DNA of 41,941 nucleotides. Origin: Pseudomonadota bacterium (GTDB lineage Bacteria > Pseudomonadota > Gammaproteobacteria > Steroidobacterales > Steroidobacteraceae). A program made the position numbers and the translations under genes. The stretch lies in NCBI GenBank assembly GCA_025355245.1, contig JANXZZ010000048.1, positions 1-41,941 on the forward strand. The letters run 5' to 3'. Positions 1-41,941 of the stretch are shown in pieces (position 1 is the first letter of the stretch; each line of letters opens with the position of its first letter). A model generated the notes under the pieces. That model ran no database searches, was not told the origin of the DNA, and saw nothing but the letters and a program-made list of their open reading frames with translations.

Positions 1-1053
1 GCCTACGACTACCTGTCGGTGTGGTTCGAGAGCGACGTCATCAAGTCGGTGCTTGCCTACTACGCCTCGATCGGGACCTTCGCCGGACCGCGCTCCCCCG
101 GGACCGCCTACGTGATCCTCCATCACCTGATGGGAGAGCACGCGGGTGCGGGCGGGTGGGGCTTTGTGCGCGGCGGGATGGGCGCCATTCCCGCCGCGAT
201 CGCCGCCTCCGGACGGCGCTTCGGGCTCGAGGTGCTCACCGATGCGCCGGTCGCGGAAGTGCTCGTGTCAAACGGGCGTGCCCGTGGGGTGCGCACCGTC
301 GACGGCCGCGAGTTCACCGCGCGGCTGGTCGTCTCGAACGCAAACGCCAAGACGCTGTTCCGGCGCCTCGTCGCTCCCGAGCACTTGCCGGCAGAGCTGC
401 TTGCGGACATCGACTCGTATCGCACGTTCTCGACTGCCTTCAAGATGAACATCGCCGCGGAATCAGCGCCCGCGTATCGCGCCTTCGATCCGGCGAAGAC
501 GGGATTTGCGTACCCCAGCTACGTGCACATTGCGCCCGGGATCGAGTACCTGGAGCGCGCCTACGACGATGCAAAGTACGGGCAGTTCTCGGCCCGGCCG
601 TTCCTGACGCCGGTGGTGCCGACGACCGTCGATGACTCGCTCGCGCCGCCCGGCAAGCACATCGTCAACGTGTTCGGCGGACACGCGCCCTACACCTTGC
701 GGGACGCGAGCTGGGCGGAGGCGAAGCCCAAGCTCGTCAGTGCGGCGCTCGCGGTACTCGAGGAGATGGCGCCGGGCTTTGGCTCGCGCATCATCGACAT
801 CGAGACGCTGGTGCCGCCGGATCTCGAAGCGATCGTGGGTCTGCCGCAGGGCCACATCTTCCACGGCGAACTCACGGCCGACCAGCTCTTCTGGCAGCGG
901 CCGGCGCCGCATTGGGCCGACTACCGCACGCCGGTCGCCGGGCTCTACCAGTGCGGCTCCTCGAGCCATCCGGGCGGCGGAGTCTCGGGGGTTCCCGGGC
1001 ACAATGCGGCGCGCGAGATCCTGAAGGACTGGAAACAACTGAGGCGCGGCTGA
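1..1053 (+). CDS. C-terminal part of a phytoene-desaturase/PYROXD2-like FAD oxidoreductase (5' end outside window)
   Basis: The frame is open from the first base and ends with TGA at 1051-1053, giving 350 residues without the N-terminal dinucleotide-binding domain. The visible part has the substrate and FAD-closing regions of the amine-oxidase/phytoene-desaturase superfamily. The C-terminal segment reads YQCGSSSHPGGGVSGVPG followed by HNAA, typical of phytoene-dehydrogenase-like and PYROXD2-like proteins. Such enzymes are flavin-dependent dehydrogenases or isomerases, and the substrate cannot be told from this fragment. No other carotenoid gene is in the window, so a carotenoid role is not supported. 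The next gene starts one base after the stop, which suggests co-transcription. Family assignment is fairly sure; function is not. Confidence 0.8.
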   Translation, partial: AYDYLSVWFESDVIKSVLAYYASIGTFAGPRSPGTAYVILHHLMGEHAGAGGWGFVRGGMGAIPAAIAASGRRFGLEVLTDAPVAEVLVSNGRARGVRTVDGREFTARLVVSNANAKTLFRRLVAPEHLPAELLADIDSYRTFSTAFKMNIAAESAPAYRAFDPAKTGFAYPSYVHIAPGIEYLERAYDDAKYGQFSARPFLTPVVPTTVDDSLAPPGKHIVNVFGGHAPYTLRDASWAEAKPKLVSAALAVLEEMAPGFGSRIIDIETLVPPDLEAIVGLPQGHIFHGELTADQLFWQRPAPHWADYRTPVAGLYQCGSSSHPGGGVSGVPGHNAAREILKDWKQLRRG

Positions 1054-1054
1054 G

Positions 1055-3508
1055 TTGAGTACCGACAGCATCCCGGGAACCGCGCGCGTCGTCATTATCG
1101 GTGGCGGCGTCATCGGCTGTTCCGTCGCCTATCACCTCACCCAGCTCGGCTGGCGTGACGTGGTGTTGCTCGAGCGGCACCAGTTGACCTCGGGGACGAC
1201 CTGGCATGCGGCGGGACTCCTGACGACGCTGCGCGACACCGAGGCCCAGACCAGGCTTGCCAAGTACACGCAGGACCTCTACCGGCGCCTGGAGGCCGAG
1301 ACCGGCCAGGCGACGGGGGTCATCAATTGCGGCTCGATCCAGCTCGCGAAAACGGCGGACAAGGCCCTCGAGATGCGCCGCGGGCTCGCGCTAGCGGGCT
1401 GCTTCGGTGTCGAGGGTCACGAGATCTCGCCCGCCGAGGTGAAGGCGCTGTGGCCGCTCGCGGACGTGTCGGATCTCGCGGCGGCGTTCCACTTCCCGCA
1501 CGACGGTCGCGTCAACCCGACCGACGTGACGCAGGCGCTCGCCAAGGGCGCGCGCATGGGCGGTGCGCGCCTGATCGAGCAGATGCCCGTGACCGGCATC
1601 ACGACCGCAAAGGGCCGCGTGACCGGCGTCGTGACCCCGGCGGGGTCGATCACGGCGGAGATCGTCGTCAACTGCGCAGGCCTCTGGGCGCGCGAGGTCG
1701 GGCGCCTCGCCGGCGTCAACGTGCCGCTGCAGGCGGCGGAGCACTACTACCTGATATCGGAGCCCATCGCGGAGGTGCATCCGCTGCTGCCGATCCTGCG
1801 CGACCCCGGGAACTCCGCCTACATCCGCGAGGAAGCGGGCAAGATCATGCTCGGGCTGTTTGAGGACGTCGCGAAGCCGTGGGGCCAGCCGCGCATTCCG
1901 GACGGCTTCGCGTTCGGCGACATACCGCCCGACTGGGACCGGATGTATCCGCACATCGAGCGCGCGATGAAGCGCGTGCCGCGCCTGCTCGCGTCCGGCA
2001 TCAAGCTGCTGTTTTGCGGGCCCGAGTCTTTCACCGCCGACCACAACTACCTGATGGGCGAGGCGCCGAACCTCAAGAATTTCTTCGTCGCCGCGGGCTT
2101 CAATTCGCTTGGCATCCTCTCGGGCGGCGGCGCGGGCTACGTGATGTCGCACTGGATCGTGAACGGCCAGCCGCCAATGGACGTTTGGTCGGTGAATATC
2201 CGCCGCACCTATCCCTGGCAGGACAACGACCGCTACCTGCACGATCGCATCGTCGAGACGCTTGGCATCGGCTACCAGGACCACTGGCCGTTCCGGCAGT
2301 GGCGGACGGCGCGCGACGTCAAGAAAAGCGTGCTGCACGACCGGCTCGCGGCGGCCGGCGCCTGCTTCGGCGAATCGGCGGGTTGGGAGCGGCCCAACTG
2401 GTATGCGAGGGCGGGCCAGGAGCCGAGCTACGAGTACCGGTGGGGCCGCCAGAACTGGTTCGGGAACAACGCCGAGGAGCACGCCGCGGTGCGCGCACGC
2501 GTCGGCGTCTTCGAGCAGTCCTCGTTCGCGAAGCTGCTCGTGCAGGGCCGGGACGCCGCTGCCGTGCTCAACCGGATCGCCGCCGCGAACGTCGAGGTGG
2601 CGATCGGGCGGTGCGTCTACACGCAGTTCCTGAACGAGCGCGGCGGGATCGAGGCCGACCTCACGGTCACTCGCCTCGCCAGCGACCGCTTCCTCGTCGT
2701 CACGGCCGCGTTCACGCAGACGCACGTTGAAGCCTGGATCCGCAACCACACTCCCGGGGATGCTTTCAGCGTCGTCACGGACGTGTCGGGGGCCTACGCG
2801 ATGCTGAACGTGCAGGGACCGCTGTCGCGCGCGCTCCTGTCCGAGCTGTCGACGGACGATTTCTCGAACGTGGGCTTCCCGTTCGCGACCGCCCGGGAGA
2901 TCCGGATCGGCTATCAGACCGTGCTCGCGGTGCGGCTCACCTACGTCGGCGAGCTTGGCTGGGAACTCTACGTGCCGACGCCCTTTGCGCTACCCGTCTA
3001 CGACGCACTCATCGAGGCCGGCCGCGCTCACGGACTAAGGCACTGCGGCTACCACACGCTCAATTCGCTGCGGATCGAGAAGGCGTACCGCGACTGGCCG
3101 CACGACATCGGGCCATCGGACTCCCCTCTCGAGGCCGGGCTCGGCTTCTGCGTGGCCTGGGACAAGCCGGGCGGGTTCACCGGCCGCGAGGCGCTAGCGA
3201 GGCTTCGCGAGGCGGGGCCGCCGGCGCGGCGCCTGCTCCAGTTTGTGCTGGAGGACCCTGAGCCGCTTCTCTACCACGACGAACCGGTCTACCTCGACGG
3301 CACGCGGGTCGGCCTCACGACCTCGGCGATGTACGGACACACGCTCGGCGCGGCCGTGGCGCTCGGCTACGTGAACGTCCCGGCTGGCGTGGCGGCGACG
3401 GAACTTGAGGGCAGTCGCTACCAGATCGACATCGAGGGCACTCGCTACCCCGCACGCGCGTCGCTGAGCCCCCTGTACGACCCGAAGGGCACGCGGCTAC
3501 GGGCCTGA
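1055..3508 (+). CDS. Dimethylglycine/sarcosine dehydrogenase-type flavoenzyme (DAO + GcvT domains)
   Basis: 817 residues in the two-module layout of dimethylglycine and sarcosine dehydrogenases. An N-terminal FAD-binding DAO domain has the Rossmann motif GGGVIG at residues 16-21. A short linking domain lies near 375-430, and a tetrahydrofolate-binding GcvT/aminomethyltransferase module fills the C-terminal half. The segment TSGTTWHAAGL puts His51 where the mammalian enzymes attach FAD covalently. Family members oxidatively demethylate N-methylated glycines and pass the one-carbon unit to folate. The best start is TTG at 1055, one base after the previous stop, because the Rossmann strand begins at residue 11 and no closer ATG precedes it. 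Substrate (dimethylglycine, sarcosine or another N-methyl amine) is not decided by sequence. The gene is convergent with the transporter operon, with a 16-bp gap. Confidence 0.85.
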   Translation: MSTDSIPGTARVVIIGGGVIGCSVAYHLTQLGWRDVVLLERHQLTSGTTWHAAGLLTTLRDTEAQTRLAKYTQDLYRRLEAETGQATGVINCGSIQLAKTADKALEMRRGLALAGCFGVEGHEISPAEVKALWPLADVSDLAAAFHFPHDGRVNPTDVTQALAKGARMGGARLIEQMPVTGITTAKGRVTGVVTPAGSITAEIVVNCAGLWAREVGRLAGVNVPLQAAEHYYLISEPIAEVHPLLPILRDPGNSAYIREEAGKIMLGLFEDVAKPWGQPRIPDGFAFGDIPPDWDRMYPHIERAMKRVPRLLASGIKLLFCGPESFTADHNYLMGEAPNLKNFFVAAGFNSLGILSGGGAGYVMSHWIVNGQPPMDVWSVNIRRTYPWQDNDRYLHDRIVETLGIGYQDHWPFRQWRTARDVKKSVLHDRLAAAGACFGESAGWERPNWYARAGQEPSYEYRWGRQNWFGNNAEEHAAVRARVGVFEQSSFAKLLVQGRDAAAVLNRIAAANVEVAIGRCVYTQFLNERGGIEADLTVTRLASDRFLVVTAAFTQTHVEAWIRNHTPGDAFSVVTDVSGAYAMLNVQGPLSRALLSELSTDDFSNVGFPFATAREIRIGYQTVLAVRLTYVGELGWELYVPTPFALPVYDALIEAGRAHGLRHCGYHTLNSLRIEKAYRDWPHDIGPSDSPLEAGLGFCVAWDKPGGFTGREALARLREAGPPARRLLQFVLEDPEPLLYHDEPVYLDGTRVGLTTSAMYGHTLGAAVALGYVNVPAGVAATELEGSRYQIDIEGTRYPARASLSPLYDPKGTRLRA

Positions 3509-3524
3509 GGCACGCCCGCGCGCC

Positions 3525-4712
3525 TCACTGCGCGCCGAGCATCCCGACGATCGGCAGGCGCGCGGCACGGACCGCCGGAAAGATCCCGCCGATCAAGCCG
3601 ACGACCAGCGCGAGGGTGAGCGCCGTCAGGCAGAGTCCCGGCGTCACCTGGAACGTGAAGATAACCTGCGTGAAGTTCGAGCTCAGCGTCTTGGCGGTAA
3701 AGCCGTGAAAGATGAGCGCCGCGGCCGCGGTACCCAACAGCCCTCCGACCAGTGCCAGCACGAGGGCCTCCGCCAGCGTGCCCGCAAAAGTCGGGATGCC
3801 ACCGAAGCCGATCGCACGCAGGGTCGCAATCTCGGTGCCACGGGCGGCGACCGAGCTGTACATCGTGTTTAGCGCGCCCGCGAGCGCGCCGATCGCCATG
3901 ATTATCGCGAGTGGCCAGCCGAGCGTGCTGATGAGGCCACCCGACTGCTTGGCCTGCTCGGCAAAATAGTCGGCCTCGGTCTGGACGGAGAGCTTGAGGC
4001 GCGGATCGCCATCGACGTACGCCTTGAAGGCGGCGAACTGCGCCGGTGAACTGAGCCGCGCACGGAAGGTCTGGAAGAAGTTGAGGCGGTTGAAGGCGCT
4101 CTGTACCACGCCGACGTCGGCCCACAGCTCCGACTCGCGTACCGTGCCGCCGTCCTCGAAGACGCCGACGACGGTCCAGGTGCTCTGGCCGAGTCGCAAC
4201 GTCTTGCCGACGTCGAATCCGGAGAACTCGCGCACGATGCCGCGGCCGGCGACGATCTCGTTGGTGCCGGACTGGAACATCCGGCCCTCGGTGATGCGGA
4301 CGTTGTGGCGAAGCGCGACGCCCTCGGCCGAGATGCCGCGCAGCGAAAGATTGGCACGCAGGCCGTTCGAGCGGCTGGTGCCATCGACCACGATGTAGAG
4401 CTCGCCCGACACCAGCGCCTTGTCGCCCTGGTGCACGACGCCAGGGCCTTCCTCGACGAGCATGCCCTGCTCGCGCGAAACGACGCTGTTGAGCTCCGCG
4501 CCCGCGCCGTCGCGTGTCAGGATCACGATGTCGGCGGAGCCGGCACTGCTCTGCGCCTTCTTGAAGCCGTTTGCCATCGACAGGAACGCGAGCAACACGG
4601 CGACCACGAGTGCGATCGCGACAACGGTCGACAGCGACATCCAGAAGCGCTGCGGGATACTGCGGATGTTCATGCCTGCAATGGCCACGGCCTGGCGAAA
4701 GACGCTACCCAC
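3525..4712 (-). CDS. ABC transporter permease, FtsX/MacB family (second permease)
   Basis: 395 residues with the four-helix FtsX/MacB permease plan. One membrane helix lies at about residues 27-49, followed by a large extracytoplasmic MacB_PCD-type domain to about 270. Three helices sit in the last 120 residues, the last just before the C-terminal end. The family moves substrates such as lipoproteins, peptides or drugs by mechanotransmission across the periplasm, with an ATPase and an adaptor. It is the last gene of a minus-strand operon (adaptor, ATPase, permease, permease) and begins two bases after the preceding permease gene stops. Two different permeases make a heterodimer likely, as in LolC/LolE. 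Substrate is unknown. Confidence 0.88.
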   Translation of the reverse strand: MGSVFRQAVAIAGMNIRSIPQRFWMSLSTVVAIALVVAVLLAFLSMANGFKKAQSSAGSADIVILTRDGAGAELNSVVSREQGMLVEEGPGVVHQGDKALVSGELYIVVDGTSRSNGLRANLSLRGISAEGVALRHNVRITEGRMFQSGTNEIVAGRGIVREFSGFDVGKTLRLGQSTWTVVGVFEDGGTVRESELWADVGVVQSAFNRLNFFQTFRARLSSPAQFAAFKAYVDGDPRLKLSVQTEADYFAEQAKQSGGLISTLGWPLAIIMAIGALAGALNTMYSSVAARGTEIATLRAIGFGGIPTFAGTLAEALVLALVGGLLGTAAAALIFHGFTAKTLSSNFTQVIFTFQVTPGLCLTALTLALVVGLIGGIFPAVRAARLPIVGMLGAQ

Positions 4713-4714
4713 GG

Positions 4715-5872
4715 TCAGTTCCTCCCGAGCGCAGTGACAATGCGCAGCCTGAGCGCCGACCAGGCGGGAATCGCTCCGGTCACGAGGCCGAGCAACACGG
4801 CAAGCCCGATGCCCGCAGCGAATACCGGTGCCGTGACGACGACTCCCGGAATGAACGCCTCGATCTTGCTGCGGGCGAGCGTGAGGATCGCGGCCGCCCC
4901 GCCGAGTCCGAGCAAGGCGCCTGTCAGCGCGAGCAGCAGCGACTCGGCGATCACCTGCATCGAAATTGTCCGGCCGGTGAAGCCGAGCGCCTTCAGCACG
5001 CCGATCTCGCGGGTCCGCTCGCGCACCGCCATGACCATCGTGTTGCCGACGATCAGCAGGATCGCTGCAAAGGCAGTGCTGACCACCAGCGTGATGATCA
5101 GCGCAATGTTGCCGAGCTGGGCGACGAAGGCTTTGTTGAACGCCGCCGCCGTATCGGTGCTCGTTTCGTACGGAGAGTTCGCGAACATCCCGTCGATCTT
5201 TTTCTCGATCGATTCGTTGAGCGACGCCGAGGTGGTCGTGAACACGATCATGCTGGTCGTGTCGCGCGCGAAGGTCACCGTCTCGTCGAAGAACTTGTGG
5301 CTCATCAGCACCAGGCTTTCGCGGTTCGGATCGTCGGGGGCGCTGAAGATCACGGAGACGTCGAATTCCCAGACGTGCGAGCCGTCGGCGCGCGAAAAGA
5401 TATTGGACGAGATCGGAATGTGATCGCCCACCTTCCAGCCATACTTCGCGGCGACGGTACGGCCGACCGCGACCCCGACGCGGTTTTTGACCCAGGCGTC
5501 GCGCTGCGCGTCCGGCATCTGCATCTTTGGATAGACGTCCAGCCAGGACTGCGGATCGACCGCGAACATGATGATGACGTTGCGCGGATCCTGGTAGTAG
5601 CCGCCGAACCAGGATTGCGAGGTCGCGCGCACGACTCCCTGGACCTGCTGGATCCGGTCGACGTAGCTGATCGGCAGCGGCACGGTGAAGTTGATCTTGT
5701 TCACCGTCACCAGCCGGTCGGCCGCCGCAGAGTTCTCACCGGCATTGAAGCCGTGCAGGAACGCCTCCAGTGCCGCGAACATCAGGAAGGCGATGAAAAT
5801 CGCCACCAGCATCAGGATGGTCCGCAGCTTGCGCCGACCGAGGTTCTTGGCGACCAGCACCGCGTGGTTCAT
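4715..5872 (-). CDS. ABC transporter permease, FtsX/MacB family (first permease)
   Basis: 385 residues. An N-terminal membrane helix at about 17-40 is followed by a periplasmic domain, then three C-terminal helices with the usual FtsX spacing. The segment RERTREIGVLKALGF, just before the last helices, is the cytoplasmic coupling motif typical of FtsX-like permeases. Its ATG overlaps the stop of the ATPase gene (ATGA, 5869-5872), indicating translational coupling. With the other permease it would form the membrane part of a MacB/LolCDE-like exporter. No substrate is evident. Confidence 0.88.
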   Translation of the reverse strand: MNHAVLVAKNLGRRKLRTILMLVAIFIAFLMFAALEAFLHGFNAGENSAAADRLVTVNKINFTVPLPISYVDRIQQVQGVVRATSQSWFGGYYQDPRNVIIMFAVDPQSWLDVYPKMQMPDAQRDAWVKNRVGVAVGRTVAAKYGWKVGDHIPISSNIFSRADGSHVWEFDVSVIFSAPDDPNRESLVLMSHKFFDETVTFARDTTSMIVFTTTSASLNESIEKKIDGMFANSPYETSTDTAAAFNKAFVAQLGNIALIITLVVSTAFAAILLIVGNTMVMAVRERTREIGVLKALGFTGRTISMQVIAESLLLALTGALLGLGGAAAILTLARSKIEAFIPGVVVTAPVFAAGIGLAVLLGLVTGAIPAWSALRLRIVTALGRN

Positions 5873-6561
5873 GTGAGCGACGTCCGCTCGACGAACACGC
5901 CCTTGTTGAGGTGCAGCGTGCGCTTGGCGTGGTTCGCGGCTTCCGGGTCGTGGGTCACGACGATGACCGTCTTGCCGTGATCGCGATTGAGCAGGGCGAG
6001 CAGCGCCAGCACCTCATCGGCGGTCGTGCGATCGAGATCGCCGGTCGGTTCGTCGCAGAGCAGCACCTTGGGGTCCGAAACAATTGCGCGGGCAATGGCG
6101 ACGCGCTGTTGCTGGCCGCCGGACATCTCGCGCGGATAGTGCCTGGCGCGATCGGCGAGCCCGACGAGCTCAAGCGCGACGGCGACATTGCGGCGCCGGT
6201 CCTTGGCGCTCAGCCTGGTGAGCAGGAGCGGCAGTTCCACGTTCTGCGCCGCCGTCAGTACCGGCATCAGGTTGTAGAACTGGAATATGAAGCCGACGTT
6301 CGCGGCGCGCCAGCGCGACAGCTGGCTCTCATTCAGCGAATCGACGCGCTGGCCGTCGAACAGGATCTCGCCCGAAGTCACGTGATCGATGCCACCGAGC
6401 ACGTTCAGGAGCGTCGTCTTCCCCGAACCCGACGGGCCCATGATCGCGACGTAATCCTTGAGCGGAATGTCGAGGTCGAGGTTGTCGAAGATCGTGATCG
6501 TCTCCTTGCCCTTGACGAAACGCTTCGAGACATTGCGCAGTTGAAAGGAAAAATCTGGCAT
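5869..6561 (-). CDS. ABC transporter ATP-binding protein (LolD/MacB type)
   Basis: 230 residues, the normal size for a LolD-type ATPase. Walker A is GPSGSGKTT at residues 42-50, the signature is [14 protein letters not shown], and Walker B is VLLCDEP followed by TGDLD. This combination is typical of the MacB/LolD/FtsE group that works with FtsX-family permeases rather than with classical importers. It powers the two permeases encoded directly downstream. The adaptor gene lies 23 bp upstream in the same orientation. Confidence 0.93.
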
Positions 6562-6584
6562 GCGGGCGTCCTAGTGAATGGGGC

Positions 6585-7619
6585 TCAGGTCGAGCGTGCC
6601 GCGGTGAACGACACCTTGACCGCCATGTCCGGAAGGATCCGGGGATCCTTCGAAAGAATCGCGATGCGCACGCGCACTGTCGCCTTCTCGCGGTTGGCGG
6701 TCGGCACGATGGCGATCACGCGCGCGGGAATCGACCAGTCGGCGTAGGCATCGAGCGTCGCCGTGACCGATTGCTCGGCCTTCACGCGCGAGATGTAGGC
6801 CTCGTTGACGTCGACCTCGATCTCGAGGCTGTCCATGTCGACGAGCGTGCAGATACCCGTGCGCGTGAAGCCGCCGCCCGCCGACATCGGCGAGATGATC
6901 TCGCCCGGCTGCGCATTCTTGTCGACGACGACGCCGGGGAAGGGCGCGACGATGCGGTGCTTGCCGAGGACCTCGAATTGGTGCTTCGCGTCCGAGCGCG
7001 CGGTCGTCAGTTCCGCCTCCGAGCGCGTCACCTGCGCGTGCAGGTCGGCCGCCTGGGTGTCGGCCTTGGTAACGTCGGCATCGCTGACGAGATGCGCCTT
7101 CGCGAGGCCTTGCGTGCGCGTCTGGATGCGCTCGGCGTCGGTGAGTTCCGCACGTGTTGCGGCGAGCGTCGCGACCGCCGAGTCCACCCGCGAGGTCGCC
7201 GTCGCGAAGTCGGTCGCGGCCAGCGTGTCGTCAAGGCGCGCGAGCAACTGGCCCTTCTGCACGACCATTCCTTCCTCGACCAGCACTTCGGCAACCCGGC
7301 CGGTGATCTCCGCGGCGACGGTGGCCCGGCGACGCGCGACGACATAGCCCGAAGCGACGAGGTTGCCGGCCTCGACGGCTTTCGCCGCGGTGCTCGCCGG
7401 CGCCGCGTCGGCGGTCGCTGCCGGCGCTGCTGCGGCAGGATCCGCCGGCGTGCGCCCCCACAGCAGCCAGGCGCCGAGCCCGACGACGACGGCGCCGATG
7501 CCGATGCCGGCCAGCAGCATCAGCCAGGGCGGCTGGCCGTCGTCCCCGTCGAATGCGGGCTCCGCCGGGCGGACGATCTTTAGGGAAGCAAGCTGGGAGG
7601 AGCGCTGGTCGTCGTTCAT
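6585..7619 (-). CDS. HlyD/MacA-family periplasmic adaptor subunit
   Basis: 344 residues. An N-terminal single membrane anchor lies at about residues 33-53 and is followed by an Ala/Pro-rich linker. A barrel-sandwich (lipoyl-like) half follows, with the segment VAEVLVEEGMVVQKGQLLAR. A coiled-coil hairpin runs through about residues 130-200 and a beta-barrel C-terminal part closes the protein. This is the plan of HlyD/MacA/RND membrane-fusion proteins that bridge an inner-membrane transporter to an outer-membrane channel. As first gene of the operon it would pair with the ATPase and two permeases downstream. No TolC-like gene is in the window. The upstream 177 bp must hold the promoter, but I see no convincing boxes. 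Confidence 0.88.
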   Translation of the reverse strand: MNDDQRSSQLASLKIVRPAEPAFDGDDGQPPWLMLLAGIGIGAVVVGLGAWLLWGRTPADPAAAAPAATADAAPASTAAKAVEAGNLVASGYVVARRRATVAAEITGRVAEVLVEEGMVVQKGQLLARLDDTLAATDFATATSRVDSAVATLAATRAELTDAERIQTRTQGLAKAHLVSDADVTKADTQAADLHAQVTRSEAELTTARSDAKHQFEVLGKHRIVAPFPGVVVDKNAQPGEIISPMSAGGGFTRTGICTLVDMDSLEIEVDVNEAYISRVKAEQSVTATLDAYADWSIPARVIAIVPTANREKATVRVRIAILSKDPRILPDMAVKVSFTAARST

Positions 7620-7796
7620 GGGGCGGTCAGGCGTTGCTCAATGAAGGAGGAACCGAACGGTCGGCCGGCAAACCGGCACGCGCGTTCGATCGGTCCATTA
7701 TTGCTCGGCCGCCCGCTCGCTGCCGGCGTTCCGTCGGGAGTGCTCCTGGAAGCGGGGCGGTCGGAGCGGCGCAAGGCCGGTCCCGAGGGGCGGGAG

Positions 7797-8279
7797 TCAG
7801 CGACCCGCGACGTCGAGGTGTGCGAGCGGCAGGCGGGCGGAGCGCTTGACCGTCTCGAGCACGATGCTTGACTGGACGTCGCGAACGCTCGGGATCTTGA
7901 GCAGTTTCCGGAGAACCACGCTCTGCAGCGACTCGAGGTCGGGCACGACCACGTGCAGGATGAAGTCGTGAGCGCCGGTCATCGCGAAGCAGGCGATCAC
8001 CTCGTCAAGGTGCGCTAGCGCCCGCTTGAACTGCTCGACGTTGTCGTCGGTATGGCGCTCGAGCCGGACCTGGACGAAGGCCTGGACGGAGAGGCCGAGC
8101 GATCGTGGCTCGACGACCGCCGTGTAGCCGAGGATCACTCCCGCCTCCTCGAGCTGCCGCACGCGCCGCGCGCACGGCGTTGGCGAGAGTCCGATTCGCT
8201 CCGCAAGCTCGACGACCGACAGGCGCCCGTCCTGTTGCAGCGCAGCGAGAATCTCGGTGTCGCGACGGTCGATCGCCAT
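7797..8279 (-). CDS. Lrp/AsnC family transcriptional regulator
   Basis: 160 residues, the usual length. An N-terminal AsnC-type helix-turn-helix covers about residues 5-55 (AALQQDGRLSVVELAERIGL and the recognition region SPTPCARRVRQLE). A C-terminal RAM effector-binding domain follows, with the turn MTGAHDFILHV. Lrp-type regulators sense amino acids or 2-oxoacids and often control the neighbouring degradative operon. This gene is divergent from the 2-oxoacid dehydrogenase genes and the 146-bp gap contains a good Lrp-like palindrome (8304-8326), so it is probably a BkdR-like regulator of that operon. The inducer is not known from sequence. Confidence 0.92.
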   Translation of the reverse strand: MAIDRRDTEILAALQQDGRLSVVELAERIGLSPTPCARRVRQLEEAGVILGYTAVVEPRSLGLSVQAFVQVRLERHTDDNVEQFKRALAHLDEVIACFAMTGAHDFILHVVVPDLESLQSVVLRKLLKIPSVRDVQSSIVLETVKRSARLPLAHLDVAGR

Positions 8280-8303
8280 GGGAAACGGCTTATATGAGAG
8301 ACG

Positions 8304-8326
8304 TTTTTAGAGATTATCACTAAAAA
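8304..8326. promoter_or_regulatory. Lrp-like operator palindrome
   Basis: Perfect 7-bp inverted repeat TTTTTAG / CTAAAAA separated by 9 bases, centred at 8315. The core TAGAGATTATCACTA matches the Lrp consensus YAGHAWATTWTDCTR at 11 of 15 positions, including both YAG/CTR ends. It is an A/T island in GC-rich DNA, about 25 bp in front of the Lrp/AsnC gene and 100 bp before the E1 gene. It is therefore well placed for autoregulation and control of the divergent operon. Confidence 0.65.
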
Positions 8327-8425
8327 TGACCCGTTTGAGATCGGCTATTAGGCGATGTCGCCACCCCGATAGGCCTACCATGGGCCGGCGGCTGCGGTCG
8401 GCCGCGCCGGTCGGGCGGGTTCGCC

Positions 8426-10516
8426 ATGTCAGTAGCGGCCGAGGCCTTTGTCGCGGGACACCCAGACGACTGGCGCCGGATCCTGCCGTTCGTATTCCAG
8501 TCCCGCGCGCTCGACGACCTGGAGGAATCCCAGCTCGTCCCCTCGAAGGAAGTGCTGTACCAGTTCAGCGCCCGCGGGCACGACGTCACGCAGGCCGTGC
8601 TCGCGCAGCACCTGACCGGGCTTCGCGATGGGATCGCCGCGTACTACCGCTCGCGACCGCTCGTGCTCTCCCTTGGCCTCGAGCTCGAGGAGGCGCTCGC
8701 CTCGACCATGATGCGCGCGGGCAGCATGAGCGACGGTCGCGACATCGGCGTCGTCTTCAACCTGCCGCGGGCGGACGGGCCGTGCGTGCTGCCGGGCTGC
8801 GGTGGCGTCGGTACCCAGTACACCCCGGCGATCGGGTGGGCGCAGGCGATCCGGTATCACGCCGAGGTGCTGGGCGATGAGAGCTACCGGGGCTCGATCG
8901 CGCTCGTCTGCGGCGGCGAGGCGTCCACCGCCACCAACGGCTTCTGGTCGGCGCTCAACATCGCAACCACGCAGCGGCTTCCGGTGCTCTTCTTCATCGA
9001 AGACAACGGCTACGGCATTTCCGTGAAGTCGGACCTGCAGACGCCGGGCGGCAACATCGCCGCGAACCTGGCCTCGTTCAGGAACCTCACGGTGTTCGAC
9101 GGTGACGGCGGCGATCCCGAGACCGCACCCGGCCTCATCGCCGAAGCGGTCGCGCGGGTGCGCGCGGGGCAGGGCCCCGTGCTCCTGCGCCTCACGGTAC
9201 CCCGACTCTCGGGCCACTCCGGCCAGGACTCGCAGGCCTACAAGTCAACCGAGGAAATCGCGGCGGAGCGCGCGCGCGATCCGCTCACGCGTCTTAAGGC
9301 CTATCTGGTACCGCATCGCCTCGGCGCTGAGGAGTGGGCGGCTCTGGAGAGCCGCGCGCGCAACGATGTCGCGCGCGCACTCGCCCGCGTTCAGCGCCGC
9401 CCGGGCGTCGATCCGTCGCGGGCCACGCGGTTTGTGTTCAGCGAATCCGACGATTCCGGTGGCACCGACGTGCAGATCCAGGGCGGCCTGCTCGCGCTCG
9501 GCATCGAGGCTGCGCCGGGCGTACGCGTGGCCGAGCCGACGGGCTCGCGGATCAACATGGTGACGGCAATCAGGCGCACGCTCGACCACGAACTCGCGAT
9601 CAACCCGCGCGTCCTCGTGTTCGGCGAAGACGTCGGCCGCAAAGGCGGTGTGCACGCGGCGACGCAGGGCCTGCAGGACAAGTTCGGCGTGGCGCGGGTG
9701 TTCGACACGAGCCTCTCCGAGGAAGGCATCATCGGCCGCGCGGTCGGGATGGCACTCGCCGGACTCATGCCGGTCCCCGAGATCCAGTTTCGCAAGTACG
9801 CCGAGCCCGCGGCCGAGCAGCTCAACGACCTGGGTTCGCTGCGCTGGCGCACCGCGAACCGCTACGCCGCGCCCATGGTCGTGCGCATGCCGGGCGGCTA
9901 CTTCAAGTGCGGCGATCCGTGGCACAGCCAATGCAATGAGGTGCAGTTCGTGCACGCCGTCGGCTGGCGCGTCGCAATGCCGGCCAATGCCGAGGACGCG
10001 GTGGGACTTCTGCGCACGGCGCTGCGCGGCAACGATCCGACCATCTTCTTCGAGCACCGCGCGATGCTCGACGCTGCCTCCGCGCGGCGTCCGTATCCCG
10101 GCGATGATTTCGTCGTGCCCTTTGGCGAGGCACGCCGGGTGCGCGCGGGCGATGCGGCGACGATCGTCACGTGGGGCGCAATGGTCGAGCGCTGCGAACG
10201 CGCGGCGGAGGAGACGGGCATCGCCGCCGATATCCTCGACCTGCGCACGCTCGTGCCATGGGACAAGGCGGCGGTTCTCGGGTCGGTCGCCCGGACCCGC
10301 CGCTGCCTGATCGTGCACGAGGACGGGCTCACGGCCGGTTTCGGCGCCGAGATCGCCGCGACCCTCGCGAAGGAGGCATTCTTCAGCCTCGATGCACCGA
10401 CCGAGCGGCTAGCGATGCCCGACATACCGAGCCCGCACAGCCCGGCCCTCCTCGAGGCGGTACTGCCGAGCGTCGAGCGCATCGCGGCACTCCTGACAGC
10501 AGTCGTCAGCGCATGA
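8426..10516 (+). CDS. Fused alpha-beta E1 component of a branched-chain/aryl 2-oxoacid dehydrogenase
   Basis: 696 residues combining the E1-alpha thiamine-diphosphate domain (about residues 60-330; VCGGEASTATNGFWSALN then VLFFIEDNGYGIS) with the E1-beta transketolase-like pyrimidine and C-terminal domains (about 370-690; VLVFGEDVGRKGGV, VHEDGLTAGFGAEI). Separate alpha and beta subunits are the more common arrangement in bkd operons. The enzyme decarboxylates a 2-oxoacid and transfers the acyl group to the lipoyl arm of E2. Its stop overlaps the E2 start (ATGA). No E3 gene is nearby, so dihydrolipoamide dehydrogenase must come from elsewhere. Substrate could be branched-chain 2-oxoacids or, given the paa genes next door, phenylpyruvate; this is inference. 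The start at ATG 8426 has a weak ribosome-binding site. Confidence 0.87.
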   Translation: MSVAAEAFVAGHPDDWRRILPFVFQSRALDDLEESQLVPSKEVLYQFSARGHDVTQAVLAQHLTGLRDGIAAYYRSRPLVLSLGLELEEALASTMMRAGSMSDGRDIGVVFNLPRADGPCVLPGCGGVGTQYTPAIGWAQAIRYHAEVLGDESYRGSIALVCGGEASTATNGFWSALNIATTQRLPVLFFIEDNGYGISVKSDLQTPGGNIAANLASFRNLTVFDGDGGDPETAPGLIAEAVARVRAGQGPVLLRLTVPRLSGHSGQDSQAYKSTEEIAAERARDPLTRLKAYLVPHRLGAEEWAALESRARNDVARALARVQRRPGVDPSRATRFVFSESDDSGGTDVQIQGGLLALGIEAAPGVRVAEPTGSRINMVTAIRRTLDHELAINPRVLVFGEDVGRKGGVHAATQGLQDKFGVARVFDTSLSEEGIIGRAVGMALAGLMPVPEIQFRKYAEPAAEQLNDLGSLRWRTANRYAAPMVVRMPGGYFKCGDPWHSQCNEVQFVHAVGWRVAMPANAEDAVGLLRTALRGNDPTIFFEHRAMLDAASARRPYPGDDFVVPFGEARRVRAGDAATIVTWGAMVERCERAAEETGIAADILDLRTLVPWDKAAVLGSVARTRRCLIVHEDGLTAGFGAEIAATLAKEAFFSLDAPTERLAMPDIPSPHSPALLEAVLPSVERIAALLTAVVSA

Positions 10517-11739
10517 ACGCCGCGGCCAACGTCGATATCGTCGTGCCGAGCGAGTCCTTCGAGGGTACGCGTGCCCGGCTGCTGCGCTGGCTGAAGGCGC
10601 CGGGGCAACCGGTGACTCTCGGTGAACCGCTGGTGGAGGTCGAGACCGACAAGGTCACGGTCGAGATTCCCGCGCCAGCCGCGGGCGTGCTCGGAGCGGC
10701 GCTAAAGAACGTCGATGACGAGCTCAACGTGGGTGACGTGCTGGGCCAGATCCGGGCGGACGCGAGCGCGGCGCAACCGGTCGTGGCGGCCGCCGCCCCG
10801 GCGCGGGCCCGGGGACCGGTCGCGGCGCCGAGCGCGCCCGGCGATGCAGGAGCATCCGGGAACCTGAGCCCCGCCGTGCGCAGGCTGCTGGCGCAGCACG
10901 GGCTCGCCGCGTCCGACGTCGCCGGAACCGGCACGGGCGCCCGCGTCTCGGTCGATGACGTGCTGCGTCACGTCGAAGAGCGCGGTCGCGCACCCGCCGC
11001 GACGAGCGCGCGGCCCGAGGCGCTGCCGGATGCGAACAGCGCCGTCGAGCGGGTGCCGCACTCGCCGACGCGGCGACGCACCGCCGAGCGCATGGTCGAG
11101 AGCCTGCTCCGATCCGCGCCGCACGTGACGACCGTCTTTGAGGCCGATCTCACGGCCGTGTTGGTGCATCGAGCCAGCAAGCGCGCGGAGTACGCCGCCG
11201 CCGGAATCCCGCTCACGCTGACCGCGTACTTCGTCGCCGCCACGGTCGCGGCGCTGCGCGCGGTGCCGGAGGCGAACGCTCGCTGGACAGCGGATGCGGT
11301 CGAGCTCTTCGGACAGTTCGACATCGGTGTCGCGACCGCGGTCGAAGGTCGCGGCCTCGTGGTACCGATCGTCCGCGACGTCGCCGCGCTCGACCTGAAG
11401 GGCATCGCGACGCGGCTCAACGATCTCGCGACGCGCGCGCGCGCCGGCGCGCTGACCCCCGCGGACGTCCGCGGCGGCACGTTCACGATTTCAAATCACG
11501 GCGTCAGCGGCAGCCTGCTGGCTGCACCGATCATCATCAACCAGCCGCAGTCGGCGATCCTCGGCATCGGCAAGCTCGAGAAGCGTGCGGTCGTCCTCGA
11601 GCAGGGCGGCGAGGACGTGATCGTAGTGAGACCCCGCTGCTACGTGACGCTGACGCTCGACCACCGCGTCATGGACGGCCTCGAGGCGAACCGGTTCCTG
11701 AGCGCGTGGGTAGCGGCCATCGACGGCTGGTCGGGCTAG
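10513..11739 (+). CDS. Dihydrolipoamide acyltransferase (E2) of the 2-oxoacid dehydrogenase
   Basis: 408 residues from the ATG that overlaps the E1 stop. The frame is open further upstream, but the lipoyl domain begins right here. Domains in order: one lipoyl domain with the attachment lysine K47 in VEVETDKVTVEIPAP, an Ala/Pro linker, a peripheral subunit-binding domain (LSPAVRRLLAQHGLAASDV), and the catalytic acyltransferase domain ending in the active-site motif DHRVMDG. It passes the acyl group from E1 to coenzyme A. The gene ends 24 bp from the convergent paaX stop. Acyl specificity is unknown. Confidence 0.92.
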   Translation: MNAAANVDIVVPSESFEGTRARLLRWLKAPGQPVTLGEPLVEVETDKVTVEIPAPAAGVLGAALKNVDDELNVGDVLGQIRADASAAQPVVAAAAPARARGPVAAPSAPGDAGASGNLSPAVRRLLAQHGLAASDVAGTGTGARVSVDDVLRHVEERGRAPAATSARPEALPDANSAVERVPHSPTRRRTAERMVESLLRSAPHVTTVFEADLTAVLVHRASKRAEYAAAGIPLTLTAYFVAATVAALRAVPEANARWTADAVELFGQFDIGVATAVEGRGLVVPIVRDVAALDLKGIATRLNDLATRARAGALTPADVRGGTFTISNHGVSGSLLAAPIIINQPQSAILGIGKLEKRAVVLEQGGEDVIVVRPRCYVTLTLDHRVMDGLEANRFLSAWVAAIDGWSG

Positions 11740-11763
11740 CTGCCGCCGGCCTCGCCGGCCAAG

Positions 11764-12696
11764 TCAGCGAAGCGAGGCCGCGAGGCCTCCGAAACGTCCG
11801 GCGAACGCGGCGCTCGCCAGTGGCAACGGGCCATCAAGCCGCGCTGCCGTCGCGGTGAGGTGCTGCTCCGCGACTGGCGCGAGGCGCTCGTATACCGCGC
11901 GACAGAGCGCGTAGGCCTCCTGGCCCACCCAGTCCGGTGGCAGCAATTCCGCGGGCAACACCGGGTCGCGCAAGTGAATCTTCCGGTACTCGTGGATGAG
12001 CAGGGTTCGCGCGAGGAAACTCGGTAGCGGCGCCGGCGAGCCGCGCTCCGCCAGCGCCTCGAGGGCGGGGCCAAACTGCGCAACGAAGCGCCGGTAGCGG
12101 CCGGCGAGATCGGCGAGGTCCCACGCCGCGGCGGCGAGCCGGCGCGACGAGTCGGGCGCTCCCGGAGCGGTCGTCAACACGACTGCCTTCGACAGCGCCG
12201 CCGAGCGGCGCTTGAGCCCCGCAACCTCCGCCGCCGACAATGCCGGGTGCACGAAGACGCCCGGCCTCGCCTCGCCAAAGCCGGCCCAGGCCAGTGCATC
12301 GCGCGCGCCTTGCCGGGCGGCCCTGCGGGCGGCCGGCAACAGCACGATCGTCCAGACGCCGGTCCAGGCCTCATCCGGAACGCCGTAGATCTGCTGCGTC
12401 GCCGCCGCGAAACGCTCGCGCCCCGCGCGCGACAGCCGGTACTCGCTGCGCCGGCCGCCGCGACGGCTGTCGAGCCAGCCGTCGTCCGCGAGGCGCGCCA
12501 TCGCGGTACGGACCAGTCGCTCATTGAGGCCAAAAGGTCGCGCGAGTTCGATGAGGCTGCCGAGCGTGATCGCACCGCCCCGCGGCGCGATCGCATCGCC
12601 AAAGATCGTGACCAGCAGCGAACCGCCGCGCAGCGGCCGCTGGCGTCGAAAGCGGCTGACCAGTGCGGCGGCGGCGCTCGAGAATTGCTGGGTCAT
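11764..12696 (-). CDS. paaX: PaaX-family repressor of phenylacetate degradation
   Basis: 310 residues from the start MTQQFSSAAAAL (CAT at 12694-12696). An in-frame ATG 48 bases further upstream lies inside the operator region and is less likely. The N-terminal winged helix covers about residues 25-90 (LLVTIFGDAI, GLNERLVRTAMARLADDGWL), followed by the PaaX central and C-terminal domains (QIYG, DEAWTGVWTIVLLP). E. coli PaaX represses paa promoters and is released by phenylacetyl-CoA. The gene is divergent from paaA, and the shared 97-bp region has interleaved inverted repeats, which fits repression of the paa operon and probably of itself. Confidence 0.92.
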   Translation of the reverse strand: MTQQFSSAAAALVSRFRRQRPLRGGSLLVTIFGDAIAPRGGAITLGSLIELARPFGLNERLVRTAMARLADDGWLDSRRGGRRSEYRLSRAGRERFAAATQQIYGVPDEAWTGVWTIVLLPAARRAARQGARDALAWAGFGEARPGVFVHPALSAAEVAGLKRRSAALSKAVVLTTAPGAPDSSRRLAAAAWDLADLAGRYRRFVAQFGPALEALAERGSPAPLPSFLARTLLIHEYRKIHLRDPVLPAELLPPDWVGQEAYALCRAVYERLAPVAEQHLTATAARLDGPLPLASAAFAGRFGGLAASLR

Positions 12697-12723
12697 CCGC
12701 TCAAGTCTAGCGTGCGCGAAATA

Positions 12724-12766
12724 ACACAGAAATAATTGAATCATTAAGTTTTCTGTGTCATGATTC
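12724..12766. promoter_or_regulatory. Probable PaaX operator with two interleaved inverted repeats
   Basis: Two perfect inverted repeats share this A/T-rich stretch: ACACAGAAA (12724-12732) with TTTCTGTGT (12750-12758), and GAATCAT (12738-12744) with ATGATTC (12760-12766). The E. coli PaaX consensus WWTRTGATTCGYGWT has the core TGATTCG, and that heptamer occurs here at 12761-12767. The second repeat straddles the predicted paaA promoter. PaaX is the obvious candidate to bind. Whether the ACACAGAAA repeat is for PaaX or another regulator is open. Confidence 0.6.
12736..12764 (+). promoter_or_regulatory. Predicted sigma-70 promoter of the paa operon
   Basis: TTGAAT (12736-12741), 17-bp spacer, CATGAT (12759-12764). 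Each hexamer matches four of six consensus positions and the spacing is ideal. Transcription would start near 12771, leaving a leader of about 23 bases with GGAGG at 12784-12788 before paaA. The boxes are embedded in the inverted repeats listed as the PaaX operator, as expected for a repressed promoter. Confidence 0.5.
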
Positions 12767-12793
12767 GATGCGGCTTAATATGCGGAGGACTGC

Positions 12794-13792
12794 ATGTACA
12801 CCCAGGGTCTCGATGCTCCCGATCCCGAGCGGGCGGTCGCGGCGACTGCGGCCGGCGCGGGTCCCGAGGCGCGTTTCCAGGAGCGGGTCGATGCCGAGGA
12901 GAAGATCGAGCCCAAGGACTGGATGCCCGAGGGTTACCGGCAGACGCTGATCCGCCAGATCTCGCAGCACGCGCACTCCGAGATCGTCGGCATGCTGCCG
13001 GAAGGCAACTGGATCACGCGCGCGCCCTCGTTGCTGCGCAAGACCATCCTGATCGCGAAGGTCCAGGACGAGGGCGGCCACGGCGCCTATCTCTACAGCG
13101 CCGCCGAGACGCTCGGCGTGTCGCGCGAGGAGCTCATCGAGCAACTCCTGTCCGGCAAGGCGAAGTATTCGAGCATCTTCAACTACCCGACGCCCACCTG
13201 GGCGGACGTCGGCGCAGTCGGCTGGCTCGTCGACGGCGCGGCGATCATGAACCAGATTCCGCTGTGCCGCTGTTCCTACGGGCCATACGCGCGCGCCATG
13301 GTTCGGGTATGCCGCGAGGAGAGTTTCCACCAGCGCCAGGGCTACGAGATCATGCTGCGCCTCGCGAAGGGCACCGCGGGTCAGCGGCAGATGGCGCAGG
13401 ACGCGCTCGATCGCTGGTGGTGGCCGTCGCTGATGATGTTCGGGCCCTCCGACACCGACTCCAAGCACAGCGCACAGTCCATGCGCTGGAAGATCAAGCG
13501 CTTCTCGAACGACGAGTTGCGCCAGAAGTTCGTCGATTTCACGGTCCCGCAGGCCGACTACCTCGGCCTCAAGGTGCCCGATCCCGAGCTTCGCTGGGAC
13601 GAGGCCGCCAGCGGCTACCGGTTCGGCGCGATCGACTGGACCGAGTTCAACGACATCCTGAAGGGCCACGGCCCCTGCAACCGCGAACGGCTGGAGGCGC
13701 GGCGCAAGGCGCATGCGGAGGGCGCCTGGGTGCGCGAGGCCGCGCTCGCGTACGCCGCGAAGCATCGTCCCACCGCCGAACGCGCGGCCTGA
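12794..13792 (+). CDS. paaA: 1,2-phenylacetyl-CoA epoxidase, catalytic subunit PaaA
   Basis: 332 residues, close to other PaaA proteins. It is a ferritin-like diiron oxygenase subunit. Likely iron ligands are E63, then E93 and H96 in [13 protein letters not shown], and E176 and H179 in [13 protein letters not shown]. With PaaB, C and E it converts phenylacetyl-CoA to the ring 1,2-epoxide using O2 and NADPH. The start is ATG 12794, with GGAGG six bases upstream. It is the first gene of the paa operon; paaB follows after 25 bp. Confidence 0.96.
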
Positions 13793-13817
13793 GCCGTCAA
13801 CCCCGAGGAGCCGAACT

Positions 13818-14108
13818 GTGCCTGCAACTCAGACCTGGCCGCTCTACGAAATCTTCATCCGCGCCCGCGGCGGCCTCGACCACAAGCACGTCGGCAGCAT
13901 CCACGCGGTCGATGCGACGATGGCGCTCGAACACGCGCGCGACGTCTACACGCGCCGGATGGAAGGCGTCAGCATCTGGGTGGTCCGCTCGACGGACATC
14001 TTCGCTTCGGATCCCGCGGACGCGGATTCTTTGTTCGAGCCGGCGCGCGACAAGGTCTACCGCCACCCGACTTTCTACGACATTCCGGACGAGGTTAAGA
14101 CGCTGTGA
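13818..14108 (+). CDS. paaB: 1,2-phenylacetyl-CoA epoxidase subunit PaaB
   Basis: 96 residues from GTG 13818, preceded by GAGGAG at a normal distance. The frame is open upstream but only this start gives the canonical PaaB N-terminus (PATQTWPLYEIFIRARGGLD then HKHVGSIHA). PaaB is the small structural subunit that bridges PaaAC heterodimers in the epoxidase. It overlaps paaC by four bases (GTGA). Confidence 0.95.
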   Translation: MPATQTWPLYEIFIRARGGLDHKHVGSIHAVDATMALEHARDVYTRRMEGVSIWVVRSTDIFASDPADADSLFEPARDKVYRHPTFYDIPDEVKTL

Positions 14109-14881
14109 GCGCAGCCGCCTCATCGGTCAAGTCCGACTTGCTGCGCGACTTCGTGCTGCAGCTCGCCGACAGCAACCTGATCCTCGGCCAGCAGCTGGGC
14201 GCGTGGGTCGGGCATGCGCCGGCGCTCGAGGAAGACCTCGGCCTCGCCAACACCGCGCTCGACCTGATCGGGCAGGCGCGCCTCCTGTTCGCCTATGCGA
14301 CCGAGCTCGACGGCCGCGGCCAGAACGAGGACCAGCTCGCGTTCCTGCGCGATCAGCAGCAGTACCGGAACGTCACGCTCGTCGAGCAGCCGAACGGCGA
14401 CTTCGGCCACACGATCGTGCGCCAGGTGCTGTTCGATGCCTACCAGCTCGAGTTCTACGAGCGCCTGCAGCACTCCTCCAACGCGCGCCTCGCGGCGATC
14501 GCCGCCAAGGCGGTCAAGGAGACGCGCTATCACCTGCGCTATAGCGGCAGCTGGCTCGTGCGCCTTGGCGATGGCACCGTCGAGAGCCACGAACGCGTGC
14601 AGCAGGCGCTCGATCGCCTGTGGCCGTTCACGCGCGAGCTGTTCGACGAGGCGGATGATGATCGCGCCCTCAGTGCCGCGGCAATCGTTCCGCCGCTCGC
14701 CGAGATCGAGGAGCGCTGGTCGGCGCGCCTCGCGCCGCTGTTTGCCGAGGCGACGCTGAAGCGCCCCGAGGCGAGCCCTTACCGCTGGTACGGCCGCCGC
14801 GGCGTGCACACCGAGCACCTCGGCTACATCCTCGCGGAGATGCAGTACCTGCCGCGCGCGTTCCCGGACGCAACCTGGTGA
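14105..14881 (+). CDS. paaC: 1,2-phenylacetyl-CoA epoxidase subunit PaaC
   Basis: 258 residues from GTG 14105, which overlaps the paaB stop. All-helical ferritin-like fold; typical segments are LADSNLILGQQLGAWVGHAP near the N-terminus and KAVKETRYHLRYSGSWLVRL near the middle. PaaC is the non-catalytic structural partner of PaaA. The C-terminus HTEHLGYILAEMQYLPRAFP is characteristic of the family. It is followed after four bases by paaD. Confidence 0.95.
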   Translation: MSAAASSVKSDLLRDFVLQLADSNLILGQQLGAWVGHAPALEEDLGLANTALDLIGQARLLFAYATELDGRGQNEDQLAFLRDQQQYRNVTLVEQPNGDFGHTIVRQVLFDAYQLEFYERLQHSSNARLAAIAAKAVKETRYHLRYSGSWLVRLGDGTVESHERVQQALDRLWPFTRELFDEADDDRALSAAAIVPPLAEIEERWSARLAPLFAEATLKRPEASPYRWYGRRGVHTEHLGYILAEMQYLPRAFPDATW

Positions 14882-14885
14882 ACCC

Positions 14886-15416
14886 GTGACGCCGGCGATC
14901 CCTTCCGCCGCCGCTCGCCCGTCGGGAGCTTTGCTCGAGAGTCGCGCATGGACGGCGCTTCGCGAGGTTCCCGATCCCGAGATACCGGTCTTGAGCGTCG
15001 TCGACCTCGGCGTGATCCGTCACGTGTACGTCGATGCAGAGGGCGCGGTCGAGGTCGGCCTCGCGCCGACTTACTCCGGGTGCCCGGCGACGGCGGTCAT
15101 CCGCGAGAGCGTGCTGGTGGCGCTGCGCGCAGCGCTCGGTGCGAGCGTGAGCGTCGTCGAGGTGCTGTCACCGCCTTGGACCAGCGACTGGATCAGCGCG
15201 GCGGGCCGCGACAAGCTCGAGCACTACGGAATAGCGCCGCCCGCGCAGGCGGTTGGCTCGTCACGCGCGCTGTGGCACGCGGAGGCGGCTCGGCGCTGCC
15301 CGCGCTGCGCATCCGAGGACACCGCCGAACTCAGCCGCTTCGGCTCGACGCCGTGCAAGGCTCTGCACCGCTGCAACGCGTGCCTCGAGCCGTTCGAGTA
15401 CTTCAAGTGCATCTGA
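14886..15416 (+). CDS. paaD: PaaD, maturation/assembly protein of the phenylacetyl-CoA epoxidase
   Basis: 176 residues from GTG 14886. The N-terminal half is a MIP18/DUF59-type domain (REVPDPEIPVLSVVDLGVIR). The C-terminal tail is a zinc-ribbon-like segment with cysteine pairs (CPRCASED, then TPCKALHRCNACLEPFEYF and a final CI). PaaD is thought to help assemble the metal centres of the epoxidase or reductase. The last bases overlap the predicted paaE start, again implying translational coupling. Confidence 0.93.
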   Translation: MTPAIPSAAARPSGALLESRAWTALREVPDPEIPVLSVVDLGVIRHVYVDAEGAVEVGLAPTYSGCPATAVIRESVLVALRAALGASVSVVEVLSPPWTSDWISAAGRDKLEHYGIAPPAQAVGSSRALWHAEAARRCPRCASEDTAELSRFGSTPCKALHRCNACLEPFEYFKCI

Positions 15417-16480
15417 ACTTCCATCCGCTGCCGATCGTTGCCCGCGAGCTCGCGGCCGACGATGCGATCTGTCTCACGCTCGCGATTCCGGAAGCGCTGC
15501 GCGCGGACTACCGGTTCGAGCCCGGGCAGCATGTGGCGTTGCGCGCGACGCTCGGTGGCCGCGAAGTGCGCCGTACCTACTCGATCATCAACGGCGCGGC
15601 GGGCGAGGTGCTGCGTCTCGGGATCCGCGTGCAGGGGCCGGGCGGGCTTTCACACTACCTCGCCCACGAGACCGCGGTCGGCGACTCGGTCGAGGCCTTG
15701 AGTCCGACCGGGCGTTTCATCCGGGCGGCGGGAGGGGACGCGCCGCGTTCCTACGTGGCCTTTGCCGCGGGTAGCGGAATCACCCCGGTGCTCTCGATCG
15801 TGACGGCGGTGCTCGAGAAGGAACCCAACAGCCGGTTCGTGCTCGTTTACGGCAATCGCACCACGGCGCGCACGATGTTCCTGGAGGACGTGCTTGCGCT
15901 CAAGAACCGCTTCCTCGGCCGCTTCGCCGTGCATTTCATCATGAGCCGGGAACCGCAGGAGATCGAGCTCTTCAACGGCCGGCTCGACGGCGCGAAGATT
16001 GCCGAACTCGCCGGGCTGCTATTCGACCCGACAACGGTCGATGAGATCTTCATCTGCGGGCCGGGTGACATGGTGACGGCGACGCGCGAGGCGCTGCGCG
16101 CACTCGGCACGACCGCGCCCATGCATTTCGAGCGCTTTACGACCTCGGTGGCACTCGCGGCCAAGGAAACGCGCACGCCGACGGCAACGGCCGCCGACGC
16201 CGCGACGGTAACGGTGATCCAGGACGGCCGGCGTCGCAGCTTCGCGATGCTGCCCTCCGATTCGTCGGTACTCGACGCCGCGGCCCGCGCCGGGCTCGAG
16301 TTGCCGTTCTCCTGCCGGGCGGGCGTCTGCTCGACCTGCCGCGCGCGTGTCGTCGCGGGGTCCGTCACGATGGCACACAACGTGGCGCTCGAGGACTGGG
16401 AACTCGACGCCGGATTCGTGCTCTGCTGCCAGGCGCGGCCGACCAGTCGTGAGCTCGAGCTCAGCTACGACGACAAGTGA
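15407..16480 (+). CDS. paaE: PaaE, ferredoxin-NADP reductase-like electron donor of the epoxidase
   Basis: 357 residues from GTG 15407 (MHLNFHPLPIVAREL), 10 bases inside paaD. No better start exists downstream before the conserved FHPL segment. Domains in order: FAD-binding barrel with RRTYSI at about 55-60, NAD(P)-binding domain with AAGSGITPVLSI near 120-130, and a plant-type 2Fe-2S ferredoxin domain with C303, C308, C311 and a later cysteine at 340/341. It carries electrons from NADPH through FAD and the 2Fe-2S cluster to the PaaA diiron site. Confidence 0.94.
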   Translation: MHLNFHPLPIVARELAADDAICLTLAIPEALRADYRFEPGQHVALRATLGGREVRRTYSIINGAAGEVLRLGIRVQGPGGLSHYLAHETAVGDSVEALSPTGRFIRAAGGDAPRSYVAFAAGSGITPVLSIVTAVLEKEPNSRFVLVYGNRTTARTMFLEDVLALKNRFLGRFAVHFIMSREPQEIELFNGRLDGAKIAELAGLLFDPTTVDEIFICGPGDMVTATREALRALGTTAPMHFERFTTSVALAAKETRTPTATAADAATVTVIQDGRRRSFAMLPSDSSVLDAAARAGLELPFSCRAGVCSTCRARVVAGSVTMAHNVALEDWELDAGFVLCCQARPTSRELELSYDDK

Positions 16481-16508
16481 GCGAAGTCCAAGTTCCTGGG
16501 GATATAGC

Positions 16509-17297
16509 GTGACCTACGAAAACATCCTGCTGAAGATTGCCGACGGTGTCGGCCGCATCACGCTCAATCGCCCCGACAAGCTCAATAGCTTCACCGCCGC
16601 GATGCACGCTGAGCTCAAGGACGCGCTCGGTCAGCTCGTGCCGCGCGGCGCGCGCGTGCTCGTGCTCACGGGCGCCGGACGTGGCTTTTGCGCCGGGCAG
16701 GATCTTGGCGATCGGGCGGTAGCGCCCGGTGGCAAGGGCGCAGACCTCGGCGAGTCCATCGAAAAGAACTACAAGCCGCTCGTGCTCGCGTTCGCCAACC
16801 TGCCCATGCCGGTGGTGGCGGCCGTCAACGGCGTCGCGGCAGGGGCAGGCGCCAACATCGCGCTCGCCTGCGACATCGTCATCGCGGCGCGCTCCGCGAC
16901 CTTCATCCAATCCTTCACGAAGCTTGGCCTCGTACCCGACAGCGGCGGTACTTGGATTCTGCCGCGCCTCGCCGGCACCGCGCGCGCACTCGGCCTCGCC
17001 CTGCTCGGGGAGCGCCTGCCGGCGGAACAGGCGGCCGCATGGGGACTGATCTGGCGCTGCGTCGAGGACGCCGAACTCGCCGGTGTCGTCGACGCGCTCG
17101 CTGCCCAGCTCGCCACCGCGCCGACCCGTGGGCTCGCGGCGACGCGCGCCGCGATCCGCGAGGCGTGGGGGCGCACGCTCGAACAAGCACTCGATGCCGA
17201 GCGCGACCTGCAGCGCGAGCTCGGCTGGTCGAAGGATTATGCCGAGGGCGTGGCCGCGTTCACCGAGAAGCGCGCGCCGCGGTTCACCGGCACCTGA
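16509..17297 (+). CDS. paaG: PaaG, 1,2-epoxyphenylacetyl-CoA isomerase (crotonase family)
   Basis: 262 residues from GTG 16509, the same length as E. coli PaaG. Crotonase fold with oxyanion-hole segments FCAGQDLGD and NGVAAGAGANIALACD. The active-site region is LGLVPDSGGTWILPRL, where D144 sits at the PaaG/PaaB1-type acidic position instead of the hydratase glutamate. It converts the ring epoxide to the oxepin-CoA that PaaZ opens. Start choice rests on the family N-terminus MTYENILLKI; the frame is open further upstream inside paaE. Confidence 0.93.
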   Translation: MTYENILLKIADGVGRITLNRPDKLNSFTAAMHAELKDALGQLVPRGARVLVLTGAGRGFCAGQDLGDRAVAPGGKGADLGESIEKNYKPLVLAFANLPMPVVAAVNGVAAGAGANIALACDIVIAARSATFIQSFTKLGLVPDSGGTWILPRLAGTARALGLALLGERLPAEQAAAWGLIWRCVEDAELAGVVDALAAQLATAPTRGLAATRAAIREAWGRTLEQALDAERDLQRELGWSKDYAEGVAAFTEKRAPRFTGT

Positions 17298-17322
17298 GCC
17301 GCATGAGAAGACCGGAGTTCAG

Positions 17323-17760
17323 GTGACCGTCACGAATCAGCAATCGGCCGAACGGACCGCGCGTGCGCTCTACGCGACCGACCGGGCCTCGCAGGGTCTC
17401 GGCATGACGCTCGTCGAGGTCGACGTCGGTATGGCGCGGGTGACGATGACGGTGCGCGCGGACATGACCAACGGCCACGGCATCTGCCACGGCGGCTTCA
17501 TCTTCGCGCTCGCCGACAGCGCATTCGCGTTCGCGTGCAACAGCCACGGCGAGCCGACTGTCGCCGCCGGCGTCATGGTCGACTTCGTCGCGCCCGCGCG
17601 ACTTAACGACGTGCTGACCGCGGTTGCGCTCGAGCAGTGGCTCGGCGGCCGCACGGGGCTCTACGACATGGTGGTCACCGCTGCCGACGGACGCGTCATC
17701 GCGCACCTGCGCGGACGCTCGCACCGGCTCAAGACTCCGACTACCGACTCCGGACGATAA
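17323..17760 (+). CDS. paaI: PaaI, hydroxyphenylacetyl-CoA thioesterase
   Basis: 145 residues from GTG 17323, with GGAG 10 bases upstream. Single hot-dog domain; the segment [21 protein letters not shown] carries the catalytic aspartate D65 seen in PaaI and related thioesterases. It is thought to release CoA from dead-end hydroxylated phenylacetyl-CoA products and so rescue the CoA pool. It sits between paaG and paaJ. Confidence 0.92.
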
Positions 17761-17771
17761 GGACCGAGGAC

Positions 17772-18974
17772 ATGCGTGAAGCCTTCATCTGCGATGCGAT
17801 CCGGACCCCGATCGGGCGCTACGGCGGCGCATTGTCGGGCGTGCGCCCGGACGACCTGGCCGCTATCCCGTTGCGCGCGCTGCTCGCGCGAAATCCCGCG
17901 CTTGATGCCGCTGCCATCGACGACGTCTTGATGGGCTGCGCGAACCAGGCGGGGGAGGACAACCGCAACGTCGCGCGCATGGCGACGTTGCTCGCGGGGA
18001 TTCCGGAGACGGTCGCGGGCGCGACGATCAATCGCCTGTGCGGCTCGGGCCTCGACGCGATCGCGATCGGCGCCCGCATGATCAAGAGCGGTGAGGCCGA
18101 CGTCGTGATCGCGGGCGGCGTCGAGAGCATGAGCCGCGCACCTTACGTGCTCGCCAAGGCGGCGACCCCGTTCGCGCGCGACGTACAGATGTTCGACACG
18201 ACGATCGGCTGGCGATTCGTGAATCCGCTCCTCAAGAAACAGTGCGGCGTCGATTCGATGCCGGAAACGGCGGAGAACGTCGCCGCCGATTTCTCGATCA
18301 GCCGTCCCGACCAGGACCGCTTTGCGCTCAGGAGCCAGGAGCGCGCGCTGGCCGCACAGGCGAGTGGCTACTTCGCCGAGGAAATCGTGCCGGTGGTAGT
18401 GCCCGGCAAGAAGAACGAGAGCGTGACCGTCGATCGCGACGAGCATCCGCGCGCGACCAGCCTCGAGTCGCTCGCGCGCCTCGGCACGCCGTTTCGTGAG
18501 GGCGGCACCGTGACGGCCGGCAACGCCTCGGGCGTGAACGACGGCGCGGCGGCCGTGCTGCTCGTGAGCGCGGACGCGGCCCGGCGCTTCGGCCTCGTGC
18601 CGCGCGCGCGGGTTGCGGGTGCCGCGGTTGCCGGTGTTGCGCCGCGCATCATGGGCATGGGGCCGCTCCCGGCGAGCAGGAAGCTGCTCGCACGCCTCGG
18701 CTGGTCGCTTGCCGAGCTCGACGTGATTGAGCTCAACGAGGCATTCGCCGCCCAGGCGCTCGCCGTACTGCGCGAGCTCGGGCTCCCCGACGATGCGGCG
18801 CACGTCAATCCGCACGGCGGTGCGATTGCGCTTGGACATCCGCTCGGCGCGAGCGGCGCACGCCTCGCGACGACCGCACTCAACCAGTTGACCCGCACCG
18901 GCGGCATGCGCGCGCTGTGCACGATGTGCATCGGCGTCGGCCAGGGGATCGCACTCGCCCTCGAGCGCGTCTGA
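17772..18974 (+). CDS. paaJ: PaaJ, beta-ketoadipyl-CoA / 3-oxo-5,6-didehydrosuberyl-CoA thiolase
   Basis: 400 residues from ATG 17772 (GAGGA just upstream), the length of PaaJ and PcaF thiolases. Catalytic cysteine C90 in [13 protein letters not shown], catalytic histidine in [19 protein letters not shown], and second cysteine in [10 protein letters not shown]. It performs both thiolytic steps of the pathway, releasing acetyl-CoA and finally succinyl-CoA. PcaF is a close relative, but the operon position decides for PaaJ. Confidence 0.93.
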
Positions 18975-18991
18975 GTGGGCAGTCCGCGCAC

Positions 18992-21121
18992 ATGAACTTG
19001 CCCGTCCGTTGCCGGGTCGATGACGGGATCGCAATCCTCACGATCGAGAGTCCGCCGGTCAACGCGCTCGCGCATCCGGTCCGCCAGGCACTGCTGGCTG
19101 CCGTCGTCGCCGCCGAAGCGGATGGGGCCGTGCGTGCGCTCCTGATCCACGGTGCCGGTCGGTGTTTCGTGGCCGGTGCCGACATTCACGAGTTCGAGGC
19201 GGCGCCCCGCGAACCGCTGCTCAACGACGTGCTGCTGCGGCTGGAGGCCTGCACGAAGCCCGTCATCGCCGCACTCAACGGCACCACGCTTGGCGGCGGG
19301 CTCGAACTCGCGCTCGCGTGCCACTACCGCTGCGCGACCGCCGAGGTGACGCTTGGCCTCCCGGAGATCAAGCTCGGCCTGCTGCCGGGATCGGGAGGCA
19401 CGCAGCGGTTGCCGCGCGTGGTCGGCGCCAGCGTCGCGCTCGACCTGATGCTGGGCGGCACCCCGATCGGCGCCGCGCGCGCGCACGAACTCGGGATCCT
19501 CGATCGGCTCATCGGCGGCAGCGACGTGCTCGAGGGAGCGCTCGCCTACGCACGCGAGCTCGTGCAGGCACGGGTGCCGCCGCGGCGGCTGTGCGCGGCG
19601 AGCGTGCCCGGCCCGAAGCCCGACCCGGCGATGTTCGCGGAGCGCCGCGCCCGGGCGGCGCGGGAGCAGCCGGGCCTGCTGGCGCCGGGCTACATCGTCG
19701 ACTGCGTCGAGGCGGCCGGCGAGCAGCCCTTCGCTGCCGCGCTCGCGCTGTCGCGGCGCCGCTTCGAGGAGTGCCGCGTCTCGGTCGCCTCGCGAAGCCT
19801 CAGGCATCTCTTCTTCGCCGAGCGTCCGCGCGCAGGCCCGCTGCCGCGCCCGACCGCGCGACGCGTGCAGCGCGTCGCCGTCATCGGCGCGGGCACGATG
19901 GGCGCGGGAATTGCCATCAGCCTCGTGACCTCCGGCCACGAGGTCGTACTCATCGACCCGCAGCCAGCCGCGGTCGCCGCAGGTCTCAAGCGCGTGGCCA
20001 CGATCCTCGAAAGCGCCGCGGCCAAGGGCCGCATGAGCGCTGCCGAGGCCGCCGCCGCCATCGGCCGCGTCACGAGCTCGGCGGAGCTCGCGGCGGCGGC
20101 GCCAGCGGATCTGGTCATCGAGGCAGTATTCGAGAGCATGGCCGTCAAGCGCGAGGTCTTTGGCGCCCTCGATCGGATCTGCCGTGCGGACGCCGTGCTC
20201 GCGACCAATACCTCGACGCTCGATGTCGATGAGATCGCCGCCGCGACGAGTCGCCCCGCAGCGGTCGTCGGCATGCACTTCTTCAGCCCCGCCAACGTCA
20301 TGCGTCTCGTAGAGGTGGTTCGCGGCGCCGCGAGCGCACCGGACGTGGTCGCGACCGCGCTGGCAACCACGCGGCATATGGGCAAGCTCGGCGTCGTCGT
20401 CGGCAACGGCTTCGGCTTCGTGGGCAACCGGATGCTGTACGCCTATGGTCGCGAGAACCAGCTGATGCTGCTCGAGGGCGCGAGTCCCGCCCAGATTGAC
20501 GGGGCGCTCCGGCAGTTCGGCATGGCGATGGGCCCGAATGCGGTCGGCGACCTCGCGGGACTCGACATCGGCTATCGCGTGCGCCGCGAGCGCAAGGACC
20601 GGCCGAGCGACCCGCGCTACTACCGGGTGGCGGACGCGCTGGTCGAGGCCGGGCGCCTCGGGCAGAAAACCGCACGCGGCGCCTATCGCTACGAGGCGGG
20701 TAGCCGCGATCCGATTCCGGATCCCGATGTCGATGCGCTGATCGAGCGCGAGGCGGCGAGCCTCGGCGTGATTCGGCGCAGCTTCACGGGAGAGGAGATC
20801 GTCAATCGCTGCATTTTCGCGCTCATCAACGAGGGCGCGCGCCTGCTCGAGGAGGGCGTCGCGCTCGCGGCGGCGGACATCGACGCGATCTGGTGCAACG
20901 GATACGGGTTTCCGCGCCTGCGCGGCGGGCCGATGTTCCACGCCGACACGATTGGCCTCGCGGCGGTGCTCGCGGGTGTCGAGCACTTTGCGGGGCTCTA
21001 CGGCGCAAAGGATTGGGCCGCCTCGCCGCTGCTGCGCACGCTCGCGGGCAATGGGCAGGGGTTCGTCGAATGGGACAGGGCGCGCACCGCGGGTGCGCGC
21101 GCGTCGGGAGGATCGCCGTGA
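18992..21121 (+). CDS. PaaF-PaaH fusion: enoyl-CoA hydratase + 3-hydroxyacyl-CoA dehydrogenase
   Basis: 709 residues from ATG 18992; an upstream ATG in the same frame lies inside paaJ and is not credible. The N-terminal crotonase domain (about 1-190) keeps both hydratase glutamates, E105 in LGGGLELALAC and E125 in LPEIKLGLLPGSGGTQ. The linker leads to an NAD-binding 3-hydroxyacyl-CoA dehydrogenase domain with VAVIGAGTMGAGIAI at 296-310, a catalytic His in GMHFFSPANVM, and two C-terminal 3HCDH domains. The order is that of FadB/FadJ-like multifunctional enzymes. In this operon it replaces separate PaaF and PaaH, hydrating 2,3-dehydroadipyl-CoA and oxidising 3-hydroxyadipyl-CoA. Overlaps the paaZ start by four bases. 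Confidence 0.88.
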   Translation: MNLPVRCRVDDGIAILTIESPPVNALAHPVRQALLAAVVAAEADGAVRALLIHGAGRCFVAGADIHEFEAAPREPLLNDVLLRLEACTKPVIAALNGTTLGGGLELALACHYRCATAEVTLGLPEIKLGLLPGSGGTQRLPRVVGASVALDLMLGGTPIGAARAHELGILDRLIGGSDVLEGALAYARELVQARVPPRRLCAASVPGPKPDPAMFAERRARAAREQPGLLAPGYIVDCVEAAGEQPFAAALALSRRRFEECRVSVASRSLRHLFFAERPRAGPLPRPTARRVQRVAVIGAGTMGAGIAISLVTSGHEVVLIDPQPAAVAAGLKRVATILESAAAKGRMSAAEAAAAIGRVTSSAELAAAAPADLVIEAVFESMAVKREVFGALDRICRADAVLATNTSTLDVDEIAAATSRPAAVVGMHFFSPANVMRLVEVVRGAASAPDVVATALATTRHMGKLGVVVGNGFGFVGNRMLYAYGRENQLMLLEGASPAQIDGALRQFGMAMGPNAVGDLAGLDIGYRVRRERKDRPSDPRYYRVADALVEAGRLGQKTARGAYRYEAGSRDPIPDPDVDALIEREAASLGVIRRSFTGEEIVNRCIFALINEGARLLEEGVALAAADIDAIWCNGYGFPRLRGGPMFHADTIGLAAVLAGVEHFAGLYGAKDWAASPLLRTLAGNGQGFVEWDRARTAGARASGGSP

Positions 21122-23175
21122 AGCTCAAGAGCTACGTACTCGGTCAGTGGGTCGAGGGCGAGGGCGCCGGCGTCGCGCTCAAGGACGCGACCACGGGCGC
21201 GACCGTCGGTACGGCGTCGAGCGCGGGAATCGATTTCAGGGCAGTCCTCGAGCACGCGCGCGAGCAGGGCGGGCCGGCACTGCGCGGGTTCACCTTCCAC
21301 GAGCGCGCGGCGAAGCTGCGGGCGCTCGGCAAGCGCCTTGCCGAGTTCAAGGACGAGTTCTACGAGATCTCCTACCGCACCGGCGCGACGAAAGCGGATT
21401 CGTGGATCGACATCGACGGCGGCATCGGTACGATGCTGGTGTTTGCAAGCAAGGGCAGCCGTGAGCTGCCGAACAGTCGTGTCTTCGTCGACGGCAACCT
21501 CGAAATGCTGTCGCGGGGCGGCAGCTTCGTGGGCCAGCACATTTGCGTGCCGCTCGAGGGCGCCGCGGTGCACATCAACGCCTTCAATTTCCCGGTGTGG
21601 GGGATGCTCGAGAAGCTCGCGCCGACATTGCTCGCGGGTGTCCCCGCCATCGTGAAGCCGGCGACCGCGACCTGCTACCTGACGGCAGCGGTCGTTCGGC
21701 GCATCGTCGAATCGGGGATCCTGCCGGCAGGCGCGCTGCAGCTCGTGGCCGGCAGCCTCGGCGATCTCCTTGATCACCTCAATTGCCAGGATGCGGTTTC
21801 GTTCACGGGTTCGGCGGCGACGGCGCAGCGCCTCAAGACCCATCCGGTCATCGTGCGCGAATCCGTGCGCTTCCTCGCCGAGACCGATTCGCTCAACTGT
21901 TCGGTGCTCGCGCCGGACGTGATTCCCGCGATGCCGGAATTCGGCTTGTTCATCGAGGAAGTCGTCCGCGAGATGACCGTGAAGGCGGGCCAGAAGTGCA
22001 CGGCCATTCGCCGCGTGCTGGTGCCGCGTCCGCTGCTCCCCGACACGCTCGCCGCGTTGAAAAGCGCGCTCGCGAAGGTCGTCGTCGGCGATCCGCGGGC
22101 GGCGGACGTAAGCATGGGCCCGCTGGTCGGACTCGAGCAGCGCCGCGAGGTGCTGGCTCGCATTGATGAACTGCGTGCCGAAACGAGCATCGTGTGCGGC
22201 GATCCGGGCAGAGCCTCGGCCGCCGGCGCAGCGGCGCCGCAGGGAGCCTTCCTCGAACCCGTGCTGCTCCTCTGTGACGCCCCCGGGAGTGCGCGCGCGG
22301 TCCACGAGGTCGAGGCCTTCGGGCCGGTCGCGACGGTGCTGCCCTACACGGACGTCGCGGAGGCAATTTCGCTCGCTCGCCGCGGCGGCGGCAGTCTCGT
22401 CGCCTCGGTCTTTACCGCGGACGATGCGCTCGCCGCGCGGCTCGTGCTCGGGCTTGCCCCGTTCCACGGCCGGATCGTGGTCGTGAACCGGCGCTGCGCG
22501 AAGGAGTCGACCGGGCATGGATCGCCGCTGGCACCACTCGTGCACGGCGGCCCTGGTCGCGCGGGTGGCGGCGAGGAGCTCGGCGGCATGCGTGGCGTCA
22601 TGCACTACCTGCAGCGCGTGGCGATCCAGGGAACCCCGGACACGATCGCGGCGGTTACCGGGCGCTGGGTGCGCGGTGCCGCCGAGCTAGACTCCGGCCG
22701 CCATCCTTTCCGGATGCCGTTCGGCGCGCTCGCGATCGGCCATACGTTCAAGTCCGGCGAGCGCACGGTCACGGTGGAGGACATCGAGGAGTTCGCGCGC
22801 CTGACGGGGGATAATTTCTACGCGCACATGGACGAGCGTGAAGCGGCGCGCAACCCGCTGTTCGGCGGTCGCGTGGCGCACGGCTATTTCCTGATCTCCG
22901 CGGCGGCAGGGCTGTTCGTCGATCCCGACTACGGCCCGGTGCTCGGCAACTACGGCCTCGATCACCTGCGGTTCGTGAAGCCCGTGAAGCCGGGCGACCG
23001 GATCAAGGTGCGCCTGACGTGCAAGGAAAAGGCACTGCGCCCGGAAAAGGGCTGGGGCGAAGTCACCTGGGATACCGAGATCACGAACCAGGGTGGCGAA
23101 ACGGTCGCCTCCTATGACGTGCTGACGATGGTGAGCGTGCACGCGATTCCGGACGCGGCGCGACCGGCGTCGTGA
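21118..23175 (+). CDS. paaZ: PaaZ, oxepin-CoA hydrolase / 3-oxo-5,6-dehydrosuberyl-CoA semialdehyde dehydrogenase
   Basis: 685 residues from GTG 21118 (GGGAGG ten bases upstream), matching the full-length fused form (E. coli, 681). The N-terminal aldehyde dehydrogenase domain (about 1-510) has the general base E255 in RFLAETDS and the nucleophile C294 in KAGQKCTAIRR. The C-terminal MaoC-type hot-dog hydratase domain (about 545-685) has DNFYAHMDER and the segment GGRVAHGYFLISAAAG. The hydratase domain opens the oxepin ring and the dehydrogenase oxidises the resulting aldehyde with NADP. Having both domains fused means no separate ring-opening enzyme is needed. Confidence 0.95.
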   Translation: MKLKSYVLGQWVEGEGAGVALKDATTGATVGTASSAGIDFRAVLEHAREQGGPALRGFTFHERAAKLRALGKRLAEFKDEFYEISYRTGATKADSWIDIDGGIGTMLVFASKGSRELPNSRVFVDGNLEMLSRGGSFVGQHICVPLEGAAVHINAFNFPVWGMLEKLAPTLLAGVPAIVKPATATCYLTAAVVRRIVESGILPAGALQLVAGSLGDLLDHLNCQDAVSFTGSAATAQRLKTHPVIVRESVRFLAETDSLNCSVLAPDVIPAMPEFGLFIEEVVREMTVKAGQKCTAIRRVLVPRPLLPDTLAALKSALAKVVVGDPRAADVSMGPLVGLEQRREVLARIDELRAETSIVCGDPGRASAAGAAAPQGAFLEPVLLLCDAPGSARAVHEVEAFGPVATVLPYTDVAEAISLARRGGGSLVASVFTADDALAARLVLGLAPFHGRIVVVNRRCAKESTGHGSPLAPLVHGGPGRAGGGEELGGMRGVMHYLQRVAIQGTPDTIAAVTGRWVRGAAELDSGRHPFRMPFGALAIGHTFKSGERTVTVEDIEEFARLTGDNFYAHMDEREAARNPLFGGRVAHGYFLISAAAGLFVDPDYGPVLGNYGLDHLRFVKPVKPGDRIKVRLTCKEKALRPEKGWGEVTWDTEITNQGGETVASYDVLTMVSVHAIPDAARPAS

Positions 23176-23229
23176 GACGGACCCGCGCGGCCGCGCCGAC
23201 CGACCGCGCCTGACAGGGGAGACCTGACG

Positions 23230-24051
23230 ATGCCCATCGATGTCACCCGCTACCGCGCCGAGTTCGGCAGTCTCGCTTTCGAGGAGCCCGAGCCGCACAT
23301 TCTCGAGGTCGTCATCGGCAACCCGGGCCGCCTGAACGCGGCGGACGCGGCGATGCACGGCGATCTCTCGAGCGTGTGGCGCGCGATCGACACGGATTCG
23401 ACCGTCCGCGTCGTGCTCGTGCGCGGCGCGGGCGCCCATTTCTCGTCGGGCGGCGACTTCGCGCTCATCGAACGTATGATCGAGGACGAGGCGACGCTGA
23501 TCCGCGTGTGGAAGGAAGCTTCCGATCTCGTCTACAACCTCGTGAACTGCTCGAAACCCGTCGTCTCGGCGATCCGCGGGACGGCGGTCGGGGCCGGGCT
23601 CGCGGTCGCGCTGCTCGCGGACGTGTCGATCGCCGCGAGCAACGCGCGGCTGCTGGACGGCCACACGCGGCTCGGTGTCGCGGCCGGCGATCACGCGGTC
23701 ATCATCTGGCCGCTGCTGTGCGGGCTCGCCAAGGCCCGCTATTACCTGCTCACCAACAAGCCCCTGACCGGTGCCGAGGCCGAGCGCATCGGGCTCGTCG
23801 GGGTGTGCGTCGAGGACGAGGCGGTACTTTCGACCGCGCTCGAGGTGTGCAGGGGCCTGGCGGCTGGCAGCGCGAGCGCCATCCGCTTTACGAAGCACGC
23901 GCTCAACAACTGGCTGCGCACGGCGGGACCCAGCTTCGATGCCTCGCTCGCGCTCGAATTCCTGGGCTTTCGGCTCGGCGACGCGCGCGAGGGCCTCGAC
24001 GCCGTCCGCTCGAAACGGCCGCCCGACTTCAGGGGGCCCGGGCCTGGCTGA
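23230..24051 (+). CDS. Additional crotonase-family (enoyl-CoA hydratase/isomerase-like) protein
   Basis: 273 residues from ATG 23230, with GGGGAGA upstream. Crotonase fold with oxyanion segments [11 protein letters not shown] and [20 protein letters not shown]. The active-site region reads [16 protein letters not shown], in which the hydratase glutamates are not conserved, as in a subgroup of the family with AGD instead of PGxGGTQ. Because the PaaF step is already covered by the fusion upstream, this protein is probably not a simple hydratase of the pathway. It lies between paaZ and paaK on the same strand, so it is likely co-expressed. Exact function unknown. Confidence 0.85.
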
Positions 24052-24099
24052 GCACGGCGCCGACGGATTCGCGCCGCTGCATTGCACGAGGGGGGAAGG

Positions 24100-25413
<1,314 letters not shown>

Positions 25414-25430
25414 GTCGCGCCGGGCGCGAC
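25414..25430 (+). terminator. GC-rich hairpin after paaK, possible terminator
   Basis: GTCGCGC CGG GCGCGAC forms a perfect 7-bp stem with a 3-base loop immediately after the paaK stop. There is no proper T-run after it (only TT), so intrinsic termination would be weak. It could also act as a 3'-end stabilising structure. It marks the most likely end of the paa transcript. Confidence 0.45.
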
Positions 25431-25554
25431 TTCCGGCCCGAATTGACGCCGTGCGCGCGGGGCCCTACCGTTCCATCGACGCACGCTCGGTTGCGAGGGG
25501 GGTGACGGTGGGCCGATCGATCGATGAGGGCGCGGGCCGTGGGTCCGCCGCGGG

Positions 25555-26106
25555 ATGGCGCCGATGATCGATCCGGACCTGGGCCTCCTGGTACTCGCCG
25601 GGATCGGGCTCCTGCTGCTCAGCGCCAGCTGGCACAAGTGGCGGGCATTGCCGGAGTTCGAGTCGGTCCTCGTCAACTACCGCCTGCTGCCGGCGAGCCT
25701 CGCACCGCTGTTCAAGTGGCTCGTGCCGGCGATCGAGCTTGGCATTGCGGTCGCGCTCGCCGTCGGCCCGGCGCGGCGCGCGGCGACCGCGGCCGGGGTC
25801 CTCCTGCTCGTCGGCTACGCCGCCGCGATCGCGATCAACCTGCGCCGCCATCGCTTCGAACTCGACTGCGGCTGCGGCGCGCGCAACGACCGGCGCCCGA
25901 TCGCTTCGTGGATGGTGGTGCGCAACCTCGTGCTCGCCGCGGCGCTCGCCACGACGGCGGCACCGTGGACCGTGCGCGACCTCGGCGCCGTCGATGCGCT
26001 CACGGTCGGCGGTGGAGTTACGATCGCCGCGCTCATCTATCTCACGGTCGACGAGCTGCTCGGCCGCGTCGTCCCCGCGGCTGCGCGCCGCGGGAGTCCG
26101 GCGTGA
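25555..26106 (+). CDS. mauE: MauE-like integral membrane protein
   Basis: 183 residues from ATG 25555; ATG 25564, three codons later, is an equal candidate since neither has a clear ribosome-binding site. About four to five membrane helices (for example residues 9-25, 55-72, 78-95, 125-140, 150-165). The segment LDCGCGARNDRRPIASW with VVRN after it matches the conserved DCGC..W..RN motif of the methylamine utilisation MauE family (DoxX-like fold). MauE works with MauD in forming or stabilising disulfides of the small subunit of methylamine or aromatic amine dehydrogenase. The stop overlaps the next gene by four bases. No dehydrogenase subunit genes are in the window. Confidence 0.82.
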   Translation: MAPMIDPDLGLLVLAGIGLLLLSASWHKWRALPEFESVLVNYRLLPASLAPLFKWLVPAIELGIAVALAVGPARRAATAAGVLLLVGYAAAIAINLRRHRFELDCGCGARNDRRPIASWMVVRNLVLAAALATTAAPWTVRDLGAVDALTVGGGVTIAALIYLTVDELLGRVVPAAARRGSPA

Positions 26107-26708
26107 CCGCACTTGTTGTCGCCAACGCGCTCCTCTGGGCACTCGTGATCGTGCTCGCGATTGTCGTGCTTGCGCTCGTGCGCCAGGTCGGCGTGCTCCA
26201 CGAGCGCATCGCGCCGGCGGGTGCCCTGATGCTCTCCAAGGGGCTCAAGATCGGCGAGCTCGCCCCGACGCTCAAGGTCACCGATCTCAACGAGCGGGAG
26301 CTCGCCCTCGGTGGCCCGCGCGCGGATGGCCTGAGCGCGTTGCTGATGTTCGTATCCCCCACCTGTCCGGTCTGCAAGGCGCTGCTGCCGGTGCTGACGG
26401 CGAGCCGTCGCTCCGAGCAGTCGTGGCTTGCGATCACGCTCGCGAGCGACGGCGACCTCGCGAGCCAGAAGGAGTTCGTGGCGAGCCACGGCCTCGAAGC
26501 CTTCCCCTACGTGGTGTCGGCGCCACTCGGCGTGGCCTACCAGGTGAGCCGCCTGCCGTTCGCGGTCCTCATCGACGAGAAGGGCGTGCTGCGTGCGCGC
26601 GGCCTCATCAACTCGCGCGAGCACCTCGAGAGCCTGTTCGAGGCGAAGCGCCTTGGCGTCGCCTCGCTGCAGGACTACGTCGAGGACGCCAACCGGCGCC
26701 TGCCCTGA
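26103..26708 (+). CDS. mauD: MauD-like periplasmic thioredoxin-fold protein
   Basis: 201 residues from GTG 26103, overlapping the MauE stop (GTGA). An N-terminal membrane anchor lies at about residues 5-28, followed by a periplasmic thioredoxin-like domain with the redox motif CPVC in FVSPTCPVCKALLPVL. This exact surrounding is typical of MauD rather than generic TlpA or DsbE. MauD is required for maturation of the disulfide-rich light subunit of tryptophan tryptophylquinone dehydrogenases. Here the pair stands alone behind the phenylacetate operon, so its client is either elsewhere in the genome or a different protein. Confidence 0.85.
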   Translation: MTALVVANALLWALVIVLAIVVLALVRQVGVLHERIAPAGALMLSKGLKIGELAPTLKVTDLNERELALGGPRADGLSALLMFVSPTCPVCKALLPVLTASRRSEQSWLAITLASDGDLASQKEFVASHGLEAFPYVVSAPLGVAYQVSRLPFAVLIDEKGVLRARGLINSREHLESLFEAKRLGVASLQDYVEDANRRLP

Positions 26709-26735
26709 GCCGGCGAGTCGCCGACCCCGCCACCC

Positions 26736-27485
26736 TCAGAAGTCGATTTCGAGGGCCATGCACAACCACTCGAGCAGCCCCCGCATCGCCCGGAAGCGCT
26801 TCATGAGGGTCGCCGGCAGCGCGGGGCTCGTGACTTCCGCCGCGCTCAGTTGCGAACTCGCGACGATGTCCTTGCGCTTGAGGTCCTCGAGCAGCGCGTG
26901 ATCGGGCGCATAGCCGCGCGGCGCACGCGACAGCGTCTCACCGCCGAGCTCGAAGTACTTCGTGAACGACTTGGCGCCCGTGATCTTCTGCCAGCTGCGC
27001 GGGTTGTCGATCATGAAGTCGCGCAGGCGCTTCAGCGTCGGGGCCTGCGGGTGCCAGATTCCGCCGCCCGTGAAGCAGCCGCGCGGCTCGACGTGCAGGT
27101 ACAGGACCGGCGCATCGAGGCGCCCCATCGCCGCGTTGCCCGCGAGTCCGCGCGCGGTCGCTTTGGTTGCGGCGTGATAGAAGCTGATGCCGATGTGCGT
27201 CTTGTAGGGCGCCTTGTTGGCCGAGAAACGCGTGTCGCGGTAGATCCTGAACAGCGAGCCGCCGATCGGCTTGGGATCGGCGGTCAGCTGCGGGCTCAGC
27301 GTGTGCAGCGGGCGCTGCAGGTCGCGGATGAGCCGCAGGCTCGGTTCCTTGACGAATTCCTCGTACTGGGTCTTGTGCGCCTGGAACCAGTCGCGCTCGT
27401 TGTGGCGGGCCAGGCCGCGCAGGAACCTGAACGTTGCGGGCGTGAAGTAGGGGATCGGGTGGACGGCCACGGGTGCTCCGGTCAC
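26736..27485 (-). CDS. DUF2461 family protein
   Basis: 249 residues from GTG 27485; an open frame upstream lacks protein-like composition. It matches the DUF2461/TIGR02453 family: FTPATFRFLRGLARHNERDW near the N-terminus, then FRIYRDTRFSANKAPYKTHI and GGGIWHPQAPTLKRLRDFMI. Widespread in bacteria and fungi, with no established activity. It is convergent with MauD (27 bp gap) and divergent from the DUF1203 gene. Family assignment is firm; function unknown. Confidence 0.85.
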   Translation of the reverse strand: MTGAPVAVHPIPYFTPATFRFLRGLARHNERDWFQAHKTQYEEFVKEPSLRLIRDLQRPLHTLSPQLTADPKPIGGSLFRIYRDTRFSANKAPYKTHIGISFYHAATKATARGLAGNAAMGRLDAPVLYLHVEPRGCFTGGGIWHPQAPTLKRLRDFMIDNPRSWQKITGAKSFTKYFELGGETLSRAPRGYAPDHALLEDLKRKDIVASSQLSAAEVTSPALPATLMKRFRAMRGLLEWLCMALEIDF

Positions 27486-27640
27486 AGGGTCGCTGGGGTC
27501 GGACGGCGAGCTTGCCCGTTCGGCGCGGCGTCGTCCAACCGCGGCCAGTACGTGGGCGGATTCGCCCGCAAGAACCGGAGCGACACGCGCAGCGCGGCCA
27601 CCGACACTGGCGCACCTCCCCAGACCGTGCCGGTGACTCC

Positions 27641-28108
27641 ATGCAATTTCGCGTACTCGGCCTCGACGCCGCGCACTTTCAGCACCTATACGGCGCGAGC
27701 GACGCGGCGCTCGCGACGCTCGGCGCGCGCGCTTACCGCGTCGATCGCTCCCCGGGCTATCCGTGTCGCGTGTCGCTCGAGGACGCAAGGCTTGGCGAAC
27801 GCGCGATCCTCCTCAACCACGAACACCTGCCCGGCAATACGCCCTACCGGTCGCGGCATGCGATATTCGTCCGCGACGGCGCGACCCGCGCGTCGCCGGA
27901 GGTGGGAGAGCTGCCGTCCTACCTCACCCGGCGGCTCCTGTCCGTGCGCGCCTTCGACGCCGAGGCGATGATGACGGACGCCGACGTGGTGGATGGCAAA
28001 GACCTGGCTGCGTTGATCGGGCGCCTGCTCGGCGATGCGCGCAACCACCGGCTGCACGTGCACAATGCGCGACAGGGCTGCTACCTCGCCGCAATCGAGC
28101 GGGCGTGA
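27641..28108 (+). CDS. DUF1203 family protein
   Basis: 155 residues from ATG 27641. Conserved features of the family are the N-terminal MQFRVLGL, the motif PGYPCRVSLEDA, LLNHEHLPGNTPYRSRHAIF in the middle, and a C-terminal NARQGCYLAAIER. Cytoplasmic by appearance, no signal peptide or membrane segment. Family function has not been established. The 155-bp gap to the divergent DUF2461 gene should hold both promoters; no clear boxes seen. Confidence 0.85.
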   Translation: MQFRVLGLDAAHFQHLYGASDAALATLGARAYRVDRSPGYPCRVSLEDARLGERAILLNHEHLPGNTPYRSRHAIFVRDGATRASPEVGELPSYLTRRLLSVRAFDAEAMMTDADVVDGKDLAALIGRLLGDARNHRLHVHNARQGCYLAAIERA

Positions 28109-28177
28109 AGACGGGCGGACGCCGGGGAGCGCCGTGCTAGCCTAGCGGCAGCTTTAGGCCGACTCCCGCGGGCGCCC

Positions 28178-28708
28178 GTGATCAAGATCCTCGGCCTTTC
28201 CGGCAGCCTGCGCGCCGCCTCGCTGAACTCGATGCTGCTGCGCGCGGCCGCACGGCTTGCGCCGCCGGGTGTCGCGCTCGTCGTGTTCGACGGCCTCGGT
28301 CGCCTGCCGCTCTTCAACGTCGACCTCGAGGCAGACGAGCCCAAGCCCGTCGCGGCGCTGCGAGCAGCGCTCAACGCCGCCGCGGCCGTCGTCATTGCGA
28401 GTCCCGAATACGCGCACGGCGTCAGCGGGGTCATGAAGAACGCGCTCGACTGGATGGTCGGCAACGAGTCCTTCGTCGCGAAGCCGGTCGCACTCTGGAA
28501 CGCATCCCCGCGCGCGACACTCGCGCAGGCGGCGCTGCGCGAGACGCTGTCGACGATGTCGACGATCGTGGTCGGCGACGCTTGCGTCGCGATCCCGCTG
28601 CTTGGCGCGCGTTGCGACGAGGAGTCGATCGTGCGGGACGCGGTGGTGTCGGCTACGCTGGCGCGCGCGCTCGAGCGCCTCGGTGCCGCGGCGACGACGC
28701 TGCGCTAG
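28178..28708 (+). CDS. NADPH-dependent FMN reductase family protein
   Basis: 176 residues from GTG 28178. Flavodoxin-like fold with the FMN phosphate loop GLSGSLRAASLN at about 6-17 and the flavin-contact segment SPEYAHGVSGVMKNALDW at about 74-91, both diagnostic of the FMN_red family (ArsH, ChrR, SsuE and azoreductase relatives). It probably reduces flavin, quinones or similar acceptors with NADPH. Its stop shares the bases CTAG with the stop of the converging small gene. Physiological substrate unknown. Confidence 0.87.
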   Translation: MIKILGLSGSLRAASLNSMLLRAAARLAPPGVALVVFDGLGRLPLFNVDLEADEPKPVAALRAALNAAAAVVIASPEYAHGVSGVMKNALDWMVGNESFVAKPVALWNASPRATLAQAALRETLSTMSTIVVGDACVAIPLLGARCDEESIVRDAVVSATLARALERLGAAATTLR

Positions 28709-28917
28709 GGGGAGGCCGTGCCGCGCGAGCCTGCGGGCGGTGGCGCGCGGCGCGGCGTCGGCGCCCCGGGATCCGGATCCGCCACGCGCACGCGCGCGTC
28801 ATTGAAGAGCACGACGATCGGGCAGCCGAGCAGGTAGAGCCCCGTGCCATTGGCGGTGGCCTCCTCGACGAAACGCGCTTCGGCCCGCGCGCGCACGCGG
28901 ATGCTTTCACGCGACAC
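28705..28917 (-). CDS. Small unknown protein downstream of a cobalamin riboswitch
   Basis: 70 residues from GTG 28917, with GGGAG nine bases upstream. I do not recognise it. The N-terminal part is charged (SRESIRVRARAEARFVEE), the middle is hydrophobic (LYLLGCPIVVLF), and the tail is Pro/Arg-rich. About 86% of codons end in G or C, like the neighbouring true genes, and the frame abuts the FMN reductase stop exactly. These points support coding, though in DNA this GC-rich they are not proof. It is the only plausible reading frame on this strand after the cobalamin riboswitch at 29156-29347, about 240 bases upstream. Confidence 0.5.
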   Translation of the reverse strand: MSRESIRVRARAEARFVEEATANGTGLYLLGCPIVVLFNDARVRVADPDPGAPTPRRAPPPAGSRGTASP

Positions 28918-29076
28918 GTGGGTCTGCTCCCGGGGCGAGCGGCCCGACGCTCGGTCGTGGCGCCCGCAAACACTGAATCTGAAGGTACGTTATGGATCGG
29001 TGACGCGCGGTCATTGTCCACTCCCGGTGTCCGGACGCGTGCTCTTGACGCCGACGGATCGTGCGGGAGGGGCGGA

Positions 29077-29092
29077 CAGCACGGGCGTGCTG
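29077..29092 (-). other. Perfect hairpin between riboswitch and small ORF
   Basis: CAGCACG / CGTGCTG with a two-base centre, read on the minus strand 64 bases after the riboswitch ends. A C-rich run follows instead of a T-run, so it is not a standard intrinsic terminator. It could be part of the expression platform. Confidence 0.35.
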
Positions 29093-29155
29093 GGCAGCGA
29101 CGCGACACTGTGACGAACCGCCAGCGACCGCCCACCGCGATCAATCGGGCTACCT

Positions 29156-29347
29156 GCGTCGGGCTGGTTTCCGGGCTCTGGAGTGGCCCGGAGATGCTCC
29201 GGACCGGCACGACACCTTCCCAAGTCGACGACCGACTCGGTGGTTCCACGTCGTGCTCAACACTCCACTACCGTTGCGGGGGCAGCGCCGGGCTGGTACC
29301 GGCTTCCCAATTCTCCGGGCCGTGGTGAGCGGCCCGACACCTGACGC
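29156..29347 (-). promoter_or_regulatory. Cobalamin (B12) riboswitch
   Basis: Read on the minus strand, the 192-nt element has the landmarks of the classical cobalamin aptamer in order. The closing stem is GCGTC (29343-29347) with GACGC (29156-29160). Next come CAGGTG and a stem GGGCCG/CGGCCC. The core follows as GGGAAGCCGGT and GCTGCCCCCGCAACGG (about 29271-29309), then a variable arm containing GGGAAGGTG. The B12 box AGAGCCCGGAAACCAGCCCG lies at 29160-29179. Length is normal for the class. A promoter sits directly before it. Classical targets are B12 uptake or synthesis genes or B12-independent isozymes, none of which follow here. Confidence 0.88.
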
Positions 29348-29353
29348 CGTCGA

Positions 29354-29382
29354 ACTATAGTCGGCGCGCATGCGCGGCGCAA
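29354..29382 (-). promoter_or_regulatory. Predicted sigma-70 promoter of the cobalamin riboswitch transcript
   Basis: On the minus strand TTGCGC (29377-29382), 17-bp spacer, TATAGT (29354-29359). The -10 matches five of six positions, the -35 three of six. Transcription would start a few bases before the first riboswitch stem, which is the expected place. Confidence 0.5.
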
Positions 29383-29418
29383 TTTGCATGCCGCGGCACT
29401 CGCGATTGCCGGGCAAAG

Positions 29419-29769
29419 CTACTGTGCGGGGGGCGTGACGATCACGGTGCCGACCATCTGCGGGTGGATGGAGCACACGTACCGGTAGCTGCCCGGCGTC
29501 GCGAAAGTGAACGAGAACTTGTCGCCCTCGTCGAGGGCGCCCGAGCGAAACGCGCCATCGACGCTCGCGATCGTGTGCGGCTCGGGATCGAGGTTCTTCC
29601 ACGTGACGGTCGTGCCCGCGACGACGGTAACCGTGGTAGGCGAGAACATGAACGTCTTGAGCTCGATGGTGGTGTTGGCCGGCGCCGCGGCACTGCCCGG
29701 CGCCGCCACGAGAATAAGCGAGGCGAAGAGCAGCGCGGCGAGCACGCGAACAAGGATGCAGTGCTTCAT
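29419..29769 (-). CDS. Secreted cupredoxin (plastocyanin/amicyanin-like)
   Basis: 116 residues. Signal peptide about 1-28 (ALLFASLILVAAPGSAAA), then a single blue-copper domain. Type-1 copper ligands are H65 (EPHTI), C99, H102 and M105 (YVCSIHPQM), spacing typical of amicyanin-like and pseudoazurin-like proteins. It probably carries electrons in the periplasm, or binds copper in a protective role. It follows the metallophosphoesterase gene by 40 bp, so it should be the last gene of that transcript. Amicyanin accepts electrons from methylamine dehydrogenase, which makes the MauED genes 3 kb away notable, but no direct link is shown. Confidence 0.9.
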   Translation of the reverse strand: MKHCILVRVLAALLFASLILVAAPGSAAAPANTTIELKTFMFSPTTVTVVAGTTVTWKNLDPEPHTIASVDGAFRSGALDEGDKFSFTFATPGSYRYVCSIHPQMVGTVIVTPPAQ

Positions 29770-29809
29770 TTGGGGGGAATTCCGGGACTGGCGGGAAGAG
29801 CGCGGCGGG

Positions 29810-30742
29810 CTAGCCGACGGTCGAATCGGTGAGCGCGAGCGCGTGGCTCGACCTCACGACCTCGGCACTCGTGACGCCGAGCGACTTCAAGAGGAGCTCG
29901 GGTGCGACCTTCAACGGACCCGGCGCCGCCGCCTCGCCCGGCCCCGGCTGCGGATAGGCGGTCGAGCGCGCGGTATGGAAGCTGATGTTGCCCTCGGTCT
30001 TCTGGATGATCTGGTGGATGTGGCCGTTCAGCACGGTCACCGACCCGAAGCGCCGCAGATTGCCGAGAGCCTGCTCCGCGTCGGCCGTTCCCCAGCCCCA
30101 GGGCTGGTAGATCGTCCACAGCGGCATGTGCGCGAACACCACGATCGGGGTACTCGACGAGCGGCCCTTCAGGTCCGCCGCCAGCCACTCCAGCTGCTGG
30201 GGCCCGAGCGCGCCGAGGCCGCCCGGCTGGAAGTTGAGGACGTTGACCAGCGCGATGAAATGCACGCCGCGGTGGTCGAAGCTGTAGTAGCCGCGATTGT
30301 CGGAGGCGCGCCCGAAGCGGCTGAAGTACTCGCTCACGGTCGCATCCGCGACGTCGTGTTCGCCCGGGACCGTGTGCAGCTCACCGGCGTTGAGGCCTTT
30401 TAGGAGCTCCGCCGCCATGTCGAATTCGGCCGCTCGCGACAGGTGCGTGATATCGCCGGTGTGAAGCACGAGCGCCGGCGATGGCGTCACTGCATTGACG
30501 CGCTCGATCGCGCGCTTGAGCGTGCCGGCGACGTCGGGGTTTGCCTCCTTGCTGAAGCCGATATGGGTGTCGCTGATCTGCACGAACAGCGGCACGCCAC
30601 CCCCCGTCCCGCGCTCGGCGGCGACGGCAAGGTCGACGGGTGTCAGGATGCCCCCGGCGAGCGTGAACAGGGTGCCGGCCGAGCCGAAGGCCAGGCACTT
30701 GAGGGCGTCGCGACGCGAGAGGGACGGATCGTGGCGGGACAT
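29810..30742 (-). CDS. Tat-exported calcineurin-like metallophosphoesterase
   Basis: 310 residues with a twin-arginine leader (LSRRDALKCLAFG, R10-R11) and hydrophobic stretch to about residue 40. The metallophosphoesterase motifs appear in order: D58 and H60 in SDTHIG, G96-D97 in HTGDITH, GEHD at 127-130, H205 in FAHMP, and GHIH at 240-243. The third motif has Glu where most members have Asn (GNHD). A periplasmic phosphodiesterase or phosphatase is expected; substrate unknown. Start ATG 30742 has a strong AGGAGG. An ECF-type promoter lies directly upstream (30770-30797), so it can be transcribed apart from the sigma gene. Confidence 0.88.
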   Translation of the reverse strand: MSRHDPSLSRRDALKCLAFGSAGTLFTLAGGILTPVDLAVAAERGTGGGVPLFVQISDTHIGFSKEANPDVAGTLKRAIERVNAVTPSPALVLHTGDITHLSRAAEFDMAAELLKGLNAGELHTVPGEHDVADATVSEYFSRFGRASDNRGYYSFDHRGVHFIALVNVLNFQPGGLGALGPQQLEWLAADLKGRSSSTPIVVFAHMPLWTIYQPWGWGTADAEQALGNLRRFGSVTVLNGHIHQIIQKTEGNISFHTARSTAYPQPGPGEAAAPGPLKVAPELLLKSLGVTSAEVVRSSHALALTDSTVG

Positions 30743-30769
30743 GGTGCCTCCTGGTGGCTTGCAGGAGGC

Positions 30770-30797
30770 TAGACGCGGGGTCGATCGCGTTTATTCC
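30770..30797 (-). promoter_or_regulatory. ECF-sigma-type promoter of the metallophosphoesterase/cupredoxin transcript
   Basis: Minus strand GGAATA (30792-30797), 16-bp spacer, CGTCTA (30770-30775). Hexamers and spacing are identical to those in front of the sigma gene at 32168-32195. GGAA(T/C) with CGTC is the usual ECF promoter form. The -35 overlaps the end of the anti-sigma gene and the ATG follows about 28 bases after the -10. Confidence 0.72.
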
Positions 30798-31582
30798 CGA
30801 GGAGCACCCGTGAGTGGCTGGAGCAGCCGGGTGAGCCCGGCGAGTTCCTCGCCGACCGCATCCGAGGTCGCGCAGAAATCGACGGACGCGGTCTTCCAGC
30901 ACGACAGGTTGTAACCGTTGCGACTCGCGAGGCCCGCCGGCAGTCGTGCCCCGGAATCGGGCCATGCGAACACGTTGATCACGTGCGCGCCGTGGCGGTA
31001 GACGACGACCGCGGCGCGCCGACCATCGACATAGTCGACGCGCCCGCCGACGAGGTGGTAGTTCTGCTCGGGGAAATCGGCGACGGGCGGGGACACGTCT
31101 GCATGCCCTGCGAACCACGGCTTCACGGTGTGCCGGTCGCTCGACTCGACGTCGATGAGACGATCCGACAGCAGCGAACGGATGTGCGCGCCGACGAGGT
31201 CGTTGACGAGAGTCGCCTCACGGCCCTGCCCGAGGACCCCACCGAGCGCGAACACGACGAGCGCGGCGGCGGCCGCACCGCTCGCGGTTCCCGTCCAGTA
31301 GTACCACGCGCGTCCGTGGCGAACCCCGGTCGCGGCCGCCGCAGCGCCGCCGGCTGGCGCAGTCGTGCGCCTGAACGCCTCGAGCACGGCCTCGCGGCGC
31401 CCGGCGGGCAGCCGGCGGTAGCTGGCGCGCGTGCCGATCGCGCGCGCGACCGAGAATATTGCCTGGCGCTGCGACTCGCAGGTCGCACAGCTGGCCAGGT
31501 GCGCCTCCATCCGCACCGCGGCGTCGGCACCGAGTTCGCCGTCGACGTAGGCCTGCACGAACAGGGGATCAGGACAGGCCAT
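30791..31582 (-). CDS. Membrane anti-sigma factor with zinc-finger (zf-HC2/ZAS) domain
   Basis: 263 residues. The N-terminal zinc-binding anti-sigma motif H28-x3-C32-x2-C35 (EAHLASCATC) is followed by a basic linker, one membrane helix at about 95-117, and a periplasmic domain of about 145 residues with a few cysteines near the C-terminal end. It should hold the ECF sigma factor at the membrane and release it on a periplasmic signal. Its start lies 14 bases inside the sigma gene, indicating coupled translation at a matched ratio. The signal is unknown. The periplasmic products of the operon suggest redox, metal or envelope stress. Confidence 0.88.
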   Translation of the reverse strand: MACPDPLFVQAYVDGELGADAAVRMEAHLASCATCESQRQAIFSVARAIGTRASYRRLPAGRREAVLEAFRRTTAPAGGAAAAATGVRHGRAWYYWTGTASGAAAAALVVFALGGVLGQGREATLVNDLVGAHIRSLLSDRLIDVESSDRHTVKPWFAGHADVSPPVADFPEQNYHLVGGRVDYVDGRRAAVVVYRHGAHVINVFAWPDSGARLPAGLASRNGYNLSCWKTASVDFCATSDAVGEELAGLTRLLQPLTGAPRE

Positions 31583-32117
31583 CGTCAGACCCTCCGGTTG
31601 CCGTGAGCCATTCGCTGCGAAACGCCGTGCGCGCCCTGGCGAGGCGCGACATCACCGTGCCGATGGGCGCCGCGGTGACGGTCGCGATCTCCTTGTAGGA
31701 AAGGCCTTCCATTTCCCTGAGCACCAGCACCTCGCGAAATTCCTCCGGCAGCTGCTCGAGAACCTCATCGAAAGAGCGCGCGCGATCGGTGGCAATCGCC
31801 TCGTGCTCGGGGTCGTCCGCGCTCACGAGCGCGGGCGGCGGCACTTCAGCATCGAGCGCATCGATCGTATCCGTCAGGCGCGCGCGCGGCGCGCTGCGTC
31901 GCCGGCTCGACAGGAACGCGTTCCTGACGATCGCCAGCAGCCAAGCCTTCGTGTTCGTACCGCGCCGGGCGTCGAGATTCCGAAAGGCGAGCAACAGAGC
32001 ATCCTGGAGGATGTCCTCCGCGTCGACCGCCGAGTGCGACAACCAGCGCGCAAGGTTGTACGCCGCCTCGAAGTGCGGCAGAACCTCCTGATCGAAGCGC
32101 GTCCGCTCGTTGCTCAT
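31569..32117 (-). CDS. ECF-family RNA polymerase sigma factor
   Basis: 182 residues from ATG 32117 (MSNERTRFDQEVLPHFEAAY). An upstream in-frame ATG would include the promoter and is rejected. Region 2 is AAYNLARWLSHSAVDAEDILQ to about residue 50; region 4 helix-turn-helix is LPEEFREVLVLREMEGLSYK through GTVMSRLARAR, about 120-170. No extra domains. It is paired with the anti-sigma gene downstream and preceded by its own ECF-type promoter, so autoregulation is likely. Confidence 0.93.
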   Translation of the reverse strand: MSNERTRFDQEVLPHFEAAYNLARWLSHSAVDAEDILQDALLLAFRNLDARRGTNTKAWLLAIVRNAFLSSRRRSAPRARLTDTIDALDAEVPPPALVSADDPEHEAIATDRARSFDEVLEQLPEEFREVLVLREMEGLSYKEIATVTAAPIGTVMSRLARARTAFRSEWLTATGGSDDGLS

Positions 32118-32167
32118 GTCACTCGAGAGTGGGCGTGGCTGTTCGGAGCCGGGCGCTTGCCATAGGG

Positions 32168-32195
32168 TAGACGCGCTGACCGGCCATTCTATTCC
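32168..32195 (-). promoter_or_regulatory. ECF-sigma-type promoter of the sigma/anti-sigma operon
   Basis: Minus strand GGAATA (32190-32195), 16-bp spacer, CGTCTA (32168-32173), about 50 bases before the sigma ATG. Identical in both boxes and spacing to the promoter at 30770-30797. The spacers differ in sequence, so this is not a recent duplication of the whole site. It supports one sigma factor reading both. Confidence 0.75.
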
Positions 32196-32273
32196 CCGCC
32201 GCGCCGGTCCTGACCGCGCGCCGGCCCCCCCGGAGCCTAGCAGTGCCGCCGGCACGTGCCGTCGCCACGCCGG

Positions 32274-33713
32274 CTATTCCCGGGCCCGGATCGCGGCGAG
32301 CCGCGCGCGGATGCCGAGCCAGCGAAACGGCTCGTTCGGCAGGTACGGCGGCAGTCGGTTGAGATACGGAAACCACCGCCACGCCTCCTCGTGCCCGGCG
32401 ATGAGGTCGGCGAGCACCCGGCCAAACACGGACGTCAGGTTGACGCCGTGGCCGGAGAAGCCGATCGCGTAATAGATGTTGCCGTGGCCGCCCGTGCGGC
32501 CGAGCGCGGGGGACGCGTCGAGGGACATGTCGACGGCGCCTGCCCAGCTCGCGTCGAAGTCGACGTTCGCGAGCGTCGGGTAGAGGCGTCCGAGCATCTC
32601 CTTGAGCGCGCGCTGGCGCTTGCTCGCCGTCGCGGTGCCTGGCGCGCCGTCGTTGAATAGGTAGTCGACGTGTCCGCCGCCAATGTGAATGCGCCGGTCG
32701 CGGGTGACGCCGAGATAGAAGAGTTCGGTCCGGTTGTCGTCGTAGGGGCAGCCGCGATTCCAGCCAAGGGCGCCGAGTTCGGGCGCCGTCAACGGCGCCG
32801 TGATCGCGACGTAGCTCCAGACGGGCGCCGCCGCGCGCCGCAGGTAGCCGAGCCGCGAGCTGTAGGCGTTCGCGGCGAGCACGAGCACGGGTGCCCGGAC
32901 GGTGTGGCCCGCGTCGGTCGTTAGCACATTAACGGCGCCTTCCTCCACGTGGCGCACCGCGGTGCTCTCGTAGATCGAGACGCCGGCGCCTTCGGCGGCG
33001 CGCTTCCAGAGCGCAACCAGCTTGCCCGGGTGCACCTGGCCCGCGCGCGGATCGAACAGGGCGCCCGCGTAGGCGCCGGTTCCGATCGCCGCCGTCGTCT
33101 GCTCGCGGTCCCAGAACTCGACGGGGATGCCGCGGTCGCGCAGGCGACTCGCGCCGGCGCGCATATCCGGCACATCGGCCGCGTCGGCGAAGGCGTGCAC
33201 GGCGCCCGGGGTCTCGATCTCGGCGTCGAGCCCGAGGGTGCGCTCGAGCGCGCGCAAGCGCGCGATGTTGTCCGTGGTCAGCGCGTCGATGCGCCGATCC
33301 ATCACCGGGTCGGCGCCCGCGATCAGGTACCGGTCGCCCGTCGAGGGCAGCAGCATGGCGCCGTTGCGACCGGAGGCACCGTTGCCGCAGCGCTGCGCCT
33401 CGAGAATGACCACGTGCCGACCGGGCAGGAGCTGACGCAGGTAGTAGGCGGTCGAGAGGCCCGTGAAACCGCCGCCGATGACGGCAACGTCCGCCTCGAG
33501 CGAGGTACCGAGGGCGGGATTCACCGCCGGGAGTGCGCGGCTCCAGTAGCTCGCGTTCGCATCGACCGGCAGATGCTCCGGGAAGACCGCGGGCGAGAGC
33601 TCGTTGAGCGCGACGCCACCGGCAGCGACCCCGGCGGTCGAGAATGCAGCGCGTTTCAGGAGCTCGCGCCGGCGAAGCGCGGGCCGGACGGGTGGCGAGG
33701 GTCTTGAATCCAT
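32274..33713 (-). CDS. DAO-family FAD oxidoreductase with twin-arginine-like leader (PuuB-like)
   Basis: 479 residues. N-terminal leader PALRRRELLKRAAFSTAG with arginines 14-16 and a hydrophobic stretch to about 35 looks like a Tat signal. The FAD Rossmann motif is VIGGGFTGLSTAYYL at about 78-92, followed by the DAO domain with ASGRNGAMLLPS and, near the C-terminus, YAIGFSGHGVNLTSVFGRVL. Closest in plan to gamma-glutamylputrescine oxidase and other amine oxidases of the D-amino-acid-oxidase superfamily, which are usually cytoplasmic. Substrate unknown. The 156 bp after its stop contain the sigma operon promoter. Confidence 0.85.
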   Translation of the reverse strand: MDSRPSPPVRPALRRRELLKRAAFSTAGVAAGGVALNELSPAVFPEHLPVDANASYWSRALPAVNPALGTSLEADVAVIGGGFTGLSTAYYLRQLLPGRHVVILEAQRCGNGASGRNGAMLLPSTGDRYLIAGADPVMDRRIDALTTDNIARLRALERTLGLDAEIETPGAVHAFADAADVPDMRAGASRLRDRGIPVEFWDREQTTAAIGTGAYAGALFDPRAGQVHPGKLVALWKRAAEGAGVSIYESTAVRHVEEGAVNVLTTDAGHTVRAPVLVLAANAYSSRLGYLRRAAAPVWSYVAITAPLTAPELGALGWNRGCPYDDNRTELFYLGVTRDRRIHIGGGHVDYLFNDGAPGTATASKRQRALKEMLGRLYPTLANVDFDASWAGAVDMSLDASPALGRTGGHGNIYYAIGFSGHGVNLTSVFGRVLADLIAGHEEAWRWFPYLNRLPPYLPNEPFRWLGIRARLAAIRARE

Positions 33714-33939
33714 GGGACCGCAGGGAGCGTGCCGGTGCGTCGGGTGCCGTGCCGGGACGCCGCCAGGCGCGTCGCGGCCATTCTAGCGGCACGCGGGGAG
33801 CCGGCCCTGCAGCAATGTCGTCCGACCCGGCAGCGGTCCTCGAGCGCTGGAAATCGGGCGGAATTGCCCCCATTGTCCCGCTACCCGCGCCGGGACCGGG
33901 AGCGGACGGATCGCGGTGGTGCGGCGGGAGAATGGCAAC

Positions 33940-34734
33940 ATGAGTCGAGTGTCCGAGCGTCTTCCGGCCCTCTTTGTCGGTCACGGCAGTCCCACCAACG
34001 CGCTCGAGACCAACGGCTACACGCGCGCCTGGCGGCAGCTGGGCGGGTCATTGCCGCGGCCCCGGGCCATCCTCGCGGTATCCGCGCACTGGTACACGCG
34101 CGGCAGCTTCGTGACGGCGAACCTCGAGCCGCCGACGATCCACGATTTCGGCGGCTTCCCGCAACCGCTGTACGCGGTGCGCTATCCGGCGGCGGGATCC
34201 CCGACACTCGCCACGCGCGTCGCCGAGCTGCTGGCGCCCCTCGACGTTCGCCAGGCGACGGACTGGGGCCTCGATCACGGCACCTGGTCGGTGCTCGTCC
34301 ACACCTACCCAGAGGCCGACATCCCGGTCGTGCAGCTCAGCATCGACGGCACGCAGCCGCCTTCCTTCCATCTCGCGGTGGGCCGCAAGCTCGCGGCGCT
34401 GCGCGAGGAAGGCGTCCTCGTGTTCGGCAGCGGCGGCATCGTGCACAACCTCGCGCGCCTGGCGCGCGAGGGCGCAAGCGCCTCGCCCGCCTGGGCTCGG
34501 GAGTTCGATGACTGGGTCCGCGATCGCGCCCGGGCCGCCGATGCCGAGGCGCTGGTCGATTTCGCCTCGCAAGGCGAGGCGGCGCGGCTGTCCGTGCCAA
34601 CGCCGGAGCACTACCTGCCGCTGCTCTACGTGATCGGTACCCAGCAGCCGGGCGAGGAGATCTCGTTCCCGGTGTCCGGCTTCGACCTCGGCAGCCTCAG
34701 CATGACCTCGCTGGTCGTCGGCGCGCGCGCGTAG
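33940..34734 (+). CDS. DODA-type (LigB-like) extradiol ring-cleavage dioxygenase family protein
   Basis: 264 residues from ATG 33940 with GGGAG ten bases upstream; a GTG eight codons earlier is less likely. LigB/DODA-type motifs: LFVGHGSPTNAL with H15, AVSAHWYT with H50, WGLDHGTWSVL, and GSGGIVHNL. The histidines form the iron or zinc site of this superfamily, whose members include 4,5-DOPA dioxygenase (YgiD). It may cleave a catechol-like ring, but family members of this size often have unknown substrates. It stands alone, divergent from the FAD oxidoreductase across a 226-bp gap. Confidence 0.87.
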   Translation: MSRVSERLPALFVGHGSPTNALETNGYTRAWRQLGGSLPRPRAILAVSAHWYTRGSFVTANLEPPTIHDFGGFPQPLYAVRYPAAGSPTLATRVAELLAPLDVRQATDWGLDHGTWSVLVHTYPEADIPVVQLSIDGTQPPSFHLAVGRKLAALREEGVLVFGSGGIVHNLARLAREGASASPAWAREFDDWVRDRARAADAEALVDFASQGEAARLSVPTPEHYLPLLYVIGTQQPGEEISFPVSGFDLGSLSMTSLVVGARA

Positions 34735-34792
34735 CGAGGACGGCCCGGCGCCGCGCGCGCGGAGTCGTTGCGAGGCGTCCGACGATCGCTCG

Positions 34793-36112
34793 CTACGGCG
34801 TGCTTGCGCCGGCGGGGTGCTGCAGGAGCTCGAGCCCGGCGGCGTGCTTCTGCTGGAAGCCCTTCCATACCGTGTTGCCGTCCGTCGCCGGACTCAGGTC
34901 GGCATAGTGCGCCGGGCCTGGCGCAGGCCAGCGCGCCGCATCCGACTCGGCGACCGGCACGTCGAGGTAGGCGGTACGCGTCGCATCGTCCTTCACATAG
35001 CGGTCGAGGAACGCGGTGATGAAATGCAGGTTGATCTCGACGATCCGCTCCTTGCGCCATACCGGATCCTCGAACCAGTCGAGGTCCCACAGCTTCTCGC
35101 GCATGGCCTCGGGCGCGGAGTTGAGGCCGATGGCGTGGCCGCCTTCCCGGAACGTGAGCAGGTAGCGATGCGCGCCGGTCGCTTCGTCGAAGAACGCGCG
35201 CGCGCCACTCGCGTAGTCGACCGTGCGGTCGTGATCGCCGGCGATCAACAGCAGCGGCGCCGTCAGCGCCGCGAGGCCGCCGTGCCCCCAGGTCGCGAGC
35301 GTGCCGCCGCCGGCGGGCGCGAGCGCGACCACCGCCTTCACGCCTTTGACGTGCACGGCATCCTCGAGCGCGCCGCCGTGCGCATAGGGCAGCAGGAGTC
35401 CGGCCGGCACCAGCTGTGTAACCGGGCTCGCCGGGTCAATCGTCGCGCCCCCGGCGGTCAGCACGCCGTAGCCGCCCATCGAGTAGCCGACCAGGGCGAC
35501 GCGCGCAGGATCGACGAGTCCGTCCCGGCCGAGCGAGCTTTGCAGCGCGGCTGCGACGAAGGCGATGTCGAGCGGCCGGCGCAGCAGCACCGCCGGGAAA
35601 CCGGTGCGCTCCGTGATCGGCGGATCCTCGTGGCGGATCGCGGCAACCACGTAGCCCTTCGAGGCCAGGTTCTCGGTGAGCCAGCTCATGGCGACGGTCA
35701 CGTTGCTGTAGCCGTGCGAGACGACGACGAGCGGATAGTGGCCGCCGGTCGGATGCGCGTCGCGCACGGCGATCCCGGGCACGGAGAAGCTCGCCGCCGC
35801 GGCGGGCGGTTCGGACGGCAACGCGGCTCGATAGGTCTCGGGCACGGCGCCCGGCGTGCGCTCGGCGGGATACCACACATCGACCGTCAGGTGCCGGTCG
35901 TGAAGCGGGGCTGCGCCCTTCGCCGCATCGAAGGCGAGCACGTCAGGCTGGTCACGTTCGAGGAGTTCGAGCGTGCGCACGCCCACGGCGAGCGCGCCCA
36001 GGGGCGCGAGCTCGGGCGCATCGACGCCCGGCCGGCTCGGCGGCTCGGCGCCGGAGACGCTCACCGGAACCGCGGCGGCGGCCAACACGATCGAGACCAG
36101 AAAAGTACGCAT
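34793..36112 (-). CDS. Secreted alpha/beta hydrolase (PAF-acetylhydrolase/dienelactone-hydrolase-like)
   Basis: 439 residues. Signal peptide about 1-22 (FLVSIVLAAAAVPVSVSG). The alpha/beta-hydrolase core has VVVSHGYSN for the oxyanion region, the nucleophile elbow GYSMGG, an acid in LLIAGDHDRTV and a catalytic His in FREGGHAIGLN. The N-terminal region with VDVWYPAERTPGA resembles the platelet-activating-factor acetylhydrolase-like family. Probably a periplasmic esterase or lipase; substrate unknown. Convergent with the dioxygenase gene. Confidence 0.82.
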   Translation of the reverse strand: MRTFLVSIVLAAAAVPVSVSGAEPPSRPGVDAPELAPLGALAVGVRTLELLERDQPDVLAFDAAKGAAPLHDRHLTVDVWYPAERTPGAVPETYRAALPSEPPAAAASFSVPGIAVRDAHPTGGHYPLVVVSHGYSNVTVAMSWLTENLASKGYVVAAIRHEDPPITERTGFPAVLLRRPLDIAFVAAALQSSLGRDGLVDPARVALVGYSMGGYGVLTAGGATIDPASPVTQLVPAGLLLPYAHGGALEDAVHVKGVKAVVALAPAGGGTLATWGHGGLAALTAPLLLIAGDHDRTVDYASGARAFFDEATGAHRYLLTFREGGHAIGLNSAPEAMREKLWDLDWFEDPVWRKERIVEINLHFITAFLDRYVKDDATRTAYLDVPVAESDAARWPAPGPAHYADLSPATDGNTVWKGFQQKHAAGLELLQHPAGASTP

Positions 36113-36185
36113 GATTTCAGTTCTCCCCGGCGCGGACTGCGAAGTGTATGCCTTGCGCGCGCGCGCGGTTGCCTGTCGCGCCGCG

Positions 36186-36959
36186 CTAGCGGCCGCGCCA
36201 GTCGATTTCCGTGGCCGTCACGCGCCCGAGCACGCACTCGGCGAGCGACTCGGGCATTTCCTGCGCGGTTGGCGACAGCGCGATGCGCCCCCCCATGAGC
36301 TCGGCCAGGTGCTGCGGGAAGCGCGGCGATTGACCCGGCTCGCCGTAGCCCGCCGGAAAGAGCGGCGCGTCGGTCGCCGGGTCGTACTTGTCGGTGGCGC
36401 CGAGCGTGTGCAGCAGCTCGTGCCCGATCACGACGTTGTTGGTCTTACCCATCCGCGCCACCGCAAAGACGTGCGCGACGCCGATGAGTCCCTTCTGCAG
36501 CCCGGCGGAGTGCGGCACGCGCGGCGTGCGGGAGGGATCGTGGTAGATGACGAAGATCCGGATCGGCGGCGCCGGACCGCTTGCTACCCCGCCGTGGCGC
36601 AGCGCGTAGTAGCGCAGTTGCAGGCTCCAGAAGACCGTCGCCGGGACGCCGCCGTTTGCGGGTGGTGGCGGCGGCAATGAGCTGACCTCGGGCAGCAGTA
36701 CGACGCGAATCGGGGCGGCGAGCGGCAGCCCGTAGTCCTTCGCCTGCTGGGCGAAGAAGCTTTCGAGCGCGGCGAATTCGCCATGGCCCAGGTGCGCGAT
36801 GTAGTCGCGCGTCAGCGGGCTGTCGTCACCGGCGATGGGATAGATGCCGACGTCGAGCGTCTGCTTCCAGGAATGGACGCGAAGCTGCTCGAGCCAGCTA
36901 CTGCCCGCGACGTAGGCGAGGATCAGCAGCAGTACCGCGACGCGCAGGGTCTTCCACAT
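36186..36959 (-). CDS. Membrane-anchored protein with metzincin-like zinc site
   Basis: 257 residues. An N-terminal hydrophobic segment at 5-20 suggests a signal anchor. The key feature is HELLHTLGATD at 170-180, which fits HExxHxxGxxD: two His ligands H170 and H174, the catalytic E171 and a possible third ligand D180. This is the metzincin-type arrangement with Asp as third ligand. The rest (ESFFAQQAKDYGLPLAAPIR, IFVIYHDPSRTPRVPHSAG) I do not recognise as a named family. Likely an extracytoplasmic protease or a relative that keeps the fold. Spacing to the neighbours suggests transcription with the DUF1993 gene upstream. Confidence 0.75.
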   Translation of the reverse strand: MWKTLRVAVLLLILAYVAGSSWLEQLRVHSWKQTLDVGIYPIAGDDSPLTRDYIAHLGHGEFAALESFFAQQAKDYGLPLAAPIRVVLLPEVSSLPPPPPANGGVPATVFWSLQLRYYALRHGGVASGPAPPIRIFVIYHDPSRTPRVPHSAGLQKGLIGVAHVFAVARMGKTNNVVIGHELLHTLGATDKYDPATDAPLFPAGYGEPGQSPRFPQHLAELMGGRIALSPTAQEMPESLAECVLGRVTATEIDWRGR

Positions 36960-36992
36960 GGCCCTGCGCGTCCGGTGGACGTCCGTTCGGGA

Positions 36993-37502
36993 CTACTGGA
37001 CCGCGCCGAGGTAGTCGCCCTTGCCGAGATCCACGCCGTTCTCACGCAGAATCGCGTAGGCGATGCTCTCGTGGAAATAGAAGTTCGGCAGCACGAACTT
37101 GCGCAGGTAGTCGAGTCCCGTGAACTTGAGCGTCACGCGCGGAAACTGCAGGACGATCTCGCGGGTCTCGGCGCCGGCGAGCTGCGCCGCCTTGATGCTG
37201 TTGATGAAGTCTAGCGTCTTCGCCACGCGGGCCTTGAGCTCGGCGAGTGTCGTCTCGTTGTCCTCGTGTTTCGGCGCCTCGACCCCGGCGAGGCGCGCCG
37301 CTGCGCCCTTCGCGGTGTCGCAGCTGATCTGCACCTGACGGGCCAGCGGGAACATGTCGGCGATGAGGCGCGTGTCGGCGAGCACCTTCGGCTCGATCTT
37401 CTTCGCTTCCGCGTGCGCGGCCGCTTTGTCGAGGATCGCCGAGAGGTTGTTGAGGCCGAGGGTCAGCGCCGGAATCGAAAGGTCATAGAGAGAGACGGGC
37501 AT
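36993..37502 (-). CDS. DUF1993 family protein
   Basis: 169 residues. The family is recognised by the N-terminal LYDLSIPALTLGLNNLSAIL, RLIADMFPLARQVQISCDTA in the middle and the C-terminal LPNFYFHESIAYAILRENGV with the conserved His. All-helical, of the DinB-like four-helix-bundle type, soluble, no signal. Function not established. It precedes the metzincin-like gene on the same strand. Confidence 0.88.
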   Translation of the reverse strand: MPVSLYDLSIPALTLGLNNLSAILDKAAAHAEAKKIEPKVLADTRLIADMFPLARQVQISCDTAKGAAARLAGVEAPKHEDNETTLAELKARVAKTLDFINSIKAAQLAGAETREIVLQFPRVTLKFTGLDYLRKFVLPNFYFHESIAYAILRENGVDLGKGDYLGAVQ

Positions 37503-37573
37503 CAGAACTCCTGGTGTTGAAAGCGGCCGGCCAGCGTGCCATCAGGCGGTCGAGAGGACCGCCGGTCGGCAAC

Positions 37574-38356
37574 TCAGCGCGGCTTGCGAAACAGTAACGC
37601 GAACTTGTCGGTGTTCTTGCCGCTCATCTCCGGCGCGAAGAACGGCTTGGTGCGATCGTCATCGGGATTGCGCAGCAACTGGCTCTCGGCCTCGAGCTTG
37701 AAGCCGGCCGCGAGCAGCCGCTGCTTGACGAACGCCTCGTCAATGCGGTGCTGGCCACCGACGTCGCGCGCAAAGCTGTCGCCGGTGCCGTTGGGCGCCG
37801 CGTGATCGACGATAGCGAAGAAGCCGCCGGGCTTCAGCGAGTCGTAGATCTGGTGGATCACGCCGTCGACATTGGTCGAGAGCCAGTAGAAGTCGTGGAA
37901 CACGTCGTTGGCGACCGCGCCGTCGAAGTGCGCCTTGGGCAGTTCCATCGCGTCGACCGAGCGGTCGAGGCGGTGTACGGTCGGCAGCCGACCGCCCGCG
38001 AGTCGTGCCACGATGGCTTTGTCGGTCCAGCGCGCCAGATACTGGGGCGGATTCTGCGCGTAGACCTCGCCGGTCGGGCCCGCGACGCGAGCCTCGAGTT
38101 CGGCGTACCAGCCGCCGGCCGAGAAGAGGTCGAGGAGCTTCATTCCCGGCGCGATACCGAAGAACGCCAGCATCTCCTTCGGTTTCCGGGCCGCGTCGAG
38201 CTTGCGGTCGTCGGCCTGGCGATCGGGCGAATCGACGGCGGTCGCGATCGCGACGCGGTCGACGACGGGTCCCGTATTCGTGTGACCGCTGCAGGCCCCG
38301 ACGAGGGCCACGAACACGGCAATGACGCCGAGACGCGCGACAGTCGTGACTCTCAT
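37574..38356 (-). CDS. Lipoprotein with class I methyltransferase fold
   Basis: 260 residues from ATG 38356 (MRVTTVARLGVIAVFVALVG). A lipoprotein signal ends in the lipobox VGAC with C22. After it comes a class I SAM-dependent methyltransferase-like domain: LLDLFSAGGWYAEL for motif I, AHFDGAVANDVFHDFYW, and LKPGGFFAIVDHAAP. Exported proteins with this fold are known as a widespread group, but SAM is not expected outside the cytoplasm, so enzymatic methyl transfer is doubtful. The longer upstream frame is rejected because it is arginine- and cysteine-rich nonsense. Confidence 0.82.
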   Translation of the reverse strand: MRVTTVARLGVIAVFVALVGACSGHTNTGPVVDRVAIATAVDSPDRQADDRKLDAARKPKEMLAFFGIAPGMKLLDLFSAGGWYAELEARVAGPTGEVYAQNPPQYLARWTDKAIVARLAGGRLPTVHRLDRSVDAMELPKAHFDGAVANDVFHDFYWLSTNVDGVIHQIYDSLKPGGFFAIVDHAAPNGTGDSFARDVGGQHRIDEAFVKQRLLAAGFKLEAESQLLRNPDDDRTKPFFAPEMSGKNTDKFALLFRKPR

Positions 38357-38671
38357 GGTCGACTCCCCCTTGGCGAGCTTGTGGCGGACGCACAGTGTGC
38401 GAATTCCGCGGCATTGTCGCAACCACCGAGCGCGCCCCGTGCGAGGGGCGCTTGGCAGCAATCCGCCGTCGCACCTGCAGCATTGCGCCGGCGCGGTGGC
38501 AGGCGTGGGCGCAAGACCGCGCCGACGCGGCTCGCGGGTGGCGCCGTGCAAGGTTGATGCGCGTCGCGGCAGTCCGTAGAGTCGGTCCGCAGCGCCGAAG
38601 AGCGCGCGTCGACCGGTGGGCTCGACCGTTGCGGCAGGTTCCGTAACGGCGCTCGTGTTGGGAGAACGTAC
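38357..38671. other. Divergent intergenic region without recognised gene
   Basis: 315 bp between the methyltransferase-like lipoprotein gene (minus) and the small membrane protein gene (plus). It must carry both promoters. I see no convincing promoter boxes, RNA motif or repeats, and frames across it do not look protein-like. GGGAG lies at a normal distance before the ATG at 38672. Confidence 0.5.
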
Positions 38672-39109
38672 ATGCCGCTGGGTGAGCCGAGGGATCTTCC
38701 GCTGCCCGCGGCGGCTGGTGTCGGCCTACTCATGATCGGTGCCGGTCTCGTCGGGATGACGGCCGGCGATCTGCCCGGCATCGCCGCGCAGCTTGCCGCA
38801 CCGCGATGGCTCATGGGGGTACTCGGGGGCACGCTCGTCGGCTGCGGATGGCAGGCTGCGCGCAGCCGCTTCCCCGGACCCGCCCCGCGACGGGCACCGC
38901 CGTGGATCGAACTCGTGTGGTTTGGCCTCGGTGGGCTCGCGCTCGCGTGGCTGAGTCAGCTCACGCGGGACGCCGACGGCGCGGGCGAGGCACTCTGGAC
39001 CGGCCGCATGCTGAACGCCGCCGCGCGCGTGTTGTTCGGCATCGGTGTCGGCATCGTCGTCGGCTGGGCAGCCTACGAGGGTTCGGAGAGTCGTCGACGC
39101 CAAAGCTGA
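38672..39109 (+). CDS. Small predicted membrane protein, unknown
   Basis: 145 residues. Three to four hydrophobic segments: about 11-32 (AAAGVGLLMIGAGLVGMTAG), 45-60, 80-97 (LVWFGLGGLALAWLSQL) and 114-133 (AARVLFGIGVGIVVGWAAY). Good ribosome-binding site GGGAG. I do not recognise a family. No partner genes on the same strand nearby. Confidence 0.65.
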   Translation: MPLGEPRDLPLPAAAGVGLLMIGAGLVGMTAGDLPGIAAQLAAPRWLMGVLGGTLVGCGWQAARSRFPGPAPRRAPPWIELVWFGLGGLALAWLSQLTRDADGAGEALWTGRMLNAAARVLFGIGVGIVVGWAAYEGSESRRRQS

Positions 39110-39202
39110 CGGTTCGGGCGCACGCGGCGCGCTGGGCGCCGCGTGGCCGAACCCGGACCGGGGCGCTCGCTTGAGCCCCCGGTCGCTCACTCCCGAAGGA
39201 GC

Positions 39203-39499
<297 letters not shown>

Positions 39500-39746
39500 G
39501 ATGAATAAAATCCCAATAAATAAACAACGGCGGCCGCGATAGCGACACGCCACAACACAGGCAGTGCAGTCAAAGACTCGGAGGGTTCAGCCCCTGAGAA
39601 CCGTCGACCAGTGCGTCCTGTCACCTGATCGAGGTCAATGCGGCTGCGTACAGGGCGCGCGAGGCGCCTGGGACAAACGAACGGGCTACGATCCCCGAAA
39701 GTGTAGCACGGGGAGGAGGCGGGTGCCCGGCAATCGGCGTTTGGGG

Positions 39747-39851
39747 CTAGCCGCGGCCGTCGCGCTTCTCTTTCTTGGCGGCGCGCTTCTCATCCAGCGA
39801 CTTGGCCGGCTTCTTCTTGGTCTCTTTCTTCCGATTCATTCCCTTACTCAT
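39747..39851 (-). CDS. Tiny lysine-rich protein (34 aa)
   Basis: 34 residues: MSKGMNRKKETKKKPAKSLD then EKRAAKKEKRDGRG. About a third of residues are lysine. Its ATG overlaps the stop of the preceding small gene (ATGA, 39848-39851). Very similar short lysine-rich hypothetical proteins with the start MSKGMNRKKE are, to my knowledge, common in proteobacteria, which supports it being real. Role unknown; a basic, disordered nucleic-acid-associated protein is plausible. Confidence 0.75.
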   Translation of the reverse strand: MSKGMNRKKETKKKPAKSLDEKRAAKKEKRDGRG

Positions 39852-39976
39852 GGCGACTCCTTCGGCGCTTCTTCGGGCGGGCGGGGGGGCTGGCGCTTCA
39901 GCAGTTTCTCCTGCTGCTCGCGCTTCTTCGCAGCTTCGCGCTGCTTCTTCAGGTGCTGGTAGTTGGGCTGACGCAA
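39848..39976 (-). CDS. Small basic protein (42 aa), translationally coupled to the next gene
   Basis: 42 residues from TTG 39976, which has GGAGG four bases upstream. The N-terminus RQPNYQHLKKQREAAKKREQ resembles a short conserved group of basic hypothetical proteins starting MRQPN. An ATG further upstream gives a poor N-terminal extension. Predicted charged helix with a Pro-rich tail, no signal. Stop overlaps the start of the 34-residue gene. Confidence 0.65.
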   Translation of the reverse strand: MRQPNYQHLKKQREAAKKREQQEKLLKRQPPRPPEEAPKESP

Positions 39977-40112
39977 GGAACCTCCAGTCGGTGGATCAGG
40001 GCTGACTGGAATCGAAGGTACACGATTTCGCGGCCCATCGGCCACCGAGGCGCCGGCGTGAAACTCGCTTGGCGTGTCGCGACCCGCGCGGGCAATCGAG
40101 AGCCGAGGCCGC

Positions 40113-40382
40113 TTACTTGCGAGCGACGGCCTGGCCGGAGCCGTATCCAGGCGCGCCCGTGGTCCACTCGGGGAATGCCGCCGTGTCGGGGAGTCGCGAG
40201 CGCGCGAGCCACGCCGGCACCGGCTTGCCGAGTGCGATGGCCTGGCGGATCTCCATCACCAACGGCCCGATGCGCAGGGAGAAGAGCCGCACGACTTCCG
40301 ACGGCACCGGATGCCCGAACGCATGTCGGTACGCGCTCAACGCCGAGGAAAGATCATCGGGAACGGTAGGCGCGAGGGACAT
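40113..40382 (-). CDS. Small unknown protein (89 aa)
   Basis: 89 residues from ATG 40382; another in-frame start seven codons upstream is possible. Composition is protein-like, with the core ALSAYRHAFGHPVPSEVVRL and LVMEIRQAIALGKPVPAWLA. Soluble, mostly helical by appearance. I do not recognise a family. Same strand as the two small basic genes, with a 136-bp gap, so it may share a transcript. Confidence 0.6.
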   Translation of the reverse strand: MSLAPTVPDDLSSALSAYRHAFGHPVPSEVVRLFSLRIGPLVMEIRQAIALGKPVPAWLARSRLPDTAAFPEWTTGAPGYGSGQAVARK

Positions 40383-40734
40383 TGGGACAGGCTCCAACCG
40401 CAAGAATTACAAGTCGGCAATCGGGTCCGGGCGATGGCGCGAAATCCCGAGCATGGGGCCGAGCAAGAGCGCCGGGCGTTACTCATGAGTTGTACACGCA
40501 TTCCGGCTGCATTGCCGGGGTTTCAGCCACGGCAGCGCGTTTGATCCGACTCAACGGTGCTGCGCGGCCGTTGAAACGGCTTGCTGCACTCGCGTCGCGG
40601 ACGCGCGCCGCACATTGTTACGTGGACGATCGCCCGGCGGCGCGCTCGTACTGCTTGCGCATCGCTCGACTCTGATCGCGGACGCGTCGCTGTGCTGCTC
40701 GCGTCCCGCTGAGCGCGTGACAGAGCCGCCCACG
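40383..40734. other. Intergenic region, no gene recognised
   Basis: 352 bp between two minus-strand genes. The only structure I see is the perfect inverted repeat GCCGTT / AACGGC at 40567-40580 with a two-base centre. It lies 155 bases past the slyX stop and has no T-run on the minus strand. Open frames here lack protein-like composition, and nothing resembles a tRNA. Confidence 0.5.
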
Positions 40735-40941
40735 TCAGTAGTGAGGCGGACGCTCGTGAATTGGCGCGCCGTCGGCGGCCGGCGCCGCACTCGCCTCGAT
40801 TCGACTTGCGAGTGCGCCGAGCCGCGCGCGCAACTCGTCGATCTCCTTGCGTTGACGGTAGACCTCGTCCTCGAGTTCGACCCCGGCACGCTCGAGGAAC
40901 GCGAGCTTGGTCTCGAGCCGCTCGAGTGCATCGTTGTTCAT
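40735..40941 (-). CDS. slyX: SlyX family protein
   Basis: 68 residues from ATG 40941. Coiled-coil body (LERLETKLAFLERAGVELED through DELRARLGALASRI) and the family's hallmark C-terminus PPHY. Length agrees with E. coli SlyX (72). Cytoplasmic small coiled-coil protein of unknown molecular role. The longer upstream frame is not protein-like. Confidence 0.9.
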   Translation of the reverse strand: MNNDALERLETKLAFLERAGVELEDEVYRQRKEIDELRARLGALASRIEASAAPAADGAPIHERPPHY

Positions 40942-41062
40942 CGGAAAATCCCGCGGTTCGTATCGGAATGGTTGTGCCGACGGCAGATTACACGCACGCC
41001 TTGCGCGGCTCCGGGCGATTTTGGACGCGGACGCGGGGGCATTCGCTGCGCACCGCGAGCGC

Positions 41063-41106
41063 TTAAGGGGGGCTGGCGGCGGAGTCCGCCGCCGCCAAAG
41101 CCTTAA
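41063..41106. other. Large GC-rich hairpin upstream of slyX
   Basis: GGCGGCGGA and TCCGCCGCC form 9-base arms around a single central base (41076-41094). They are enclosed by TTAAGG (41063-41068) and CCTTAA (41101-41106). It could be read from either strand. No T-run follows on either side that would make it a clear terminator. It lies between the slyX start and the methyltransferase promoter. Confidence 0.5.
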
Positions 41107-41171
41107 CATATGGGCCCGCCAGGCTCGACACGAGGGACCGCCGCGGCCCTGGCAGCGCGTCCCGGGCCGCG

Positions 41172-41201
41172 TTGACGCCGCAGCGCGCGACCCGGTAGTC
41201 T
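41172..41201 (+). promoter_or_regulatory. Predicted sigma-70 promoter of the homocysteine methyltransferase
   Basis: TTGACG (41172-41177), 18-bp spacer, TAGTCT (41196-41201). The -35 matches five of six. Transcription would start near 41208, exactly where the SAM-II-like element begins. Confidence 0.55.
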
Positions 41202-41205
41202 GTGC

Positions 41206-41256
41206 GAGCGCCGATTTGAAGTTCAGCTTGCGGGCGCGTAAGAAATCCGGCTAAAG
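41206..41256 (+). promoter_or_regulatory. SAM-II-like riboswitch
   Basis: The element has the layout of the SAM-II (metA) class. P1 is GCGCC (41208-41212) with GGCGC (41233-41237). The conserved GATTTG follows the first arm, CTTGC stands before the second arm, and 19 bases after it end in GGCTAAAG with the same spacing as known SAM-II RNAs I recall. GATTT (41213-41217) can also pair with AAATC (41242-41246), giving the a-b-a'-b' order of a pseudoknot. The classical P2 pairing is only partly met, so a covariance-model score is needed. Position in front of a methionine-synthesis gene strongly supports it. Confidence 0.6.
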
Positions 41257-41441
41257 CGACACGGAACGTCAAGTCCGTCGCTCGTTGGTTCTTGCTGGCG
41301 CATCCGCGCCGCCCCCCGCAACTCGACATCGCCCGGCGCGTGCTTTTGTGACGCCCAGGTGTTCGATGACGCTGCTCGCTGTTTCTCTGCCCGGATTCAA
41401 TTCGCGCCGCGCGCCCTTGCGCACGCCAGGCGGATGCGACC

Positions 41442-41941
41442 GTGGCTAACGCACTCGAAGTTTTGCTCGCACGGCGGCCGTGGCTGCTGGCCGACGGCGG
41501 GATGGGCAGTGGCCTGTTTGATCGCGGCCTCGAGTCGGGCTACGCGCCGGAGCTCTGGAACGTCGAGCACCCCGAGCGGATCGCCGACGTGCACTGCTCC
41601 TTCGCCGCCGCCGGCGCCGACATCATCCTGACGAACTCCTTCGGCGGAACGCGCCATCGCCTAAAGCTCCATCAGGCCCATGGTCGCGTCGCCGAGCTCA
41701 ACGAGGCGGCCGCGCGCGTCGCGCGCGCGGCCGCCGAGAGCGTGCGGCCGGACATCGTGATCGCGGGCAGCATGGGCCCGACCGGCGAGATTCTCGAGCC
41801 GCTCGGCCCGCTCTCGAGCGCGGAAGCGACGGAGGCCTTCGCCGAGCAGGCGCAGGCGCTGGTGCGCGGTGGCGTCGACGTCCTCTGGGTGGAGACGCTC
41901 TCCTCGATCGAGGAACTCGACGCCGCGATCCTGGGAGCGAA
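41442..41941 (+). CDS. Homocysteine S-methyltransferase family protein (Bmt/split-MetH type), 3' end outside window
   Basis: First 166 residues of a homocysteine-binding TIM-barrel methyltransferase, from GTG 41442. Typical segments: WLLADGGMGSGLFDRGLESG, PELWNVEHPERIADVH, ADIILTNSFGGTRHRLKLH and AGSMGPTGEILEPLG. The sequence is closest, as far as I can recall, to the alphaproteobacterial bmt group. Members of that group act as betaine-homocysteine methyltransferase or as the homocysteine domain of a split methionine synthase. The zinc-binding cysteines lie beyond the window. The 185-bp distance to the SAM-II-like element would have to contain the expression platform. Confidence 0.85.
   Translation, partial: MANALEVLLARRPWLLADGGMGSGLFDRGLESGYAPELWNVEHPERIADVHCSFAAAGADIILTNSFGGTRHRLKLHQAHGRVAELNEAAARVARAAAESVRPDIVIAGSMGPTGEILEPLGPLSSAEATEAFAEQAQALVRGGVDVLWVETLSSIEELDAAILGA

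Follow-up and report, generated by a model that had tools for sequence, protein, structure and literature searches.

In an uncultured proteobacterial genus, a cobalamin (B12) riboswitch is apparently not a leftover but the control element of a small protein that had not been described before. It lies on the minus strand of the window, i.e. the whole stretch of 41,941 nucleotides that was analysed. We consider it likely that the riboswitch belongs to a self-contained, B12-repressed unit that comprises a promoter, a cobalamin riboswitch of class-I type, a short relay reading frame (ORF1) and a coupled frame of 70 residues (ORF2). The riboswitch in front of a gene serves as a clue to the gene's role, and here the switch points to an ORF2 family without a meaningful database match. 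An interpretation made previously from the letters of the window had offered three options, namely a new B12-regulated protein, a switch orphaned by gene loss, or a free-standing regulatory RNA; it is partly supported by the results, and the first option is the best supported one.

RF00174 was the single Rfam family at or above its gathering score when the entire window was searched with cmscan. The match (29145-29359, minus strand) scores 89.1 bits against a cut-off of 31.5 (E 7.4e-21) and spans model positions 1-189, which is the full length of the model. Its alignment contains the closing stem, the GGGAAGCCGGT core, CCCCCGCAAC and the B12 box, so that the complete aptamer claimed by the sequence-only reading is confirmed. 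With 215 nt the aptamer fills the model including the long side arm, unlike the class IIb variant of Mycobacterium tuberculosis (Mtb) ppe2, which lacks a P8-P12 extension. In an alignment of aptamer and leader from nine sequences, 27 of the 76 predicted pairs show a change on both sides with pairing kept in at least one sequence, which indicates that the helices are maintained by compensatory change among the relatives. Aptamers above the cut-off also occur in congeners. On these comparisons the cobalamin riboswitch in the window is real, and it would be expected to bind B12. The genome to which the window belongs is a draft of 4.04 Mb in 348 contigs (87% complete), and all genomes compared are drafts. 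It contains two cobalamin riboswitches, the other of which precedes a TonB-receptor-like ORF (by eye). The earlier remark that no B12 gene is present holds for the ORFs between 24 and 34 kb, judged by eye, and for the nearest neighbours as scanned with Pfam.

At the 5' edge of the aptamer a promoter-like sequence is found (29354-29382, minus strand), composed of a −35 element TTGCGC and a −10 element TATAGT with 17 nt between them. The sequence previously proposed as a promoter is present; it is weak by consensus and absent from the output of the consensus promoter scan. The TANNNT box is kept in all nine copies of the arrangement (cassettes) and in three related, Rieske-linked riboswitches, with T1, A2 and T6 as invariant alignment columns, and a −35 TTG at 17-nt spacing occurs in six of the nine cassettes. 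As Rfam's general model for RF00174 itself begins with uauaau and the row starts were set by this model, the box is regarded as a habit of the RNA family and nothing special to this lineage. It could serve as the promoter of the unit.

Directly after the aptamer all nine cassettes carry an almost invariant hairpin, GATCGC-GGTGG-GCGRTC. In the window (29126-29142, minus strand) it reads GATCGC-GGTGG-GCGGTC, with a predicted stem and a G-rich loop, and GATCGCGGTGGGCGRTCGC is found in nine of nine. The hairpin had been noticed earlier, and it is P13-like. Inspected by eye, pairing of its loop with the C-rich loop CCCCCG of the aptamer seems possible if a mismatch or bulge is allowed. In characterised corrinoid riboswitches the loop of P13/L13 is reported to form a kissing contact with L5 and to pass on the binding of the ligand (PMC10653944, PMC9600662). 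A GGNGGG motif shortly after the aptamer was also present in 21 of the 32 other riboswitches sampled. Further downstream, a C-rich stretch (29064-29073, minus strand) is a candidate anti-Shine-Dalgarno sequence for ORF1. Duplex folding finds a complement in all nine cassettes, but its pairing does not exceed that in dinucleotide shuffles (z −1.87 to 0.97), so the candidate is a weak one. For this reason a masking of the Shine-Dalgarno sequence of ORF1 is proposed from known translational B12 switches. No terminator was found for the cassette in a pattern scan.

The 240 bases between the aptamer and ORF2, which had been taken as a leader, are not empty. They contain ORF1 (28907-29014, minus strand; 35 codons and a stop), which was missed by the sequence-only reading and which is preceded by the Shine-Dalgarno sequence GGGAGTG (29019-29025, minus strand). 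In every one of the nine cassettes GGGAGTG is followed after 3-4 bases by ATG and by an in-frame TGA inside RTGTCGCGTGA, and this junction also holds the ATG or GTG of ORF2. In the window the start codon of ORF2 and the stop codon of ORF1 overlap within GTGTCGCGTGA (28907-28917, minus strand). An upstream ORF with its own Shine-Dalgarno sequence therefore lies between aptamer and target, with its stop overlapping the target's start, in nine of nine genomes. If GGGAGTG, 2-4 nt and ATG are required within 260 nt, the motif occurs in all nine cassettes and in two of the three Rieske-linked relatives; the junction occurs in nine of nine cassettes but in none of the 260-nt regions behind 35 other riboswitches. 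Neither start motif nor junction was found in the 32 non-lineage riboswitches sampled. Upstream of ORF2 itself GGAG- or GGGAG-like stretches are seen in several genomes and none is obvious in others (by eye, unscored).

ORF1 varies between 19 and 40 codons across the nine genomes. Its lengths (60, 60, 66, 75, 75, 90, 93, 108 and 123 nt) give seven distinct values, all of them multiples of three, and no internal stop is present. The chance of such frame retention is 9e-7 if the genomes are treated as independent, which overstates the case, and is nearer to 1e-4 to 1e-3 if distinct lengths alone are considered. The residues, except for the end, vary among the nine genomes (by eye). In two pairs of equal length the inner differences were distributed as 9/8/7 and 9/13/12 over the codon positions, so no sign of coding constraint is seen there. 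The frame is thus kept in all genomes but its residues appear unconstrained, which suggests that translation through ORF1 matters and that its product apparently does not. ORF1 is most likely the direct target of the riboswitch.

ORF2 (28705-28917, minus strand; 70 amino acids, GTG start, beginning MSRE) lies where the sequence-only reading had placed it, and it shares its last four bases with the end of a convergent gene of the FMN_red family. Within clades the pN/pS ratio of codons 5-42 is 0.50 (G000-G011, G000 being the window's genome), 0.51 (G001-G010), 0.73 (G001-G012), 0.28 (G010-G012) and 0.21 (G005-G006), while the other 23, more distant pairs give 0.59-1.40, a range near saturation and uninformative. 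For three disjoint pairs chosen by hand (G000-G011, G005-G006 and G010-G012) the differences fall 23/16/56 on the three codon positions (95 in total), an excess at the third position with P 2.8e-7 against equal thirds. The tail showed no constraint in the three pairs counted for it. From these close comparisons ORF2 is a gene under purifying selection on codons 5-42. One copy (G008) is frame-broken and stops after 13 codons, and another (G012) is cut by the contig end. The break in G008 lies in a G-rich, repeated stretch, for which a real break and an assembly error are possible alike.

An AlphaFold2 model made with seven sequences predicts a helix (residues 3-22) and a beta hairpin, followed by a variable tail (pLDDT 69); the model of the G005 protein reaches a pLDDT of 75.8 and has one further helix. 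Foldseek searches with both models gave no match for one and 30 matches for the other (best E 5.2), and none of them is a solved fold that is alike. Seven of the nine members were compared with sequence collections: PDB sequences (best E 0.78), NCBIfam (best E 0.046, one member) and PHROGs (best E 0.094, one member) gave nothing meaningful, and Pfam gave no match. PADLOC gave none either. Predicted pI values of the members lie between 5.5 and 11.5, and charge is therefore no trait of the family. A kinship between ORF2 and the 91-residue ORF X behind the riboswitch of G016 was considered and rejected (hhalign probability 0.2%).

Riboswitch, ORF1 and ORF2 start occur together in nine of the 15 genomes of the genus, i.e. 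in the window's genome, G001, G003, G005, G006, G008, G010, G011 and G012, so the pair of riboswitch and small ORF recurs in close genomes. A second switch in G002, G004 and G013 precedes btuF-like genes, and G007, G009 and G014 have just the switch linked to a TonB-receptor-like gene (both by eye). A midpoint-rooted tree of NrdJ and BtuC separates the clade of G002, G004 and G013 from the twelve other genomes, of which nine have the cassette and one three-genome clade (G007, G009, G014) is without it; presence and absence amount to two changes. The cassette stands beside a cupredoxin and an FMN reductase in the window and G011, beside RidA-like and SDR-like genes in G001 and G010 (by eye; the short G012 contig retains the RidA-like ORF), and beside an FghA-like gene in G005 and G006 (by eye), which is farther off in G008. 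At least three different gene neighbourhoods are thus present, and the cassette is kept while its neighbours change.

A search of 60 relatives with the 70-residue protein as single query returned, besides itself, two homologues (G011 and G001), both directly behind RF00174 matches. A profile was then calculated from seven proteins, leaving out the broken G008 and the truncated G012 copies. Among 217 genomes of the family it reached E <= 0.05 in 44, which are the nine cassette genomes (G008 as a partial match, 8e-4) and 35 weaker ones; in the order, 14 of 296 genomes reached E <= 0.01. Scanning 13 profile loci with cmscan showed a riboswitch at the G008 locus alone; the ten genomes from outside the genus that reached E <= 0.01 in either search were all included and have none there. 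A pattern search for the 70-residue ORF over the genome contigs led to 591 matches, none of which was confirmed. The DNA pattern of Shine-Dalgarno sequence, start and junction, whose gap limit misses members with a long ORF1, was found at five loci in the GTDB collection (84,980 genomes), apparently those of G012, G010, G001, G006 and G005. In the searches made the ORF2 family appears to be restricted to one genus.

The proposed mechanism is as follows. With ample B12, ligand binding by the aptamer would stabilise the P13 hairpin, and initiation at the Shine-Dalgarno sequence of ORF1 would cease. If B12 is scarce, ribosomes would translate ORF1, terminate at the TGA inside RTGTCGCGTGA, and might reinitiate at the overlapping ATG or GTG to make ORF2. 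The ORF2 protein may then act as a B12-scarcity factor, either an adaptor or a regulator, in bacteria which possess a B12-dependent RNR and have no detectable MetE. The model of the AdoCbl-dependent RNR matched in all 15 genomes of the genus, 14 of them above the cut-off and the window's genome in pieces broken by contig ends, and the MetE family PF01717 had no match in any of the 15. A B12-dependent RNR together with the absence of a PF01717 match makes a factor produced on B12 shortage plausible, the RNR scan covering the AdoCbl-dependent class alone. Several findings count against the unit: the overlap measures 11 nt and not the 4 nt (NUGA) of the precedent, the anti-Shine-Dalgarno pairing does not exceed that of shuffles, no terminator was found, the promoter-like box also opens Rfam's general model, ORF2 is broken in G008, the more distant ORF2 pairs are near saturation, the profile matches at E <= 0.01 outside the genus lack a riboswitch, and six of the 15 genomes are without the unit, with G007, G009 and G014 forming one clade inside an otherwise carrying group.

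The precedent, and the closest experimentally studied case we found, is ppe2 of Mtb. There a B12 switch is reported to act through the upstream ORF uPPE2, on whose translation expression of the target depends, and PPE2 to be made mainly by termination-reinitiation at an overlapping stop and start (Kipkorir et al. 2024, PMC11260477). Both systems have a B12 aptamer followed by a short ORF with its own Shine-Dalgarno sequence, and the stop codon of this ORF overlaps the start of the gene under control, so that on paper the cassette would work alike. The ppe2 system, as described in that report, differs in its class IIb-like aptamer without P8-P12, its 4-nt AUGA overlap and its target PPE2 with cobQ(U), whereas the cassette combines a full RF00174 aptamer with a long side arm, an 11-nt overlap and an unrelated small-protein target in an uncultured proteobacterial genus. 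Termination-reinitiation at overlapping genes is also reported from archaea and E. coli (PMC6728339). The Mbox riboswitch of Mtb pe20, compared by description alone, is similar in that it directly controls a conserved small upstream ORF of unclear role (rv1805A); it differs by sensing magnesium and by being followed by the pe20 operon (PMC12810186). Within the genus, the btuB-like and btuF-like riboswitches belong to the same RNA family, and 13 of 18 have the GGNGGG loop motif just after the aptamer, but they precede receptor- or transporter-like genes (by eye). Among the matches listed in the open-licence literature no riboswitch-uORF relay of this arrangement was found outside Mycobacterium; if the coupling holds, the present genus would add one more lineage.

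Other arrangements of the two frames were weighed against such a relay. A +1 frameshift at the GCG TGA junction would enter the frame of ORF2 and yield one fused product, and a minor frameshifted fusion has been reported for uPPE2-PPE2 of Mtb (PMC11260477). We nevertheless hold a fusion to be very unlikely here, for the residues of ORF1 look unconstrained over a length that changes from 19 to 40 codons, the ATG or GTG of ORF2 is kept in nine of nine genomes, and the tRNA decoding GCG should re-pair poorly on CGT. It is also highly improbable that ORF1 and ORF2 together serve as a leader that regulates the gene after them, e.g. an enzyme gene under coupling or attenuation. In G001 and G010 a short-chain-dehydrogenase-like gene (by eye) does follow on the same strand, about 71 and about 31 bases after ORF2, but elsewhere the next gene is convergent and differs between genomes, being of the FMN_red family in the window and G011 and FghA-like (by eye) in G005 and G006. 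The idea of a free-standing regulatory RNA is unsupported because two reading frames are conserved.

A hint towards the history of the switch arises from its nearest relatives. In a tree of 42 aptamer rows the nine cassettes group together with the switch of G016 as sister; long branches were flagged elsewhere in this tree. The pattern of the P13 region has 23 places in 217 genomes, i.e. the nine cassettes, G016 and 13 others, and cmscan detected a riboswitch in only one of the latter (G068), where it is followed by a Rieske gene. A search with the G068 Rieske protein led to 30 loci, and of the 20 scanned one more (G109) has a riboswitch. With 34 rows the aptamers of G068, G109 and G016 fall into a single clade together with those of the nine cassettes (support 100/99.8), and within it the nine are no longer recovered as a separate group (4% of bootstrap trees). 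The Rieske protein of G068 shows kinship to GbcA, a subunit of glycine betaine monooxygenase (NF058607, 473.6 bits, below the cut-off of 670), and that of G109 is 67% identical to the G068 protein. Both genes have the start GGGAGTG-NNC-ATG, as do most ORF1s. The switch of G016 (4846-5058, minus strand, L049) drives a 91-residue ORF whose TGA overlaps the Rieske start as ATGA; this locus is a second candidate for a relay from riboswitch to gene via a small ORF. At another Rieske oxygenase locus a marginal match to PYLIS_3 (pyrrolysine insertion, mttB) was seen (L189:3823-3919, plus strand; 39.9 bits against 38).

In the genus no Rieske gene was found behind a cassette switch; elsewhere in the genomes a homologue appears, at E 1e-60, only in the window's genome and G011 (39-40% identical). 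As the nearest riboswitch relatives drive a Rieske oxygenase gene in place of ORF1 and ORF2, and two of the three share the Shine-Dalgarno and start motif, the old Rieske target was probably replaced in this genus. We tentatively suggest, as a possibility short of a probable one, that the riboswitch outlived the Rieske gene, that aptamer, leader and start signal were retained, and that a lineage-specific small protein took the place of the enzyme by way of a sequence-free relay ORF. In that case a gene for a small protein would have arisen under a metabolite switch that was inherited, with both states present within one bacterial family. The loci also offer a comparative case for a change of riboswitch target, from a Rieske target via a small ORF plus Rieske target to a small-protein target.

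The same relatives could be read in two further ways. ORF2 might derive from the 5' end of the Rieske gene once located there, remodelled and retained as a mini-protein. By eye its 'LLG.PIVVL' resembles 'IGDYPVVVV' of the Rieske protein at a collinear place, which is also picked by hhalign, and Shine-Dalgarno sequence and start are common to ORF1 and two Rieske genes. The resemblance lacks significance, as 40 of 200 column shuffles reach its score; in semi-global profile comparison the scores do not differ from the mean of the shuffles (z about 0) and the reversed profile does better, and the seven members had no Pfam match; we regard such an origin as unlikely, and ORF2 as a Rieske remnant was rejected as unproven. 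Alternatively the riboswitch is a relic which lost its real target, a Rieske oxygenase, and the frames of the small ORFs in its decaying leader are open by chance. The Rieske genes behind the closest switches (G068, G109, G016), the broken ORF2 of G008, the clade without cassette and the unconstrained tail in the three pairs examined would fit. An ORF1 frame kept in nine of nine genomes, purifying selection on ORF2 and a conserved Shine-Dalgarno sequence and start/stop overlap are unexpected of chance frames, and we consider a present-day relic to be quite unlikely. The orphaned switch of the sequence-only reading is partly right as history, since the closest relatives precede Rieske genes absent here. 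A relic of btuB or btuF was rejected as well: two BtuF-like proteins (tblastn, E 1e-8) matched no cassette locus searched, and the cassette aptamers group apart from those of btuF and btuB. A decayed btuB-like gene without conservation of the small frame was looked for, and the loci instead gave the covariance match and the conserved frames described above.

Further riboswitches were seen beyond the genus. In another family of the order (L008, L013, L149) they precede a different protein of about 95 residues, for which the two copies scanned gave no Pfam match at the cut-off. Behind it a DUF1289-like ORF is located, and in L013 also a CobT-like ORF (by eye). In two other genera of the family (L052, L068) cobalamin riboswitches stand before ribonucleotide-reductase-like ORFs (by eye).

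A side observation concerns NrdJ itself. In five of the 15 genomes of the genus, namely G001, G005, G006, G011 and G000 (L130, L134, L135, L140 and L129/L144), the NPCG site of the protein is interrupted by an in-frame insert of 374-376 residues. The inserts begin with Cys and end with HN (three of them), GN (G011) or GQ (G000) before Cys-Gly. They are probably inteins of two divergent types.
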